Assembly (NCBI RefSeq): GCF_000154285.1
Contig: NZ_DS483478.1
Span: forward strand, 1-64,000
Direction: 5' to 3'
Source of the DNA: Amedibacillus dolichus DSM 3991
GTDB taxonomy: Bacteria > Bacillota_I > Bacilli_A > Erysipelotrichales > Erysipelotrichaceae
Length of the DNA stretch: 64,000 bases
Shown here: piece by piece, positions 1-64,000 of the stretch
Layout: the number at the start of each line of letters is the position of its first letter
Position numbering within the stretch: position 1 is the first letter of the stretch
Notes under the pieces: generated by a model
What the model was told of the DNA's origin: nothing
The model's input: only the letters and a program-made list of their open reading frames with translations
The model's database searches: none
Translations under genes and position numbers: made by a program

Positions 1-81
1 TCCAAAATCGCATGTGGTGGATCGGAGTAAGCTCTTATGGATACTGTCTAATTATTAACACAGAAAGAAGAGGATTTAATT

Positions 82-371
82 ATGGCTAAACCTACTTTAC
101 AGATGAATTTAAACAAGGAGTTGTTCAGTATGTACTTGATCATCCTGATGAATCTAAACTTTCTATTGCTAAACGTTTTGACATTGCTGACAGTACTGTT
201 CATAAATGGGTGAAAGATGCTGATAAAAATAATGGTACTATTGTTTCCAGAGGTTCTGGTAATTTCTCTAGTGATGAAGCTAAAGAAATTGCTCGTTTGC
301 GTAAGGAGCTTAAAGATACACAGGATGCGCTTGATGTCTTAAAAAAGGCTATTGGCATACTGGGAAAATAA
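82..371 (+). pseudogene. IS3 OrfA, frameshifted copy
   Basis: This matches the intact 96-residue OrfA at 16048-16338, a helix-turn-helix protein that binds the element ends. Here one base is missing near 95 (CCTACTTTAC against CCTACATTTAC), so the ATG at 82 runs out of frame and stops early, and no in-frame ATG replaces it. The rest of the frame (HTH, then a leucine-rich helix ending at TAA 369-371) is unchanged. The slippery heptamer A_AAA_AAG at 341-347 that would shift ribosomes into orfB is intact. The damage is either real inactivation or sequence error near a contig end, since all differences cluster in the first 110 bases. Confidence 0.7.
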
Positions 372-439
372 CGAAACAGGAACTTTATTATCAAATCAAA
401 ATAAAAAAGCAGAATGATAATAATGCTTCGATTTCCGGT

Positions 440-1258
440 ATGCTCGATAAACTTAATGTCAGTAAATCAGGATATTATGATTATGTTAACAGAAAACCTT
501 CTAAACAAAAAGTTAGAAAACAAGAACTCAGTAAAAAAATAAAAGCAATTCATGAAGAATCACATGAAATTTATGGAGCACCGAAAATAACTGTAAAACT
601 GAATCAGTCAGGAATAAAAGTCAGCGAAAAATATGTGGGCAATATTATGCGTGAGATGGGTATTAAAGCCCATTATATCAGACCATGCACAATAACCACT
701 AAGGACAGTGATTTTTCATCAAAACTGAAGAATATTCTAAAACGTAATTTCAATCCTGAAAAGCCGAATTCAGCCTGGTGTACAGATATAACCTATATTT
801 GGACACAGGAAGAAGGATTTGTGTATCTGACAAGTATAATGGATTTATACTCAAGAAAAATAATAGCCTGGAAACTAACAAAAACAATGGAAGTAGAGGA
901 AGTATTAAAATGTCTGGAAGAAGCAAAAAGGAGGAGAAAAACAGATAATCCGGTAGTAATACACAGTGACAGAGGTGTTCAATTCACATCAAAAAAATAC
1001 TATAATCTAACGGTAGGAATGATCGGCAGTTACTCTAAAAAAGGGAATCCATGGGATAATGCATGCATAGAATCATTTCATGCATTGATAAAAAGAGAAT
1101 GGCTAAACAGAAAAAAGATAAATGACTATTCAGAAGCTTATCAGATGGTATTTGAATACATAGAAGGATTTTACAATACAGTAAGAATACATTCTCATTG
1201 TGATTACCAATCTCCAAACAAATATGAAAAAAACTACTACCAGAATAATTTAAACTAA
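440..1258 (+). CDS. IS3-family transposase OrfB (rve/DDE domain)
   Basis: Integrase catalytic protein of 272 residues from this ATG; identical to 16407-17225. The DDE triad is visible as the first D in CTDITYI, the second in HSDRGVQF and the E in NACIESFHALIKREW. An HTH_21-like region with IYGAPKIT precedes it. The frame is open upstream to 335, and the A_AAA_AAG heptamer at 341-347 would fuse OrfA to OrfB by -1 frameshifting, the normal way IS3 elements make active transposase. Because orfA of this copy is broken, it would depend on copy 2 in trans if it moves at all. Confidence 0.93.
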   Translation: MLDKLNVSKSGYYDYVNRKPSKQKVRKQELSKKIKAIHEESHEIYGAPKITVKLNQSGIKVSEKYVGNIMREMGIKAHYIRPCTITTKDSDFSSKLKNILKRNFNPEKPNSAWCTDITYIWTQEEGFVYLTSIMDLYSRKIIAWKLTKTMEVEEVLKCLEEAKRRRKTDNPVVIHSDRGVQFTSKKYYNLTVGMIGSYSKKGNPWDNACIESFHALIKREWLNRKKINDYSEAYQMVFEYIEGFYNTVRIHSHCDYQSPNKYEKNYYQNNLN

Positions 1259-1308
1259 AAATTGAAAATTCTTATATTTTAGTTGTCCGAAATCTTGACA
1301 TAGTACCA

Positions 1309-2106
1309 CACTTTTCTTTCCACGTCGTTCTCCGATAAGCATTCCTTCTGCCAATCCTGCTTTCTTACCTTCCTGCTCATAATACATACATATATGGCTC
1401 ATTTCTTCTACCTCCTCTTCCATCGTTTCCGTTACCTTTATTCCAAATTGCTTCCTCAATATCTCCAACTTCTCCTCTGCACTATGCTCATTCTTAAACA
1501 ATACATTCATCAAATTTTGAAAGCTTGTATCCTTTGCGTCATACTTCCCTTTCGGATACAACATGAAGATATGCATCATACCATAATTCTCTACCTTCTC
1601 CTCCCATCTATTTCCCAAGCATTCTTCTTTCATGCTGTAATGATTCGCTACTCCTTCTTTCCTATTTGCATATTCCTGCATCAGCCATATCGAATGTACC
1701 CTTTGTATCTTCTTATATTCTTTCTGGCGTACGATCAATCGACTGCAATAGTATTCCGCTCGCTTTAGCAACGGGTATCCGGGGTCGATCATTCATCTGT
1801 ATTTCGATATTGATCATCTGTTGCTTATCACTCTTGGGAATATCCGCTACAAACAATATATCATAGCGTACCAAAGAGCCTAATACGCTTTCGTCCTCCA
1901 AGTTGAGATACTGATATACTCTTCTTTTTCATTCCCTAAGCATTTCATGATTTCTTTTAACGAAAGTGTTTTATACTCTGCAATATATTCCTTTAATAAT
2001 CTTGCTAGGATTTGTTTATTGCTGAATATTCTTTTACAATAACGATCGTATGCTTTTTGTTTATCCTGAAGAAGAATCCCTGATGCTAAACTTCTTTACT
2101 TTTCAT
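1309..2106 (-). pseudogene. Rpn / PD-(D/E)XK-family transposase pseudogene
   Basis: Reading the minus strand from ATG 2106 (AGGAGGTG just upstream), family-typical pieces appear in different frames: QKAYDRYCKRIFSNKQILAR and EYKTLSLKEI near the start, then SLVRYDILFVAD and INIEIQMND (the PD-(D/E)XK core), then PGYPLLKRAEYYCSRLI and the acidic C-terminal region. At least three frameshifts separate them. The 3' end runs into IS copy 1 at 1308. The Rpn family (PF12784 type) comprises recombination-promoting nucleases or putative transposases. This copy is dead; a second, mostly deleted remnant lies near 32655-32690. Confidence 0.8.
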
Positions 2107-2118
2107 CACACACCTCCT

Positions 2119-2259
2119 CTTTTTTATGTATTTTTATATCTTACTTTATGTAAAGCTTAGCATACCCTTCTAGCATTCTCAATTCGATATATCATATATT
2201 TTTTCCTCCTTTCGTTTTAGAGCTACGCTTTGGTATCTCATAAGGTAATACGATTACAA
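2119..2259. repeat. 140-bp dispersed repeat, copy A
   Basis: Nearly the same sequence occurs at 32691-32832 in the same orientation, with about a dozen point differences. In both places it lies just upstream (minus strand) of an Rpn-family gene remnant, so it looks like the 5' flank of that element. Landmarks shared by both are AAAGCTTAGCATACCC and TTGGTATCTCATAAGG. Similarity stops at the RBS of the pseudogene on one side and at ATTACAA/ACTACAA on the other. Confidence 0.85.
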
Positions 2260-2302
2260 GCACTAGAAAAACAAAAAAATTTACTAATTTTTCGAAAAAC
2301 AT
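2141..2302 (-). pseudogene. Possible short ORF upstream of the Rpn pseudogene, with in-frame TGA
   Basis: From ATG 2302 the minus strand encodes a hydrophobic N-terminus (FFVFLVLVIVLP) followed by YEIPKRSSKTKGGKNI, a TGA at about 2192-2194, then YIELRMLEGYAKLYIK and TAA. In the other repeat copy (stop at 32715) the TGA is GGA and the frame reads through, but that copy lacks an obvious start. Several differences between copies are synonymous, others are not. It may be a decayed small membrane protein or chance; there is no good RBS before the ATG. Confidence 0.25.
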
Positions 2303-2342
2303 AAAAAAAGCCAATGACACACTGACTTTTTCTTTGAACTGC

Positions 2343-2873
2343 TTAACTGTTATATGCAATACTAAGATATCCCTGTAAAACCTCTACGATTGTATACGCC
2401 ATATTTTCCAAAACTTTCAATTTCATACCCCGTAATAGAACATCAAGCAGATAGCCGCCTTTTTTTACACCATAATCATTATCCATCATCAAGATAAAAA
2501 CAGCAATCATCGAATGCTCCATGATATAAAACACATCTTCACTTTCATCTAGCTGCATGATAAGCCGACGTACATGGACACTTTCAAATTCTTCATAAAA
2601 CTCCATTGGCAATATAAGCTTACCATGTGGATAATACAATATCCCTTCTTTTTGATAAAGGTGATACTTTCCTACAAAATCTTTGATTCGCTCACTTAAT
2701 GGACAGCGCCAATCTTCAAATACATCTAATTCACCATTACCGTTTATATCCTTAAATGCATAGCCATCAATTTCTAAAATTCGGATTCCTTGATTCGCAT
2801 CATAGCTTAATGTTTTTCCACCGTTGTTCTCAATACATTCCCCTTTCCCTTTATGCTTCAATATCCAGTGCAT
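2343..2873 (-). CDS. Small protein with EF-hand loop in a GH3-like N-terminal motif
   Basis: 176-residue protein of unknown role. Start chosen at ATG 2873 because AGAAGGAGG lies 9 nt upstream; a longer reading has no RBS. Residues 41-56 (KDINGNGELDVFEDWR) fit a complete 12-residue calcium-binding EF-hand loop (D-x-N-x-N-G-x-L-D-x-x-E). The same motif, followed by an ER+I helix, is seen near the N-terminus of many GH3 glycosidases (D-x-N-x-N-G-x-x-D-x-x-E-D-W-R). The remaining ~110 residues do not resemble a GH3 barrel and there is no signal peptide. It stands alone between a mobile-element remnant and an IS. It could be a fragment that survived rearrangement or a genuine small calcium-binding protein. 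Confidence 0.6.
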   Translation of the reverse strand: MHWILKHKGKGECIENNGGKTLSYDANQGIRILEIDGYAFKDINGNGELDVFEDWRCPLSERIKDFVGKYHLYQKEGILYYPHGKLILPMEFYEEFESVHVRRLIMQLDESEDVFYIMEHSMIAVFILMMDNDYGVKKGGYLLDVLLRGMKLKVLENMAYTIVEVLQGYLSIAYNS

Positions 2874-3035
2874 TGCATCAAGCCTCCTTCTATGCTTACA
2901 GTATAGCATGTCGCTTGTTTAGAATATGTCAAGCAATGGTGTGAAATTACGGAAATTGAAGCGGGTATTAAAAAACGCACTCATATTGATATGTACCCTC
3001 TTTACTGGACAAGCCAGTAAGGAGGGTATTTTTAT

Positions 3036-3605
3036 ATGCGTTATAGTTATGAGTTTAAATTGGAATGTGTACAATTCTATAAAGAAACAGGCACATATCC
3101 ACCAACACCCGAGAAAGTCAAACAACATTCTTTTAGATATAAAATTAGAGAATGGACAAGAATGTATGATAAACACGGACCTAATATCTTGAAACATTCA
3201 AACGAAAATTATAAGTGGACACCTGATGCTAAGTTAGTTTTAATAAATCAATATTTAACAGGTAAATCCATGACGTCTGTTGCGATTGACGCGGGAATTG
3301 ATAAAGGTTTATTGTACTCTTGGATTCGCAAATACGAAGAATTAGGATATAATGGTCTTGTAGAATCTAAGAAAGGTCGCAAATGCAAGAATCCTGATAT
3401 GAACAAGAAAACAATAGTACAAAGAGATTTAAATGAAACTGAATTAGAAGAATTAATTAGATTAAGAGCTGAAAATGAATATATCAAAGCAGAAATTGAA
3501 GTATTAAAAAAATCGATCGCCTTGAGAAAGGAAAAGGAAGCTGCGCATCTCAAGGCGAAAAAGCAGCGATCATCAAAGAACTTAGAGAGCAAGGATACAA
3601 ACTAA
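3036..3605 (+). CDS. IS150-like OrfA (HTH protein)
   Basis: 189-residue N-terminal half of an IS3-family transposase with two helix-turn-helix segments (around residues 5-45 and 65-105, the second containing SVAIDAGIDKGLLYSWIRKY) and a C-terminal leucine-zipper-like helix (ELEELIRLRAENEYIKAEIEVLKKS). It binds the element ends and oligomerises. TTA AAA AAA at 3504-3512 provides an A_AAA_AAA slippery site; a -1 shift there enters the orfB frame (reading through EKAAIIKELREQGYKLKYLL) to make OrfAB. Without the shift translation ends at 3605. Confidence 0.9.
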   Translation: MRYSYEFKLECVQFYKETGTYPPTPEKVKQHSFRYKIREWTRMYDKHGPNILKHSNENYKWTPDAKLVLINQYLTGKSMTSVAIDAGIDKGLLYSWIRKYEELGYNGLVESKKGRKCKNPDMNKKTIVQRDLNETELEELIRLRAENEYIKAEIEVLKKSIALRKEKEAAHLKAKKQRSSKNLESKDTN

Positions 3606-3613
3606 AATATCTA

Positions 3614-4417
3614 TTGAAAGCTATGAGATTATCTAAATCAACATATTATTTTGAAGTATCGAAAGATGATAAAGTAGCTATAAGAAATGAAGAATTAACC
3701 AAGGAAATAGTAAAATTGTTTAATAAACATAAAGGACGATATGGTGTAAGACGCATTTATCACGCATTAAAAGCTAAAGGTATTCATGTTAACCATAAGC
3801 GTGTACAACGGATTATGCATATTAACGGATTACTGGGAAAATGTCCAAAAAAAAGATATCATTCATATAAAGGCAATGTAGGAAGAATTGCAGATAATAT
3901 TATTGATAGAAACTTTACAGCGACAGCACCCTTTCAGAAGTGGACAACTGATGTTTCGCAGTTTAACTTTCCATGGGGCAAGTGTTATATTTCGCCAATC
4001 TTAGATATGTTTACTAACGAAATCATTTCTTATGATTTATCATTAAGTCCAAATTTTGAGCAGATAAAAAATATGCTTAATAAAGCATATGAAAAGTTTC
4101 CAACATTAAATGGATTAATCTTTCATTCGGATCAAGGATGGCAATATCAACATGCTCATTATATCAATTCATTAAAGGAACATGGAATAACTCAGTCTAT
4201 GTCTCGTAAAGGAAACTGTTATGATAACTCTATAATGGAAACATTCTTTGGAAGATTGAAAAACGAAATTTATTATGGATATGAAAATAATTATAAATCA
4301 TTTAAAGAATTTTCTAATGCAATGAAGGAATATATAGATTATTATAATAACGAAAGAATACAAGCAAAAACAAAATGGATGCCACCTGTTCAATACAGGC
4401 TAGCATCCATGAGTTAA
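3614..4417 (+). CDS. IS150-like OrfB transposase (DDE)
   Basis: 267 residues from this ATG; the real product is probably the OrfAB frameshift fusion beginning in OrfA. An HTH_21 segment (KHKGRYGVRRIYHAL) precedes the rve catalytic core. The DDE residues are D in WTTDVSQF, D in FHSDQGWQY and E in NSIMETFFGRLKNE. The usual C-terminal NNERIQAKTKWMPPVQYR is intact, so the element may still be active. Confidence 0.93.
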   Translation: MKAMRLSKSTYYFEVSKDDKVAIRNEELTKEIVKLFNKHKGRYGVRRIYHALKAKGIHVNHKRVQRIMHINGLLGKCPKKRYHSYKGNVGRIADNIIDRNFTATAPFQKWTTDVSQFNFPWGKCYISPILDMFTNEIISYDLSLSPNFEQIKNMLNKAYEKFPTLNGLIFHSDQGWQYQHAHYINSLKEHGITQSMSRKGNCYDNSIMETFFGRLKNEIYYGYENNYKSFKEFSNAMKEYIDYYNNERIQAKTKWMPPVQYRLASMS

Positions 4418-4483
4418 ACTTATAAAATTAAATTTTAACGTGTCCAGGATTATGGGTATACATCATATAGAATGCGTCAAGTA

Positions 4484-5242
4484 TTATCCTACAAATCCGC
4501 CATCAACGGATAAAATAGCACCATTTACAAAAGAAGCCATATCACTTGCCAAATACATCATCGCATGAGCAATATCTTCCGGCTGTCCGATGCGCTGTAA
4601 TGGAATTTGAGAAGCCATTGCCTGAATAATTCGTTCGTCAAGTTCTTTTACCATATCGGTTTCAATGATTCCCGGCGCTACCGCATTGACACGGATTCCG
4701 TCTTTTCCAAGCTCACGGGCTAATGATTTGGTTAAACCGTTAATCGCAAATTTACTTGTCGGATACGCACTACCGGAGCGTTGTGCATATAGCGATACCA
4801 TAGAGCTGGTATTCACAATTGCACCTTTTCCCTTTTTCTTCATGATCGGTGCACACATACGAATCATACGGAATACCGCATCGACATTCAACTGCATAAC
4901 CTTTGAGAAATGCTCATCATCGTATTCATAAATGGATTTCGCATCGGAGATTCCGGCATTGTTTATCAAAATATCCACACTGCCTAAGTCCTTCTCTACT
5001 TCCTCTAACAAGTGTTGCACTTCCTGTTCACTGTTGAGATCCGGATAATAGCCCTGCACAGGATAATTTGGATTTTCTTTTTTCAACAAGTCCAGCGCAT
5101 GATCAACCGTTTCCTTGCGAGATCCAAGCATCGCAACCTTCGCACCACTGCGTAAAAATCCCTGCACAGCCGCAAATCCTATCCCTCTTGTACCACCGGT
5201 TATAATAACAACTTTATGCTTTAATGATGCAATCTTTTCCAT
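4484..5242 (-). CDS. SDR-family oxidoreductase (FabG-like)
   Basis: 252-residue short-chain dehydrogenase/reductase. It has the NAD(P) motif TGGTRGIG, the NNAG motif, catalytic S (NTSSM) and YxxxK (YPTSK), and the PG motif after strand 6 (VAPGIIETDM). It is a classical cytosolic SDR and could be a 3-oxoacyl-ACP reductase or another alcohol dehydrogenase; no fatty-acid genes are nearby to decide. ATG 5242 is preferred over the one 9 bases earlier because AAGGAG directly abuts the earlier one. An IS is inserted 21 bases after its stop. Confidence 0.88.
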   Translation of the reverse strand: MEKIASLKHKVVIITGGTRGIGFAAVQGFLRSGAKVAMLGSRKETVDHALDLLKKENPNYPVQGYYPDLNSEQEVQHLLEEVEKDLGSVDILINNAGISDAKSIYEYDDEHFSKVMQLNVDAVFRMIRMCAPIMKKKGKGAIVNTSSMVSLYAQRSGSAYPTSKFAINGLTKSLARELGKDGIRVNAVAPGIIETDMVKELDERIIQAMASQIPLQRIGQPEDIAHAMMYLASDMASFVNGAILSVDGGFVG

Positions 5243-5316
5243 GTAAATCATCTCCTTTTCTTTTAATTGGCTTTACTATACCATATCCCTAAAAGGCTTA
5301 CTAGAATAATGCTCAA

Positions 5317-5339
5317 AGCACGGATTCATCGTCCGTGCT
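5317..5339 (-). terminator. Hairpin at the end of the cytidylate-kinase-like gene
   Basis: AGCACGGA/TCCGTGCT, an 8-bp perfect stem spanning the stop codon of the upstream gene. The following T run is weak (TTTGAGC), so termination may be partial. Confidence 0.45.
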
Positions 5340-5955
5340 CTTCTTCCTTTTTCATCAATTCCATAATAATATCCACACAGCCCTCTAATCCAAAGGTACT
5401 TGAATTTAAGGATATATCGTAATTCTCTGCCTTTCCCCATGTACGATCGGTATAGTATTCATAGTAATTGGCACGTCGCTTATCAATCTTAAGAATAGAT
5501 TTTTCCACATCGCGTAAATCTACCTCATACGATGTTTTCGCTCGCTCTACCTTATCCTTTTCATCGGCATGAATAAATACATTTATGACATCATCACGCT
5601 CCCGCAGCACATAGTCTGCACAACGTCCGACAATCACACAAGCACCTTGATTTGCTACCTGCTCGACCACATGTGCCTGTACCAAATACAAACGATCATT
5701 TAATGACAATTCCGTAATAGCGGATAACGGACCTCCTAAGGAATAGCCTAATGCACCGAAAAGATGAAATCCCTTACTGGTACGACTATCGTTATCCTCA
5801 AACAGCTCCTTATCAATACCGCTTTCCTTTGCTGCGATTTCAATCAGCTCTTTATCATAAAACGGAATCTTCAAGCGCTCCGCCAACATTTTTCCAATCA
5901 TTCTTCCACCGCTGCCAAATTCCCTGCTTATTGTGATAATGGTCTTTTTCTTCAT
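5326..5955 (-). CDS. Cytidylate kinase-like family protein
   Basis: 209 residues beginning MKKKTIITISREFGSGG at ATG 5955, with AAGGAGG about 9 nt upstream. The N-terminal REFGSGG is the altered P-loop of the Cytidylate_kin2 family (PF13189 type). PFYDKEL follows, and VGRCADYVL and a basic RAxxYYxYYT stretch sit where the lid and NMP-binding parts of cytidylate kinases lie. The family is common in Bacillota beside, not instead of, true Cmk; its substrate is unsettled. It lies between mnmG and the SDR, all on the same strand, but separated by spacers and hairpins. Confidence 0.85.
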   Translation of the reverse strand: MKKKTIITISREFGSGGRMIGKMLAERLKIPFYDKELIEIAAKESGIDKELFEDNDSRTSKGFHLFGALGYSLGGPLSAITELSLNDRLYLVQAHVVEQVANQGACVIVGRCADYVLRERDDVINVFIHADEKDKVERAKTSYEVDLRDVEKSILKIDKRRANYYEYYTDRTWGKAENYDISLNSSTFGLEGCVDIIMELMKKEEEHGR

Positions 5956-6073
5956 AAAAATGACCTCCTTGTCTATATGTATATTATACTCTAATTCTAT
6001 GGGAAGCATAGTTGTAGTGTCCAAATAAGCAGATATTTGGAAAAATCGGTAAGTTTCTTGTGCTAATCATAAA

Positions 6074-6103
6074 TCTAAAAAAGCACTCCGTTGTGGAATG
6101 CTT
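6074..6103 (-). terminator. Rho-independent terminator of mnmG
   Basis: Stem AAGCATTCC / GGAGTGCTT (one G-U pair) with loop ACAAC, followed by six T on the minus strand, 15 bases after the mnmG stop. Confidence 0.85.
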
Positions 6104-6117
6104 CTAGTTATATTCTT

Positions 6118-7977
6118 TTATGCTTTGCGCTTACGCTGTTCCAAATAGACTGCCAAAACCGCAATATCCGCCGGATTGACACCGGAAATACGAGAGGCTT
6201 GTCCCATTGTTAATGGCATGACCTTTGCCAGCTTTTGTCGAGCCTCTAAGGAAAGATTTGCGACCTCATCATAACAGATATCCGTAGGCAATACCACATT
6301 GTCCATATCTCGCAAATGCTTGGCATCACGCTTCGCCTTAAGAATATAGCCTTCGTATTTAATGTCGATCTCAAGCTGTCTGCTTACCTCTGCATCGACC
6401 TTTCTATCCAGATACGGCATCAGCATATACATTGTAACATTCGGTCGCTTTAACAACTCTCTTGCACTGACACCTTCTTTTAATTCATCATAGCCATTAG
6501 CCTTTAAAAACATATTGATTTCGGATTTTGGAGTAAAGCGTACCGTTTCCAAATATGCCTTGGTATCTTCAATATCTTTTAGCTTTTGTTTATAGCGGGC
6601 ATAGCGTTCCTCACTGATTAAGCCAAGTTCATGTCCATATCTCATTAAACGCTGATCGGCATTATCATGTCGCAACAACAGACGATATTCGGCACGTGAT
6701 GTTAATAAACGATAAGGCTCTTGGGTTCCCTTGGTTACCAAATCATCAATCAATACTCCGATATATGCCTCATCACGATGCAAGATCAAAGGTGCTTTAT
6801 GATCCAGCTTCAAACAAGCATTGATTCCTGCCATCAATCCTTGTCCGGCTGCTTCCTCATAACCGCTTGTTCCATTGATTTGTCCGGCTGTATATAAATT
6901 TTCTACCAGCTTGTTTTCCAAAGTCGGCTTGCATTGCAAAGGATCGATTGCATCGTATTCAATCGCATACGCATATTTTTCAATCTCACAATGCTCTAAA
7001 CCGGCTAAGCTATGCAGCATATCCTCTTGCACATCGTGTGGCATCGAGGTTGAAAAGCCTTGAATATAGGTAGTATCCAATTGTTCGCTTTCCGGTTCTA
7101 AAAAGATTTGATGACGCTCCTTATCCGCAAAGCGCACCAGCTTATCCTCAATACTTGGACAATAGCGTGGTCCTACCCCTTTTACCAAACCTGAATACAT
7201 CGCACTCTTATCTAAATTATCACGAATGATCTGATGTGTTTTGGCATTGGTATAGGTTAAATAGCATAAAGCCTGTTTATCAAAGGGGCGAATGCTTTTG
7301 GTTTCGGTGGAAAATGCAAGAAATGCATCACTTCCCGGCTGTACCTCTGTTTTGGAAAAATCAATCGAGGAGGTTTTTACACGTGCCGGTGTTCCGGTTT
7401 TTAAACGAAAGGTCGTAATTCCCAAATCACGCAGACTTTGTGATAAAGCATTGGTCGTAGGCTCTTGATCCGGGCCACTTGGCGTCGAGGTATGTCCAAC
7501 CAAAATACAGCTGCTCATATACGTACCGCTTGTTACAATGACTGCTTGGCTGTATTCTTCATGACCGTCCTTTTGTAAGACACCTTTCACCTTGCCGTTT
7601 TCTGCCAATACCTTTTCCACACACATTTCGCGCACTTCCAAGTTTTCACAAGACAATACCACATCTTGCATATATTTTTTATAAGCCAGCTTATCGGATT
7701 GCACACGCAAGCACTGCACTCCCGGTCCTTTGTTTGTATTCAGCATTTTAAACTGCAAAGCTGTTGCATCGGCAGCCTTTCCCATTTCACCGCCAAGTGC
7801 ATCAATTTCACGTACCACGATTCCTTTCGCCGGACCTCCGACACTGGGATTGCATGGCATAGATGCGATCATATCAATATTCATAGAATACAATAAGGTT
7901 TTCTTTTTCATACGGGCACAGGCAAGTGCCGCTTCCACACCGGCATGTCCACCGCCAATTACGATTACATCTACCAT
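6118..7977 (-). CDS. mnmG: tRNA uridine-5-carboxymethylaminomethyl modification enzyme MnmG (GidA)
   Basis: 619 residues, the usual size. It is the FAD-dependent partner of MnmE in forming cmnm5U at wobble position 34 of several tRNAs. The N-terminal dinucleotide-binding GGGHAG, the CNPSVGGPAKG signature, TGTPARV and YEEAAGQGLMAGINA are all present, with a complete helical C-terminal MnmE-binding domain ending near VNPADIAVL. ATG 7977 is chosen (AGGAGG 6 nt upstream); the GTG two codons earlier touches the RBS. mnmE is not in the window. It is followed by its own terminator. Confidence 0.97.
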   Translation of the reverse strand: MVDVIVIGGGHAGVEAALACARMKKKTLLYSMNIDMIASMPCNPSVGGPAKGIVVREIDALGGEMGKAADATALQFKMLNTNKGPGVQCLRVQSDKLAYKKYMQDVVLSCENLEVREMCVEKVLAENGKVKGVLQKDGHEEYSQAVIVTSGTYMSSCILVGHTSTPSGPDQEPTTNALSQSLRDLGITTFRLKTGTPARVKTSSIDFSKTEVQPGSDAFLAFSTETKSIRPFDKQALCYLTYTNAKTHQIIRDNLDKSAMYSGLVKGVGPRYCPSIEDKLVRFADKERHQIFLEPESEQLDTTYIQGFSTSMPHDVQEDMLHSLAGLEHCEIEKYAYAIEYDAIDPLQCKPTLENKLVENLYTAGQINGTSGYEEAAGQGLMAGINACLKLDHKAPLILHRDEAYIGVLIDDLVTKGTQEPYRLLTSRAEYRLLLRHDNADQRLMRYGHELGLISEERYARYKQKLKDIEDTKAYLETVRFTPKSEINMFLKANGYDELKEGVSARELLKRPNVTMYMLMPYLDRKVDAEVSRQLEIDIKYEGYILKAKRDAKHLRDMDNVVLPTDICYDEVANLSLEARQKLAKVMPLTMGQASRISGVNPADIAVLAVYLEQRKRKA

Positions 7978-8050
7978 AGACACCCTCCTTTTGCTATTGT
8001 TCTTATAACGTTAATAGGATACCACAAATCATGCAAAGAGGAAAGGTAAA

Positions 8051-8078
8051 ATAAAAAGACCGCAAACAAGTGCGATCT
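8051..8078 (-). terminator. Terminator of prfA-prmC
   Basis: AGATCGC/GCGGTCT stem with loop ACTTGTTT, then TTTTTATTTT. It starts on the last base of the prmC stop codon and lies between prmC and mnmG. Confidence 0.75.
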
Positions 8079-8931
8079 AACAATTCAAATATATAAACAG
8101 CATGCGGTTTTTACCGCTCATATCCTTAATCACTTCAATTTTAGCATCTGGAAAATATTTTCGTGCTTCTGCACTTAACGCTTCCTTTTGGTTATATCCC
8201 ATTTCAAAAGCCATCATCGCTTTATCCTTTAATACCTTTTTCGCATGTTCAAAGATAATGCGATAAAATTTCAAGCCATCTTCTCCACCAAATAAGGCAA
8301 CATGCGGTTCATAGTTTACAACGCTGTCCTCCATAGCTTCATCACTTGGAATATATGGTGGATTGCTGATCAAAATATCCACCTTGATATTGCGCTCAAT
8401 TAGCGGTTCTAGCATATCACCGCACAATACCTCTACCACCACATCGTTATCCTGCGCATTTTGCTTCGCAATCCTACATGCCTTTTCACTAATATCACTG
8501 GCAAGGATATGAATATTCGGTTCTTCCTTTTTCAAGGCGACTGCAATCGCACCGCTTCCCGTACCGACATCAACCGCCGTAACATTTAGGGTATCCTTAA
8601 AATACTCATCGTATGCTGCTAGGATATAGGCTACTAGCTCCTCCGTTTCCGGACGTGGTATCAAAACATCTTCATTGACCTTAAAACGATACCCATAAAA
8701 CCATTCAAAGCCCAGTACATGACCAAGTGGTTCTCCCTCTACCAAGCGTTCCACTCCTGCCTCAAACTCATCAATCTGCGCCTGTGGCATTTCCTCATCA
8801 TATTCCATATAAAGATTATGCGCTTCTTTGTTTGTCAGCTCCAACAAATATAGGAAAGCAGCTTGTTCTCCGCGATCAGCAGCTTCCATCTTTACCTGTG
8901 CCTTTTTCAAGACTTCACGATAACTTGCCAT
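8077..8931 (-). CDS. prmC: Release factor glutamine methyltransferase PrmC
   Basis: 284-residue SAM-dependent methyltransferase that methylates the glutamine of the GGQ motif in RF1/RF2. Helical N-terminal domain, LIPRPETEELV, SAM motif I VDVGTGSGAIAVALK and the substrate-gripping NPPY (SNPPYIPSDE) are visible. ATG 8931 shares one base with the prfA stop (TAATG), so the two are translationally coupled, as expected for enzyme and substrate. Confidence 0.96.
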   Translation of the reverse strand: MASYREVLKKAQVKMEAADRGEQAAFLYLLELTNKEAHNLYMEYDEEMPQAQIDEFEAGVERLVEGEPLGHVLGFEWFYGYRFKVNEDVLIPRPETEELVAYILAAYDEYFKDTLNVTAVDVGTGSGAIAVALKKEEPNIHILASDISEKACRIAKQNAQDNDVVVEVLCGDMLEPLIERNIKVDILISNPPYIPSDEAMEDSVVNYEPHVALFGGEDGLKFYRIIFEHAKKVLKDKAMMAFEMGYNQKEALSAEARKYFPDAKIEVIKDMSGKNRMLFIYLNC

Positions 8932-10004
8932 TATTGTTGCCCTGCCAATTTCGCTTGCTGATCTGCGCTGCAAAGTGCATCTAATAAATCCTGCATTCTG
9001 CCTTCCATGATGCGATCCAGCTGATTTACATTGTAGCCGATACGATGATCGGTTACACGATTTTGCGGATAGTTATACGTACGAATTTTCTCGGCACGAT
9101 CCCCCGTACCGATCTTACTGCGGCGCTCTACTCCCTGTTCTTCCTCTAACTTACGCTGATGCTCCTCATACACACGAGAGCGAATGGTCATTAAGGCAGT
9201 TGCACGGTTTTCGTGCTGTGAACGTCCGTCCTGACATTTTACTACAATACCCGTAGGCTTATGTACGATACGAACCGCAGAGTCCGTTTTATTGATGTGC
9301 TGACCTCCGGCACCGGAAGCACGCATCGTTTCGATTTCCAAATCATTCATATCAATATCAAAATCCTCAGCTTCGATTTCCGGTGTTACCAAAACCGTTG
9401 CCGTTGATGTATGAATACGTCCTTGACTTTCTGTCTTCGGTACACGCTGTACACGATGACTTCCCGATTCAAACTTTAAGCGTCCGTACACGCCATCTCC
9501 CTTCACCATGAAGGATACCAATGAAAAGCCTCCGGCTTCACAATCGTCCATTTCGATAATCTCAATACGCCAGCCTTGACTTTCTGCATATTTACTATAC
9601 ATACGATACAAATCGCCGGCAAAAATATTTCCTTCATCACCACCGGCAGCCCCACGAATTTCCACGATGGCATTGTGTGAATCGTTAGGATCTTTCGGAA
9701 TCAATAAAATTTCCAGTTTTCCTAAATATCCCTCGATTTTCGGCTCAAGTTCCTCAATTTCCATCTTTGCCATCTCTTTGATTTCTTTATCATCTTCCAT
9801 TAAAAGCGCCTTAGCGTCCTCTAGTGCCTGCACACTGTTTTTATATTCGGTATAGGTTTCTACCACCTGTACCAAATCCGCCTGTTCACGTCCCAACTTT
9901 GCCAGCATTTTACTGTCGGAAACAATTTCCGGCGACATCATCATCTCATTGATTTCATGATACCGATTGACCATTCCTTCTAAACGCTCGATCATTACAC
10001 TCAT
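8931..10004 (-). CDS. prfA: Peptide chain release factor 1
   Basis: 357 residues. Reads UAA and UAG and triggers peptide release on the ribosome. The codon-reading PxT motif is PKT in RVPKTESQGRIHTS, and the catalytic loop is GAGGQHINKTDSAVRI. First ATG used, with GGAGGT 7 nt upstream. Followed directly by prmC, which modifies its GGQ. Confidence 0.97.
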   Translation of the reverse strand: MSVMIERLEGMVNRYHEINEMMMSPEIVSDSKMLAKLGREQADLVQVVETYTEYKNSVQALEDAKALLMEDDKEIKEMAKMEIEELEPKIEGYLGKLEILLIPKDPNDSHNAIVEIRGAAGGDEGNIFAGDLYRMYSKYAESQGWRIEIIEMDDCEAGGFSLVSFMVKGDGVYGRLKFESGSHRVQRVPKTESQGRIHTSTATVLVTPEIEAEDFDIDMNDLEIETMRASGAGGQHINKTDSAVRIVHKPTGIVVKCQDGRSQHENRATALMTIRSRVYEEHQRKLEEEQGVERRSKIGTGDRAEKIRTYNYPQNRVTDHRIGYNVNQLDRIMEGRMQDLLDALCSADQQAKLAGQQ

Positions 10005-10269
10005 ACGACTACCTCCAATATATAGAAAAGGCTTATCAAAAAGCCGAATTATCCGTATATACTATACCATTGAAGCGTGGAAATGAAAAGCACTTTAGCA
10101 TAGAAAAGCATTTGTCCTTATACATATAATCATAGCATTAAATAGCAAGAATAAATAGACTTTTCTTTTTTCTTCCCTTCGTATATTCTGAAGATGAAAA
10201 GATGTAGGAGCAATGGTGATATATCATACGAATTGAAATTCAGAGATTTTATGAAGGAAGGCTGTCATT

Positions 10270-10434
10270 ATGTATATATTATTGCTTCTGGAATTGTTTT
10301 TCTTCCATATAGGCATTATCATGATTTCTATGGGAGGAGCCGGTATGTTAGAGATTGGTTCATTATTTTGTTTATTTTCAACTATTTTAATTATCGTAGC
10401 ATTATTTAAAATACTATCGAAAAGAAAACGGTAA
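10270..10434 (+). CDS. Small hydrophobic protein, 54 residues
   Basis: ATG 10270 follows GAAGG by about 9 nt. The peptide begins MYILLLLELFFFHIGIIM, has a Gly-rich turn (SMGGAGM), then a second hydrophobic stretch (FCLFSTILIIVALF) and ends in KILSKRKR, so it looks like a two-span membrane protein with a basic inner tail. I do not recognise a family. It stands alone between prfA and fic, and no terminator is obvious behind it. The clean RBS-plus-two-span pattern makes chance less likely, but it is not certain. Confidence 0.45.
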   Translation: MYILLLLELFFFHIGIIMISMGGAGMLEIGSLFCLFSTILIIVALFKILSKRKR

Positions 10435-10744
10435 ATCTCTATTCATCAATCTCGTAAACTAATACAACAATAAATATACTATTTTCCATTCCTAAGATAA
10501 TGTACAGCATACAATAATAGCTTTAAAAATCAGGAAGACTTTGAATAAAGACAGCATATACTGCCTGATTTTCATTTGTATAACGTCCTCCTTTATTTTT
10601 AAGCTACTGCAATCATACACTGGCATTAGCATTGAAAAAAGTGTATAGTATTTTAAAGAATATCCTTTGCTAGTCTTGTAAGAATAGGAAGAAGGAACTA
10701 TATGAAAACGATGCATTGCTTTATAATAAGCAAGGAGGTGCAAT
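10435..10744. other. Intergenic, no feature seen apart from fic RBS
   Basis: AT-rich spacer of about 310 bases. A minus-strand 83-codon frame (10492-10743) has no RBS or recognisable features and is rejected. AAGGAGGTG at 10731-10739 serves the fic gene. A promoter for fic should lie here, but I could not pick a convincing -35/-10 pair. Confidence 0.5.
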
Positions 10745-11350
10745 ATGACGCTTGAAAATAAACTGGGATTAACAAACTTTGCAGAGCTTGCCCGTGAGGA
10801 AGAAAAACTTAGTAAGAAAAAAGCACTTGCACTTTTTGAAAACGGAATACTTGATCAATTAGAAGCCGGAACATTTCCTGCTTTGAAAGAAATTCATAAA
10901 TATCTTTTTGATGAAATCTATGATTTTGCAGGCGAAATCAGAAGTGTAAACATTGCAAAAGGAAATTTTCGTTTCGTTCCTTTCATGTATTTGTCAGCCG
11001 CACTTGAAAGTATTGAAAAAATGCCACAAACTACATTTGATGAAATTGTGGAAAAATATGTAGAAATGAATGTTGCACACCCTTTCAGAGAAGGAAACGG
11101 ACGCAGCACTCGAATTTGGTTGGATCACATGTTTAAAAAAGAACTGCAAAAGGTCGTGGATTGGACTCAAATAAATAAAGAAGATTACTTGCTTGCGATG
11201 GAACGCAGTCCGATTAAGGACATTGAGATTAAGCATCTTCTTAAATCTGCTTTGATTGAAGATACCAATAATCGTGAAGTATATAAGAAAGGTATCAATC
11301 ATAGCTATTACTATGAAGGCTATGCCACCTTTAAAACAAAGGAGCTATAA
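10745..11350 (+). CDS. Fic-domain AMP-transferase, probable class III (self-inhibited)
   Basis: 201 residues. The catalytic motif HPFREGNGR is at residues 112-120, and the flap region (GEIRSVNIAKGNFRF, about 63-77) precedes it. Fic proteins transfer AMP from ATP to a target hydroxyl. The C-terminus carries SYYYEG (187-192), which fits the inhibitory (S/T)xxxE(G/N) motif in the position used by class III Fic proteins such as the Neisseria enzyme, so no separate antitoxin is expected and none is adjacent. Start ATG has AAGGAGG 7 nt upstream. The target is unknown. The gene stands alone with its own terminator. Confidence 0.88.
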   Translation: MTLENKLGLTNFAELAREEEKLSKKKALALFENGILDQLEAGTFPALKEIHKYLFDEIYDFAGEIRSVNIAKGNFRFVPFMYLSAALESIEKMPQTTFDEIVEKYVEMNVAHPFREGNGRSTRIWLDHMFKKELQKVVDWTQINKEDYLLAMERSPIKDIEIKHLLKSALIEDTNNREVYKKGINHSYYYEGYATFKTKEL

Positions 11351-11371
11351 ATAAAGAAGTATTATTTACAG

Positions 11372-11406
11372 GCATTCGTACTTTTTTCGTTACGAGTGCT
11401 TTTTTC
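11372..11406 (+). terminator. Terminator of fic
   Basis: GCATTCGTA / TACGAGTGC stem (one G-U) with a ten-base loop and a following run of six T. Confidence 0.8.
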
Positions 11407-11412
11407 ATATTT

Positions 11413-11446
11413 TATAGAAAAAGGATACAAGTTCTATGTACCCTTT
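11413..11446 (-). terminator. Terminator of ndk
   Basis: Minus strand AAAGGGTACA / TGTATCCTTT stem, loop TAGAACT, then TTC. It lies 12 bases past the ndk stop and faces the fic terminator. Confidence 0.7.
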
Positions 11447-11457
11447 CTGACATCATT

Positions 11458-11940
11458 CTAGTTTAAATATTCCTGCCAAATCCGCAATTCTCTCTTTGCG
11501 CTTTCTTGACTATCGGAAGCGTGGATCAAATTATACACCAAGCGATTTTCCGGACCGGATTTATCATAGCCATCATTACTATATTTCCCGCGAATCGTAT
11601 CCTTATCAGCTTCTTGTGGATTTGTTTTTCCGATATGCTTACGTGAATAGGCAATGATATCCTCCTCACCTTCATAAGAAACCTTCATCGGCATAATAAA
11701 GTGTGGGCCATCATAATAAAAGGTATTAAACAATTTTCCCGGGAAATTAAATTCCTTTTCCATACTATCAATTACATCTCGATAATGTTCAAGCAAAACC
11801 TTCATTTCTTCCATGGTAACTTCTACTTCCTTGCTTGCTTCAACATGCAATCCAAGTGCTTCTAATTCCTTTAGGATTGCTTCCTTTTTACCATCTTCAA
11901 AAGCATCGGGCTTTAACATCATATACGTATATTGCTTCAT
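11458..11940 (-). CDS. ndk: Nucleoside diphosphate kinase
   Basis: 160 residues. Balances NTP pools by moving the gamma phosphate through a histidine; that His is in NLIHASDSQESA near the C-terminus. KPDA near the start and TNPQEADKDTIRGKY match the family. It is about 20 residues longer than typical bacterial Ndk, with extra sequence around EFNFPGKLFNTFYYDG and SNDGYDKSGPENRLV, and several normally conserved residues differ (HASDS for HGSDS, RGKY for RGDF). ATG 11940 (GGAGGAT, 9 nt) is used. Confidence 0.92.
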   Translation of the reverse strand: MKQYTYMMLKPDAFEDGKKEAILKELEALGLHVEASKEVEVTMEEMKVLLEHYRDVIDSMEKEFNFPGKLFNTFYYDGPHFIMPMKVSYEGEEDIIAYSRKHIGKTNPQEADKDTIRGKYSNDGYDKSGPENRLVYNLIHASDSQESAKRELRIWQEYLN

Positions 11941-12000
11941 AAACATATCCTCCGTTTTTCTTATATTTATTGTATAGCATTTCCTATAAATAAAACAGCT

Positions 12001-12576
12001 TTATTTCACAACCTCATGACAATGACGACATCTTGCCTCATACGCTTCCTTTGCGCCAACCTGTATGATTTTATCGTTTACATTTGCCGGCTTGCCATCA
12101 ATTAAGCGCTGAGAACGGGTTGCGGGAGCTCCGCATTTCATACAAACCGCTGTTAATTTTGTAACAAATTCTGCTGTTGCAAGCAGTGCCGGCATAACCT
12201 TAAACGGTTCTCCGCGAAAATCCATGTCTAAACCTGCCACGATCACACGCTTGCCTTGGTTAGCCAATTCGTTGCATATCTTCACAATTTCTTCATCAAA
12301 GAATTGTACCTCGTCAATCGCTACAACATCATAGTCCTCTTGCATATAGGCATAAATTTCCTCTGCCTTGGAAATCACAAAGCTTTTCACACGTTTTCCA
12401 TTGTGGGAAACAATATACGCATCACTATATCGCTTATCAATCGCCGGTTTAAAAATCGCAATGCGTTTATGAGCATATTCTAAGGTCTTGATGCGTCGAA
12501 TCAGTTCCTCGCTCTTTCCGGCAAACATACAGCCGGTAATGACTTCGATAAAGCCTTGATTATATTGTTGATACAT
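12001..12576 (-). CDS. tdk: Thymidine kinase
   Basis: 191 residues, type II thymidine kinase for pyrimidine salvage. It has the P-loop [14 protein letters not shown], Walker [13 protein letters not shown], and the zinc-binding cysteines CMKC and CRHC near the C-terminus that hold the lasso loop. It follows rpmE on the same strand with a terminator between, a common Bacillota arrangement (rpmE, tdk, prfA nearby). Confidence 0.96.
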
Positions 12577-12604
12577 ATTTTCTCCTATCCTGCCGAAGCA
12601 TTAG

Positions 12605-12628
12605 AAAAAGAGGACATTGCCCTCTTTC
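12605..12628 (-). terminator. Terminator of rpmE
   Basis: AAAGAGG-GCAATGT-CCTCTTTTT on the minus strand, between rpmE and tdk. Confidence 0.85.
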
Positions 12629-12644
12629 CTGTTGTTTGTTTATC

Positions 12645-12848
12645 TTACTTAAGTCCGTATTTTTTGTTGAATTTTTCAATACGTCCCTGTGCAGCAGCAA
12701 ATCTCTGACGTCCCGTAAAGAATGGGTGGCAGTTTGAGCAAGTATCAACACGCAATTCTTTTGCAGTTGAACCTGTTTCAAATTCAGCGCCGCATGAAGT
12801 ACATTTCACAGTAATGCGATGGTACTCTGGGTGAATTCCTTTTTTCAT
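12645..12848 (-). CDS. rpmE: 50S ribosomal protein L31
   Basis: 67 residues from ATG 12848. It is the zinc-binding (C+) form with CTSCGAEF and [14 protein letters not shown]. The longer upstream reading lacks an RBS. Independently terminated. Confidence 0.95.
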
Positions 12849-13049
12849 ATAATTACTCTCCTTCCGCCTTGGATCTCCGTCGTATCCAAAGTAAGTGCTA
12901 TACAATTATAACAATACTTTTTGCTTTACGCAAGAGGTTTTCGCAAGAAAAATATGCAATATGATGCTTGCGAAAAGATTCGATTTCTTACATATTTCTT
13001 TTGAAAGATATGCAATTAACTATATATCTTTACAGATTTGCATAACACA

Positions 13050-14564
13050 TCATTGCGCAGACTTCATTGCCTCGTAATTTTGTTTCAATGCCGCCTCGTC
13101 ATTGTTATAAACCTCTTTAATAGCACAACCATCTTCATCTATGATAGAACAATCCGTAAGCCTAACACTGCTACTCCAATGTGCAAGCTTTTTTAAATCA
13201 CTGTAATCCAGCATAGTAGAATCCCAATACTCTCGCGTACTTTCTACAATATTTCTATCAAGTTGGTAATCAATCATCATCGAATATCGAATATCCGGAT
13301 AATCAATAGAGTGAGTATCCTTTTTTTCCGCTTCTTCCAAATATCCATCAAGCCAATCTAAAAATTCTTCTATATTTTCCTCGGGAATCTTCATTTCAAA
13401 TGAATTTCCACCACCATATGCTGAGTAATAAATATTCACAAAGCGGAAATCATCGGTATCTGGATATTCTTTTACCAAACCGAAACCATGGGTCGATTGG
13501 AAAATCAACACAAATGCCAAAGTAGCTGCCGTAATCCCCATAAATCCGCCAATATCGGTAATCTTTATTTTTAAACTTCTACGTGCAAACAAACGCATGA
13601 TGATATAAAGTGCAAAAATAATCGTTCCCATGATAAACATACTTGCTGAAAACAGATTTGTATTAAACAACATCAGAATCAACGCAACCGATAAAACAGT
13701 TACCACAAATGGATACATTAAATAAGATGTGGTACGATGCTGTGCTTCTTCCTCCTTACGTAAAATAAATCCTCGCATAGAGATATAAAACGCAACGATA
13801 CCAAGCAAGCACCAAACACCTGTTGTAATTAGATTAACAACACTTTCGAATACCATTTCAAATCTATCAAATATAAACCACGCTAATGAAACGGTAAGTG
13901 ATACCGGAAAAGATAGAGCCGATAGTAACGTTTCTCCAGGCATAATTTCGTCTACAAACGATGTCGCGCTATTCGCAATCAACAAATCCGATGCCTGATA
14001 ATCTATAAACAGTATAATTGCTAAATATAAAACAAACGGTAAAATCAGATATGCGCCGGACATCACCACAGCATCGGCGAAATTATTACACTTCACTGCT
14101 ACCAACGTAAAGATCGTATAGGTTACAAAAAACGGTATCAACAGCAATATAAAATAAATAACGAAATTGAAAAGTCTTGAATAGGAAAAAGCACCTAGTA
14201 ATAAAAATTCTATAACAAAATTCAAATATAAAGGAATAAGTCCGAACACAGCTCCTAACAAATACTGCACTACAAAGAATTTCTTACGTGTAATCGGCAA
14301 TGATAAATACATATTACAACTTGTTTTCTTATATAAAAAGCGCCAAGTAAACATCGGCATGATACCGGCTACAAGAAAGGTGCTAATTAAGGAAAGTATA
14401 AAGACCGTAGCTTGCATACTTGAGGAATCAAACATCGAATAACTAAACAGATTGTTGATAAGAGGAAACGGCATGATTATAAACAGCCCTACACACATCA
14501 AAATCAACAAACGGCGATTGCTTTTAAAGAAATATTGAACATAGCTTTTGGTATTTCTATTCAT
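13050..14564 (-). CDS. ABC-2 type permease of the GntR-linked exporter
   Basis: 504 residues with roughly ten hydrophobic spans: two near residues 20-75, a cluster around 95-190, and more around 235-360. A soluble C-terminal domain of about 125 residues follows. It is the membrane partner of the ATPase directly upstream; ATG 14564 overlaps that gene's stop by 8 bases. The YtrA-type operon layout suggests an exporter or sensor for cell-envelope stress, but the substrate is unknown. The last gene of the operon; no clear terminator is seen after it. Confidence 0.8.
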   Translation of the reverse strand: MNRNTKSYVQYFFKSNRRLLILMCVGLFIIMPFPLINNLFSYSMFDSSSMQATVFILSLISTFLVAGIMPMFTWRFLYKKTSCNMYLSLPITRKKFFVVQYLLGAVFGLIPLYLNFVIEFLLLGAFSYSRLFNFVIYFILLLIPFFVTYTIFTLVAVKCNNFADAVVMSGAYLILPFVLYLAIILFIDYQASDLLIANSATSFVDEIMPGETLLSALSFPVSLTVSLAWFIFDRFEMVFESVVNLITTGVWCLLGIVAFYISMRGFILRKEEEAQHRTTSYLMYPFVVTVLSVALILMLFNTNLFSASMFIMGTIIFALYIIMRLFARRSLKIKITDIGGFMGITAATLAFVLIFQSTHGFGLVKEYPDTDDFRFVNIYYSAYGGGNSFEMKIPEENIEEFLDWLDGYLEEAEKKDTHSIDYPDIRYSMMIDYQLDRNIVESTREYWDSTMLDYSDLKKLAHWSSSVRLTDCSIIDEDGCAIKEVYNNDEAALKQNYEAMKSAQ

Positions 14565-15450
14565 AATCCTCACCATACCCCTTCTTCTTCATTTCATATA
14601 GGAACAATTCCTCTAAATTAACATCTAGCACTTCTCGCATCAATGGATTCATCGTATCCAAATAATTGTTAATCTTATCAATATTCCCTTTCACTACCAT
14701 ATTTACCACTCTGGATTGAATCTGAATGGAAAGAATATCTAAATCCGCAAAATCCTCGGCTTTCTTTTCTTCATGAAATGCCAACTGAATTTTATGAACA
14801 TTGTCGGTTGCTTCATCAACATAACCGGCAGTCGTTACTTTACCGTCCTCCAAGATTCCAAACGTATCACAAATATCCTCTAATTCACGAAGATTGTGGC
14901 TGGATATGATAACGGTAATTTCTTTTTTCTCCACCAGCTCACCGATTGCACGCTTGAAGGTTAACCGCATTACCGGATCCAAACCATCAAAGGCTTCATC
15001 TAACAATAAATAGCGTGGAGAAATTGCCAAAGCCAAGGCGATAAAGGCTTGTCGCTTCATACCCTTAGAAAAGTTTTTCATAGGCTCTCGATCATTCAAA
15101 TGGAACAGTCGAATATAGTGTTGATAAATTTCTTCGTCCATATTCGGATACCACGCCTGATAAAAGCTTTTCATATCCGAAATACTGGCATTATAGAAAT
15201 AAAATGGCTCATCACTTAACAAAAGAATATCCTTTTTGATTTCCGGTTGATCATAGATTGCCTCTTTATCCACCATCGCACAACCACTATCCGGCTTACT
15301 TATTCCTGCAATAATCTTTAACAGTGTTGATTTCCCGGCACCATTGGGACCAATCAATCCGAATACACTTCCATCTTGAATATCCAAATTAAAATCCGAA
15401 AGCACTAATTTATTTTTAAATCGTTTGGTAACTGAACGTATCTTAAGCAT
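14557..15450 (-). CDS. ABC transporter ATP-binding protein (YtrB-like)
   Basis: 297 residues. Walker A GPNGAGKST, a C-loop variant FSKGMKRQAF in place of LSGGQ, Walker B YLLLDEAFDGLD and the H-loop SSHNL are visible, followed by a ~90-residue C-terminal domain. The FSKGMKRQ signature is typical of YtrB/BcrA-type exporters. Start ATG 15450 overlaps the regulator's stop by 8 bases and has GGGAGG upstream. Confidence 0.92.
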   Translation of the reverse strand: MLKIRSVTKRFKNKLVLSDFNLDIQDGSVFGLIGPNGAGKSTLLKIIAGISKPDSGCAMVDKEAIYDQPEIKKDILLLSDEPFYFYNASISDMKSFYQAWYPNMDEEIYQHYIRLFHLNDREPMKNFSKGMKRQAFIALALAISPRYLLLDEAFDGLDPVMRLTFKRAIGELVEKKEITVIISSHNLRELEDICDTFGILEDGKVTTAGYVDEATDNVHKIQLAFHEEKKAEDFADLDILSIQIQSRVVNMVVKGNIDKINNYLDTMNPLMREVLDVNLEELFLYEMKKKGYGEDYE

Positions 15451-15817
15451 GCTGTTCTCCCTCCCCATACACATGATCGATGCAGCTATGAAGCTCTTTA
15501 CTTTCGATATGATATTGTTTCATCTCCGCAACGACTTCACTGAATTCCTGAAGCTTTACACTTTTAATTGTTTTCTTACTTCCATTATCCGCAATAAAGC
15601 AGCCTTTGCCTTTTTCGGTATAAATATATCCCTGTGCCTCCAGTTCCTGATAAGCCTTCGACACCGTATTGGGATTTACACCGATTTCACAGGCAAGCGA
15701 GCGAACACTTGGTAATTGATCATTTGCCGATAAAACACCAATGGATATAAACTCTAAAATTTGCTTTTTTAGCTGTTCAAAAATCGGTGTTCTGCTTTTG
15801 GCATCAATAACAAACAT
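15443..15817 (-). CDS. GntR-family regulator, YtrA subfamily
   Basis: 124 residues: an N-terminal winged HTH (PIFEQLKKQI...LPSVRSLACEIGVNPNTVSKAYQELEAQGYIYTEKGKGCFI, residues ~11-75) and a short helical dimer domain, the size of YtrA-type regulators. It heads an operon with the ABC ATPase and permease, and a perfect palindrome lies 18 bases upstream of its ATG over the promoter, so it very likely represses its own operon. Confidence 0.93.
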   Translation of the reverse strand: MFVIDAKSRTPIFEQLKKQILEFISIGVLSANDQLPSVRSLACEIGVNPNTVSKAYQELEAQGYIYTEKGKGCFIADNGSKKTIKSVKLQEFSEVVAEMKQYHIESKELHSCIDHVYGEGEQHA

Positions 15818-15834
15818 AGCATAGCCTCCTCACT

Positions 15835-15888
15835 GTATTAGTGTACTACTTACACTAATACAGTATAATGAATTGTACTTCTTGTCAA
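15835..15888 (-). promoter_or_regulatory. Promoter and palindromic operator of the GntR/ABC operon
   Basis: Minus-strand -35 TTGACA (15888-15883) and -10 TATACT (15867-15862), 15 bases apart. Immediately after the -10, at 15835-15861, is the perfect 11-bp inverted repeat GTATTAGTGTA-N5-TACACTAATAC. YtrA-type regulators bind AGTGTA/TACACT half-sites, which are inside this palindrome. Binding there would block transcription initiation. Confidence 0.8.
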
Positions 15889-16047
15889 GCTTTCCGATAA
15901 AAAAAACAGAACAAAACTTAATTTTATATATAATTCCATAAACAAATTGATGCTAGAATAAAAACCGTATCAGTTAAATGTGAGAGTTAAAGCATCTTAT
16001 GGTATACTGTCATAAATTATTAACACAGAAAGAAGAGGAATTTAATT

Positions 16048-16338
16048 ATGGCTAAACCTACATTTACAGATGAATTTAAACAAGGAGTTGTTCAGTATGT
16101 ACTTGATCATCCTGATGAATCTAAACTTTCTATTGCTAAACGTTTTGACATTGCTGACAGTACTGTTCATAAATGGGTGAAAGATGCTGATAAAAATAAT
16201 GGTACTATTGTTTCCAGAGGTTCTGGTAATTTCTCTAGTGATGAAGCTAAAGAAATTGCTCGTTTGCGTAAGGAGCTTAAAGATACACAGGATGCGCTTG
16301 ATGTCTTAAAAAAGGCTATTGGCATACTGGGAAAATAA
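16048..16338 (+). CDS. IS3 OrfA (HTH protein)
   Basis: 96 residues beginning MAKPTFTDEFKQGVVQYVLDH: a helix-turn-helix of the IS3 transposase OrfA type (KLSIAKRFDIADSTVHKWVKD, ~27-47) and a leucine-rich helix (ARLRKELKDTQDALDVLKKAIGIL). RBS AGAAGAGGAA is 10 nt upstream. A_AAA_AAG at 16308-16314 lies in codons TTA-AAA-AAG and allows a -1 shift into orfB. Confidence 0.92.
   Translation: MAKPTFTDEFKQGVVQYVLDHPDESKLSIAKRFDIADSTVHKWVKDADKNNGTIVSRGSGNFSSDEAKEIARLRKELKDTQDALDVLKKAIGILGK
16308..16314 (+). other. Programmed -1 frameshift heptamer (orfA to orfB)
   Basis: A_AAA_AAG in the orfA frame; the -1 frame opens at 16302 and continues unbroken into OrfB to 17225. This is the standard IS3 signal for making the OrfAB fusion transposase. 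Confidence 0.75.
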
Positions 16339-16406
16339 CGAAACAGGAACTTTATTATCAAATCAAAATAAAAAAGCAGAATGATAATAATGCTTCGATT
16401 TCCGGT

Positions 16407-17225
16407 ATGCTCGATAAACTTAATGTCAGTAAATCAGGATATTATGATTATGTTAACAGAAAACCTTCTAAACAAAAAGTTAGAAAACAAGAACTCAGTA
16501 AAAAAATAAAAGCAATTCATGAAGAATCACATGAAATTTATGGAGCACCGAAAATAACTGTAAAACTGAATCAGTCAGGAATAAAAGTCAGCGAAAAATA
16601 TGTGGGCAATATTATGCGTGAGATGGGTATTAAAGCCCATTATATCAGACCATGCACAATAACCACTAAGGACAGTGATTTTTCATCAAAACTGAAGAAT
16701 ATTCTAAAACGTAATTTCAATCCTGAAAAGCCGAATTCAGCCTGGTGTACAGATATAACCTATATTTGGACACAGGAAGAAGGATTTGTGTATCTGACAA
16801 GTATAATGGATTTATACTCAAGAAAAATAATAGCCTGGAAACTAACAAAAACAATGGAAGTAGAGGAAGTATTAAAATGTCTGGAAGAAGCAAAAAGGAG
16901 GAGAAAAACAGATAATCCGGTAGTAATACACAGTGACAGAGGTGTTCAATTCACATCAAAAAAATACTATAATCTAACGGTAGGAATGATCGGCAGTTAC
17001 TCTAAAAAAGGGAATCCATGGGATAATGCATGCATAGAATCATTTCATGCATTGATAAAAAGAGAATGGCTAAACAGAAAAAAGATAAATGACTATTCAG
17101 AAGCTTATCAGATGGTATTTGAATACATAGAAGGATTTTACAATACAGTAAGAATACATTCTCATTGTGATTACCAATCTCCAAACAAATATGAAAAAAA
17201 CTACTACCAGAATAATTTAAACTAA
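16407..17225 (+). CDS. IS3-family transposase OrfB (rve/DDE domain)
   Basis: 272 residues, identical to the copy at 440-1258. D-D-E residues in CTDITYI, HSDRGVQF and NACIESF. Expected to be produced mainly as OrfAB by frameshifting at 16308-16314; its own ATG is in-frame but has no strong RBS. Confidence 0.93.
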   Translation: MLDKLNVSKSGYYDYVNRKPSKQKVRKQELSKKIKAIHEESHEIYGAPKITVKLNQSGIKVSEKYVGNIMREMGIKAHYIRPCTITTKDSDFSSKLKNILKRNFNPEKPNSAWCTDITYIWTQEEGFVYLTSIMDLYSRKIIAWKLTKTMEVEEVLKCLEEAKRRRKTDNPVVIHSDRGVQFTSKKYYNLTVGMIGSYSKKGNPWDNACIESFHALIKREWLNRKKINDYSEAYQMVFEYIEGFYNTVRIHSHCDYQSPNKYEKNYYQNNLN

Positions 17226-17302
17226 AAATTGAAAATTCTTATATTTTAGTTGTCCGAAATCTTGACATAGTACCAAATCGCTTTTCTTACGATAAGCAGG
17301 TA

Positions 17303-17361
17303 TAAAAAAACTATCTCCTTTATGTGCTTACACACCGTAAGTATTGCACATAGGAAGATAG
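17303..17361 (-). terminator. Long-stem terminator of the following membrane-protein gene
   Basis: Minus strand CTATCTTCCTATGTGC pairs with GCACATAAAGGAGATAG (one bulge), followed by seven T. It is 28 bases from the IS right end. Confidence 0.8.
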
Positions 17362-17401
17362 CAATATGTTGATTTCTTCTTTCCGTATTTTTATAAAATT
17401 C

Positions 17402-18493
17402 TTATCGCTTATCTTTATTTTCTTGTTTATGCTGCGTTTTCTCACTTTCTTCCAGCTTCATCTTTTGATAGGTGTATACTAGCTGTCCAACGAGAATAAC
17501 AATCAAGATCACATCGTAAAACAGCCAAAATCCACCCATAAAATATGGAGTCAAAAAGCATAAAACAATAACGATTGGAATAAACCATAAAGTACGTTTG
17601 AATTTTCCACGATAATTCATATTCCAATAAATTATACTCTTATCCCTTTTCTGATTCTTCGACATATCTTCAGGCTTTTTCACTCTCTTATCATAAGCCT
17701 GCTTTATTTCCATTGTATCGTGCGTCAAAAGATACCACAGCTTTTCTTCTTCTGATTGATTGGAAAAAAGTGTGGAAAACTGCTCTTGAATTCCATCTTC
17801 CGTATAATCCTTCATTTCTTTGCCGATAATATTTTGCATAACCTTCATCATTTCAACAGCACCTAAGCCATCACAATAAAGACTAGAGGAACGCAGACGA
17901 AAGCTTTCTCCATTCAAATAAGTTATTTTTATGTTTGTGTTTTTCATACCGAAGGCATCATGCGCAAAGTATCCGTTATAAGTTAAATTTTTAGAAATTA
18001 AGGTTCCATCTATTACCGCCCAATGCTGACTAAGCAGGACTGTAACATATTTTTTTAACAAGCGATCTTGAAACTTAACCAACTCAAAAACTTCATTTTC
18101 GAGCAGTTCTTGTAGGTGTTGCTTAGAAAGTCGGCGATTAAGAAGCGGAATGCAATGATAAGGCGTGCGAAGATAGCGTACTACTTTGCGTACTGTTAAG
18201 ATTGTTAAAGCAATAAAAAATGCGGTAATCCAAAAGAAGTCTGTGCGTCTTGTTAGATAACTGAGATAAATTCCACGCACTGATGCGTACAAGCAAAACA
18301 GCCATAATAAAGCAATAACAGCTTTTTTAAGTGGGTATAGTCGTATCCATTCTAGGTATTGCAACGTTTTTTGCGGGGTATTTTGTATTTGTGAGGATTG
18401 AAATGCCAGTCTTTTCGTTAGCCATCGGGCAAATAGATCCGGTAAATTCGCAAGGATAAAAATGACAGCAACAATAAGAATCGAACCAACCAT
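17402..18493 (-). CDS. Membrane protein of unknown function
   Basis: 363 residues. An N-terminal span (ILIVAVIFILANL), two spans near residues 60-105 (AVIALLWLFCLYASV; ITAFFIALTILTV), a ~170-residue soluble region, then two C-terminal spans (WFIPIVIVLCFLTPY; YDVILIVILVGQLVY) and a highly charged tail. No family recognised. ATG 18493 is preferred because GAGGTG is 6 nt upstream; a GTG start three codons earlier sits inside that RBS. It stands alone with its own terminator. Confidence 0.7.
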   Translation of the reverse strand: MVGSILIVAVIFILANLPDLFARWLTKRLAFQSSQIQNTPQKTLQYLEWIRLYPLKKAVIALLWLFCLYASVRGIYLSYLTRRTDFFWITAFFIALTILTVRKVVRYLRTPYHCIPLLNRRLSKQHLQELLENEVFELVKFQDRLLKKYVTVLLSQHWAVIDGTLISKNLTYNGYFAHDAFGMKNTNIKITYLNGESFRLRSSSLYCDGLGAVEMMKVMQNIIGKEMKDYTEDGIQEQFSTLFSNQSEEEKLWYLLTHDTMEIKQAYDKRVKKPEDMSKNQKRDKSIIYWNMNYRGKFKRTLWFIPIVIVLCFLTPYFMGGFWLFYDVILIVILVGQLVYTYQKMKLEESEKTQHKQENKDKR

Positions 18494-18553
18494 ATTCTTC
18501 ACCTCTATATGTATTGTATCATGAATACAACATAGCCATCAATTCACGATGAG

Positions 18554-18595
18554 ATAAAATCGGAGCAATATTCATAATAAATACTGCTCCGATAA
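18554..18595 (-). terminator. Terminator of the GH3 gene
   Basis: Minus strand ATCGGAGCAGTATT / AATATTGCTCCGAT stem then TTTTATC. A second short stem (CGCAAG/CTTGCG) lies between it and the stop codon. Confidence 0.75.
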
Positions 18596-18639
18596 CAATA
18601 ACCGCAAGTTCAAAAGCTTGCGAACCTTTACTTTCTTAC

Positions 18640-21471
18640 TTATTTCCCTATTGCTTTTTTACGTAGATAAACGATACCACCAAAAGATAGAGTAAGTACA
18701 CCAATCATAAACATTACTGAAGTAGAATCACCTGTATGTGGAGGTTCTGTTGGATCCTTTGGAGGAATTATTGTTTCTCCGCCCTTTTCATCTATAATTC
18801 CATAATAATCATAATCACCCAATGCAAATACAAAAGCATCTTCTTCTATTTTAGCATCTAATACTTTCGTATCCCCATTTTTATAGATTCCAACAACTTT
18901 ATAGTTTCCCTCTTTCCAAGATGAATCCATGGAAATAGCAATCTGATATTCTCCTTGAGGTGTAAATCCATTTCCATCATAACTAAATTTCAATTCTTTT
19001 ACCTGTTTAAGTTCCTGTGTATCTTTAAGCTTTACATCTACTTCTTTTTTAAATTCTTCTAATGTAGAAGATGCCCATGTCAATGTATCAAACTGCGTTC
19101 CGATTTCAAATACACCTGTTGCACTTGTTTTTCTATCTTTGCTATACAACGTCATTTTCTGCGGTAAATAGCCAACAGTAGTTTTACTTACATCATTCGT
19201 TGGAAGATAGCTTCTATCCTTGTAATCATATATACGAACTTCTTTGATTGGTGCATAAGCACCTTTATTAAATAATGGCTTAACGTCAAATTTCATAATC
19301 GGTTTTTCATTTGCTTTAAAGTCAAATACTAACACGTTGTCTTTAACTGTCAAGCTATCTTTTGAAGATAATTCGAAATGTTCATTATCCATTATCAATT
19401 CAATCCGATAATTATGTTTCGTTATTTGTTGCAAATCTTCGCCTTGGACTGTTAGAGTAAAAGGATCCTTATTTAATAAGCCCTTTGCGTTTACCTTAAA
19501 TTCTCCAGCATTCTCTTGGTATTTCAATCCATGTCCAATTGGATATAAAATATCATTTACAACCATTTCATGATTTTCATTGATACTAGGAATATCTACT
19601 GGCAAAGTCCCTTGTGCTTGCTTACCAAAAATCACATTAACTGCTGCTGGTATATTAGCACCATAAACTTTACTAGGTAATGTTCCATTTGGATCATCTA
19701 AAGCGGTAGGATCCATACCTCTGCTACCATAAGCGGCAACAATTGCTTTTGCATCTTTGAAATTCGCTACATCGTAAGGTTTATGAATACTCATCAAGAC
19801 ATTATCAATTCCCTTTTCATTTGCATATTGTGTAATTTCAGTTGGAACACGTGTGATCCAATGATCCGGCTTTAAACTGGTTGCATCTCCCATTTCTGTA
19901 ATCGTAATTACATAATCAGCCTTATCAATGTATGGTTTTAAAGAATCTAATGTCGTATTCTTATTATAATTTATTGCTTCGTATGTAACTTTATCTGATA
20001 TTTTTCCATCTGCTATGGCTTGCCTCATACCTAATTTCAATCCAGGAACTTCATTTTCATAAGCGCCAATCAATAAGACATGCTCATTTGCTTTCGGATT
20101 GAAGGGTAATACTTCCTCATCATTTTTAATAACGGTAATTGCCTGTTCAGCAACATTACGTTCAATGCGGCGATGTTCTTCACACCCGACAATAGCTTCC
20201 GCATTGGCTATTTTTTCTTCAATTGTACGATTATCCTCATTCAAATCTAAGATTCCGCGTTTTTCTTTTAGTTCCAGAATACGTCGAACTGAAGCATCTA
20301 ATTCTTTTTCATCAATTCTTCCATCTTCCACTGCCTGCACAGCATAATCAATAATACGATCCATGTCTTTAATAGAAGAAGGACAATTGATGACAGTTGG
20401 CTTTAAGGCAATATCAACTCCTGCTTGAAAAGCCATTACCACTGCTTCAGCATCACCAAAATATTGAACAATAGCCTGCATTGTCATTGAATCTGTTACG
20501 ACTACGCCCTCAAAGCCCATATCCTTTCGTAAAATATCGGTTAAAAACACACGACTTAACGTTGCCGGTGCAGTAATAAGCTCCCCACTCTTTGTTTCTA
20601 ATTTCTCAGCAATTTGCGGATAGGCAATGTGAGCCGTCATAATCATATCAATACCGGCATCAATAGCCGCTTGAAATGGTACTAATTCCAATTGTTTAAT
20701 TTCTTCATAAGATTTATCAACTGTTGGCAATCCTGTGTGCGAATCTGTAGATGTATCTCCATGTCCAGGAAAATGCTTAGCAGTTGCCGCAACATTTTGA
20801 TCTTGAATCCCTTTTACGATTTCAACACCAAGGTCAGCTACTAGATTTGGATCAGAAGATATAGAACGAATATTGATAACCGGATTTAATGGGTTACTAT
20901 TTGTATCCAAATCAGGTCCGAAATTATTATTGATTCCTAAAGCAACTTCTTCTCTTCCAATAATTTTCCCATCTAAATAAGCTGCATTTTTATCCTTTGT
21001 CGCACCAATTGCCATATTTCCTGGCATTGCAGTTCCAGTATCTACACGAAAAACCGTTCCGCCCTCATTATCAATAGACACAAGTAAAGGTAAGCGATTG
21101 GCGTTATCATCACGTGGTTTAGTAGCAGCCTTTTGGAAATCATCAATCAAACGGACAATTTTATCTGTTTCATGTGTATTGTCCCCAAAAAGAATAATGC
21201 CACCAAAATCATGTGTTTCCATGATTTTTCTTAAATCATCATTCATCTCAGTTAAATCATGCGTTTTCGATTCTCCATCATTTTTCCATTGTCGAAAATC
21301 CGGCATAATTTTTTGTTCAATTTTCTGTTTGGTCGTCATTTTACTTAAAATTTCATCAACTCGAGAAGAAGATGTTTCAGTCGTTGCACCTACTTTCCAA
21401 ACTGAGCTTGAAAACATACTACATACAAGCGCTCCGCTTAAAGCTATATGAGCAACTTTTTTTATGTTCAT
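18640..21471 (-). CDS. Surface-anchored GH3 beta-N-acetylhexosaminidase-like hydrolase
   Basis: 943 residues. Signal peptide (residues 1-30), then a GH3 barrel: IDNEGGTVFR, KHFPGHG (232-238) followed by DSH (243-245), which is the NagZ-type His/Asp acid-base loop, and the nucleophile Asp in VVVTDSM (about 327). NagZ-type GH3 enzymes remove N-acetylglucosamine from cell-wall or glycan substrates. A second alpha/beta domain (to about 640) and a beta-rich C-terminal part follow. The end is a sorting signal: PPHTGD, a membrane span and RKK. Most sortases prefer LPxTG, so this is a variant. A cre-like site lies about 55 bases upstream of the ATG. The protein probably acts on host or peptidoglycan sugars outside the cell. 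Confidence 0.88.
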   Translation of the reverse strand: MNIKKVAHIALSGALVCSMFSSSVWKVGATTETSSSRVDEILSKMTTKQKIEQKIMPDFRQWKNDGESKTHDLTEMNDDLRKIMETHDFGGIILFGDNTHETDKIVRLIDDFQKAATKPRDDNANRLPLLVSIDNEGGTVFRVDTGTAMPGNMAIGATKDKNAAYLDGKIIGREEVALGINNNFGPDLDTNSNPLNPVINIRSISSDPNLVADLGVEIVKGIQDQNVAATAKHFPGHGDTSTDSHTGLPTVDKSYEEIKQLELVPFQAAIDAGIDMIMTAHIAYPQIAEKLETKSGELITAPATLSRVFLTDILRKDMGFEGVVVTDSMTMQAIVQYFGDAEAVVMAFQAGVDIALKPTVINCPSSIKDMDRIIDYAVQAVEDGRIDEKELDASVRRILELKEKRGILDLNEDNRTIEEKIANAEAIVGCEEHRRIERNVAEQAITVIKNDEEVLPFNPKANEHVLLIGAYENEVPGLKLGMRQAIADGKISDKVTYEAINYNKNTTLDSLKPYIDKADYVITITEMGDATSLKPDHWITRVPTEITQYANEKGIDNVLMSIHKPYDVANFKDAKAIVAAYGSRGMDPTALDDPNGTLPSKVYGANIPAAVNVIFGKQAQGTLPVDIPSINENHEMVVNDILYPIGHGLKYQENAGEFKVNAKGLLNKDPFTLTVQGEDLQQITKHNYRIELIMDNEHFELSSKDSLTVKDNVLVFDFKANEKPIMKFDVKPLFNKGAYAPIKEVRIYDYKDRSYLPTNDVSKTTVGYLPQKMTLYSKDRKTSATGVFEIGTQFDTLTWASSTLEEFKKEVDVKLKDTQELKQVKELKFSYDGNGFTPQGEYQIAISMDSSWKEGNYKVVGIYKNGDTKVLDAKIEEDAFVFALGDYDYYGIIDEKGGETIIPPKDPTEPPHTGDSTSVMFMIGVLTLSFGGIVYLRKKAIGK

Positions 21472-21523
21472 ATTAGAACCCTCCTATCTTTGATATGCAA
21501 TATTTTCAACCTCATTTTAACAT

Positions 21524-21537
21524 TGTAAGCGCTTTTA
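21524..21537 (-). promoter_or_regulatory. Putative cre site (CcpA) upstream of the GH3 gene
   Basis: TGTAAGCGCTTTTA matches the cre consensus TGWAARCGYTWNCW with one mismatch, 53-66 bases upstream of the ATG. Carbon-catabolite repression of a glycosidase would be expected. Confidence 0.5.
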
Positions 21538-21572
21538 TGCAATGCTGGGATATCATTTCTTCTAAAAGAATA

Positions 21573-21610
21573 TAAAAAATGAAGCAATTTTCAAATGAAA
21601 TATTGCCTCA
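21573..21610 (-). terminator. Terminator of metG
   Basis: Minus strand TGAGGCAAT / ATTGCTTCA stem followed by TTTTTTATA. Confidence 0.75.
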
Positions 21611-21661
21611 TTAAATCTCAGTATAATTACACCTATATCACACTGAAAGTTTTTAATAAAC

Positions 21662-23617
21662 TTAGCTTACCTTTGTACCATTCGGCAAATCCTTTGCAAT
21701 GCTGACAATATCCAAATCTGTATCATTGCTAGCACATAGGATCATACCTTGGCTCTCTACTCCACGAAGCTTTACCGGTTTTAAATTTGATACAACAACA
21801 ACCTTTTTACCGACAACTTCCTCCGGTTTAAAAGTAGAGGCAATACCGCTGACAATCTGGCGAACCTCATCACCCAAATCAATTTGCTCTACCAACAAGC
21901 GATCTGCTTTCGGGTGCTTTTCCGCTGAAAGAATCGTACCAACCTTCAATTCTACTTTTGTAAAATCTTCGATAGTAATTTCTTCTTTTCCTTTTTCCTT
22001 TGTAACTTCCTTTTGAGCGGCTTGCTTAGCTTCCTTCTGTTTATCTGCCTCTAAGGTTTCCATAAATTCCTTAGGGTCGATACGTTGGAATAAAATACTT
22101 GGTTTAGCTTCTACCGTATGACCGCATTCCAACTGTCCGAAGCTTTCAAGACTCGCCTTATCTCGACGACTTGTGCTTAGCTGATCTAAGATCTTTTCAC
22201 TTGTTTCCGGCATAAAGCTTTCTAATAAGACAGCCGCATAACGAATGCTCTCCAATAGATTATATAAAACCGTTGCTAAGCGATCCTTCTTAGTCTCGTC
22301 CTTACCAAGCGTCCAAGGGGTTGTTTCATCAATATACTTATTGCAGCGCTTCAACAGCGTAAAGATTTCATCAATGGCTTCTCCAACACGCAGCTGATCC
22401 ATCTTTTCATCAACATTATGTACTGTCGCAACTGCTAATTCAATAAGCTCTGCATCAAGTGGATCTCCCTCCATCGGATTGGAAATTACCCCATGGAAAT
22501 ATTTGTTCTGCATAGAAATGGTACGATTCACCAAGTTACCCAACACATTTGCCAAATCGGAATTCACACGCTCTACCATCAAATCCCAAGTAATCGTACC
22601 ATCTTGAGCAAATGGCATTTCATGCAGTACAAAATAACGAACCGCATCAACACCGAAATAATGCACCAACTCATCTGCATAAATTGCATTGCCTTTAGAT
22701 TTTGACATCTTGCCATCACCGACAAGCAGCCATGGGTGTCCGAATACCTGCTTTGGCAGTGGTTCTCCAAGTGCCATTAACATGATCGGCCAATAAATCG
22801 TATGGAACCGTAGGATATCCTTACCGATGATATGTACATCTGCCGGCCAATATTTCTTATAATTCTCACCATGATTGCCATCAACATCAAAGCCTAAGGA
22901 AGTAATATAGTTACTTAAAGCATCAATCCAAACATAAACTACATGATCCGGATCGAAATCAACCGGTATTCCCCATTTAAAAGAGGTTCTGGATACACAA
23001 AGATCTTGTAATCCCGGCTTCAAAAAATTATTGATCATTTCATTTTTGCGTGATTCCGGTTGAATAAATTCCGGGTGAGTTTCAATATGCTCAATCAAGC
23101 GTGGCGAATATTTCTGTAAATTAAAGAAATAAGCCTCCTCGGTTGCTTTTTTTACCGGCCGTCCGCAATCCGGACATTTCCCATCTACTAACTGACTTTC
23201 CGTCCAAAAAGATTCACACGGCGTACAATACATTCCCTCATACGTACTCTTATAAATATCCCCCTGCTCATACAGCTTCTTAAAGATTTTCTGTACCTGC
23301 TTTTCATGATAATCATCGGTTGTACGTACAAAATAATCATAGCTTGTGTTCATCATATCGAAGTTTTTACGTACGATACCGGCAATATTATCCACAAATT
23401 CCTTTGGAGTAATACCCGCCTCTTTTGCCTTTTCTTCGATTTTCTGTCCATGTTCATCAGTACCTGTTTGAAAAAATACATCATAGCCCTGCTGTCGCTT
23501 ATAGCGTGCAATCGCATCGGTCAAAACGATTTCGTATGTATTTCCGATATGCGGACGTCCTGATGTATAAGCGATTGCTGTTGTAATGTAATACTTGCCT
23601 TTGCAGTTGTTGCACAT
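21662..23617 (-). CDS. metG: Methionyl-tRNA synthetase
   Basis: 651 residues. Class I synthetase with the HIGH-type motif PHIGN, zinc-knuckle cysteines (CTPC and CPDC), KMSKS in GDGKMSKSKGN and WIDALSNY, then the anticodon-binding helical domain. A Lys-rich linker leads to a C-terminal tRNA-binding/dimer domain (VELKVGTILSAEKHPKADRL...SNLKPVKLRGVESQGM). ATG 23617 with GAGGAGG 10 nt upstream is chosen over a TTG reading. Regulated by the Met T-box immediately upstream. Confidence 0.97.
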   Translation of the reverse strand: MCNNCKGKYYITTAIAYTSGRPHIGNTYEIVLTDAIARYKRQQGYDVFFQTGTDEHGQKIEEKAKEAGITPKEFVDNIAGIVRKNFDMMNTSYDYFVRTTDDYHEKQVQKIFKKLYEQGDIYKSTYEGMYCTPCESFWTESQLVDGKCPDCGRPVKKATEEAYFFNLQKYSPRLIEHIETHPEFIQPESRKNEMINNFLKPGLQDLCVSRTSFKWGIPVDFDPDHVVYVWIDALSNYITSLGFDVDGNHGENYKKYWPADVHIIGKDILRFHTIYWPIMLMALGEPLPKQVFGHPWLLVGDGKMSKSKGNAIYADELVHYFGVDAVRYFVLHEMPFAQDGTITWDLMVERVNSDLANVLGNLVNRTISMQNKYFHGVISNPMEGDPLDAELIELAVATVHNVDEKMDQLRVGEAIDEIFTLLKRCNKYIDETTPWTLGKDETKKDRLATVLYNLLESIRYAAVLLESFMPETSEKILDQLSTSRRDKASLESFGQLECGHTVEAKPSILFQRIDPKEFMETLEADKQKEAKQAAQKEVTKEKGKEEITIEDFTKVELKVGTILSAEKHPKADRLLVEQIDLGDEVRQIVSGIASTFKPEEVVGKKVVVVSNLKPVKLRGVESQGMILCASNDTDLDIVSIAKDLPNGTKVS

Positions 23618-23639
23618 AATATACAAACCTCCTCAAAAT

Positions 23640-23865
23640 ATAAAAAGCTTCCGCCAAAGGACGAAAGCTCGTGTTACCACCTTTATTCACATGCCAAGCA
23701 TGCCTCAAATCGTTAACGCCGATCTACGTCTTTTTCTAACTATTCGAAAAAGCAGTTCCAGGTCCATCTTCCTTTCCCCTCTGTGATGAGCTTTCAGCAG
23801 CCGCTCACTCTCTTTGACATCAGAACGGAATATACTCTTCCTGTCTTTACCTTATGAACGTATCC
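23640..23865 (-). promoter_or_regulatory. T-box leader of metG (Met specifier)
   Basis: On the minus strand a leader of about 225 bases contains AGAGAGTGAGCGG (stem I base), GAAG-ATG-GACC with ATG at 23767-23765 as probable specifier, and the T-box core GGTGGTAACACG at 23681-23670. A terminator follows (GAGCTTTCG...CGGAAGCTTTTT) right before the RBS. Uncharged tRNA-Met would stabilise the antiterminator and switch metG on. Confidence 0.9.
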
Positions 23866-23949
23866 TTATTATATAGAATTATCCAAGAGAACACAAGGAA
23901 AATCGTAAAAACGCTTGGATTCTTCTGCTCTATTATCACAAAGCTTGCG

Positions 23950-25407
23950 TTATTGATAGGCTTCGATAAAATCCTGAATGATTCGCTCGCCGTCCTTTGG
24001 ACACTGTGTCATACCGATGCGTGCACTGCCTTGCTCATGGAAGAAGCCACTGCCACCGGTAATATAAAGCTTATGTGTCATTGCATACTTCATCAAGGCC
24101 TTCATTTCCTCTTGTGTATGCTTGGAATAAAAGACCTCAAGCCCTTGAATACCAAGCTTTACAAGTTCGTCTAAAAGCTGTGGTTCACTCATATACAAGC
24201 GTCCCGGATATGCCAACACACTGACTCCCCCGCTCATTTTTATAACCTCGAGTACGTCCTCCAGCAAAGGATATTTCACCTGTACATAACAAGGCTTGCC
24301 ATAGCTGAAATAATCCTTTGCCAGCTTTCTTGCGGCTTCCTCCATGTGATCGTATTGTAAATATGGCTGTAAAAGTTCACAATCACTAAATTCACTGCGA
24401 GTTAATACATGCTTGGCAATCAACTCACCCGGCAATCTTTGAAAACGATTGTTTTGTAGCAAGCGGTCAATATCAATATGTCTGCCGATAAGCTTTTCAA
24501 ATTTCTGTACACGTGCAATGCTTGCTCGCTTTTCATTCACTAAGCTTTCATTTTCAATCGTTGCGAACAACTCATTGGTATAATCAATAAAATATCCGAG
24601 TACACGTAAACGAATGCCTTGATATTCACAATTGATTTCAATGCCCGGAATATACTCAACATTATATAAAGCGCTCATACGTTTTGCCAAATGATTGGAC
24701 TTCGCACAATCCAAATCGGTAATTGAAATGGTTTGCATATTATTTTTCGCCGCTAATTGAAACAGCTCCTCAACATTGTATTCCCCATTCGCACTGAAAT
24801 CGGAGTGCAGATGCAAATCAATACGACTGCGATATTGCGGCTGTGGCTTGACACTACGCACACGCTTTTGCTTTGCTACACCTACCACACAGGTATGAAA
24901 CAGCATGTCCGGCAGTGTACGCTGCTGTTTGGTCGTAAGCACCAAAATTCCATTGATTGCCCAATACAAAACAACACCGAAGATATTTAAGAAATACATC
25001 AATACCAAAAACGGAATCGCAAAACCAATGACCTCACGTCTTAGTAATGCGGCATTGGAACAATCATTCCCGTTTGATGTTATCACCTTATATCCGAAAA
25101 TCCGCATTCCCAAGCTTTGCCCACCGGTTTGCTTATAAATATAAAAATTGGCACATAAAATGGATAAAATCAATAAAATGCCGATAGCGATATTAACAAT
25201 GACCATACCGGATACACTAACGATACTTCCAAGCACCGCCATCATAATGATATTCCAAATCATGATTGGTGCTATCATAACGCATACATCAATCAAAAAG
25301 GAAAAGAAACGTGGTTTCCAATCGTTTTTCGTTAAAGCATAATAGCCCTTCTGTGCATAGATTGCTTCCGATGCAACAGATGGAGCGGATTGTTTTCTTT
25401 TTTTCAT
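23950..25407 (-). CDS. RDD membrane domain fused to a PHP domain
   Basis: 485 residues. Residues ~25-180 form an RDD-like membrane domain: KPRFFSFLIDVCVM, spans near 37-60, 65-92 and 125-155, QSLGMRIFGYKV and the late RTLPDMLFHTCVV. Residues ~193-485 form a TrpH/YciV-type PHP domain: DLHLHSDFS (HxH at 199/201) and PGIEIN (E257). The usual TDHD is TDLD (His to Leu at 232), and the C-terminal GSDFH is GSGFFHE, so two metal ligands are altered. PHP proteins of this type are nucleotide or oligonucleotide phosphoesterases; here activity may be changed or lost. ATG 25407 has GAAGGG 7-8 nt upstream. No operon partner is obvious. Confidence 0.82.
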   Translation of the reverse strand: MKKRKQSAPSVASEAIYAQKGYYALTKNDWKPRFFSFLIDVCVMIAPIMIWNIIMMAVLGSIVSVSGMVIVNIAIGILLILSILCANFYIYKQTGGQSLGMRIFGYKVITSNGNDCSNAALLRREVIGFAIPFLVLMYFLNIFGVVLYWAINGILVLTTKQQRTLPDMLFHTCVVGVAKQKRVRSVKPQPQYRSRIDLHLHSDFSANGEYNVEELFQLAAKNNMQTISITDLDCAKSNHLAKRMSALYNVEYIPGIEINCEYQGIRLRVLGYFIDYTNELFATIENESLVNEKRASIARVQKFEKLIGRHIDIDRLLQNNRFQRLPGELIAKHVLTRSEFSDCELLQPYLQYDHMEEAARKLAKDYFSYGKPCYVQVKYPLLEDVLEVIKMSGGVSVLAYPGRLYMSEPQLLDELVKLGIQGLEVFYSKHTQEEMKALMKYAMTHKLYITGGSGFFHEQGSARIGMTQCPKDGERIIQDFIEAYQ

Positions 25408-25565
25408 GGTATCACCCTTCAAGTATTCTAGCTTATTTCGTAATCAATGATATTATACTACACTTTCTGCGTTTGTATATGACTTTTATCGTGTTAAGGA
25501 AATGTTAAGTTTCTTTCTTTTTGCTAGGCAAACCTATAAAATTATGCTATACTCTTGATGAATTT

Positions 25566-25688
25566 AAAAGGGAGTAGCTCACGCAAGATGCGTGAAGTGT
25601 GATCGTCAATACGATTGTCAGACAATCCGGTTCACTTCGTAAGCAGCAAGACTTTTATTGTTATGGCACAATAAGAGTCTTTTCTTTT
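25566..25688 (+). promoter_or_regulatory. yybP-ykoY-type (Mn2+) riboswitch with terminator
   Basis: Carries the family landmarks: GGGAGTAGC near 25570-25578, GATCGTCAATACGA at 25601-25614, and AGCAAGACTTTTATT at 25644-25658 closing P1 with AAAAG at 25566-25570. The 3' P1 strand is also part of a terminator, AAGACTTTTATTGT / ACAATAAGAGTCTT with a T-rich tail at 25681-25688. Ligand-stabilised P1 would therefore prevent termination, an ON switch as known for this Mn2+-sensing class. Confidence 0.8.
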
Positions 25689-25709
25689 GTGTCAGGAAAG
25701 GACATGATT

Positions 25710-26633
25710 ATGGATTTATTAGTAGCTGTGCTTTATATTGCACTCGGATTTTTCTTTTTGATGAAGGGAGCGGATTTCTTTGTGGACAGTGCCAGTGGTA
25801 TTGCCGCTAAGCTTGGTGTTTCCAGCTTAATCATCGGACTTACCATCGTAGCCTTCGGTACCTCACTTCCGGAGCTTGCGGTAAGTGTTACGGCGGCCCT
25901 AGATGGCTCCAATGAAATTGCCGTTGGAAACGTTGTCGGCTCTAACATTTTTAACCTTCTTGTTGTTGCCGGTATGAGCGCTTGTATTTATCCTTTGGTT
26001 GTAAACAAAACCATTATGAAGCGTGATTGGCCTTTATCAGCTTTCGCTGCTTTGCTATTGGCTATATTCTTGATTGATGCACACATTTCACGTATGGAAG
26101 CCTTGGTACTGTTAGCTTGCTTTGCAGTTATGCTGTTTGTTCAAATCAAGCATTCTAAAAAAGAAAAGGAAGAAGTTAAAGAAGAACCTCGTTCCTATGG
26201 AAAGTTAATGGTTTATCTTATCGTCGGTGTTGCCGGTATCATCATCGGTGGTCAGTTAGCCGTTGATGGTGCTACAAACTTAGCACGCATTCTCGGTCTT
26301 AGTGAAACTTTGATCGGACTAACGGTTGTTGCTATCGGAACCTCACTGCCGGAGCTTGTAACCTCCATTGTAGCGGCAAAGAAAAATGAAAATGAAATTG
26401 CGATGGGAAATGTCATCGGCTCCAACCTTTTCAATATCTTCTTTATCCTCGGCATTTCTGCTTTCCTAAACCCAATCAGCGTAGCACAAACGGCCTTAAT
26501 AGATACTACGATCCTTATCGTTATCAGTGTAGTGTTCTGGTTAATATGTCGTGTTTATCCGTTAAACAAGAAAACCGGATTGGCAATGGTACTAACGTAT
26601 GTCGCTTATACCATTTACATTATCCTTCGATAG
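25710..26633 (+). CDS. Calcium/cation antiporter (CaCA, YrbG-like)
   Basis: 307 residues, about ten spans in two inverted repeats. Each repeat has the alpha-motif: GTSLPELAVSVTAA...NEIAVGNVVGSNIFN and GTSLPELVTSIVAA...NEIAMGNVIGSNLFN. The family exchanges Ca2+ (or other cations) for Na+ or H+. The upstream Mn2+-type riboswitch suggests it exports Mn2+ or protects against it. Start ATG 25710 is chosen because GAAAGG is 8 nt upstream; longer readings run through the riboswitch. Confidence 0.92.
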   Translation: MDLLVAVLYIALGFFFLMKGADFFVDSASGIAAKLGVSSLIIGLTIVAFGTSLPELAVSVTAALDGSNEIAVGNVVGSNIFNLLVVAGMSACIYPLVVNKTIMKRDWPLSAFAALLLAIFLIDAHISRMEALVLLACFAVMLFVQIKHSKKEKEEVKEEPRSYGKLMVYLIVGVAGIIIGGQLAVDGATNLARILGLSETLIGLTVVAIGTSLPELVTSIVAAKKNENEIAMGNVIGSNLFNIFFILGISAFLNPISVAQTALIDTTILIVISVVFWLICRVYPLNKKTGLAMVLTYVAYTIYIILR

Positions 26634-26757
26634 CTTCGCAAAGAATGGTTCCTATGCTTTTTTAATAGCTGCCCCTATCTGTAAATATATGATTTTTGAT
26701 AATCCAACCAACTTAGTGCTTGTTTTTTGTTTCCTACTTATGTTATAAATAATAAGA

Positions 26758-26857
26758 ACTGGTTTTACTAACCTCCCAGTATAATAATAGGTCATGACAA
26801 ATTACACTAGCAACACCTTTTCGTCATACTTATTGGGATAAGTATGATTTTTTTATG
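26758..26857 (+). promoter_or_regulatory. Probable preQ1-I riboswitch with downstream terminator
   Basis: 26758-26791: stem ACTGG (26758-26762) / CCAGT (26776-26780), a 13-base loop ending CTAACCTC, and an A-rich tail ATAATAATAGG. The tail AGG(T) can pair with ACCT in the loop, giving the H-type pseudoknot of preQ1-I aptamers; the layout follows the known short aptamers closely. A terminator (CATACTTA/TAAGTATG plus seven T) sits at 26827-26857, just before the RBS. It controls the hydrolase/ECF pair below. Confidence 0.7.
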
Positions 26858-26870
26858 GAGGAATAGCACT

Positions 26871-27869
26871 ATGAACAATACAACCAAAAGAAAGGTCATC
26901 ATTGACTGTGATCCCGGTATTGATGACAGCTTAGCCATCATGCTTGCACTTTCTTGCGAAGAAATCGAAGTCATCGGTATCACTATCGTCTGTGGCAATG
27001 CTCCGGTGGAAATGGGATTTGAAAATGCAAAAAAAGTATTAAAGCACATGAATCGCTTGGATATCCCCATTTATATCGGTGCCGATAAGCCCTTAAGCAA
27101 AACGTATATAAATGCCTTAGATACACACGGCGCTGATGGATTGGGAGAAAGCTTTTTGGATAATGTTGAGGGGTATCGTCAAGATGATGATGCTATTACC
27201 TTTTTATCCAAAGCATTACAAAAGGATATATGCTCAATCATTGCGATTGGACCATTAACCAATTTGGCCTTGCTTATCAAAACAAACGAGGAAGCTTTTA
27301 ACCATATCGATCAGCTTGTTTCCATGGGAGGCAATTACCGTTCGCATGGCAACTGTTCTCCGGTTGCGGAATACAATTATTGGGAAGATCCCGATGCGGC
27401 GGCAATCGTTTATGAACAGATGCGAAAAATACATAAGCAGATTCACATGGTCGGCTTAGATGTAACACGAAAGATCGTCCTTACTCCTAATTTATTGGCT
27501 TATCTGGAAAGACTGGATTCTGTGCATGGTTCGTTTATCCGCAAAATCACGGATTTCTATTTCACATTTCATTGGGAATGGGAACATATCATCGGCTGTG
27601 TTATCAACGATCCCCTTGCTGTTGCTTATTTTCTTAAACCGGAATTATGCTCGGGTATAACAGCCTCCTTGGAGATTGCCACTGACGGTATCGCCAGAGG
27701 CCAAAGCATTGTCGATGCATACGATTTTTATAAGAAAGAAGCCAATGCCGTTGTTCTTAATCAGGTCGATGTTGAAGGATTTTTTACCCTCTTTTATTCT
27801 AAGCTTTTAAACAAAGCACCACAGGAATTGGATTTGTTGAAGCATCTCATAAGCGAGGAAACAGTATGA
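26871..27869 (+). CDS. queK: Nucleoside hydrolase (IUNH family), probable queuosine hydrolase QueK
   Basis: 332 residues. The calcium-binding N-terminus is IIDCDPGIDDSLAI; VSMGGNY, EYNYWEDPDAA and NDPLAVAYFL are the other family motifs. IUNH enzymes cleave the N-glycosidic bond of ribonucleosides. The preQ1-I-like leader and the ECF S component overlapping its stop (ATGA) match the queuosine-salvage pair QueK-QrtT described in Clostridioides difficile, where QueK frees queuine from queuosine. The substrate is inferred from context; a general inosine/uridine hydrolase is the alternative. ATG 26871 has GGAGGAA 9 nt upstream. Confidence 0.8.
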   Translation: MNNTTKRKVIIDCDPGIDDSLAIMLALSCEEIEVIGITIVCGNAPVEMGFENAKKVLKHMNRLDIPIYIGADKPLSKTYINALDTHGADGLGESFLDNVEGYRQDDDAITFLSKALQKDICSIIAIGPLTNLALLIKTNEEAFNHIDQLVSMGGNYRSHGNCSPVAEYNYWEDPDAAAIVYEQMRKIHKQIHMVGLDVTRKIVLTPNLLAYLERLDSVHGSFIRKITDFYFTFHWEWEHIIGCVINDPLAVAYFLKPELCSGITASLEIATDGIARGQSIVDAYDFYKKEANAVVLNQVDVEGFFTLFYSKLLNKAPQELDLLKHLISEETV

Positions 27870-28417
27870 AAAAAGGAATCAGTACCCAACAGCTTGCTTT
27901 TTTAGCATTTGCAGCTGTCATAAATATTATCGGCGGATATATTGCATTGTTTTTGCATCTTCCCATTTATTTGGACAGCATCGGAACAATTCTGATTTCC
28001 GCTGTTCTCGGTCCTATATATGGCATGGTTCCAAGTCTTTTAAGCAATTTGGTTTTAGGAATGATGGGTGATGTCTATGCCTTTTATTATCTTCCTGTCG
28101 GTATGCTGCTTGGAGCATTGAATGGGTGGCTGTGGAATAAGCCTACATTAAAAAAAGGCGGCAGATTACTTTTGGCTTTGATCATCACCCTGCCAACCTC
28201 CTTACTAAGTGCCTGCATTACTGCCAAGCTATTCGGCGGCATTACCTCATCAGGATCAACCGTACTTGTGCAGCTGCTCGCAAAAACACCACTTGGATTA
28301 ACGATGAGCTGTTTTCTTGTGCAATTGCTCACCGATTGTATCGACCGTTTTCTAAGCATTGCTTTGGTTCAAACAATCCTCAAAAAACTGCCACAGAAAA
28401 TGCACAAGCTCTTTTAG
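27866..28417 (+). CDS. ECF transporter S component, probable queuosine/queuine uptake (QrtT-like)
   Basis: 183 residues with about five or six hydrophobic spans (e.g. AFLAFAAVINIIGGYIALFLHL; YLDSIGTILISAVLGPIYGMVPSLLSNLV), the size and density of ECF substrate-binding subunits. The ATG overlaps the hydrolase stop by 4 bases. No ATPase or T subunit is near, so it presumably uses shared EcfAAT. Substrate inferred from the preQ1-I-like leader and the coupled hydrolase. Confidence 0.75.
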   Translation: MKKGISTQQLAFLAFAAVINIIGGYIALFLHLPIYLDSIGTILISAVLGPIYGMVPSLLSNLVLGMMGDVYAFYYLPVGMLLGALNGWLWNKPTLKKGGRLLLALIITLPTSLLSACITAKLFGGITSSGSTVLVQLLAKTPLGLTMSCFLVQLLTDCIDRFLSIALVQTILKKLPQKMHKLF

Positions 28418-28490
28418 TATTGCCCATTTGAATCTATTCTTTGTTCTTACATCGAAGCTTCTTCTTGAAGCTATTGTTCATAACCCCTTT

Positions 28491-28518
28491 GACAGCTTAC
28501 TTTAGGCTGTCTTTTTTA
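28491..28518 (+). terminator. Terminator after the ECF gene
   Basis: GACAGC-TTACTTTAG-GCTGTC followed by six T. It overlaps the 3' end of the convergent hydrolase gene. Confidence 0.85.
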
Positions 28519-29172
28519 TATGCAAATCGTATCGCTTCGCTCCTTGGATCTTACCTCTTCATAGAAATCTTTTATTTCCTTACCTAATTCAATAGGAGCA
28601 TCTACATTTACTTCATGCCCAACATCGGCAATTATGACAAGCTTGGCATGAGGGATTCGTGCTTGCAGCTGAATGGCGGCTTTCTTATTCGCTCGATCCT
28701 TTTCACCACATACAATGAGTATCGGACAAGTAAGCATGGCAAGAGAATCACAAAAATCAAGATCAATCATTGATTTGCATAGCTGAATAAAATCCTTTTT
28801 CTGAAATCCCATGCTCGTAAATGCAGCTCTCGGCATGAAATGAAAGAGTATATTTTGCAGTTTCAACAAGCCCTTTGGCATAGTATATTGTGTCGCAATC
28901 AGCACAAGAGAATGCACCTCATCTTTATGTTCGATAGCATATTGCATTGCTAAAATACCACCTAAGGATATTCCACATAAGTCCATCGGTTTGGGAAGCT
29001 TTGCACATTGTCTTTCCAATTCTTGATACAAAGATAAGTAACATGTCTGCTTATTCATAAGCCATGTGGATAGATCAGGACATAAAGCATCTGTATGATT
29101 ATCAATGTTATCCAACACTTGCTTCCATACGGAAGAATCCTGCCCCAAGCCATGAAGGAACATAGCTTTCAT
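28516..29172 (-). CDS. Alpha/beta hydrolase
   Basis: 218 residues. LHGLGQDSSVW (oxyanion region), nucleophile elbow GISLGG, acid Asp in VCGEKDRANKK and the His in VGHEVNVDAP complete the triad. No signal peptide, so cytosolic esterase/lipase-like; substrate unknown. AAGGAAGTGATGAA precedes the ATG. Stand-alone, divergent from the MerR operon. Confidence 0.87.
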   Translation of the reverse strand: MKAMFLHGLGQDSSVWKQVLDNIDNHTDALCPDLSTWLMNKQTCYLSLYQELERQCAKLPKPMDLCGISLGGILAMQYAIEHKDEVHSLVLIATQYTMPKGLLKLQNILFHFMPRAAFTSMGFQKKDFIQLCKSMIDLDFCDSLAMLTCPILIVCGEKDRANKKAAIQLQARIPHAKLVIIADVGHEVNVDAPIELGKEIKDFYEEVRSKERSDTICI

Positions 29173-29367
29173 TTCATCACTTCCTTTATTTCTGATAGCA
29201 AGTATTATCGCATTCTCTCCTTACACATTGCAAGCATCTCATGTATCGACATACTATAAAAAAATGTTTTATTTTTTAAAACACTTATACGCTTGTTGAT
29301 GATATAAAACAAAGATTAAGTATTGTTATCCAATAAGACTTTCTTTTGAAGATTTGAAAAATAACGC

Positions 29368-29398
29368 TTGCTTATGACGTTACGTCATGAATTATAAT
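29368..29398 (+). promoter_or_regulatory. MerR-type promoter with 19-bp spacer and palindrome
   Basis: -35 TTGCTT (29368-29373) and -10 TATAAT (29393-29398) are 19 bases apart, and the spacer holds the perfect palindrome ATGACGT-T-ACGTCAT. Over-long spacers with a dyad are the hallmark of MerR-controlled promoters; the MerR gene begins 20 bases downstream. Confidence 0.85.
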
Positions 29399-29418
29399 AG
29401 AAGCAGGAGGAATTGCTT

Positions 29419-30231
29419 ATGAATAAGAAAAAATCCATACCGCAAGGATTCATGACCATCGGAGAGCTTGCTAAAAAAATGGGAACAACCGTACGTACAC
29501 TTCAATATTACGATAAAGAAGGCTTGCTTACACCAACCGGTGAAAGTGAGGGAGGACGTAGACTCTATACACATAAGGATATGATACAGCTTCATCAAAT
29601 ACAATCTTTAAAATCTTTGGGCTTTTCACTCAAAGATATAAAAAATAAACTGATTCCATTGGATACACCAAAAGATGTGGTCGCTGTGCTAAACGAACAA
29701 TCCCTTGCGATTCAACAGAAGCTTCAACAATTACAGGAAGCCTTCACTGCCATTGAAGCTTTAAAACAGGAGGCAATCCAAATGCAGCAGGTGGATTTTA
29801 AAAAATATGCCGACATTATCGTTAATCTTCAAATGAACAATGAATATTATTGGTTAATCAAGCATTTCGATGATACAACCTTAGATCACATTCGCAACCG
29901 CTTTGACAAAGAAAGCGGAATGGACTTTATGCAGCGCTTTAATGAAATAAGCGATAAGGTCATAAAGCTAAAAGAAGCGCATGTTGCACCTGAGGATACA
30001 CAAGCACAAGCATTGGCTCAGGAGTTTTGGGCTATGGTAATGGAATTTACTAATGGGGATATGAGCATGCTTTCCACATTGGTTAAATTTGATGATCTCA
30101 GTGATGATAACAATGCGTGGTTAGAAAAGCAAAAAACAGTAAATGCATATTTACAGCCGGCATTAGAGCTATACTTTCAAAAATCCGGCATGCATGCTTT
30201 TGAGGAGGAATCCCAATGTCCTACGCAATAG
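29419..30231 (+). CDS. MerR-family transcriptional regulator
   Basis: 270 residues. Winged HTH near residues 12-80 (TIGELAKKMGTTVRTLQYYDKEGLLTP, GGRRLYTHKDM), a long coiled coil (~80-125, Gln-rich) and a ~140-residue C-terminal helical domain that could be a TipAS-like effector-binding domain. It controls the ABC exporter genes that follow; its 3' end overlaps the ATPase start by 16 bases. ATG 29419 has AGGAGG 8-9 nt upstream; a TTG two codons earlier is less likely. The inducer is unknown, perhaps a drug or peptide. Confidence 0.9.
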   Translation: MNKKKSIPQGFMTIGELAKKMGTTVRTLQYYDKEGLLTPTGESEGGRRLYTHKDMIQLHQIQSLKSLGFSLKDIKNKLIPLDTPKDVVAVLNEQSLAIQQKLQQLQEAFTAIEALKQEAIQMQQVDFKKYADIIVNLQMNNEYYWLIKHFDDTTLDHIRNRFDKESGMDFMQRFNEISDKVIKLKEAHVAPEDTQAQALAQEFWAMVMEFTNGDMSMLSTLVKFDDLSDDNNAWLEKQKTVNAYLQPALELYFQKSGMHAFEEESQCPTQ

Positions 30232-31031
30232 AAATCATTGATGTAAAGAAAAACTATGGAAAGCATGCGGTATTAAAGGGAATCAGTCTGCATGTTGCAC
30301 ATGGGGAAATCTTTGGTATCTTAGGTGTCAATGGTGCCGGTAAAACAACGCTGCTTGAATGTATCGAGGGCTTTCGCAGCTATTCTTCCGGTACGATTAA
30401 AATCTCAGGAACGATCGGTGTTCAATTACAAGCTTCCTCTCTGCCCCCTTATATAAAAGTAGGCGAAGCTATTTCATTATTCGCAAAAGCAAAGCACGTG
30501 AAAATCGATCCTTTCCTGTTAAATGACTTAGGAATACATGATTTACAAAAAAAGCTATATTCAAAATTATCTGCCGGACAAAAAAGACGTTTGCACTTGG
30601 CACTTGCTTTGCTCGATAAACCGGATATTTTATTTCTTGATGAACCGACAACCGAGCTTGATGTGGAAGGAAGAATAGCGCTGCATAATGAAATTCAAAG
30701 ATTAAATAAGCAAGGAACAACCGTTATTCTTTCCAGTCATGATATGGCGGAGGTAGAAGCACTTTGCAATCGTATCGCTATCTTAAATAACGGAATCATC
30801 AGCTTTTTAGGTACTACCGATGAGCTGGCATCAAAGGTAGGAAAAAGCTATACAATAAAAATCATAAGCAAATTAGGCGAAGAAGAATATTCTGCTGTTT
30901 CGGTTGCGGATAGCTTATTACGTATTTTAGAGGAATATAAACAAAAACATATTCCTATTTATGATATCAAGGTGCATCGCGGCACATTGGAACAGCATTT
31001 TATCAATCTTTCAAAGGAGGCAGGAAAATGA
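30216..31031 (+). CDS. ABC transporter ATP-binding protein of the MerR operon
   Basis: 271 residues: Walker A GVNGAGKTT, C-loop LSAGQKRR, Walker B ILFLDEPTTELD, H-loop SSHDM, then a ~70-residue C-terminal domain. This is the ABC-2 exporter ATPase pattern. It overlaps the next gene's start (ATGA) and the merR end, so the three form one translationally coupled operon. Confidence 0.93.
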   Translation: MSYAIEIIDVKKNYGKHAVLKGISLHVAHGEIFGILGVNGAGKTTLLECIEGFRSYSSGTIKISGTIGVQLQASSLPPYIKVGEAISLFAKAKHVKIDPFLLNDLGIHDLQKKLYSKLSAGQKRRLHLALALLDKPDILFLDEPTTELDVEGRIALHNEIQRLNKQGTTVILSSHDMAEVEALCNRIAILNNGIISFLGTTDELASKVGKSYTIKIISKLGEEEYSAVSVADSLLRILEEYKQKHIPIYDIKVHRGTLEQHFINLSKEAGK

Positions 31032-31744
31032 AAACGATCCTCTATGGGGTAAGCGTACAATTTAAAATGGATCTTCGCAGCAACACACTGCTTGTAACCT
31101 GCTATGCCGTGCCCCTTCTCTTTTTTCTAATCATGGGTGGAATTTTTACCTCTTTAATGCCGGAAGCTAAACAAACATTAATACCGGCTATGAGCATCAT
31201 GGGAATTTCTATGGGAGCTTTCATAGGTGTACCGCCTTCCATGGTGGAAATCTATGCGACGGATATAAAAAAGATGTATATGGCAAATAAAATCCCCTTA
31301 TCCTTTGGTATTATTACTTTGGGAATCAGTGCCTTTATTCACTTGATGATCACAAGCATACTTATTTTTATATTTGCTCCGATTATGTTTCATGCGGCTA
31401 TTCCTTCCAATATCCCTCATTATTTCATAACCCTTGCTTTGTTTATTATCGTATCACTTACTGTTGCATGTGTACTTGGTTTGGGAGTTAAAAGCCAAGC
31501 AAAGCTAACCATGTATAGTCAAGCTCTTTTCTTACCGTCTATTATGTTATCCGGTATCATGTTTTCCACAAAACTACTTCCAAACACACTTGAAACCATC
31601 GGTTTTCTCTTTCCTGCAACATGGGGCTATCGTTTACTTACCCAAAGCAATCCATCAATTTCTTCTTATTTTCCTTTATGCATCTTTTTCTTTGTGGCAA
31701 TTTTTATAAGCATTGGATTATTGAAAAAAATAAAATCCGAATAG
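31028..31744 (+). CDS. ABC-2 type permease of the MerR operon
   Basis: 238 residues, about six spans (LLVTCYAVPLLFFLIMGGIF; FGIITLGISAFIHLMITSILIFIF; FITLALFIIVSLTVACVLGLG; SIMLSGIMFSTKLLP; LCIFFFVAIFISIGLL). Membrane half of an exporter with the preceding ATPase. Substrate unknown; a MerR-driven efflux system suggests drug or antimicrobial resistance. Confidence 0.88.
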   Translation: MKTILYGVSVQFKMDLRSNTLLVTCYAVPLLFFLIMGGIFTSLMPEAKQTLIPAMSIMGISMGAFIGVPPSMVEIYATDIKKMYMANKIPLSFGIITLGISAFIHLMITSILIFIFAPIMFHAAIPSNIPHYFITLALFIIVSLTVACVLGLGVKSQAKLTMYSQALFLPSIMLSGIMFSTKLLPNTLETIGFLFPATWGYRLLTQSNPSISSYFPLCIFFFVAIFISIGLLKKIKSE

Positions 31745-31933
31745 CTTAAATAATAAAAGCTTATTTTCATCAACTACGACTCGTATAAATACTTCTGTTT
31801 ATACGGGGTTATTTGTATAGCGAACACCTAACGTCAATTACAAGCTGTTTCAAAACAATTCTTTTTTCTTCTTAAGCTTTTCGTAATGTTTCGACATATT
31901 TTTTCGGTTATAATAATAGCACGAGGTAATAAC

Positions 31934-32605
31934 ATGAAAAAATCTACTCAATTATGCTCTATGCTGCTTGCTGTTGTGGCAATAGTTCTCTTTCTACTTT
32001 TAGGATATCTGCTTATGCGACATGATATTTTCCTTCCCAAATCTACCATTCTATACCTGTTGCTGATTATTTTATTATGCAGTTATATTGCGCTTAGGCT
32101 TATTCATCAAACAAGCTATATATGGCATATTCTTTTTTTCCTTTATGCTGCCGGACTTTGTTACCTGCTTTTCTTTTCAAAAGAATTTGCAAGAGATCGC
32201 ATAGACTATTTTGCTGTGGAAAGCTATTGGACAACTTTGGAAGATCAGTGGAGCTATGCAGTGAATTTAAAACCCTTTGCGACTATCGAAAGCTTGCTCG
32301 GTGTTTGGAATTCACCATGGTATGGCGACTACTCCTTTACGAATTTAATCGGTAATTTAGTAGCCTTTCTGCCATTTGCATGCTTTGTTCGTATGTTTTA
32401 TCCGAATCTAAAAGCACGATCCTTTTTCGGATATATGAGCTTGCTTATTATTGCTGTTGAATGCTTACAGCTTTTAAGCTTTACCGGATCTATGGATATT
32501 GATGATTATCTTTTAAACATCAGCGGTGCAATGCTTGGATTTGCTGTATGCTCTATCCCGTTTATAAAAAACCTGCTTATGAAATTAAAGCATTTAGACA
32601 AATGA
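31934..32605 (+). CDS. VanZ-like membrane protein
   Basis: 223 residues with about six spans. The VanZ-family signature is present: FTNLIGNLVAFLPFACFVRM, then VECLQLLSFTGSMDIDDYLLNISGAMLGF. Family members influence teicoplanin resistance or cell-envelope traits but the biochemical role is unknown. ATG 31934 has GAGGT 8 nt upstream. Between it and the ABC permease lies a short inverted repeat (CGTATAAA/TTTATACG, 31782-31805) without a T tail. Confidence 0.85.
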   Translation: MKKSTQLCSMLLAVVAIVLFLLLGYLLMRHDIFLPKSTILYLLLIILLCSYIALRLIHQTSYIWHILFFLYAAGLCYLLFFSKEFARDRIDYFAVESYWTTLEDQWSYAVNLKPFATIESLLGVWNSPWYGDYSFTNLIGNLVAFLPFACFVRMFYPNLKARSFFGYMSLLIIAVECLQLLSFTGSMDIDDYLLNISGAMLGFAVCSIPFIKNLLMKLKHLDK

Positions 32606-32690
32606 AAAAGCTTTATTCTTCGCTTGATTTTATGACGGAGCTTTTCTTCAACACCTAGCATCAGCCATATCGAACGATCGTATATCCCTC

Positions 32691-32832
32691 GTTTTTTATG
32701 TGTTTTTTAAGTTCTTACTTTATATAAAGCTTAGCATACCCTTCCAGCATTCTCCATTCGATATATCCTATATTTTTCCTCCTTTTGTTTTAGAGCTACT
32801 CTTTGGTATCTCATAAGGTAATACGACTACAA
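32691..32832. repeat. 140-bp dispersed repeat, copy B, with Rpn remnant
   Basis: Same orientation and about 90% identical by eye to 2119-2259. Just below it, 32655-32690 keeps two short pieces of the Rpn pseudogene (GCATCAGCCATATCGA and ACGATCGTAT) that are about 350 bases apart in the other copy, so most of the gene was deleted here. A minus-strand frame ending at 32715 reads LPYEIPKSSSKTKGGKNIGYIEW... without the stop present in copy A. Together these fill most of the gene-free stretch 32606-32967; a TATAAT at 32887-32892 may serve the next gene. Confidence 0.8.
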
Positions 32833-32967
32833 ACCATAAAAAATGAAAATCTATAAAAATTGTTTTAACACAAAAGTGGTGTAATTATAATGTTAATATG
32901 TATTGCTTGAGGCAACGAGCATATTTATATAAACTATTATCATCAAATATTACAAGGAGGAATAGAA

Positions 32968-33381
32968 ATGTTTTGCGAGAATTTAAAAACCATGCGAAAA
33001 GCAAAAGGATATACACAGGAAGAACTTGCAATAAAGCTGAATGTCGTAAGACAAACAGTAAGCAAATGGGAGAAAGGATTATCTGTTCCCGATGCGCATA
33101 TTCTCTCTAAAATAGCGGATATATTGGATACAAAAGTAAGTATATTGCTCGGTAGTACAATCAGTGATGAAATTGATGAAAACGCAGTTGCAGAACAACT
33201 TGCAAAAATCAGTGAACAGTTGGCAATCAAGAATCGTCGTAATAGAAAAATTTGGAAAACTATCGGCATCATTTTATTGATAATGGTACTTTTTACTATC
33301 TTATTGGTAATATTTAATATGCCGGTATCTAAAAGTATTTCGACCGAGAATAGCACTAGCTTCATAGAAAAGAATAATTGA
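32968..33381 (+). CDS. XRE-family regulator with C-terminal membrane span
   Basis: 137 residues: an N-terminal lambda-type HTH (LKTMRKAKGYTQEELAIKLNVVRQTVSKWEKGLSVPD), a short helical linker and one transmembrane span (TIGIILLIMVLFTILLVIF) near residues 95-115. AAGGAGG lies 10 nt upstream. A membrane-tethered DNA-binding protein of a kind common in Bacillota; signal and targets unknown. Single gene with its own terminator. Confidence 0.87.
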   Translation: MFCENLKTMRKAKGYTQEELAIKLNVVRQTVSKWEKGLSVPDAHILSKIADILDTKVSILLGSTISDEIDENAVAEQLAKISEQLAIKNRRNRKIWKTIGIILLIMVLFTILLVIFNMPVSKSISTENSTSFIEKNN

Positions 33382-33398
33382 GAAAATGTTTAATGTAT

Positions 33399-33434
33399 AA
33401 AAAGCGGTTAATCTTAGAGGTAATCGCTTTTTTA
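33399..33434 (+). terminator. Terminator of the first XRE gene
   Basis: AAAAGCGGTTA / TAATCGCTTTT stem (one G-U) then six T. Confidence 0.85.
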
Positions 33435-33628
33435 ATCTAAATAGTGTTTCAATATTATTATAGTTTAATTATCTTATCAAGACTTATCCATATACTTAGA
33501 GATATAATGTTATGGAGTTTAAAATAAAATATAAAATGTCTTGTAACTTATATATGAAACTAGCTATAATTATTGGGAATGTTCTATTTCAAACCATGTA
33601 AACCTATTTTGATAAAGGAAAAGGTCAA

Positions 33629-33646
33629 TGTCAAAGACTTTTGACA
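33629..33646 (+). promoter_or_regulatory. Palindromic operator over the -35 of the second XRE operon
   Basis: Perfect inverted repeat TGTCAAA-GACT-TTTGACA. Its right half contains the -35 hexamer TTGACA (33641-33646); TAAATA follows after 17 bases as a likely -10. The gene below encodes an XRE regulator, so autoregulation is likely. The rest of the gene-free stretch 33435-33690 shows nothing else. Confidence 0.65.
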
Positions 33647-33690
33647 GACAAAATAGTTATATTTAAATATAATAAAGGAGAAGATTCAAG

Positions 33691-34275
33691 GTGGATATTG
33701 GATTACAAATCAAGAAATTTAGAGAACAACAAAAAATTTCTCAAGAGGAACTAGCTCTTAAAATATTTGTTTCAAGACAAACAATTTCTAACTGGGAAAC
33801 GAATAAAAGTTGTCCAGATATTAAAAGTTTGATTACTTTATCTAATATCTTCAACGTATCTTTGGATAATTTTATAAAAGAAGATATAAAGGAGATGAGG
33901 GAGATTGTAGAAAAAGCAACAATTACAAAGTTTAATGTGATAAGTGTAGTTTTCCTAATTGAATTGATAGTTGTAGCTGTAAGTTCCTATCCTTTATTTA
34001 GTATTAAGGGAAATATAGGAATTGTTATCTGGTTATGCTTGTTCGCAATAACGCTTTATACAGCAAGTAAGATTGAAAAATTCAAAAAGAGCCATGATAT
34101 TCAAACCTATAAAGAAATTTTGGCATCTATTGACGGAAAACAATTAACGCATGATGAAACACAACAAGAAATAGGAAAAAGAAATTATCAAAAAATCATA
34201 TTTGCATTCATTGCAGGTGTAATCGCACTTATTATATGTTTTGTTGTAATTTTAATTTGTCAGCACTTAATTTAA
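33691..34275 (+). CDS. XRE-family regulator with membrane domain
   Basis: 194 residues from a GTG start (AAGGAG 10 nt upstream). N-terminal HTH (IGLQIKKFREQQKISQEELALKIFVSRQTISNWETNKSCPD), then three or four spans (VISVVFLIELIVVAVSSYPLF; IGIVIWLCLFAITLYTAS; IIFAFIAGVIALIICFVVILI). Likely senses a membrane signal and represses its own operon through the palindrome at 33629-33646. Two tiny genes follow on the same strand. Codons are more AT-rich than the housekeeping genes nearby, hinting at transfer. Confidence 0.86.
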   Translation: MDIGLQIKKFREQQKISQEELALKIFVSRQTISNWETNKSCPDIKSLITLSNIFNVSLDNFIKEDIKEMREIVEKATITKFNVISVVFLIELIVVAVSSYPLFSIKGNIGIVIWLCLFAITLYTASKIEKFKKSHDIQTYKEILASIDGKQLTHDETQQEIGKRNYQKIIFAFIAGVIALIICFVVILICQHLI

Positions 34276-34290
34276 AAGGGAGGAAAAATC

Positions 34291-34386
34291 ATGGAATTTT
34301 GGCTTATTATGATTGTCTTTATAGTTATGGGTGGAAGTTGCTCATTAGCAGGTACTTGGTGGGATAGAAAAAATAAAAAAGATTAA
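34291..34386 (+). CDS. Tiny membrane protein, 31 residues
   Basis: ATG 34291 follows GGGAGGAAAAATC, an excellent RBS, 15 bases after the XRE stop. One span (FWLIMIVFIVMGGSCSLAGTW) and a basic end (WDRKNKKD). No family recognised. The spacing suggests co-transcription with the regulator. Confidence 0.6.
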   Translation: MEFWLIMIVFIVMGGSCSLAGTWWDRKNKKD

Positions 34387-34453
34387 AAAGAAGAAAAGAA
34401 ATAATGGTAAATTCTATTTACTCTAAAATCAAATAAGGAGATGGATAAATAAA

Positions 34454-34621
34454 ATGTTCAATTTAGTCTATCAATCAGTTGTTGTAGAATGTTCTACTGG
34501 TGTAGAAGATTTAGCAAAAGCTATTGAGAAAAAATCAGAGGAAATGCTGAACAAAGGATATAAATTAGTAACAATGTCTACGATCGGAACTGATAAAGCT
34601 ATCTTAGTATTTAAGATTTAG
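34454..34621 (+). CDS. Small soluble protein, 55 residues (DUF4177-like)
   Basis: Begins MFNLVYQSVVVE, continues with a helix (VEDLAKAIEKKSEEMLNKG), then YKLVTMSTIGTDKAILVFKI. A strand-helix-strand pattern like the short DUF4177 proteins, which is a shape-based guess. AAGGAG lies about 13 nt upstream, rather far. It is the last gene of the small XRE unit, with a terminator 50 bases later. Confidence 0.55.
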   Translation: MFNLVYQSVVVECSTGVEDLAKAIEKKSEEMLNKGYKLVTMSTIGTDKAILVFKI

Positions 34622-34672
34622 GACACTGATAGATTCTAATAAAATTTAATATCTATACACATAAAGCAGTTA

Positions 34673-34694
34673 GTCTTAGGATTAACTGCTTTTT
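34673..34694 (+). terminator. Terminator of the XRE/small-protein operon
   Basis: AAAGCAGTTA / TAACTGCTTT stem then TTT. Between this and the tpiA terminator at 34864 nothing else is seen. Confidence 0.85.
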
Positions 34695-34863
34695 AAAAGG
34701 ACGTCATTTAGGGTCTATTAAGCATTCTTTTGTAGCGATATCAATACCTATTCAATCATGATAAATTCGTGGTAAAATGAGCAATTTACTAAACTTCAAA
34801 ACGCTTGAAAATATAATGTTTATGCGAATAATCGAAAATTAGATATAAAATTTATTGAAAATA

Positions 34864-34908
34864 TAAAAAGCGGCATATTGCTTATTATACAATACACCAC
34901 TTTTTAGC
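34864..34908 (-). terminator. Terminator of pgk-tpiA
   Basis: Minus strand AAAAGTGG...TATTG / CAATA...CCGCTTTTT, an interrupted stem with a T tail, 15 bases after the tpiA stop. Confidence 0.7.
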
Positions 34909-34923
34909 TTTACTTAATAATAA

Positions 34924-35667
34924 TTACTTAACTTTATTGATGATGTCAATGAAGCTGTCTGCCTTTAAGCTTGCTCCACCAATCAATGCACCGTCAATAT
35001 CCGGACAAGCCATGTATTCAACGATGTTTTCAGGTTTTACAGATCCTCCGTACTGAATACGTACGTTGTCTGCTGCTTCATCGCCATACATTACTCTTAC
35101 CTGATCACGAACGATTGCACAACATTTCTGTGCATCTTCTTTTGTCGCAGATTTACCGGTTCCGATTGCCCAAATCGGTTCATAAGCAACAACCATGTTT
35201 GCTACACATTTAGGGCAAAGATCAGCTAAACTTCCGCTCAACTGTTCACGGATAACCTTTTCAGTTTCTCCGGCATCATACTGTGCTTCTGTTTCACCGA
35301 TACAAAGAATCGGAGTAATTCCCGCATCAATCAAACGTTTAGCTTTCAAATTTACTGTTTCATCAGTATCCCCGAACATTTCACGACGTTCTGAATGACC
35401 GATAATGCAATATTTCAAACCGATTTCTTCAAGCATTGGCACGCTCACTTCACCAGTGAAAGCTCCGCTGTCTTTGAAATGGCAGTTTTCAGCTGCAATA
35501 ATCAAGTTTTTTGCATTTTTGATAGATTCATTCAATGCCAAGAAAGAAGTTCCTACACCAAAGGTAGCTCCATCATGGCAAACAGGATCAACTGCTTTAA
35601 TAAATTCAACTGCTTCCGCAATTGTTTTGTTCATTTTCCAGTTTCCGACAATAATTGGTTTTCTCAT
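34924..35667 (-). CDS. tpiA: Triosephosphate isomerase
   Basis: 247 residues. Interconverts DHAP and glyceraldehyde 3-phosphate in glycolysis. GNWKMNK (Lys and Asn), electrophile His in IIGHSERR, catalytic Glu in VVAYEPIWAIGTG and phosphate-binding YGGSVKPEN are all present. It lies 20 bases after pgk and is presumably co-transcribed with it. Confidence 0.98.
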   Translation of the reverse strand: MRKPIIVGNWKMNKTIAEAVEFIKAVDPVCHDGATFGVGTSFLALNESIKNAKNLIIAAENCHFKDSGAFTGEVSVPMLEEIGLKYCIIGHSERREMFGDTDETVNLKAKRLIDAGITPILCIGETEAQYDAGETEKVIREQLSGSLADLCPKCVANMVVAYEPIWAIGTGKSATKEDAQKCCAIVRDQVRVMYGDEAADNVRIQYGGSVKPENIVEYMACPDIDGALIGGASLKADSFIDIINKVK

Positions 35668-35687
35668 GTTCTTCTCCTATATATTAT

Positions 35688-36866
35688 TTATTTTTCTGCA
35701 ATAACTGCAATACCTGGTAATTCCTTACCTTCCATATATTCTAGTGAAGCACCTCCACCAGTTGAGATGTGAGAGAATTTTTCTGCAAAGCCTAACTGAA
35801 TAGCTGCTGCCGCAGAATCTCCGCCACCGATTACCGTAGTAGCTCCAGGAAGTTCGGAAATAGCTGTACAAACTTCTAATGTACCATTTGCAAATGGTTT
35901 CATTTCGAATACACCCATAGGTCCGTTCCATACAACTGTTTTTGCACCTGCAAGTGCTTCTTTATACAATGCCACAGATTTTGGACCGATATCCAAGCCC
36001 ATGTAGTCAGCAGGGATATTTTCATTATCCGCAACAACTGTTTTTGCATCTTCTGCAAATGCATCTGCACATACATGATCAACCGGTAAAACAAGTTTTC
36101 CTTCTGCTTTTGCAAGATATTCCTTTGCAAGTTCAAGCTTATCTTCTTCTACTAGTGATTTACCAACGTTATAACCCATAGCCTTCAAGAATGTATAAGC
36201 CATTCCTCCACCGATCAATACTTTATCGGCTTTCTTCAATAGGTTATCAACAACGGCGATCTTATCAGATACTTTTGCACCACCGATGATTGCAACAAAC
36301 GGACGTTCCGGTGTATCCACCGCAGCACCCAACATTTTTACTTCTTTTTCTACCAAGAAGCCCAATGCATTTGGAAGAATCGAAGGGATACCGGCAGTAG
36401 AAGCATGAGCACGGTGAACACTACCGAATGCATCTTCTACAAATAGATCACCTAGGCTAGCCCAATATTTAGCAAGTTCTTCATCATTTTTGCTTTCACC
36501 TTTTTCGTAACGAGTGTTCTGCATAACAACGATTTCACCATCGTTCAATGCCGCAACAGCTTCTTCCAATTCTGCACCTCTTGTTACCGGTACAAATGTT
36601 ACCTTTGTATCTACCAATTCACTCAAGCGATCTGCTACACAACGCAAATCGTTTTTTGCCTTGTCCTCTTCGGTCTTTACTTTTCCTAAGTGAGACATCA
36701 AAATAATTTTCGCATTGTTTTCAATCAGGTATTTGATGGTTGGCAATGCCTGAATGATACGGTTATCATTTGTAATTTTTCCATCTTTTCTTGGTACGTT
36801 GAAATCGCAGCGTACAATAACGCGTTTTCCGGCAACGTCCAAATCTTTAACAGTTCTTTTTGCCAT
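35688..36866 (-). CDS. pgk: Phosphoglycerate kinase
   Basis: 392 residues. Makes ATP from 1,3-bisphosphoglycerate. [10 protein letters not shown] (substrate Asp and Asn), [14 protein letters not shown] and the nucleotide-binding [11 protein letters not shown] near the C-terminus match the family. Start preceded by AGGAGG. gapA is not adjacent, unlike the common gap-pgk-tpi order. Confidence 0.98.
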
Positions 36867-36962
36867 TCGTAAAATCCTCCTTATATAGCATATCTATTAT
36901 ATCACTATCTTGAATAACGTAAAAGATTTTTGTGCATGTTTTCACAATGAAAAACAGCCTAA

Positions 36963-36996
36963 TAAAGAAAAACGGAGCAAGTCATACATTGCTCCG
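36963..36996 (-). terminator. Terminator of guaB
   Basis: Minus strand CGGAGCAA / TTGCTCCG perfect stem with TTTTTC, just beyond the guaB stop. Confidence 0.85.
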
Positions 36997-37004
36997 CCAC
37001 TTCT

Positions 37005-38516
37005 TTATTTTACTTTTGCATCGTAAGTATTATCTTTTACAACAACATCATGCGCTCCACCCTCTACGATACTTGTAGAAGATACCAGCGTAATCTTTGC
37101 TTTTTCCTGCAATTCAGGAATCGTTAAGGCTCCGCAGTTACACATCGTATGCTTTACCTTGCTTAAGGTAAGATCAACATTGTCCTTTAAGGCTCCGGCA
37201 TAAGGAACATAGGAATCAACACCTTCGACAAAGGAAAGCTTTTGGTTTCCACCCATGTCATAGCGCTGCCAGTTGCGTGCTCTTGCACTTCCTTCTCCCC
37301 AATATTCCTTCATATAGGTACCATTTACCGTAACCTTCTTCGTTGGGGATTCTTCAAATCTTGAGAAATAGCGTCCCAACATAACAAAATCTGCTCCCAT
37401 AGCAAGTGCTAAGGTAATGTGATAGTCATGTACAATACCGCCATCTGAACAAATAGGAATATAAATACCGGTTTCTTTATAATATTCATCACGTGCCTTC
37501 GCAACCTCAATCGTTGCTGTTGCCTGACCGCGTCCGATACCTTTCTGCTCACGAGTGATACAGATGGAACCACCGCCGATACCGATTTTAATAAAGTCTG
37601 CACCTGCCTCGGCTAAGAAACGGAAGCCTTCAGCATCTACAACATTTCCGGCACCGATCTTTACACTATCCCCATAGCGTTCACGAACCCAAGCCAATGT
37701 TCTAGCTTGCCATTCGCTAAAGCCTTCACTGGAATCAATACATAAAACATCGGCTCCTGCTTCTACAAGCGCAGGAATACGAGTTTCATAATCCCGTGTG
37801 TTTACACCGGCTCCAACCAAATAACGTTTTTTGGCATCAAGCACTTCGTTTGGATTTTCTTTATGAGAATCGTAATCCTTGCGGAATACGAAAGCAACCA
37901 AATTTTGCTGATCATCAATGATTGGCAGCTGATTTAGCTTATGCTCCCAAATAATATCATTTGCTTCTGATAAAGAACAGCCTTCTTTAGCGCAAATCAA
38001 TTTATCAAACGGAGTCATGAAATCCTCAACTTTCGTATTTAGATCCATGCGTGTTACACGATAATCACGACTGGTAATGATTCCGACCAATTTGCCATTC
38101 GCCGTACCATCTTCCGTAACAGCCATAGTCGCATGTCCGTTTCTTTCCTTTAATGCCAAAACTTCTTGAAGAGTTGCATCAGGGCGAATATTGGAATCAC
38201 TGTAAACAAAGCCTGCCTTCGTCGCCTTTACACGACGAACCATTGCCGCCTCATCTTCTACGGATTGTGAGCCGTAAATGAAGGAAATACCTCCTTCTCG
38301 AGCCAACGCACATGCCATGCGTTCACCGGAAACAGACTGCATGATTGCAGATACCATCGGAATATTCAATTCGATTGCGGATTTTTCACCTTTACGGAAT
38401 TTTACCAAAGGTGTTTTTAACGAAACATTTGCCGGTGTACATTCGGCACTGGAATATCCCGGAACAAGCAGATATTCACTAAATGTACGTGAGGGTTCAT
38501 CAAAGAAATAAGCCAT
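37005..38516 (-). CDS. guaB: IMP dehydrogenase
   Basis: 503 residues. Oxidises IMP to XMP with NAD+, the committed step to GTP. The barrel is interrupted by a CBS pair (about residues 110-225: [10 protein letters not shown]...MTPFDKLI...[14 protein letters not shown]). Catalytic Cys is in [25 protein letters not shown] and [11 protein letters not shown] are the phosphate-binding parts. RYDMGG is the flap. It is slightly longer than many bacterial GuaB and ends with an extra conserved tail. Single-gene unit. Confidence 0.95.
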
Positions 38517-38798
38517 AAGTTCAGATCTCCTTTTCCTATTGATTTTTAATAATTTTAATCAATATTTTAATAAATTATAATGAGAAAAGTCAGCTAAGTC
38601 AATACCTTTGAAAATTTGTTACAAAGATTTCCGCATCTTTTCCCATACAACTCTTTTTATTTATGATTTCTACTCCTGTTTTGTCCTGTTAAAATATTTT
38701 TATGACCACTTACCTATCGAAAATGCCCTCTTGCATAAAAAGAATTTACTTTCCTTATCTTCTATGGTTACATTATAGACATGGAAGGTGGTGATGCA

Positions 38799-39245
38799 AT
38801 GAAGATTCGCTTAGAAATTGCCGATGATTTAAAGGAGCCGGAAATCATCATACGCAGTACGGAAATGAATGAAGCCACCGCTCAGTTGGTAAGCACGCTT
38901 TCCGATTATCTTCAAAAGGACGCCAGCATTCCACTCTATAAGGAAGCTACCGTATATTATCTTCCTTTAAAGGAAATTTTGTTTTTTGAAACCGAGGGTA
39001 AGGAAATTCAAGCTCACACCCTATCCAATGTCTTTCAAACCAAGCATAAGCTATATGAGCTTGAAAAACTATTGCCATGGTATTTTATGCGTATCTCAAA
39101 ATCGGCTATCGTAAATACACAGGCAATCTACGCTATGACCTATTCTCTGCGTGCCTGTACGATTGCATTCAAGGATACACATAAGCAGGTATATGCTTCG
39201 CGTTACTATTACAAAGCGTTAAAAGAACGCTTAGAAAAGAGGTAA
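38799..39245 (+). CDS. LytTR-family DNA-binding protein
   Basis: 148 residues. The C-terminal ~95 residues are a LytTR domain (VYYLPLKEILFFETEGKEIQAHT...YELEKLLPWYFMRISKSAIVNTQAI). The short N-terminal part is not a receiver domain, so this is a stand-alone LytTR regulator. ATG 38799 has GGTGGTG upstream; an earlier ATG lacks a good RBS. The next gene starts 6 bases after its stop and encodes a membrane partner, the arrangement of small LytTR regulatory systems. Confidence 0.9.
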   Translation: MKIRLEIADDLKEPEIIIRSTEMNEATAQLVSTLSDYLQKDASIPLYKEATVYYLPLKEILFFETEGKEIQAHTLSNVFQTKHKLYELEKLLPWYFMRISKSAIVNTQAIYAMTYSLRACTIAFKDTHKQVYASRYYYKALKERLEKR

Positions 39246-39251
39246 ATAAGT

Positions 39252-39953
39252 ATGAAAAAATCAAGAGTATTTTGGGGATTGCTGTTTATTGCCGGAGCAA
39301 TTCTGATTTTGATAAGCCCTACCGGCATATTGGGAGATTTGAATATCCTTTCACTTTTTATCAGCTTTATCTTATTATATTGTCTTGGAAAAGGGATTGC
39401 CTATCGTAGTCCAAGTGGTATCATTTTCCCTATTGCCTTATTATGTATTCAATATGATGATTTCCTTGGTATTGATTTTATCGGTCCATGGACCATTTTG
39501 TTGGCAGCAGCGCTGCTGAGCATCGGTTTTTCCTTTCTATTCCCTAAAAAACGATATTGTCCTTATAAGTATAAAGACCAAGAAGAATATTATAAATATG
39601 AAAATAAACAGGAGTATGATGATTCCGATATGCGATTTCAAACCTCCTTTAAGGAGAGCATTCAATATATTAACTCTACACAGTTTGAATATGCCGATGT
39701 ACAGTGCAGCTTCGGCAGCAGTAAGATCTTTCTTGACAATGCCACTTTAAAAAATGACTGTGCTTATATCAACATCGAAGGCTCTTTCTGTGGTATCGAA
39801 TTGTTTGTACCGAAGGACTGGTGCGTTGAAAATCATGTTGAATTTGTTTTCGGTGGAAGTGAGGAAACGTACCATTGTGAAAATACAACAACCTCAAAGC
39901 TTATTTTACAGGGAAAAATTGTATTCGGTGGCTTAACCATCACGTATATTTAA
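39252..39953 (+). CDS. LiaF-like membrane protein
   Basis: 233 residues: four N-terminal spans within residues 5-95 (RVFWGLLFIAGAILILIS; LSLFISFILLYCLG; GIIFPIALLCIQYDD; ILLAAALLSIGFSFLF), an acidic/Tyr-rich linker (KYENKQEYDD), and a beta-rich C-terminal domain (ADVQCSFGSSKIFLDNATL...VFGGLTITYI) like LiaF/DUF2154. In LiaFSR systems LiaF restrains the response; here it is paired with a LytTR protein and probably acts on it. Confidence 0.82.
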   Translation: MKKSRVFWGLLFIAGAILILISPTGILGDLNILSLFISFILLYCLGKGIAYRSPSGIIFPIALLCIQYDDFLGIDFIGPWTILLAAALLSIGFSFLFPKKRYCPYKYKDQEEYYKYENKQEYDDSDMRFQTSFKESIQYINSTQFEYADVQCSFGSSKIFLDNATLKNDCAYINIEGSFCGIELFVPKDWCVENHVEFVFGGSEETYHCENTTTSKLILQGKIVFGGLTITYI

Positions 39954-39984
39954 AAGAAATCGCAGACGGCGATTTCTTTTTTTA
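39954..39984 (+). terminator. Terminator of the LytTR unit
   Basis: GAAATCGC-AGACG-GCGATTTC then seven T, directly after the stop. Confidence 0.9.
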
Positions 39985-40001
39985 TGTATTGATTCCGCAT
40001 T

Positions 40002-40244
40002 CTAATCCTGCCGATAGATAAGATAAAATGTAACAGCTACGACTTCGACAATGCCATAGGGAAATATCCATAGATACGCTGCCCATGGGTGAAGAGCACT
40101 TGTCGGAATATATCCTTCCTCCATTTGTATTTTTCCGCTTTGGAGATTCTCTATCTGCTTTTTATTTTTCCCAATATGACAAATCATCACAAAGGGCAAA
40201 CAGAGGATAAAGGCAAGCAAGATTCCTTTCTTCACTTTTCTCAT
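40002..40244 (-). CDS. Small membrane protein, 80 residues
   Basis: ATG 40244 has AGGAGA 7 nt upstream. Two spans (GILLAFILCLPFVMICHIG; AAYLWIFPYGIVEVVAVTFYLIY) flank a polar loop (KNKKQIENLQSGKIQMEEG). No family recognised. It lies downstream of glgA beyond a terminator-like hairpin. Confidence 0.5.
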   Translation of the reverse strand: MRKVKKGILLAFILCLPFVMICHIGKNKKQIENLQSGKIQMEEGYIPTSALHPWAAYLWIFPYGIVEVVAVTFYLIYRQD

Positions 40245-40263
40245 TTTCAATCTCCTATAAGTC

Positions 40264-40309
40264 AAAAGGCTGTAAGCTTCGGTTCACTCCCTTACTTAAC
40301 AGCCTTTTT
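40264..40309 (-). terminator. Terminator-like hairpin after glgA
   Basis: AAAAGGCTGTTAAG / CTTACAGCCTTTT with a 19-base loop, T-rich on both strands. It separates the glg operon from the small membrane protein gene. Confidence 0.65.
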
Positions 40310-40333
40310 ACTAACTTCCTTTTGTAATACTTA

Positions 40334-41773
40334 TTATGGGTGCAGCTGTGCATAAAGCTGACAATATGTATTTGCACTCGCTTCCCAACTGACATCGGTA
40401 TTCATCGCATTTCTTACCAACATCTTCCAATCCTGCGGACAATCGTAATAAACATGAATCGCATTCCATAAAACACCAATCAATTCATCGGAATTATAGT
40501 TCGCAAAGCTAAAGCCATTTCCACTCTTTTCAAATTCATTGTATGGATTGACCGTATCACGTAAACCACCGGTTTCACGCACAAGTGGAAGTGTACCATA
40601 ACGCATGGAAATCAGCTGTGAAATACCACATGGTTCAAATAGACTTGGCATTAAAAACAAGTCGCTTGCCGCATAGATGCGATGTGCAAGAGAATCATTA
40701 TAGCCCTTATAAAAGACGATTTTTCCTTTATTGCCGTTTTCCAACTGCGCCATTTCCTGCTCGATTCTTTCCTCACCACTACCAAGTACGCATAGCTGAA
40801 TCGGCATCTGACAAAGCTCATGCAGTTTTTCCATCAATAGATAAAAGCCCTTCTGCCATGTCAAACGCGATACGACACCAACAAGCATAACATCGGGATT
40901 GACTTGCAAGCCCATTTCCTGCTGCAACGCCATCTTATTGGCAGCCTTCTGTTTTTTCACATTGACTTTATTGAAGTGATAAGGAATCTCCGGATCTGTC
41001 TTTGGATTCCATGATTCGATATCAATACCATTGGTAATACCCCATAGGTCATAACGGCGCATTTCCAATACCATTTCCATGTGTTCCCCATATTGTGGAG
41101 TCAAAATTTCCTGTGAATAGGAAGGTGAAACAGTCGTTACCTTATCGGCATACAAGATACCGGATTTCATAAAGCTGATACCGCCATCATAGCGAACATT
41201 TCCATTATCGAAAATACGATAATCCAAGCCTAAACAGCTATCTAACATTTCCGCACCGAAATTTCCCTGATAGGCTAAATTGTGAATCGTATAAACATGC
41301 TTGATATTGCGATAGCGTTCATCAAAGCTATGTCCTTCCTTACACATAACCGGAATCATACCGGTATGCCAATCATGACTGTGCATGATTTCCGGAAAAT
41401 AATTTAATTGGTTCAACATTTCGATAACAGCTTTTTGGAAATATGCAAAACGTTCACCATCGTCCATATAGCCATATAGATTATCACGCTCAAAATATCC
41501 CTTATGCTCAACAAAGTAGAACTTCACATCACCTTGCATCTGCGACCAAATATTCACCGGCACCTCATGATAAGAAATAGAAACCGTATATTGTGCCTCT
41601 AATTGAAAGCCATCATGAAACTTTCGTGCAATCGGTGCATACAGCGGCATCACCACACGCACCTCATGTCCTTTTTTTACTAATTCCTTTGGCAATGAGC
41701 CAATAACATCAGCCAAGCCTCCGCTTTTGATATATGGGAGTCCTTCCGATGCAACCATCAATATTCTAGCCAT
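40334..41773 (-). CDS. glgA: Glycogen synthase (GT5)
   Basis: 479 residues. Adds glucose from ADP-glucose to glycogen. The N-terminal ADP-glucose site is KSGGLADV, and the C-terminal half carries SRLTWQKGFYLL and the GT5 catalytic loop PSLFEPCGISQLISMRYGTLPLVRETGGL. The ATG shares one base with the glgD stop (TAATG). Last gene of glgC-glgD-glgA; no branching enzyme or phosphorylase is adjacent. Confidence 0.96.
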   Translation of the reverse strand: MARILMVASEGLPYIKSGGLADVIGSLPKELVKKGHEVRVVMPLYAPIARKFHDGFQLEAQYTVSISYHEVPVNIWSQMQGDVKFYFVEHKGYFERDNLYGYMDDGERFAYFQKAVIEMLNQLNYFPEIMHSHDWHTGMIPVMCKEGHSFDERYRNIKHVYTIHNLAYQGNFGAEMLDSCLGLDYRIFDNGNVRYDGGISFMKSGILYADKVTTVSPSYSQEILTPQYGEHMEMVLEMRRYDLWGITNGIDIESWNPKTDPEIPYHFNKVNVKKQKAANKMALQQEMGLQVNPDVMLVGVVSRLTWQKGFYLLMEKLHELCQMPIQLCVLGSGEERIEQEMAQLENGNKGKIVFYKGYNDSLAHRIYAASDLFLMPSLFEPCGISQLISMRYGTLPLVRETGGLRDTVNPYNEFEKSGNGFSFANYNSDELIGVLWNAIHVYYDCPQDWKMLVRNAMNTDVSWEASANTYCQLYAQLHP

Positions 41774-42888
41774 TAGATTTTATCATTCCTTTTCACATAC
41801 AGTGGGTGTTCCTCACTGCCAATCAATTCTTTCTTACGCACAATGCGTGCCTTTTTATCTACTACAACATTTTCAATATGCACATCTTCCCCAATATACG
41901 CTGCCGGAAGAATGACACTGTTTTTTACTACGGCACCCTTTTTAATAACCGCACCGCGTCCGATCACGCTGTTTTCCAAATTTCCTTCAATCAGACAGCC
42001 ATTGGATACCAAGGAGTTTTTCACATTGACATCTGCCGCATATTGTGTCGGACAGCTGTCATTGGTTCTGGTGTAAATCGGCCAATCATCATTGAACACT
42101 TCCATTGCCTTGTGATAATTCAATAAATCTATATTGGCACGATAATAGCTGTTAAAATCATTGACACAAGCCACAAAGCCACGATGTGCATACCCACGAA
42201 TATCCAGTTCTGAGCATTGATCATTGATAATATCACGGAACCAATACAAAGAAGATGTATTCGCAGCCTTGCGTACTAAGGAAATAAACAATTCCTTTGA
42301 CAAGATATATGTTTCCAAGGAAATGGTTCTCACTTTAGCATTTCCACGGTTTTTTCCAATGGATAAGACACCCTTTTGTTTATTCAATTCCAAGGTATCA
42401 CAGTTAATGAAATCGGTTTTGGCATTATCCACATTTTGATACAAAATCGTTACATCTGCCTGACTTTCGATATGCGCATCTAACAATACCGAAAAATCCT
42501 GACGATACACCATATTGCATGGTGTTAAGATAACATACGGCATATTGGTTGCTTCGATGGCTTCCATATTATACATAAAAGAATTGATATCATTGCTGTA
42601 AAAATCATTTTCATTCATATTCTTAGCCGGAAGAACATGCAGCTTTCCACGCTTGGAGTTAATGTTATAGTGGCGACCGGTTCCCAAGTGCTCTAGTAAG
42701 CTGCGTGGGTTTTCTCGTACCATAACCTTAATTTGATTTACTCCCGAATTGCTTAAGTTTGACAATGCAAAGTCAATCATACGATATCTTCCCAAAAAGG
42801 AGAAAGCAGCTACGGGGCGATAATCCTGAAGTCCCTTAACATGCACATTCATTCCTTCATACGTTACAATACCAAATGCGTTACACAT
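41773..42888 (-). CDS. glgD: GlgD, regulatory subunit of ADP-glucose pyrophosphorylase
   Basis: 371 residues, homologous along its length to GlgC but lacking the N-terminal GGxGTRL nucleotide loop (it starts MCNAFGIVTYEG). The C-terminal left-handed beta-helix repeats (VSNGCLIEGNLENSVIGRGAVIKKGAVVKNSVIL) are present. In Bacillota GlgD pairs with GlgC and raises its activity. Two bases separate it from glgC. Confidence 0.95.
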   Translation of the reverse strand: MCNAFGIVTYEGMNVHVKGLQDYRPVAAFSFLGRYRMIDFALSNLSNSGVNQIKVMVRENPRSLLEHLGTGRHYNINSKRGKLHVLPAKNMNENDFYSNDINSFMYNMEAIEATNMPYVILTPCNMVYRQDFSVLLDAHIESQADVTILYQNVDNAKTDFINCDTLELNKQKGVLSIGKNRGNAKVRTISLETYILSKELFISLVRKAANTSSLYWFRDIINDQCSELDIRGYAHRGFVACVNDFNSYYRANIDLLNYHKAMEVFNDDWPIYTRTNDSCPTQYAADVNVKNSLVSNGCLIEGNLENSVIGRGAVIKKGAVVKNSVILPAAYIGEDVHIENVVVDKKARIVRKKELIGSEEHPLYVKRNDKI

Positions 42889-42890
42889 AA

Positions 42891-44027
42891 TTACTCTCCC
42901 CTCACTCTCTTGCTGACAAGCTCGATGCTTTCACTGTTTGGATCACCAACTACGGCACCGGCATCAATTTTAACACCCTCGGCAATAATCGCACGATGTA
43001 CCACCGCACCCTCGCCGATTTCTACGTCCGGCATCAAAACCGCATCATTAACTACCGCATGCGTATGTACCTTTACATTGGTAAAGAGCACAGAGTGATT
43101 GATTTCCCCGTTGATCTTACAGCCTTGGTTAATATAGGCATTGTTTACCTTTCCATCTGGTCCGATAAAGTGAGGAACGGTTGCGACATCTTCGGTATAA
43201 ATCTTCCAATCCGGATCATTCAAATCCAATTCATTGTTTTTATTCAATAGATCCATGTTGGCTTCCCACAAGGAATCAACAGTTCCGACATCTTTCCAAT
43301 AGCCTTCAAACTTATAAGCATATAAGTTTTTTCCTTCCTCTAGGAAAGCCGGAATAATATCCTTACCGAAGTCATGACTGCTGTTTGGATCGTCCATATC
43401 ACTAATCAGTTTTTTACGCAGCTGCTTCCAATTAAAGATATAAATACCCATAGAAGCCAAATTGCTCTTTGGCTGTTCCGGCTTTTCTTCAAACTCTACG
43501 ATACGCCCATCTTCATCGGTATTCATAATACCAAAGCGGCTGGCTTCCTTCATCGGCACCGGCAATACGGCAATCGTTGCATCTGCCCCACGCTGCTTAT
43601 GGTAGGAAAGCATCTTTGCATAATCCATCTTATAGATGTGATCTCCGGAAAGGATCAATATATAATCCGGATCGTGAGAATCCACAAAGTCGATATTTTG
43701 CGTAATCGCATCGGCTGTACCACGATATACATCAAACTTTGTACCGTCCTTTTCACGTGGTGGAAGTACATAGACACCACTATCTCTTGTATCAAGTCCC
43801 CAACGCTGTCCGGCTGCGGCATACGAATTCAGCAAAACGGATTCATACTGCGTTAAAACACCGACGACGTTGATGTTTGAATTTGCACAGTTGCTTAATG
43901 GAAAATCAATAATACGATATTTGCCACCGAAATAAACGGCAGGCTTTGCGATTTTTTTCGTTAACGCGTATAATCTGGTTCCGCGCCCACCGGCCAAAAT
44001 CATAGCCAGCATATTGTTGTTTCTCAT
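42891..44027 (-). CDS. glgC: Glucose-1-phosphate adenylyltransferase
   Basis: 378 residues. Makes ADP-glucose from ATP and glucose 1-phosphate. [19 protein letters not shown] is the nucleotide loop, and [37 protein letters not shown] and the C-terminal beta-helix follow. The RBS is part of a run of seven G (GGGGGGG), 6-7 nt before the ATG. First gene of the operon. Confidence 0.97.
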
Positions 44028-44046
44028 GACGAACCCCCCCTTAGGT

Positions 44047-44067
44047 TTCTATACTATAAGTATAGAA
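44047..44067 (-). other. Hairpin upstream of glgC
   Basis: TTCTATACT-ATA-AGTATAGAA, a 9-bp perfect stem, 20 bases before the glgC ATG. With TTTTTT on the plus side it looks like a terminator for the other strand, yet no plus-strand gene precedes it. It could be an operator or part of the glgC promoter region. Confidence 0.45.
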
Positions 44068-44284
44068 TTTTTTGGTGCAAATTTCCACCTTTTGCAGCAT
44101 AAAGATAAATATTTTGTATGCGTTTTCAGATGCTTTGATATTTTCATATCCAAAAAATGAAAGACATGCGAAAAGTCAAGAGATTTTTTTGCAAATATCT
44201 GTGTTTTTTTGCAAAAGCAGCTTAACCTCGCATGTCTATGATATGCACATACCTTTCAAAATATGCCATTTCTTATTCCTGTTT

Positions 44285-45040
44285 TTAAACAAAATCATAC
44301 ATCGCCAACAAATCCTCAACACTTGTTTGTTTGCGTTCTTCTTTTTCTAATACCTTTACGATTTTCCCCTCATTCAAAATTATCGTCTTATTTCCATACA
44401 ACAGAGCTTGAGAAATATTATGTGTGATCATCAAGGTCGTAATTTGGTGCTGCTTAATAATTTCTTCACTGATTTCCATGATCGAAGCAGCATTTTTGGG
44501 ATCAAGTGCTGCGGTATGCTCATCTAAAAGCAAGAGCTTCGGTGTTACAATGGTAGCCATCAACAAGGTCAGTGCCTGTCGCTGTCCACCGGATAACAAA
44601 CCTACCTTCGTTTTTAAACGCTCCTCTAAGCCTAAATGCAGCGCTGATAGCTTTTCTATAAAAAAGCGGCGATCCTCCTTTTTGATTGCCCGATGAAAAC
44701 CGGCACGTTTCCCACGACTATATGCCAAACCGAGATTTTCTTCGATCGTCATATTCGGTGCAGTTCCCTTTAAAGGATCTTGAAATAAGCGACCGATTGC
44801 CCTTGCTCGCTTATGCTCCGGCAAATGCGTAATATCCTCACCATCTAACAGAATTTTTCCCGATGTAACGGGAATAGCCCCGCTGATAACATTCAACAAC
44901 GTACTTTTTCCTGCCCCATTCGTTCCCAGCACACAAATAAAATCTCCATCTTCTATACACAGCGATACATGGTCCAACGCCATTTTCTCATCAGCCGTAC
45001 CGCTATGAAAACAAACGCTCACATCAATAAACTCAAGCAT
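44285..45040 (-). CDS. ABC transporter ATP-binding protein (TrpZ-like)
   Basis: 251 residues from ATG 45040. Walker A GTNGAGKST, C-loop LSGGQRQAL, Walker B LLLLDEHTAALDP and H-loop ITHN are complete. It is the energising subunit of the three-gene importer above it; its start overlaps the permease end by 8 bases. A longer upstream reading inside the permease gene is rejected. Confidence 0.93.
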   Translation of the reverse strand: MLEFIDVSVCFHSGTADEKMALDHVSLCIEDGDFICVLGTNGAGKSTLLNVISGAIPVTSGKILLDGEDITHLPEHKRARAIGRLFQDPLKGTAPNMTIEENLGLAYSRGKRAGFHRAIKKEDRRFFIEKLSALHLGLEERLKTKVGLLSGGQRQALTLLMATIVTPKLLLLDEHTAALDPKNAASIMEISEEIIKQHQITTLMITHNISQALLYGNKTIILNEGKIVKVLEKEERKQTSVEDLLAMYDFV

Positions 45041-45905
45041 GCTGCTTCCTCCTTTTCCATTGCAACTGCGACAAAGAAATCGCTCCTGCCACAAGCACTG
45101 CCGATAAAAGCTTAATATCACTTGACGCAATTCCAAGCTGAAGTGCAAAGGTCATAATCAGCTGATAGATGATTGCACCTAGCAAAACGGAACAAAGCTG
45201 CCAACCGATGCCACGCTTATGCAAAAACGCTTCTCCAACCAAAATACTTGCCAATCCGATTACCATCATACCGATTCCCCCACTAACATCGGCAAATCCT
45301 TGATTTTGCGCAAACAAAGCACCACCTAAGCCGACAAGACCATTGGCAAGTCCTAACCCTAAGATTTTCATCGCATCGGAATTGATTGAACTGGCACGTA
45401 CCATTGCTTCATTATCTCCGGTAGCACGCAAACTCAAACCAAGCTGTGTTTGTAGAAACAAATATAACAGCACGCTAACCAACACCACTAGTCCTAAGGC
45501 TAACATAAGTGCACCATTTGATGCAAATATGTGCTGTAATGGAGTTATCACCGTATCCTTACCAAACAAGGAAACATTGGGCATACCATTCATGATTTTA
45601 AGATTTATTGAATACAAAGCGGTCATGGTTAGAATACCGGCTAATACGGAAGGAATCTTACAGTGCGTTTGTAACACTCCACTTACCACTCCCGCAAGCA
45701 TACCTACCACAAAACCTAAAAGCATACCAAGCAATGGATAGCCCATTACCGTAAGCACTGCCGACACCGCACAACCACTTGTAAAACTTCCATCAACGGT
45801 TAGATCCGGAATATTTAAGACCTTAAACGAAAGAAATATTCCTAATGCCATGATGGCATAAATAAACCCTAGTAATATCGTATTTTGTAATACACTCACA
45901 GCCAT
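45033..45905 (-). CDS. ABC transporter permease (TrpY-like)
   Basis: 290 residues, about eight or nine spans, of the branched-chain-type permease fold. NIPDLTVDGSF near residue 30 and GLANGLVGLGGALFAQNQGFADVSGGIGMMVIGLA are characteristic of the TrpXYZ group. Middle gene of the operon, 12 bases after the binding protein. Confidence 0.92.
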   Translation of the reverse strand: MAVSVLQNTILLGFIYAIMALGIFLSFKVLNIPDLTVDGSFTSGCAVSAVLTVMGYPLLGMLLGFVVGMLAGVVSGVLQTHCKIPSVLAGILTMTALYSINLKIMNGMPNVSLFGKDTVITPLQHIFASNGALMLALGLVVLVSVLLYLFLQTQLGLSLRATGDNEAMVRASSINSDAMKILGLGLANGLVGLGGALFAQNQGFADVSGGIGMMVIGLASILVGEAFLHKRGIGWQLCSVLLGAIIYQLIMTFALQLGIASSDIKLLSAVLVAGAISLSQLQWKRRKQHA

Positions 45906-45917
45906 ACGCTCATCTCC

Positions 45918-46892
45918 TTATTGCATTCGCACAAGGCGTTTACTTTGTGCGATTTCCTTTGGCAATTCAATGCCCAGCTCCTTCATCGTTGTTTCATTTA
46001 CATAGATATTCAAATTGTCCTTAAACACCTTAACCGGTAGCTCACTTGGCTTTTTCCCCTTTAAAATCTGATCTACCATATTGGCAGTTTCCTCACCGAG
46101 CTTGGTATAATCGATTCCAACACTTGCAAAACCACCATCACTAACCATGGAATCCGCACCGGTATAAACCGGTACCTTATGTTTATTAGCTGTCGCAACT
46201 AATGCAGATATTGAGCTTGCGACCGTATTATCATTCGGTGCAAAAATCGCATCACATTCACTTACCAATACATTTGCGGCGGCTTGCAGTTCACTGATGT
46301 TTGTTCCGCTTGCCTCACGAAGCTCAATGCCTCGCTCCTTGCAATAAGCCTTTGCTTTTTTCAGATTGCTGATGGAATTAGCCTCTGCCGTATTGTAAAG
46401 AAAGCCTAGGGTTTTTAAATCCGGATCAATCATCAATGCCAAATCCAAAATCTGATCCACCTGTACCTCATCACTTGTTCCGGTAATGTTATGATTCGGC
46501 TTTTCTAAATTGTCCATGAGCTTTGCCTCTAATGGATCGCTAACTGCCGAAAACACAACCGGAATACGTTCGCTGTATTTTGCCGCTGCCATGGCAGTTG
46601 GTGTCGCAATGGCTACAATCACATCACTTCCGTTCCCCTCAAAAGTAGACATGATCGTATCCAAATTGCTGATTTGATTGCCCGCATCTTTATAAACCAA
46701 CGTAATATTTTCTCCATCTCGATAGCCCAATGCTTCCATTTGTTTTGTAAAACTATCGCGAATCAAATTCAAAGATTTATGCTCGACAATCTGTGCAACC
46801 GATACGACCGGAAGCTCCTCCTTGCTGCTGCACCCAACCAAAACACTACAAGCACACATCAATGTTATAATCCCTTTATATACTCTTTTCAT
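45918..46892 (-). CDS. ABC transporter substrate-binding lipoprotein (TrpX-like)
   Basis: 324 residues. Lipoprotein signal (CSVLVGC-SS, Cys about residue 21), then an ABC_sub_bind (PF04392 type) fold with PVVFSAVSDPLEA, GTSDEVQVDQILDL, IFAPNDNTVASS and YTGADSMVSDGGFASVGIDY. TrpX homologues deliver aromatic amino acids. ATG 46892 has GAGGAGG upstream. A T-box lies directly before it, so uptake responds to uncharged tRNA. Confidence 0.92.
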   Translation of the reverse strand: MKRVYKGIITLMCACSVLVGCSSKEELPVVSVAQIVEHKSLNLIRDSFTKQMEALGYRDGENITLVYKDAGNQISNLDTIMSTFEGNGSDVIVAIATPTAMAAAKYSERIPVVFSAVSDPLEAKLMDNLEKPNHNITGTSDEVQVDQILDLALMIDPDLKTLGFLYNTAEANSISNLKKAKAYCKERGIELREASGTNISELQAAANVLVSECDAIFAPNDNTVASSISALVATANKHKVPVYTGADSMVSDGGFASVGIDYTKLGEETANMVDQILKGKKPSELPVKVFKDNLNIYVNETTMKELGIELPKEIAQSKRLVRMQ

Positions 46893-46975
46893 CTCTTTTT
46901 CCTCCTCATTTTTTCTTGTTGCTATATATGACACCATCGGCTATCTGTATCTTTCACATAAACCACCTCCCTATA

Positions 46976-47255
46976 TAAAAAACGCATCGCCCTATTGTCA
47001 TCGACTACAGGACAGATGCGTTACATCTGCGGTACCACCTGAATTGATGCTTTCTAATGAAAAAGCACCCACTTATTCGAAATGCTAACACATTTCTAGC
47101 TCTGTAACGTGAGCAAACGTCTTGGATACTAGCTTACGCGTTCCCCTCGCCCTTGAAAGTCCATTTGTAAAACTGCATTTCTATCGCACTTCCACCTCTG
47201 TGCAACTCTCTGTAAGCGCATGAATTACGTTATCTCTTTCGCATTGGTTTCTTCT
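46976..47255 (-). promoter_or_regulatory. T-box leader of the TrpXYZ-type importer
   Basis: Minus strand: AGAGAGTTGCACAG (stem I base), AAATGGAC at 47165-47158 in the specifier position, the T-box core AGGTGGTACCGC at 47040-47029, and a strong terminator ending GATGCGTTTTTT at 46978. The specifier can be read as TGG (Trp, followed by AC) or ATG (Met, followed by GAC as in the metG leader of this window). Trp fits the transporter family. This fills most of the gene-free stretch 46893-47417. Confidence 0.88.
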
Positions 47256-47365
47256 AATTTACACCTTTTCTGTAACTATGTCAATATGAAATGAAAAATT
47301 ATTCAATATTTGAAATACCTTTCATTTCAATCTATTCTATGCTTTATTTATGAATTTGTATAGGT

Positions 47366-47399
47366 AAAAAACAAGCCGTCTTTCGCAAAACTGCTTGTT
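47366..47399 (-). terminator. Terminator after the SseB-like gene
   Basis: Minus strand AACAAGC / GCTTGTT stem with internal pairs, then TTTTTT. Confidence 0.8.
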
Positions 47400-47417
47400 C
47401 TCTTAATCTGCTATTAT

Positions 47418-48461
47418 TTAATGATTTGCCTTCAACAAACGTAAGCCGGCATAAAACTCATTTGCTTTATGTCCTTCAATCAAGATACCACAGCGCATAC
47501 CGTTTCCGCCTGCTTGTACATTTTGTACTCGCATATCCTGTACTTCGATTGCTTGAATGGTTACCTTAAAGGCAGGTCGTCCCTGTGCGGTAATTACATC
47601 TACCTCATCACCTACCGCAAAGCCCTCTTGAATGACATAGCAGGCAAGCACGCAACCCTTACCGTCCTTAAGATCGAAAATATCCTCGATAATGGCAGCA
47701 CTTGGATTTTTAATGATTGGCTTTTGATACCCTTTTACACAATAGAATGGCTGTGCATCATCTAAAATACCTTCCCCAACGCTATCCATCGGTATCATAT
47801 CCAAGTAGAGATCGTGTAAATGAGGAACTGCACAATCGGCAATCTGTTTAAAAATCGTTTCTCTTTCACCTTCAAAATCAACGACGATCAAATAGCTTTG
47901 ACGATTTCCTCGCTTCATTTCACGTAAATAAGCGGCACGTATTCCGGCTTCTTTTTCCATATACTGTGTTAATGCTGTAAGCAGTTCTTGTGATACGTCC
48001 TTTGCATCATCAATTTCAATTCCCTGCGGCTCACTTGCTTCGGCATCAAAGGCTTGTTTCTGCTTTATTAAATCCGCAACAATTTCTTTAAAAAACGGCA
48101 GATTCTCTCCGAAAGGATTGATGATAAAGCCATCAATTCCGCTTTTTTCATCAACGATCAGCTTTGCATAGTCATCAAAGGATAAAACTGCGGTTTTAAT
48201 ATCCCCGCCTTTTTTCCAACGATGTACCTGCGACCAATCGGTAAATGCCATCAGAAATTTCTTTCCGTCTTTGGACTTCATCAGCGACAGCTGCATTTCT
48301 TCATCGCCCTGTGCATTCTTTTTAAATATAACCGGTGCTAAATATTTTGCCCTTACTGCCTCATTCAACATGTGATTCACAGTTTGCTCATCGTGCTGTG
48401 CGCGCATGATATGGATTGCTTCAATCAATCCCGGATTGATTACACTTTCTTGATTGCTCAT
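47418..48461 (-). CDS. SseB-family protein with EF-Tu-like C-terminal barrel
   Basis: 347 residues. Residues ~15-115 form an SseB N-terminal domain (YLAPVIFKK...FLMAFTDWSQVHRW...GIDGFIINPFGENLPF), ~150-240 an SseB C-terminal domain (AAYLREMKRGNRQSYLIVVDFEG), and the last ~80 residues read like EF-Tu domain II (CVIQEGFAVGDEVDVI...VTIQAIEVQDMRVQNVQAGGNGMRCGILIEG). SseB is linked to serine sensitivity with no agreed biochemistry. The fused translation-factor-type barrel may bind RNA or the ribosome. It follows rlmH at the end of the conserved cluster. Confidence 0.8.
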   Translation of the reverse strand: MSNQESVINPGLIEAIHIMRAQHDEQTVNHMLNEAVRAKYLAPVIFKKNAQGDEEMQLSLMKSKDGKKFLMAFTDWSQVHRWKKGGDIKTAVLSFDDYAKLIVDEKSGIDGFIINPFGENLPFFKEIVADLIKQKQAFDAEASEPQGIEIDDAKDVSQELLTALTQYMEKEAGIRAAYLREMKRGNRQSYLIVVDFEGERETIFKQIADCAVPHLHDLYLDMIPMDSVGEGILDDAQPFYCVKGYQKPIIKNPSAAIIEDIFDLKDGKGCVLACYVIQEGFAVGDEVDVITAQGRPAFKVTIQAIEVQDMRVQNVQAGGNGMRCGILIEGHKANEFYAGLRLLKANH

Positions 48462-48475
48462 ATTGTTCTTATCTC

Positions 48476-48952
48476 CTATTTATGATATGGATTATGATTA
48501 CGAATCATGTATGCCCGATACACCTGTTCCAACAAAATCACTCGTGTCATTTGGTGCGTAAAGGTCATTTCCGATAACTTTAATCGTGCATTACAGCGGC
48601 GATATACATTTTCTCCCGGACCAAGTGAACCGGCAATAACAAATGTAAGATTGCTGGTGGAATAGATTTGTAATTGCTCCAACTTTTTCGCAAAGGCTTC
48701 ACTGCTCATCATTTCACCCCAAAGATCCAACAAAATAACATATTCGTTATCCTTGATCTTGGCTAAGATTCTTTCCCCTTCCTTTTCCTTTACCATCGCA
48801 TTGTTTGCATCACTGTTTGACATCGGTGCGCTCTCATCTGCGACTTCTACGATTTCCAGCTTGGTAAATGGACGAAGGCGTTTCGTATATTCTTCAACCA
48901 ACATACTTAATGCCTTTTCTTTTAACTTTCCAACTGCAATAATTCGAATCAT
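48476..48952 (-). CDS. rlmH: 23S rRNA pseudouridine-1915 methyltransferase RlmH
   Basis: 158 residues, normal size. A SPOUT enzyme that methylates pseudouridine 1915 (E. coli numbering) of 23S rRNA. IAVGKLKEKALSML at the start, FVIAGSLGPGENVYRR (SAM knot) and the C-terminal HQMTRVILLEQVYRAYMIRNHNPYHK are conserved. ATG 48952 has a short RBS; a longer reading runs into the spacer. Confidence 0.96.
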   Translation of the reverse strand: MIRIIAVGKLKEKALSMLVEEYTKRLRPFTKLEIVEVADESAPMSNSDANNAMVKEKEGERILAKIKDNEYVILLDLWGEMMSSEAFAKKLEQLQIYSTSNLTFVIAGSLGPGENVYRRCNARLKLSEMTFTHQMTRVILLEQVYRAYMIRNHNPYHK

Positions 48953-49234
48953 GATCTCACCTTTTTCTACATCAAGTATAGCATATCTGCTTGCACAACA
49001 AAACCTTAAAATCAAACGTCCCCTTATTTTTAAAGACGCAAAAGCAACTAGGCAATTTCAAACAGAAAAGCAATGAATCTATCATTTTTCACAAGCCAAA
49101 CAGTGATTGTCCAATGCCGATATTTCTTAATATAAAAAAACAATAAAAAAACAAATGATGTATTCGGTTTTTATACCCTCTTCATCATATGCTTTTTTTC
49201 TTTATAGCTTCTCAAATATACGTTTCCTTTTATG

Positions 49235-49984
49235 TTACAGATCCTTTTTTCCACCTTGATAAATTTCAAATTGTCCGGCAGGAAATAAGCGCAGCTGTTC
49301 ATGCAGAAGCTTACGCTTACGTAAATGCTCAGTTAGTGTTTCTAAGGCTTTTTCACGTGTATTGCCTTCTCTTGAAATATGTGCCAACACGATTTCCTTT
49401 GTTTTTTCTCCCATCGCATCACCAACCAATCCGGCACAGTCCTCATTGCATAAATGTCCGCTGTCGCCGATAATGCGTTGCTTCAAGTAAATCGGGCGAT
49501 TGGTTTGCATAAGCATTTCAATATCATGATTGCTCTCTAAAATATAATAATCGGCATTTTGAATCCACTGTCTCACTTCTTCCTTCACATAACCGGTATC
49601 TGTGATATAGACTAATTTTTCATCATCACCTTCCAATAAAAAGCCGACAGTTCCTTCACAATCGTGGCTCATCGGAAGAACAGTGATGTGAATATCCTTA
49701 ATATCAAATTCCTCAAAGGGAGCAATCGTATGCAAATAGGAGGTTGGAATAGCGCTTGTTGCATAGGTTGGAATTTGTTCAAACATTTTCATTTGCGCAA
49801 TATGATCACTGTGCGTGTGCGTAATCAAGATCGCATCACTGCTTTGATAATCATAGGCAATCTGTTCAAAAGCGCCTAATAAATATTTCTTGGTTGTTCC
49901 ACAGTCAATTACAATACTAGTGTCCTTATGCTGAATGACACAGCAATTCCCCTGTGAACCGCTTGCTAATAACGAAAATCTCAT
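49235..49984 (-). CDS. walJ: MBL-fold metallohydrolase, WalJ/YycJ-like
   Basis: 249 residues. Metallo-beta-lactamase fold with THTHSDH, further ligands in MSHDCEG, ITDTG and LAHIS. YycJ/WalJ is a conserved member of the walRK region in Bacillota, tied to DNA replication or cell-wall coordination. It sits here between dnaB and rlmH, without walRKHI. The 280-base spacer to rlmH holds nothing I can identify. Confidence 0.9.
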   Translation of the reverse strand: MRFSLLASGSQGNCCVIQHKDTSIVIDCGTTKKYLLGAFEQIAYDYQSSDAILITHTHSDHIAQMKMFEQIPTYATSAIPTSYLHTIAPFEEFDIKDIHITVLPMSHDCEGTVGFLLEGDDEKLVYITDTGYVKEEVRQWIQNADYYILESNHDIEMLMQTNRPIYLKQRIIGDSGHLCNEDCAGLVGDAMGEKTKEIVLAHISREGNTREKALETLTEHLRKRKLLHEQLRLFPAGQFEIYQGGKKDL

Positions 49985-49995
49985 AGCTGCTCCTT

Positions 49996-51345
49996 TTAAT
50001 AATCGCTATGGGCGATATTGTAGAAGGCGGATATATTTTTTTGGAAAGCCAACTGAATACGTCCGGTTGCTCCATTACGATGCTTGGCAATATCCACATC
50101 GGTCGTATTTGTGGTTTCCGCATCTTCCTGACTGTTTTCGTCCTTATTGTAATATTCATCACGATATAAGAACATAACAATATCCGCGTCCTGCTCAATA
50201 GCTCCGGATTCACGCAAATCGGATAGCATCGGATGCTTATCCGGACGGGTTTCTACGGAACGAGAAAGCTGCGATAATGCAATGACGGGACATTCCATCT
50301 CTCTGGCAAGTCCCTTTAGGGAACGGGAGATTTCACTGATTTCCTGCTGACGATTATCTCCGCTGCTTCGCCCGCTTCCACTGATAAGCTGCAAGTAGTC
50401 GATTACTACCAAGTCTAAGCCATGCTCCGAGCGTAGCTTACGACATTTAGAAAAAACCTCACTGATTTTCACATTAGAACTATCATCTACAAACAGCTTG
50501 GTTGCCATTAGCTCATTGGCTGCCTCATTCAGTTTATTAAATTCATCATCACGAATATTACCGCTTCTCAGTTTACTGGATTCTACGGCTGATTTCGCAC
50601 TTAAAATACGCTTCATCAAAGCTTCCGCTGGCATTTCCAGTGAGAAGATCGCAATGGCTCCGGAATTATAAAAACTGGCATTTAAAGCTAAATTCAACGC
50701 AAAAGCGGTTTTTCCCATTGCCGGACGGGCAGCTAAGATAATCAGATCGCCTCGTTGAAAACCATTGGTTACACGATCCAAATCCGTATAACCGGTTTTT
50801 ACTCCGGTAATATGTCCTTCCATAGAACGCAGCTTCATAAGTTCCTGCATAACATTGGATACAACATCACGACTGGATTTAAAATCCGTTGCTCGCCGAC
50901 TTCTTGTAACATTTAAAATTTCACGTTCGGCCTTGTCCATTACTTCATCTAAATCACTTGCCGTATCAAAACCGTCCTCGGCAATCAGCTCAGCCGTTTC
51001 AATCAATCGGCGCAGATGTGCACGACTTTTAATAATCTCGATATAATACGAGCTGTTGGCACTGGATATAGCAGTATCACTTAGCTTGATGATATAATCC
51101 GCACCACCCACCAAATTCAACTGTTCAAGATCCTGCAAGCGTGAAACAAGAGTCGTAACATCAATCGGTTTTCCGGCATCGCTGATATCCTGCATAGCCG
51201 TATAAATCCGCTTATGAATATCCAAGTAAAAATCCTTAGCCTCTAAGCCCTGATCATAGGCAATCGCAGCGACACTTGGATAAATCATCATAGCGCCAAG
51301 CAAGGATTGCTCGGCTTCATTGCTGTGGGGTAATTCTCTGCTCAT
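49996..51345 (-). CDS. dnaB: Replicative DNA helicase
   Basis: 449 residues. N-terminal primase-binding helical domain (NEAEQSLLGAMMI), linker, then a RecA-type motor: Walker A ARPAMGKTAFALN, FSLEMPAEALMKR, Walker B LDLVVIDYLQLIS, QLSRSVE and the arginine-finger region SDLRESGAIEQDADIVMFLYRDEYY. Hexameric helicase at the replication fork (called DnaC in B. subtilis). Eight bases after rplI. Confidence 0.97.
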   Translation of the reverse strand: MSRELPHSNEAEQSLLGAMMIYPSVAAIAYDQGLEAKDFYLDIHKRIYTAMQDISDAGKPIDVTTLVSRLQDLEQLNLVGGADYIIKLSDTAISSANSSYYIEIIKSRAHLRRLIETAELIAEDGFDTASDLDEVMDKAEREILNVTRSRRATDFKSSRDVVSNVMQELMKLRSMEGHITGVKTGYTDLDRVTNGFQRGDLIILAARPAMGKTAFALNLALNASFYNSGAIAIFSLEMPAEALMKRILSAKSAVESSKLRSGNIRDDEFNKLNEAANELMATKLFVDDSSNVKISEVFSKCRKLRSEHGLDLVVIDYLQLISGSGRSSGDNRQQEISEISRSLKGLAREMECPVIALSQLSRSVETRPDKHPMLSDLRESGAIEQDADIVMFLYRDEYYNKDENSQEDAETTNTTDVDIAKHRNGATGRIQLAFQKNISAFYNIAHSDY

Positions 51346-51353
51346 AAAGCCCC

Positions 51354-51800
51354 CTATCCATTCACATGGACACGAATGACACCGATTACCTTATTGCGAT
51401 ATAAATCTACCTTTACATTACTGTAACCTAAAGAGGCAATCGTTCCATTATCCAATACCTTGCGCTTATCAATTTTAATCTCATATTTTTCACGTAGCTG
51501 TTCAACGATCTGTTTCGTTGAAACACCACCGAATACACGTCCGCCTTCACCGGTCTTTACATGAAATTCCAAGGTAATTTTTTCTAAGCGTTTCGCTAAC
51601 TCCTGTGCTTGCGCTTCCAATTCCTTTTCACGCAACTCATGCTGTAAATTTTCCTCATCTAAAATCTCCATACTTTTTTTGGTTGCTAAAACAGCCAATT
51701 TCTTATGCAAAAGGAAGTTGCGGCCATAGCCATCGGCAACCTCAACGATTTCTCCTTTTTTTCCTACCTTTTTAACATCACTTAGCAATATTACTTTCAC
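51354..51800 (-). CDS. rplI: 50S ribosomal protein L9
   Basis: 148 residues. N-terminal VILLSDVKKVGKKGEIVEVADGYGRNFLLHKKLA, a long charged helix, and the C-terminal VFGGVSTKQIVEQL domain. Its start overlaps the end of gdpP by 23 bases, so they are coupled. Confidence 0.97.
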   Translation of the reverse strand: MKVILLSDVKKVGKKGEIVEVADGYGRNFLLHKKLAVLATKKSMEILDEENLQHELREKELEAQAQELAKRLEKITLEFHVKTGEGGRVFGGVSTKQIVEQLREKYEIKIDKRKVLDNGTIASLGYSNVKVDLYRNKVIGVIRVHVNG

Positions 51801-53766
51801 TGTTCGTATCCTCCTTATTTTCCTCTAAATATTCCGTAATCGTAGCCTTTAGTTCCTCTAAAACAGCAGCTACGCTTGTATCACTGCGCTGTAAGGCTGC
51901 GGCACTGAAATGCCCACCACCATTCATACGCTCCATAATAAGCTGCACATTGATAACACCCTTGCTGCGAGCGGAAATTGCGATTGTTCTATCATCAATC
52001 TTCGCAAGCACAAAGCTGGCCTCTACACCCTTGATCGTCAATAGTAAGTCCGCTGCCTGCGACATCAAGGTGCGATTGCACTTTATGGCTTCGTCCACTG
52101 CCGCAATTACCACACCATCTTGATATGGCTTCGCAAAATTTAAGATAGCGGTTTTCGCTTCAAAGTCATCAAAATCCTCCTTCAGCATATTTTCGGCTGC
52201 GATCGGATCGACTCCAAGGCTCTTTAAACGAGCCGCCACTTCAAAGGTACGACTTCCGGTGCGCATCTTAAAGCGATTGGTGTCCACCAAAATACCAACA
52301 TACATCAAAGTTGCTTCTTCTTCACTGATATCGACACGTTTATTTTGATATGGCAAGAATTCCGTTACCAGCTCACAGGTAGAGCTTGCGCTTGGTTCTA
52401 CATAAACAAGCAAGGAATTGTTAATAATGTTTTCACTTCTGCGATGGTGATCGATAATAATGATTCGCTGGGCCGCCGCCAAAGTTTTCGGCGCACCGGA
52501 TTGTTGTGGGCTGTGATGATCCACTACAAATAATAAATCATTTTCTCCAATCATCGTGCTTGCTTCCTCATCGCTGATAAAATTATGGCGCAAAGACAGC
52601 TTATCCCCATAGCCATAGAAAGCTTCCATAAGCTGTGGCTCGATTCCACCGCTTTTGGAAATAATATAGGTCTTTTTTCCTTGTGCTTGTGAAAGACGTG
52701 ATACCGCCAAAGCACTTCCCATACAGTCAAAGTCCATATTGGCATGTCCGCTGATGAAAATGCGTTCGGTTTCCATCATCGCCTCACGAATCGCTTGAGA
52801 CATGACACGCACACGTACCTTACTGCGTTTTTCACGTGCCTCGCTTCCTCCGCCATAGTATTTTACGTCCTGTCCATACCGCTTGACCGCAACCTGATCT
52901 CCTCCGCGACTTTGTGCTAGCTCCATTAAGTCGTTGATCATCGTATCAAGCTGCTGAAAATCATCGGTTCCTCGAGCAAAAGACATACTCAAAGTAATAT
53001 TTACATCAATTTCCTCTGCATTTTTACGCACGATATTCAAAAGATCGAAGCGATCCTTTTGTACCTGTTCATAAATGGATTCATTCATAAACACCAAATA
53101 GCGATCACTGCGCAGACGGCGAATAAACATGCCATAACGTCCTGCCCAATCAATAAGGGGCTGGCGAAGCTTCGTGTTGATCGTTGCCATACGGCTTTCA
53201 TCTTCGTATTGCTGATACTCCATATAGTTATCTAGCTGTAAAAGTCCTGCAACAATACCATCTTGTTCATATTGCTTACGCAATAGTGCATATTCCGTAA
53301 TATCCTTCACATAGAGAACCTTGGCGTTTTCTTTACGGATAATTTCATAAATATAGCCATCGCTTTGTGCCGTAATGGTTTCAACTTCACCATTTAACAA
53401 AGCAGCGATATCGGCAATCCAAGAGGTTACTTTATTCCCGACAATATCAATTCTATGTTCTAAAAAATCATTGATCCAAGTAACCATATATTCATCATCG
53501 TACGTGATGATTCCGATTTCTCCAAATACCAAGGCATCTTTGGCATCATGACCTAAGATACGTGAAATATCCACATATCGTTGTTTCTTATCGCGTTCAT
53601 ATTTTGTAATGATCCATGTGAAAATCAATAAATTGAAAACGACCAAAACAACCATCGGTAAAATCCATACACCATCAAGATCGGCAACATACAAGGCAAG
53701 CAATGCCACAAGCTCAGCGGCTACGATAATTGCGACCTGTATTTTAAAGTTTTCAAATTTATCCAT
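51778..53766 (-). CDS. gdpP: Cyclic-di-AMP phosphodiesterase GdpP
   Basis: 662 residues. Two N-terminal spans (about 8-50), a PAS-like region, a degenerate GGDEF domain, then DHH (FDCMGSALA, VVDHHSP, DTNRF) and DHHA1 (GGGHFSAAAL) catalytic domains. It hydrolyses c-di-AMP and so influences potassium balance, wall stress and beta-lactam tolerance. Follows yybS in the standard order. Confidence 0.96.
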   Translation of the reverse strand: MDKFENFKIQVAIIVAAELVALLALYVADLDGVWILPMVVLVVFNLLIFTWIITKYERDKKQRYVDISRILGHDAKDALVFGEIGIITYDDEYMVTWINDFLEHRIDIVGNKVTSWIADIAALLNGEVETITAQSDGYIYEIIRKENAKVLYVKDITEYALLRKQYEQDGIVAGLLQLDNYMEYQQYEDESRMATINTKLRQPLIDWAGRYGMFIRRLRSDRYLVFMNESIYEQVQKDRFDLLNIVRKNAEEIDVNITLSMSFARGTDDFQQLDTMINDLMELAQSRGGDQVAVKRYGQDVKYYGGGSEAREKRSKVRVRVMSQAIREAMMETERIFISGHANMDFDCMGSALAVSRLSQAQGKKTYIISKSGGIEPQLMEAFYGYGDKLSLRHNFISDEEASTMIGENDLLFVVDHHSPQQSGAPKTLAAAQRIIIIDHHRRSENIINNSLLVYVEPSASSTCELVTEFLPYQNKRVDISEEEATLMYVGILVDTNRFKMRTGSRTFEVAARLKSLGVDPIAAENMLKEDFDDFEAKTAILNFAKPYQDGVVIAAVDEAIKCNRTLMSQAADLLLTIKGVEASFVLAKIDDRTIAISARSKGVINVQLIMERMNGGGHFSAAALQRSDTSVAAVLEELKATITEYLEENKEDTNSESNIAK

Positions 53767-53783
53767 GAAAACACCTCATTTCA

Positions 53784-54665
53784 TTATTTTTTATTACTTA
53801 GCATGCCATACATTCCGATTCCCAGCGGCAACAGTTGTGCAAACGGAATCAAAATAGAAGCAAGTATGATAAGCAGGATAAAGTGCTTGCGATGCTGAGC
53901 AGCCCACAGCATACATAAAAATACCCCATAGCCGATTGCCAATAAAGCAGCGCATAGGCTTATAGCAAATAGCAGCGATTGAAGCTCTTGGTTTAATTTT
54001 AGCACATTTCCAAGGAAAAATAGTATCCAAATGCCAAGAATCATATATCCACAGGATCTGGAAAGGCGCATTTGTACTAACGGCTTCATCGGATTGGTTG
54101 GAATGGATAGGCGCTTTAGCAGCAGCATAGATAATAGATGAATACAAATGGTTTGTAGAATACTTAAGCATGCGGCGCTGATAACAGCGACACTCATGAC
54201 GAGATGATCTAGTACAACAGCTTCTTGCGAGATATGAAATAGGGATAATAGATTTTTTACCAATAGCACATCTTCATTTGGATCATAGCCGAAAAATGCT
54301 GCAAATACAATGGTTGTTAATAGGTAGGATAGAAAGGTTAAAATTCCCGTCAGCAACAACAAATAACCATTCTTCCAATGCTGTTTGACTCCTACACCGT
54401 AAACAACACCGGTTACCAAACAAATAAACAGATAGAAAATGGTGGTTGGAGCTGCAAGCATAAAACCTAACAGCAGCATACATACTGAAACAAGTATGCC
54501 GTATTTTAATCCATAGCGAGCGGTATAGATTAGAATAGGAAAGGTTAAGACCCAATACATAAACAATTCAATCGCATTTGCTAACTGCCTGTTTACAAAC
54601 AACAGCACACCTACAATCGCACACATCATTGCTCCTTCGGTGATGCGTCTTGTATCTTGCTTCAT
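53784..54665 (-). CDS. DUF2232 membrane protein, YybS-like
   Basis: 293 residues with about eight spans. ITEGAMMCAIVGVLLFVN at the N-terminus and the position between rpsR and gdpP identify it with YybS (DUF2232), related in shape to ECF S components; no function is established. 17 bases before gdpP. Confidence 0.9.
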   Translation of the reverse strand: MKQDTRRITEGAMMCAIVGVLLFVNRQLANAIELFMYWVLTFPILIYTARYGLKYGILVSVCMLLLGFMLAAPTTIFYLFICLVTGVVYGVGVKQHWKNGYLLLLTGILTFLSYLLTTIVFAAFFGYDPNEDVLLVKNLLSLFHISQEAVVLDHLVMSVAVISAACLSILQTICIHLLSMLLLKRLSIPTNPMKPLVQMRLSRSCGYMILGIWILFFLGNVLKLNQELQSLLFAISLCAALLAIGYGVFLCMLWAAQHRKHFILLIILASILIPFAQLLPLGIGMYGMLSNKK

Positions 54666-54770
54666 GAATGCACTTCCTTTCTCATAGTAGGTCTATTATA
54701 CTACGCCTATCGGAATTTATAAACCAAAAGAGTCCTTCTGCCAAAGTAAATCCGTGGTAAAAGAAAAGTC

Positions 54771-54793
54771 CTCCGACATTGCCGAAAGACCTG
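54771..54793 (-). terminator. Terminator of rpsF-ssb-rpsR
   Basis: Minus strand GGTCTTTCGGCA..TGTCGGAGGACT stem with TTTTCTTTT. Confidence 0.75.
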
Positions 54794-54799
54794 TTTTTC

Positions 54800-55030
54800 T
54801 TATTCGCTTACGTAAGGCAATAAAGCCATCTGACGTGCACGCTTAATTGCAGTAGCAAGCATACGCTGATATTTAGCGCGTGTACCTGTTACACGTCTTG
54901 GAATGATTTTTCCGTTAGCGGAAATAAATCTTTTCAATAGCTCTACGTCCTTGTAGTCGATTGTTTCAATTTTATTCTTCGTAAAGTAACATACTTTTTT
55001 ACGTCCCATACGCTGTTTTTTGAATGCCAT
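54800..55030 (-). CDS. rpsR: 30S ribosomal protein S18
   Basis: 76 residues: [28 protein letters not shown] is the core, and the C-terminus LPYVSE is normal. Encoded with its binding partner S6 two genes upstream. Confidence 0.97.
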
Positions 55031-55052
55031 CGTAAAATCTCCTTTCTACCGA

Positions 55053-55523
55053 TTAGAATGGTAAATCATCGCTGGCGATATCTAAAGTATCGCTGCTTGC
55101 GAAATCACTGGAATAAGATGGTGTGGTATCTGCAACCGGTTCATAAGACGGCTCATAGCTGTTTTGAGGAACATAAGCATTTGTGCTAACATTTGCATTC
55201 GCACTACCCTTCGGTTCCAAAAATTGAACACTGTCCGCAACTACTTCGGTTACATATACACGCTTACCGCTTTGATCATCATAGCTTCTTGTCTGAATAC
55301 GTCCTTCTACACCGACAAGGCTTCCCTTATGTGTATATTGAGCAACGATATCCGCTGTACGATTCCAAGCTACGGTATTGATAAAATCAGCAGTTGGCTG
55401 ACCCTCCGTTTTGATACGGCGATCACAAGCTACGGTAAAAGAAACAACGCTTGCTCCTGATGCTGTCTTACGAAGCACCGGATCCTTTGTCATTCTTCCT
55501 ACTAATACAACGCGATTTATCAT
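55053..55523 (-). CDS. ssb: Single-stranded DNA-binding protein
   Basis: 156 residues. OB fold (MINRVVLVGRMTKDPVLR, FTVACDRR, FINTVAWNRTADIV, VEGRIQTRSYDD), a flexible Asn/Ser/Pro linker and the acidic tip DDLPF that recruits partner proteins. Between rpsF and rpsR as usual. Confidence 0.97.
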   Translation of the reverse strand: MINRVVLVGRMTKDPVLRKTASGASVVSFTVACDRRIKTEGQPTADFINTVAWNRTADIVAQYTHKGSLVGVEGRIQTRSYDDQSGKRVYVTEVVADSVQFLEPKGSANANVSTNAYVPQNSYEPSYEPVADTTPSYSSDFASSDTLDIASDDLPF

Positions 55524-55541
55524 AACTCTTACCTCTCCAGA

Positions 55542-55835
55542 TTATTTTTCTGCTTCTGTTTTAACAACCATATAACGCACAACATTTGGGTTGATACGAG
55601 CCAAACGTTCGAATTCGTGGATTCCTTCGTTATTAGCTGTAACGTTGATTACAACATAATGACCCTTGTTCATGTGCTTAATTTCATACGCGAACTCTTT
55701 TACGCCCCAATCATCAACATTGTCGATGGTTCCTTCGTGATCTGTGATGATCTTGTGAAGAGAATCCATAACTTTCTGACTAGCAGCTTCGTCTAAAGAA
55801 GCGTTCACGATGTACATGATTTCATATTTTTTCAT
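55542..55835 (-). CDS. rpsF: 30S ribosomal protein S6
   Basis: 97 residues beginning MKKYEIMYIVNASLDE, with VDDWGVKEFAYEIKHMNKGHYVV and the FERLARINPNVVRYMVVK core. First gene of the operon; GAGGAGG precedes it. Confidence 0.97.
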   Translation of the reverse strand: MKKYEIMYIVNASLDEAASQKVMDSLHKIITDHEGTIDNVDDWGVKEFAYEIKHMNKGHYVVINVTANNEGIHEFERLARINPNVVRYMVVKTEAEK

Positions 55836-55858
55836 TCGTACACCTCCTCATGGTCTAT

Positions 55859-55900
55859 GGCCCTATCGTTTGATAGAGCGGGGAGTAGAGATTTCTACTC
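55859..55900 (-). promoter_or_regulatory. Possible S6:S18 autoregulatory leader
   Basis: On the minus strand, CCCCG CT-CTATC-AAAC-GATAG-GG lies 24 bases before the rpsF ATG, preceded by GAGTAGA..TCTACTC. Known S6:S18 leaders bind the S6/S18 pair through a hairpin with a CCG trinucleotide, present here. Not verified by a covariance model. Confidence 0.45.
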
Positions 55901-56127
55901 GTTTATAGATTATAACACCTTCAAAATCAGCTGTAAACTATTTTCTTATAGCTTTTTCATATTTTCTTATAGCTTTTTCATATTTCGATTTTCTAAAGCA
56001 AAAGTTAAGCCCCGTTTCAAAATACAAAAGAAATTAAACGCCATACAAAATGATTTCAACAATACTCTATTCCCTTTATTTAGATGTATAATATTTAAAG
56101 ATAAACAATAAGAAAGTAAGTGATCAT

Positions 56128-57483
56128 TTGAAAACAATAGGAAGAAAGCAAAATCGTGGACTTATGACAGAGGGAGTTATTTGGAAGGAGCTCTTGCTTT
56201 TTAGCATTCCGCTTTTATTAGGTAATTTATTTCAACAGCTTTATAATGCCGTAGATTCCATGGTTGTCGGGCAAAACCTCGGTGCACAAGCACTTGCCGC
56301 AGTCGGTTCAAGTGGACCTGTCATCAATTTGTTAATTAGTTTTTTTCAAGGAATTTCCGTAGGTGCGGGAGTTATCATTTCAAGATATTTCGGTGCTCGC
56401 AATAACAATGCAATGAGCGATGCCATTCATACCTCTTTAGGCTTTACTTTTCTTGCAGGTACAGCATTAACATTTATAGGAATTGCTTTTTCTCCTTTAA
56501 TTTTAACATGGATTGGCACTCCCGCCGATGTTATGGATAATTCTATTTTATATCTGCGCATTTATTTTGCCGGTATCTTATCGGTTATGCTTTACAATAT
56601 GTGTAGTGGTATCTTACGTGCAGTTGGCGACTCTAAAAATCCTTTATATTTTTTAATTCTTTCATCACTAACCAACGTGGTTTTGGACATCGTTTTCATC
56701 GTTTATTTACACATAGGTATAGCCGGTGCGGCATGGGCAACGCTTCTCTCACAAACATTAAGTGCGATTCTGACCTTATTGTTACTTTGTAAAAGCAAAC
56801 AAGAATATCGAGTGGAGATTAGAAAAATCCATTGTAAAAAAGATGTTTTATTCGAAATTATCCGTCTAGGTTTACCTAGTGGTATTCAAAATGCAATCGT
56901 TTCTTTTTCCAATGTAATCGTTCAAAGCAATATCAATGCATTCGGTTCACTCGCTATGGCAGGTTGTGGTGCTTACACAAAAATTGATGGTTTTGCAATT
57001 CTTCCAGTGATGAGCTTTTCCATGGCATTTACTACCTTTATCAGTCAAAATATGGGTGCTCAAAAGCTTGAGCGTGTTAAAAAAGGTGCAAAAACCGGTA
57101 TCTTTATGAGTGTTACCACAACGATATGTATCAGTATGCTGTTATTTCTATTTGGGCCACAGCTTTTATCCATTTTCAGCAATGATACAAAGGTCATTGA
57201 ATATGGTTTATATATGCTCCATGTACTTGTTCCCGGCTATATTTTTCTTGCACTATCGCACGCTCTGGCTGGCATCGTTCGAGGTGCCGGTATTACCACT
57301 GTTCCGATGATTGTTATGGTATGCTGCTGGTGTGGTTTACGTATGGTATGGATTCTTGGAAGTGTGCCTATCTTCCATGATATTGGTGTTGTTTTCTTAG
57401 GGTGGCCAATCACTTGGATCGCAAGTGCCATTTGGCTATATATTTACTACAAAAAAGGAAACTGGATTTATTCATATAGCTAA
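56128..57483 (+). CDS. MATE-family efflux transporter
   Basis: 451 residues, twelve spans in two halves (LLLFSIPLLLGNLFQQLYNAVDSMVVG...; LGLPSGIQNAIVSFSNVIVQSNINAFG...). DSMVVGQNLG and the second-half GLPSGIQ match the multidrug/flavin MATE group. The start is uncertain: TTG at 56128 has only a weak RBS, and ATG 56164 (MTEGVIW) is a plausible alternative, as many homologues begin near MTEG. Confidence 0.9.
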   Translation: MKTIGRKQNRGLMTEGVIWKELLLFSIPLLLGNLFQQLYNAVDSMVVGQNLGAQALAAVGSSGPVINLLISFFQGISVGAGVIISRYFGARNNNAMSDAIHTSLGFTFLAGTALTFIGIAFSPLILTWIGTPADVMDNSILYLRIYFAGILSVMLYNMCSGILRAVGDSKNPLYFLILSSLTNVVLDIVFIVYLHIGIAGAAWATLLSQTLSAILTLLLLCKSKQEYRVEIRKIHCKKDVLFEIIRLGLPSGIQNAIVSFSNVIVQSNINAFGSLAMAGCGAYTKIDGFAILPVMSFSMAFTTFISQNMGAQKLERVKKGAKTGIFMSVTTTICISMLLFLFGPQLLSIFSNDTKVIEYGLYMLHVLVPGYIFLALSHALAGIVRGAGITTVPMIVMVCCWCGLRMVWILGSVPIFHDIGVVFLGWPITWIASAIWLYIYYKKGNWIYSYS

Positions 57484-57551
57484 ATAACTAAGTAAAAGAA
57501 AATGCCTCACTTCATTGTTTACATTTCTCTAATATATGCTATGATTTTGAT

Positions 57552-58214
57552 ATGAAATATAGTGTAATTATTGTTGCAGCTGGAAAAGGCACACGTACCG
57601 GTTTAACTTATAACAAGGTTTTTTATAAAATCAATAATGAACCGATCATCTGTAAAACATTACGCCCTTTTTTAACAGATGAGGACTGTGAGCGTATTGT
57701 TATTTCCATTGCCCCAACAGAACAAAAAGATTTTGAAAGCCTCATTACAAGTCCAAAGGTTGTATATACCTTCGGAGGTGCAACAAGACAGGAAAGTGCA
57801 TATCTTGGACTTGCAAAAGTTGAAAGTGATTACGTGATGATTCACGATGGTGTTCGTCCCTTTGTTAAAAAGGAACAAATCGAGCAATTAAAATATGCAC
57901 TTCAACAAGACGATGCTGCATTATTGATGGTTCCGCTAATTGATACAATCAAAGAGGTTACTGATGGTTATGCCATTCATACTCCTAAGCGTGAGAACTA
58001 TTTTGCCGCTCAAACTCCACAAGCATTTAAAACATCACTCATTCGTTATTGTCATGAAGAAGCAAGAAAGCACCCGGAAATCATTGCCAGTGATGATGCC
58101 ATGCTTTGCGAAGTATTTTCCGATGCTCGTATCAAAGTCATTGAGGGCAGCTATGACAATATCAAAATCACTACCAAAAAAGATATTCAACAATTTGAAG
58201 ATTCCAAAGAATAG
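57552..58214 (+). CDS. ispD: 2-C-methyl-D-erythritol 4-phosphate cytidylyltransferase
   Basis: 220 residues. Third step of the MEP isoprenoid pathway. VIVAAGKGTRTG is the CTP loop, with NKVFYKINNEPI, GGATRQESAYLGL, VMIHDGVRPFV and AAQTPQAFK also conserved. It shows no close operon partner (ispF is not adjacent). In related species a similar protein (TarI-like) serves teichoic acid; the short length and IspD motifs favour IspD. Confidence 0.88.
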   Translation: MKYSVIIVAAGKGTRTGLTYNKVFYKINNEPIICKTLRPFLTDEDCERIVISIAPTEQKDFESLITSPKVVYTFGGATRQESAYLGLAKVESDYVMIHDGVRPFVKKEQIEQLKYALQQDDAALLMVPLIDTIKEVTDGYAIHTPKRENYFAAQTPQAFKTSLIRYCHEEARKHPEIIASDDAMLCEVFSDARIKVIEGSYDNIKITTKKDIQQFEDSKE

Positions 58215-58245
58215 CTGTTTCGCATAGAATCGGCTATTCTTTTTT
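58209..58245 (+). terminator. Terminator of ispD
   Basis: GAATAGC / GCTATTC stem with a 17-base loop then six T, beginning inside the stop codon region. Confidence 0.75.
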
Positions 58246-58285
58246 AAACATGCTACAATATAGAGGATATAGAAAGGAGATCTAT

Positions 58286-58756
58286 ATGAAAAAATTTATA
58301 AATGAATTTAAAATATTTATTATGCGTGGCAATGTTCTTGATATGGCTGTCGGTGTTATCATCGGTGGAGCATTTCAAAAAATTGTTACTTCGTTGGTAA
58401 ACGATATTATTATGCCTATCATCAGTGTCATTACCGGTGGAATCAACTTTACCGATTGGTTTATCGCTTTAGACGGCGAACATTACGCTACCTTAGCAAT
58501 GGCACAAGCCGCAGGTGCTTCTACTTTAAATTACGGAACTTTCCTAACAGAAGTTCTTAATTTCCTGATTATGGCATTTATTATTTTTATTCTTGTCAAA
58601 ACCATGAATAAGCTTGCTTCCAAAGTACATAAAGAAGCAGAAGTGGAAAAGGAACCCACCACAAAAACATGTCCTTTCTGCAAAACCGAGATTGCATTAG
58701 AAGCTACACGCTGCCCGCACTGTACCTCACAACTCAAAGACAACACAAACGCTTAG
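58286..58756 (+). CDS. mscL: Large-conductance mechanosensitive channel MscL with zinc ribbon
   Basis: 156 residues. KKFINEFKIFIMRGNVLDMAVGVIIGGAFQKIVTSLVNDIIMP is the pore helix; a second span (FLIMAFIIFILV) follows. The C-terminal CPFCKTEI...TRCPHC is a zinc-ribbon extension. The channel opens on osmotic downshock. ATG 58286 has AAAGGAG 6-8 nt upstream. Confidence 0.95.
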   Translation: MKKFINEFKIFIMRGNVLDMAVGVIIGGAFQKIVTSLVNDIIMPIISVITGGINFTDWFIALDGEHYATLAMAQAAGASTLNYGTFLTEVLNFLIMAFIIFILVKTMNKLASKVHKEAEVEKEPTTKTCPFCKTEIALEATRCPHCTSQLKDNTNA

Positions 58757-58780
58757 ATACCTGTATTTAAGTGTTTTTTT
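58748..58780 (+). terminator. Terminator of mscL
   Basis: AACGCTTAGATAC / GTATTTAAGTGTT stem with seven T; it also covers the 3' end of the convergent Clp-like gene. Confidence 0.75.
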
Positions 58781-60728
58781 CATTTATATGTGCTTCACCA
58801 AAGTTATCAATCCATTTAGATTTTAATAGTTGAATCGCCTCGTCTATGGTTTTCGTACGTTTTACGCTCTCTTTAAGAATCGTATCTTGTAACGGTATAT
58901 TCCATTTTCGCACGATTTCTTTTACAATCTGTATTTTATCCTCCACTTGCAAATCAGCAAACAAAAATATTTCATCTATCACTTCTAAAAACGCTTCTCC
59001 CAAACACTTTTTTAATCCAATATACGGATCTTGTGGTTGAAAATGTAAGATGTTTTCTTGAGTAATATCAAAATCTCCTTGTAAAATAACAATACTATGG
59101 CGTAAATCTACTTTTTGATTTCCATGCCAAATATAACCTTTTTGAAATGCTTGCTGAAAAAACAGTAAAGTTGCCTCATTAGCTAAATGCAAATTGCTGA
59201 TTTGCACCAAAGAATATGGTTTTCTTCTAAGCTTTACAAGTGCATGCTCCAATGTCCCTTCCATTCCAATCGCATTGATTTCCACGCGCTCCTCACAATG
59301 AAAATAACAACGATTAAACACATCAATCACGTACTCTTTCCCTACATGAGCATTTCCTAAAAACAACCATACTCCTAAAGGTTTATCCGTTAAAACTCCT
59401 TGTTCTATCCATGCCAACTGCTTTAAAAGTTTAGCAACAACTGTCGATTGTCCAATTACACGCTTCTGTAATTCTTCTTTAACATAGTGAAAACGATTAT
59501 AGGATACAAGCGGAATATCCGTTAGCTGCTCTATAACCTTTTGAATCATTATTTTATCAACGTTTGTCTGTTGTTGCTTCTTTGTTTCTACACAAGCAAG
59601 ATCTAACACATCAATTGCTTTATCCGGAAATTTACGTTGTGGTATATAGCAGTTACAATAATGAACAATACATCTTAACGCTTCTTCACAAACGCTGACA
59701 TGATGAAAGCTTTCATACTCTTTCTGTTTTGCTTCTAACATTGTGTAAACTTGCTCAAGAGAAGGCTCTTGAATATGAATGATCTGAAAGCGGCGTTCTA
59801 AGGCTCTATCTTTCTCAATATATTTTTCATATTCTTCCAATGTGGTTGCACCAATACAACGAATACTGCCTCGTGCCAAATAAGGTTTTAAGACACTTGC
59901 CACATCAATAGATCCTTCACTTTTCCCTGCACCGATCATTTGATGAATTTCATCAATGAATAAAATTACTTCCGGATATTTTTGCAATAAACGGATAATC
60001 TTTTGTAGCTTTTCTTCAAAATCTCCTCGATATTTGGTACCTGCCACCAATGCATTTAGGTTTAATTCATAAATTTGTGTATCTTCCAATCCCTTTATTT
60101 TCTTATAACGAATATCTCGTGCCAATTGTTCGACAAGTGCAGTTTTCCCCACTCCCGCTTCGCCGACAAGCAACGGATTCGCCTTATCCTTGCGTAATAA
60201 AACGGATACCATGAAATCCAGTTCTTCCTTTCTTCCAACAATATCCGCATATCCTTCTGTTCGATTTAGATTTCGTAATTCACTATATTTATCCAATTCG
60301 CTTATCAATCCGTTTTCTAACTGTAAAAGCAAAACTTCCTCATCTAAATCATATCTATGCAATATTTCATTTGCTACACAGCTTCCACTCTTCAACAACG
60401 CAATCGACACTACCTCTACACTAAGCTGTCTTTGATTTCGTTCTTCCGCTAGCTTTTCAGCTGCTCCCATCATATTTTCCACAATTTGTGTCATTTGAAT
60501 CTCACCAATACTTTGATCCTTCAATCCAAACAAAATCATCAAATCTTCTTTTAATTGAAAATAATACATTCCTTGGGATGAAAGAATCCTAGACAGTGGT
60601 GTGTGTATATCCTTCATGAGCGCCAACAAGATATGTTCACTGCCGATATAATTATTCCCCATATCGCGTGCTTCTTGTTTGGCACATTCTAAAAGCGCCT
60701 TTACCTGTTGATCCATGCGATACTCCAT
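58767..60728 (-). CDS. ClpC-like AAA+ ATPase with degenerate second ATPase domain
   Basis: 653 residues from ATG 60728. Clp-N repeats (about 1-135: ECAKQEARDMGNNYIGSEHILLAL), then a full first AAA+ domain (GEAGVGKTALVEQLA, VILFIDEIHQMIGAG, ERRFQ). The second domain has Walker A GNAHVGKE in place of GxxGxGKT/S, and SLVQISNLHLAN where a Walker B (hhhhDExxK) should be, so D2 probably cannot hydrolyse ATP. The protein is shorter than ClpC (~810) and lacks a clear ClpP-binding (I/L/V)GF loop. No ctsR, mcsAB or clpP are adjacent. It may be a divergent unfoldase or regulator. Confidence 0.82.
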   Translation of the reverse strand: MEYRMDQQVKALLECAKQEARDMGNNYIGSEHILLALMKDIHTPLSRILSSQGMYYFQLKEDLMILFGLKDQSIGEIQMTQIVENMMGAAEKLAEERNQRQLSVEVVSIALLKSGSCVANEILHRYDLDEEVLLLQLENGLISELDKYSELRNLNRTEGYADIVGRKEELDFMVSVLLRKDKANPLLVGEAGVGKTALVEQLARDIRYKKIKGLEDTQIYELNLNALVAGTKYRGDFEEKLQKIIRLLQKYPEVILFIDEIHQMIGAGKSEGSIDVASVLKPYLARGSIRCIGATTLEEYEKYIEKDRALERRFQIIHIQEPSLEQVYTMLEAKQKEYESFHHVSVCEEALRCIVHYCNCYIPQRKFPDKAIDVLDLACVETKKQQQTNVDKIMIQKVIEQLTDIPLVSYNRFHYVKEELQKRVIGQSTVVAKLLKQLAWIEQGVLTDKPLGVWLFLGNAHVGKEYVIDVFNRCYFHCEERVEINAIGMEGTLEHALVKLRRKPYSLVQISNLHLANEATLLFFQQAFQKGYIWHGNQKVDLRHSIVILQGDFDITQENILHFQPQDPYIGLKKCLGEAFLEVIDEIFLFADLQVEDKIQIVKEIVRKWNIPLQDTILKESVKRTKTIDEAIQLLKSKWIDNFGEAHINEKNT

Positions 60729-60836
60729 AAAATCACCGTCCTTGCTCATTGACAGTATATGATGAACACCTGCCACATTTGTTAATATATCCTTTTCCCC
60801 TTGGATACTATGCAAGATGCAAGACGGTAAATATCT

Positions 60837-62114
60837 TTAACAATTCTTAATCATCATACGAATAATCTCTTTATCCGTTTCTTTCATTCCCTCTCTTGCT
60901 AATTTTGAAATATTTTGAATGGTATTTTCTACACCTTTTACAATCAAACCATCGCCATCGCGAAACTGCTGATGAGCAAGATACATACAGTATCCCATAA
61001 TACCTGCATCTACGGCAGCTTGGATTTTAGCAGCACAACTAGCCTTAGCGCCATCACAGACCATACCGGAAACAATCCCCAATGCATTCACAATGGTATG
61101 TGCTACCGTTTCATAATCCTGTGTTTCCATGTAAGCAATCCCTGCACCACAGCCAACACCGGCACTAACCGCACCGCAGAAAGCACTTAATCGACCAATG
61201 CCACTTTTTTGATGAATCGTAACTAAATCACTAACCAACAATCCACGATATAGCAATTCTTGATCCAAATTTGATTCTTTCGCAAAAACTACTACCGGAA
61301 CACTTGCCGTAATCCCTTGATTCCCGCTGCCCGATACAATAATTACCGGTAATTCACAGCCATTCATACGTGCATCACTAGCTGCAGCGGCATAGGCTCG
61401 ACATTTCACCTTAACATCATCAGGATACATACTTAATAACACCTTACCGATATTTGCGCCATAGCTGTTCGCAATCCCCTCTTCGGCGATTGCCATATTA
61501 TACTGAATCTGTCGATCCAAACACTCTTTTACATCGCTAATATCCACAATGTTGGCAAATTCTACAATATCCTTTACATTTAAGCAACTTTTATCACAAA
61601 CATCTTCTTTTACATCTTTGATTTTCTTATCTAATAAAATCTGATGATCCTTTTCGACATAAACGATATTCGTATGATAATTTACAATACGCACACGTGC
61701 ATACGAATCATCGGCATATACTGTAATAAACAAATCAAAAATAAATGGGCTTTTTGCCAATTCTACTTGAATCTCATGTTCCTCAATATACGCATGAAGC
61801 TTCTTTTTATCTTCAACATTTACTTCTGCTAAAACCTCTAGCTTATGATCTGCCTTTCCACACACGATACCTGCCGCTACTGCCGCTTGAATACCCTTCA
61901 TCTGCTCTGTATTCGGCACGATAACACTTTTTACATTTTTCAAAACGTTACCGCTAACCTCAATAACCACGCGTTGTGGTTCACAGCCTAAAACCTCTCT
62001 TGCATAGCTTGCAATATATGCAATCGCAATCGGCTCCGTACACCCCATTGCCGGAACTAGCTCTTCCTTTAAGATTTGTATATATTGATTGTATTGCTCA
62101 TCGTATTTTTTCAT
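60837..62114 (-). CDS. L-cysteine desulfidase / L-serine dehydratase-like (CyuA, UPF0597)
   Basis: 425 residues. MGCTEPIAIAYIAS near residue 20, SGSGNQGITASVPV, and CDGAKASCAAKI near the C-terminus supply the cysteines thought to bind a 4Fe-4S cluster in this family, which degrades cysteine to pyruvate, ammonia and sulfide. A single-gene unit. The start is uncertain between 62114 and 62123; GGAATGG is the only weak RBS. Confidence 0.88.
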   Translation of the reverse strand: MKKYDEQYNQYIQILKEELVPAMGCTEPIAIAYIASYAREVLGCEPQRVVIEVSGNVLKNVKSVIVPNTEQMKGIQAAVAAGIVCGKADHKLEVLAEVNVEDKKKLHAYIEEHEIQVELAKSPFIFDLFITVYADDSYARVRIVNYHTNIVYVEKDHQILLDKKIKDVKEDVCDKSCLNVKDIVEFANIVDISDVKECLDRQIQYNMAIAEEGIANSYGANIGKVLLSMYPDDVKVKCRAYAAAASDARMNGCELPVIIVSGSGNQGITASVPVVVFAKESNLDQELLYRGLLVSDLVTIHQKSGIGRLSAFCGAVSAGVGCGAGIAYMETQDYETVAHTIVNALGIVSGMVCDGAKASCAAKIQAAVDAGIMGYCMYLAHQQFRDGDGLIVKGVENTIQNISKLAREGMKETDKEIIRMMIKNC

Positions 62115-62187
62115 TTTAACCATTCCATTTCTTTTTGTTTTTATTATAATACATATCAAAAACAAACCCTAGTCTTTTTACACACTT

Positions 62188-62430
62188 TTAAGGCTTTGTA
62201 CTTTCCACAAACCACCGCATTCGTTCATAATAAAGATTCCGAATATTTCCGGCTATCCGACATTGATATAAAACACCGCAGCCTCCCACCTGAGAAACAC
62301 TATTACGGATTTCCAAAATACGATCAATCGAATATTCTTTTCCATCGTCCCAAACAATGGAAATCGGTGTAATTCTTCCCTCTTTGTCTACCCTTTGAAC
62401 TACCGATATATAACGTTTATACAGTCTCAT
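62188..62430 (-). CDS. Conserved small protein following dinB
   Basis: 80 residues: RYISVVQRVDKEGRITPISIVWDDGKEYSIDRILEIRNS...GGCGVLYQCRIAGNIRNLYYERMRWFVE. Short proteins with this shape often follow Y-family polymerase genes in Bacillota; I know of no assigned function. Starts 11 bases after the dinB stop with AGAGG 8 nt before ATG 62430, so probably co-transcribed with it and perhaps a partner in translesion synthesis. Confidence 0.75.
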   Translation of the reverse strand: MRLYKRYISVVQRVDKEGRITPISIVWDDGKEYSIDRILEIRNSVSQVGGCGVLYQCRIAGNIRNLYYERMRWFVESTKP

Positions 62431-62441
62431 ACACATAACCT

Positions 62442-63683
62442 CTAAAAGAACGACTCAGGGTGAATCACATGATCCCGCTGTGGCTGAAAATCACTAAGAC
62501 CTTGATCTATGAGCATACAACACCGTTGAATTTTCTTAAATCCATATTTTTTCCGGATATCATCTACAACTTGCTCTAAACGCTGTTGCTTTTGATAATT
62601 TTTCTCATCAACAAATAAATTCAACTGACGATAACATTCCATATATTGAATCCCACTAATTGAAACAGCAACACTACGCAACGGTATATGAAAATCATAA
62701 TTTTCTTTCAACAACAATAAAATATGCTCCATAATCTCACTCGCTAAATTTGTTGCTTTATCAATTTTACATTGCCTGGTTATACTTTCCAAGTATTTAT
62801 TCCGCAAGCTGATAGAAATAACATTTCCTTGCAGCCCCTGTTCACGAAGTCTTGAAGCAACCGATTCCGCTAACACATAAAAAACAATTTTCGCCTCTTC
62901 AAACGTGCACAAATCTCTAGGCGTTGTAATACCATTTCCAATCGACTTTACCTCTTCTTTTTGATTGTGAAAAGCAACTTCCGAAATATCCTGCCCATTC
63001 GCAAACCACCAAACAAGCTCTCCCATTTTACCAAAGTGTTCTTTCAGCCAAACACGGGGAAGCTGTGCCAATTCACCAATCGTAACAATTGAATATTGTC
63101 TTAGCTTTTTAGCTGTTGCCTTACCAACATAAAATAAATGTTCAATCGGCAACGGCCACAGCATATCACGAAAATTGGTTCGTGTAATTTCTACAAGTCC
63201 CATATTTTTTTTCATATCGCTTCCCATCTTTGCAAACACCTTGTTATAACTAATGCCGATAGATACACTCAATCCAAGCTCATCTTTTACTCGTTTTTGT
63301 ATCTCAGTCGCAATCTCATATCCACTACCAAACAGCTTTGTGGATTCACTGACATCAATCCATGCTTCATCAAGACCAAATGACTCCACTTTATCGCTAT
63401 ATGCTTGATAAATTTCCTTTACTTTTTCACTATAATACACATATTCCTCATAATTAGGAGGAATGATACATAGCTGAGGACATTTCACAAACGCTTCGCG
63501 CAACGATTCTCCAGTTTTTACACCACATTCTTTGGCCTTGTCATTTTTCGCAAGAATAATACCATGTCGGCTTCTTTCACTTCCTCCAACTGCCATACAT
63601 ACCTCACGAAGCTGGGGAAACTTCATTTCTTCAATTTGCGCATAACAATGATTGATATCGCTATGCAGAATCACTCGTTCCAT
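62442..63683 (-). CDS. dinB: Y-family DNA polymerase (Pol IV / UvrX-like)
   Basis: 413 residues. ILHSDINHCYAQIE (metal Asp), the YYSEKV and SFGLDEAWIDV (catalytic DE) motifs, SVSIGISYNKVFAKMGSDMKK, an HhH region (LFYVGKATAKKLRQYSIVTIGELAQ) and a little-finger domain. It has the N-terminal N-H-C-Y variant common in Bacillota UvrX-type polymerases. QLNLF near residue 365 is a likely beta-clamp motif. ATG 63683 (GAGGTGAGG upstream) is used. Its promoter overlaps a perfect inverted repeat. Confidence 0.93.
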   Translation of the reverse strand: MERVILHSDINHCYAQIEEMKFPQLREVCMAVGGSERSRHGIILAKNDKAKECGVKTGESLREAFVKCPQLCIIPPNYEEYVYYSEKVKEIYQAYSDKVESFGLDEAWIDVSESTKLFGSGYEIATEIQKRVKDELGLSVSIGISYNKVFAKMGSDMKKNMGLVEITRTNFRDMLWPLPIEHLFYVGKATAKKLRQYSIVTIGELAQLPRVWLKEHFGKMGELVWWFANGQDISEVAFHNQKEEVKSIGNGITTPRDLCTFEEAKIVFYVLAESVASRLREQGLQGNVISISLRNKYLESITRQCKIDKATNLASEIMEHILLLLKENYDFHIPLRSVAVSISGIQYMECYRQLNLFVDEKNYQKQQRLEQVVDDIRKKYGFKKIQRCCMLIDQGLSDFQPQRDHVIHPESFF

Positions 63684-63700
63684 ATTCCTCACCTCGCAAT

Positions 63701-63744
63701 TTATTATATACCTTTTGTTCCAAAAATCAATATATTTTGGAACA
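63701..63744 (-). promoter_or_regulatory. dinB promoter overlapped by a perfect inverted repeat
   Basis: TGTTCCAAAA (63716-63725) and TTTTGGAACA (63735-63744) form a 10-bp perfect dyad with a 9-base spacer. Reading toward dinB, -35 TTGATT and -10 TATAAT are 16 bases apart and one half-site lies between them, so bound repressor would block the promoter. It differs from the LexA box of B. subtilis (GAAC-N4-GTTC), as the half-sites point the other way. Confidence 0.75.
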
Positions 63745-63787
63745 TTTCTATATTTTGTAAAAAAACCATATATTTATCGTTCCATTC

Positions 63788-63815
63788 TTGACATATCATT
63801 ATTCTATGGTAAACT
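63788..63815 (+). promoter_or_regulatory. Promoter of the divergent XRE gene
   Basis: -35 TTGACA (63788-63793), 16-base spacer, -10 TAAACT (63810-63815), 26 bases before the ATG. A half-site-like CGTTCCAT precedes the -35 at 63778-63785. Confidence 0.6.
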
Positions 63816-63840
63816 AAACTTAAGAAATCAGGTGATATTC

Positions 63841-64000
63841 ATGAAGCTAAGCGAACTCATTGCTTATTATCGCAAGCTCAACAATCTAAGCTTAGAAGCT
63901 ATCGGCGATTATGTCGGTGTTGCAAAATCAACTGTCAAGCGGTGGGAATCCGGGGAATCGAAAAATATTCCGGAGGCAAAGTTGGAAAAGCTTTCCGAAC
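63841..64000 (+). CDS. XRE-family repressor, N-terminal part (cut by window end)
   Basis: The first 53 residues are visible: MKLSELIAYYRKLNNLSLEAIGDYVGVAKSTVKRWESGES...PEAKLEKLSE, a lambda-type HTH. RBS AGGTGATATTC precedes the ATG. Divergent placement from dinB with an operator between them suggests a LexA-like or HdiR-like SOS repressor (XRE plus S24 peptidase), but the C-terminal domain is outside the window. Confidence 0.8.
   Translation, partial: MKLSELIAYYRKLNNLSLEAIGDYVGVAKSTVKRWESGESKNIPEAKLEKLSE

Follow-up and report, generated by a model that had tools for sequence, protein, structure and literature searches.

What does the small RNA element upstream of a nucleoside hydrolase gene and an ECF S-component gene sense in Amedibacillus dolichus DSM 3991, and what do the two genes salvage? 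The locus lies within a 64,000-nucleotide stretch of contig NZ_DS483478.1 that was analysed as a whole (hereinafter, the window). The initial annotation proposed that the pair is controlled by a preQ1-I-like pseudoknot sensing a queuosine precursor. We find a real, conserved riboswitch-controlled salvage operon and consider it probable that a divergent preQ1-I-type switch exerts feedback control on the salvage of queuosine or queuine, with queuine as the likeliest ligand. The relevant features are listed in Table 1.

Table 1. Features of the salvage operon and the divergent Tgt gene (window coordinates unless a locus is named)
Feature	Position	Strand	Remarks
Probable promoter	26720-26749	+	TTGTTT 26720-26725; extended -10 TGtTATAAA (TATAAA 26744-26749); consensus match only
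Aptamer, H-type pseudoknot, 35 nt	26758-26792	+	kept across 24 distinct leaders, with pairing counts and covariation
P1, 5 bp	ACUGG 26758-26762 / CCAGU 26776-26780	+	
P2	core 26772-26774/26789-26791; outer A-U pair 26771/26792	+	
Specificity-type C; A/U-rich L3	26775; 26781-26788	+	
Antiterminator	26786-26834	+	26786-26798 (with P2 strand AGGU) pairs with 26823-26834; 12 bp, one bulge
Intrinsic terminator	26823-26854	+	stem 26823-26833/26838-26848, U tract 26848-26854; -10.1 kcal/mol
IUNH-family nucleoside hydrolase, 332 aa	26871-27869	+	PF01156 E 1.4e-85, 288 bits
ECF transporter S component, 183 aa	27866-28417	+	nearest NCBIfam CD3073
Divergent Tgt	L104 2382-3599 (G000:C1 near 224881-226098)	-	GGAFLK pocket

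The element at 26758-26792 reads ACUGG-UUUUACUAA-CCU-C-CCAGU-AUAAUAAU-AGGU on the forward strand, with P2 written as its CCU/AGG core. The 5-bp stem, the ACCT loop end and the AGGT tail end are as initially described: the loop closes with A-CCU-C (26771-26775), and the tail AUAAUAAU is followed by AGGU at 26789-26792. The aptamer lies 78 nt upstream of the hydrolase ATG, and the extended -10 ends 8 nt before it, placing the predicted transcription start just 5' of the aptamer; a TATAAT-like hexamer (at least 5 of 6 positions) is found 3-20 nt upstream in 21 of 28 homologous leaders.

The S component, used as a query across 196 genomes of the family, has homologues in 57 of these, and about 30 homologous loci were read out, including those of Traorella massiliensis and Longicatena caecimuris among the named relatives. 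In close relatives, the hydrolase (about 62-74% identical) is located directly 5' of the S component, and the motif is found in every close relative with upstream sequence; it is absent from the more distant homologous loci L030 and L032-L034. Altogether, 26 of 192 genomes, all Erysipelotrichaceae relatives, carry the motif 5' of the orthologous pair. The 24 distinct homologous leaders retain ACYGGU...CYCCCRGURUAA...UAGG between variable flanks, a conservation far from chance. P1 is paired in 100% of cells across these leaders, including a double change from U-A to C-G; the P2 core CCU/AGG is paired in 24/24, once as U-G, and 8 of the 24 sequences have A-U or G-C as the outer pair. Pairing drops from 93% to 46% or less if either partner strand is slid by one column. 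The proposed pseudoknot is thus borne out by a P1 and a P2 core that are paired in all leaders and by double changes in both helices. The window aptamer matches the covariance model R2, in which the window sequence is itself included, with 59.9 bits (E 3.5e-12), and strong R2 matches across the class are confined to the Erysipelotrichaceae family. Weak matches of 22-27 bits outside the family were dismissed as chance; the 27-bit match in genome G006 lacks the CCUCCC core. A second copy of the motif is present 5' of a truncated, decayed S-component gene at locus L151 (G159:C34 31818-31863, minus strand).

The relationship of this motif to the known preQ1-I class (RF00522, gathering cut-off 39 bits) is that of a divergent homolog. 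The Rfam preQ1-I search of the aptamer region that the initial annotation had proposed as a check yielded no match to the window motif, either at the gathering cut-off or at E<=10; no motif homologue gave an above-threshold preQ1 match, and RF00522 scored above the cut-off in 0 of 192 family genomes. The best score among the motif relatives, 26.3 bits, is that of locus L002, in which the loop UUC-CAAACCUC is near-identical to the consensus UUCGuAAaCcUC and two tail positions are deleted just 5' of the conserved UA. Type I is defined by a UU that follows the 5' strand of P1 and a UC that precedes its 3' strand (PMC11625349), with U6, U7, U16, C17, A30 and C31 as determinants (PMC8752633). In the variant motif, the first U and the UC are invariant, the second U is present in 23/24 sequences, and the conserved A in MAUAGG is the probable counterpart of A30; the beta-site cytosine, C31, is missing in 23/24 and present only in G114 (L031). 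Because L002 combines a sub-threshold score with a near-identical loop, the motif is a divergent preQ1-I subtype without the type-I beta-site cytosine. Scoring below the cut-off, it is not filed as a member of RF00522; it is nonetheless a preQ1-I homologue that probably functions in a similar way. The claim of a queuosine-precursor sensor accordingly stands for a preQ1-I-like riboswitch, but, given the missing RF00522 match, as a divergent variant the ligand of which need not be preQ1. A near-canonical preQ1-I element (38.7 bits; L102 1253-1299) is located between the orthologous hydrolase and S component in genome G014.

With type I (RF00522; Can structure), the variant shares the H-type pseudoknot, the 5-bp P1, the A-rich L3, the UU and UC features and, in L002, the loop. 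It differs in having AUAAUMAUAGG where type I has the L3/tail AUAAAAAACUAAGG, and in its L1 of variable length, its CCU/AGG P2 core and the loss of C31. Type III (E. coli yhhQ) resembles the variant in its pyrimidine-rich loop, in P2 formation with an AGG-containing 3' tail and in the control of a QPTR-family gene, which the variant precedes in some genomes. However, ahead of the P1 3' strand the variant has UC where type III has AC; it is associated with transcription attenuation rather than Shine-Dalgarno sequestration, and is not proteobacterial.

Riboswitch control of the pair, as initially proposed, is supported; the expression platform, a terminator with a competing antiterminator, had been overlooked. 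Downstream of the aptamer, 28/28 hydrolase-adjacent motif leaders and both leaders of genes for a queuosine-precursor transporter (QPTR, PF02592) contain a hairpin and a U tract, and in all of these the AGG tail is able to pair instead with the 5' arm of the terminator. Terminators of -9.7 kcal/mol or lower are found in 27/28 real leaders compared with 2.9% of dinucleotide shuffles. In the window, the antiterminator duplex reaches -12.0 kcal/mol vs -5.7 for shuffles (1/200), and the antiterminator beats most shuffles in most loci; it is marginal in L008, L011, L026, L028 and one QPTR leader, and no better than shuffles in L019, L022, L024 and L031. A generic terminator scan did not pick up the AT-rich terminator at 26823-26854, and the single-structure minimum free energy fold of the leader is uninformative (z -0.69), which is to be expected of a pseudoknot with alternative folds. 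This architecture implies an OFF-type transcription attenuator, in which premature termination would depend on the ligand, as it does in the B. subtilis queC switch (PMC11625349).

The initial reading of an IUNH-type hydrolase overlapped by an ECF S component is confirmed, with the hydrolase start refined to the ATG at 26871, preceded by GGAGG at 26857-26861; translational coupling is evident from the 4-nt overlap (ATGA) of the hydrolase stop with the S-component ATG at 27866. The hydrolase is a genuine IUNH member, with a fold like that of E. coli pyrimidine hydrolases (Foldseek E 1.8e-27). The His of the HDP motif is the leaving-group acid in characterised IUNHs; in all motif-linked copies, this motif reads NDP. 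The S component scores 96 bits against NCBIfam CD3073, far under the cut-off of 180, with no match to PF06177 and only E 0.28 to PF12822. Its AlphaFold model (pLDDT 86) suggests, on weak statistics, an ECF S fold: the Foldseek probability to RibU, ThiT, FolT and BioY S components is 1.00, but E is at least 0.016. ECF T components are encoded elsewhere in the window genome. The operons that contain the nearest outgroup hydrolases with NDP comprise several hydrolases and also encode a LacI-type regulator, EcfT, EcfA and an S component, and no Rfam riboswitch match was found at the operons of the nearest outgroup hydrolases and S components. A general nucleoside-salvage system is therefore the probable ancestor of the pair, which would then have been co-opted for queuosine. 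Two clusters of this kind, L146 and L147, include two or three nucleoside hydrolases, the first with NDP rather than HDP, along with the LacI-type regulator, S component, EcfT and EcfA (and, in L147, a ribokinase-like gene), and appear to be dedicated nucleoside ECF systems.

The Tgt proteins of the family fall into two score classes, one canonical, at about 490-567 bits, and one divergent, at about 300-355 bits, and 25 of the 26 motif genomes encode a divergent tgt, in one case as a fragment; no tgt was detected in the motif genome G058. All 26 lack queA (Fisher p 2.8e-14, with the caveat that the genomes are related and the co-occurrence counts, therefore, are not independent). The 26 likewise have no queH or queG, and neither QueH nor QueG turned up in any of the 27 pair-bearing genomes tested; QueH is present in 10/10 canonical-tgt control genomes. 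The tgt-only state is known as the 'Aq' queuine-salvage genotype (PMC6593275), and the motif genomes with a detected tgt have this composition, queA and queG/queH being absent. For the window genome, the initial annotation noted that tgt was not in the window and suggested direct use of queuine; tgt is found elsewhere in the same genome, and the absence of queA, queH and queG fits a route in which preQ1 is not matured.

Among 45 divergent-tgt genomes, 17 encode only QPTR, 11 (including the window genome) only the pair, 15 both and 2 neither, so that one or both systems are present in 43. The motif also occurs 5' of the QPTR gene in G058 and G134, where it forms a tandem at the same locus, with QPTR and the hydrolase each preceded by a copy (L105 3629-3677, minus strand; L106 1380-1428, plus strand). 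Genus g51 encodes a QPTR-Tgt fusion near the pair, with an opposite-strand gene in between; such fusions are already known (PMC11130926). The divergent Tgt has the pocket sequence GGAFLK, compared with GGTSVG in canonical relatives and GGLAVG in Z. mobilis (a comparison sequence taken mostly from an alignment), along with a replacement of C158 by Leu and an insertion of about 22 aa after SLGS. Every tgt-only relative examined has these features, whether or not it carries the riboswitch. The published queuine signature of Tgt, GG[LS][AS]G (PMC11570991), is absent; GGAFLK is found in every divergent Tgt examined.

Under the explanation that we favour, the S component, together with a shared ECF energising module, would import queuosine and/or queuine, the hydrolase, a predicted queuosine (Q nucleoside) hydrolase, would release queuine, and the divergent Tgt would insert this base straight into tRNA, given that there is no QueA, QueG or QueH to mature preQ1. 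With sufficient ligand, the pseudoknot would be stabilised and AGG held in P2, breaking the antiterminator so that the terminator forms and the operon is turned off. The analysis shows the motif with its pairing, the architecture of the attenuator, the gene content and the co-occurrence; from these we infer queuine, rather than preQ1 or queuosine, as the ligand, and likewise the substrates of transport, hydrolysis and Tgt. Queuine is favoured in that the route from preQ1 to queuosine needs QueA, the hydrolase would yield a free base, and product feedback is usual. A crystal structure of preQ1-I in which a substituent on the exocyclic amine of preQ1 points to solvent, with reduced affinity (PMC8494917), makes the N-substituted queuine sterically plausible. 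We put the probability of queuine at about one half and that of preQ1 roughly between one fifth and one quarter. Some observations run against our reading: GGAFLK misses the queuine signature, and Leu occupies position 158; the nearest outgroup hydrolases and S components reside in general nucleoside operons; and G014, also tgt-only, keeps its near-canonical preQ1-I, so that the loss of queA alone does not force the variant.

The alternative that fares best, although we deem it unlikely, is a drifted preQ1-I that still senses preQ1, with preQ1 salvaged and inserted by Tgt unmatured, as is reported for Bartonella (PMC11570991). Apart from this precedent, the kinship with type I and the retention of alpha-site-type residues (the U after P1 and the UC before the P1 3' strand) speak for it; however, QueA, QueH and QueG are all absent, the Tgt pocket is unlike that of preQ1 enzymes, the type-I beta-site C is missing except in G114, and a nucleoside hydrolase would be superfluous for preQ1. 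Still less probable, in our estimate, is general nucleoside salvage, whereby guanine or another purine is sensed and the two proteins take up and cleave ordinary nucleosides. The outgroup homologues beside LacI regulators, a ribokinase-like gene, 2-3 hydrolases and EcfT/EcfA fit this scenario, as does a hydrolase fold nearest to pyrimidine/purine hydrolases, but the same switch is found on QPTR genes, the motif is restricted to tgt-only genomes and homologous to preQ1-I, and no dedicated EcfAT or tandem hydrolases lie beside the pair in the loci examined. That the switch senses the queuosine nucleoside, which, from the pair and the queA-negative setting, would be the hydrolase substrate, is very improbable given that the pocket of preQ1-I pairs with the face of the free base and recognises its minor-groove edge at close range (PMC8752633), which leaves hardly any space for ribose, and that feedback is more commonly exerted by the product base.

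Among known salvage systems, two come closest to this operon. The C. difficile queK-qrtT-queL operon likewise combines an IUNH hydrolase and an ECF S component with a preQ1-I-like switch in queuosine salvage (PMC11477304); the likeness is by gene family, and the window pair differs in the lack of an adjacent queL, the variant aptamer and the tgt-only genomes. Chlamydia-type direct queuine salvage (tgt and QPTR) shares tgt without queA, queG or queH and direct use of the base, and QPTR, sometimes fused to Tgt, is used by many relatives. In contrast, the Tgt pocket is different, and the window genome has, instead of QPTR, the predicted queuosine/queuine importer and the hydrolase, under riboswitch control.

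These are gut bacteria without the rest of the queuosine pathway, so the switch may sense queuine itself and, if so, would perhaps be the first natural sensor of this finished, vitamin-like base; the phrase 'queuine riboswitch' was not found in the literature searched, the coverage of which was partial. Only tentatively, at somewhat less than even chances, do we propose that the motif is a fourth preQ1-I subtype with specificity shifted from preQ1 to queuine, and thus the first queuine riboswitch, accompanied by a new type of Tgt pocket. An aptamer telling queuine from preQ1 would show a specificity change in a very small RNA pocket and would supply a queuine biosensor; it would also reveal regulation of queuine uptake in gut bacteria that scavenge this micronutrient. 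The analysis further exposes a tgt-only clade, the Tgt of which misfits the published rule for queuine use. Elsewhere in the window, a T-box leader (RF00230, 112 bits) is located at 23654-23856 on the minus strand, 5' of a methionyl-tRNA synthetase-like gene (21662-23626, minus strand).
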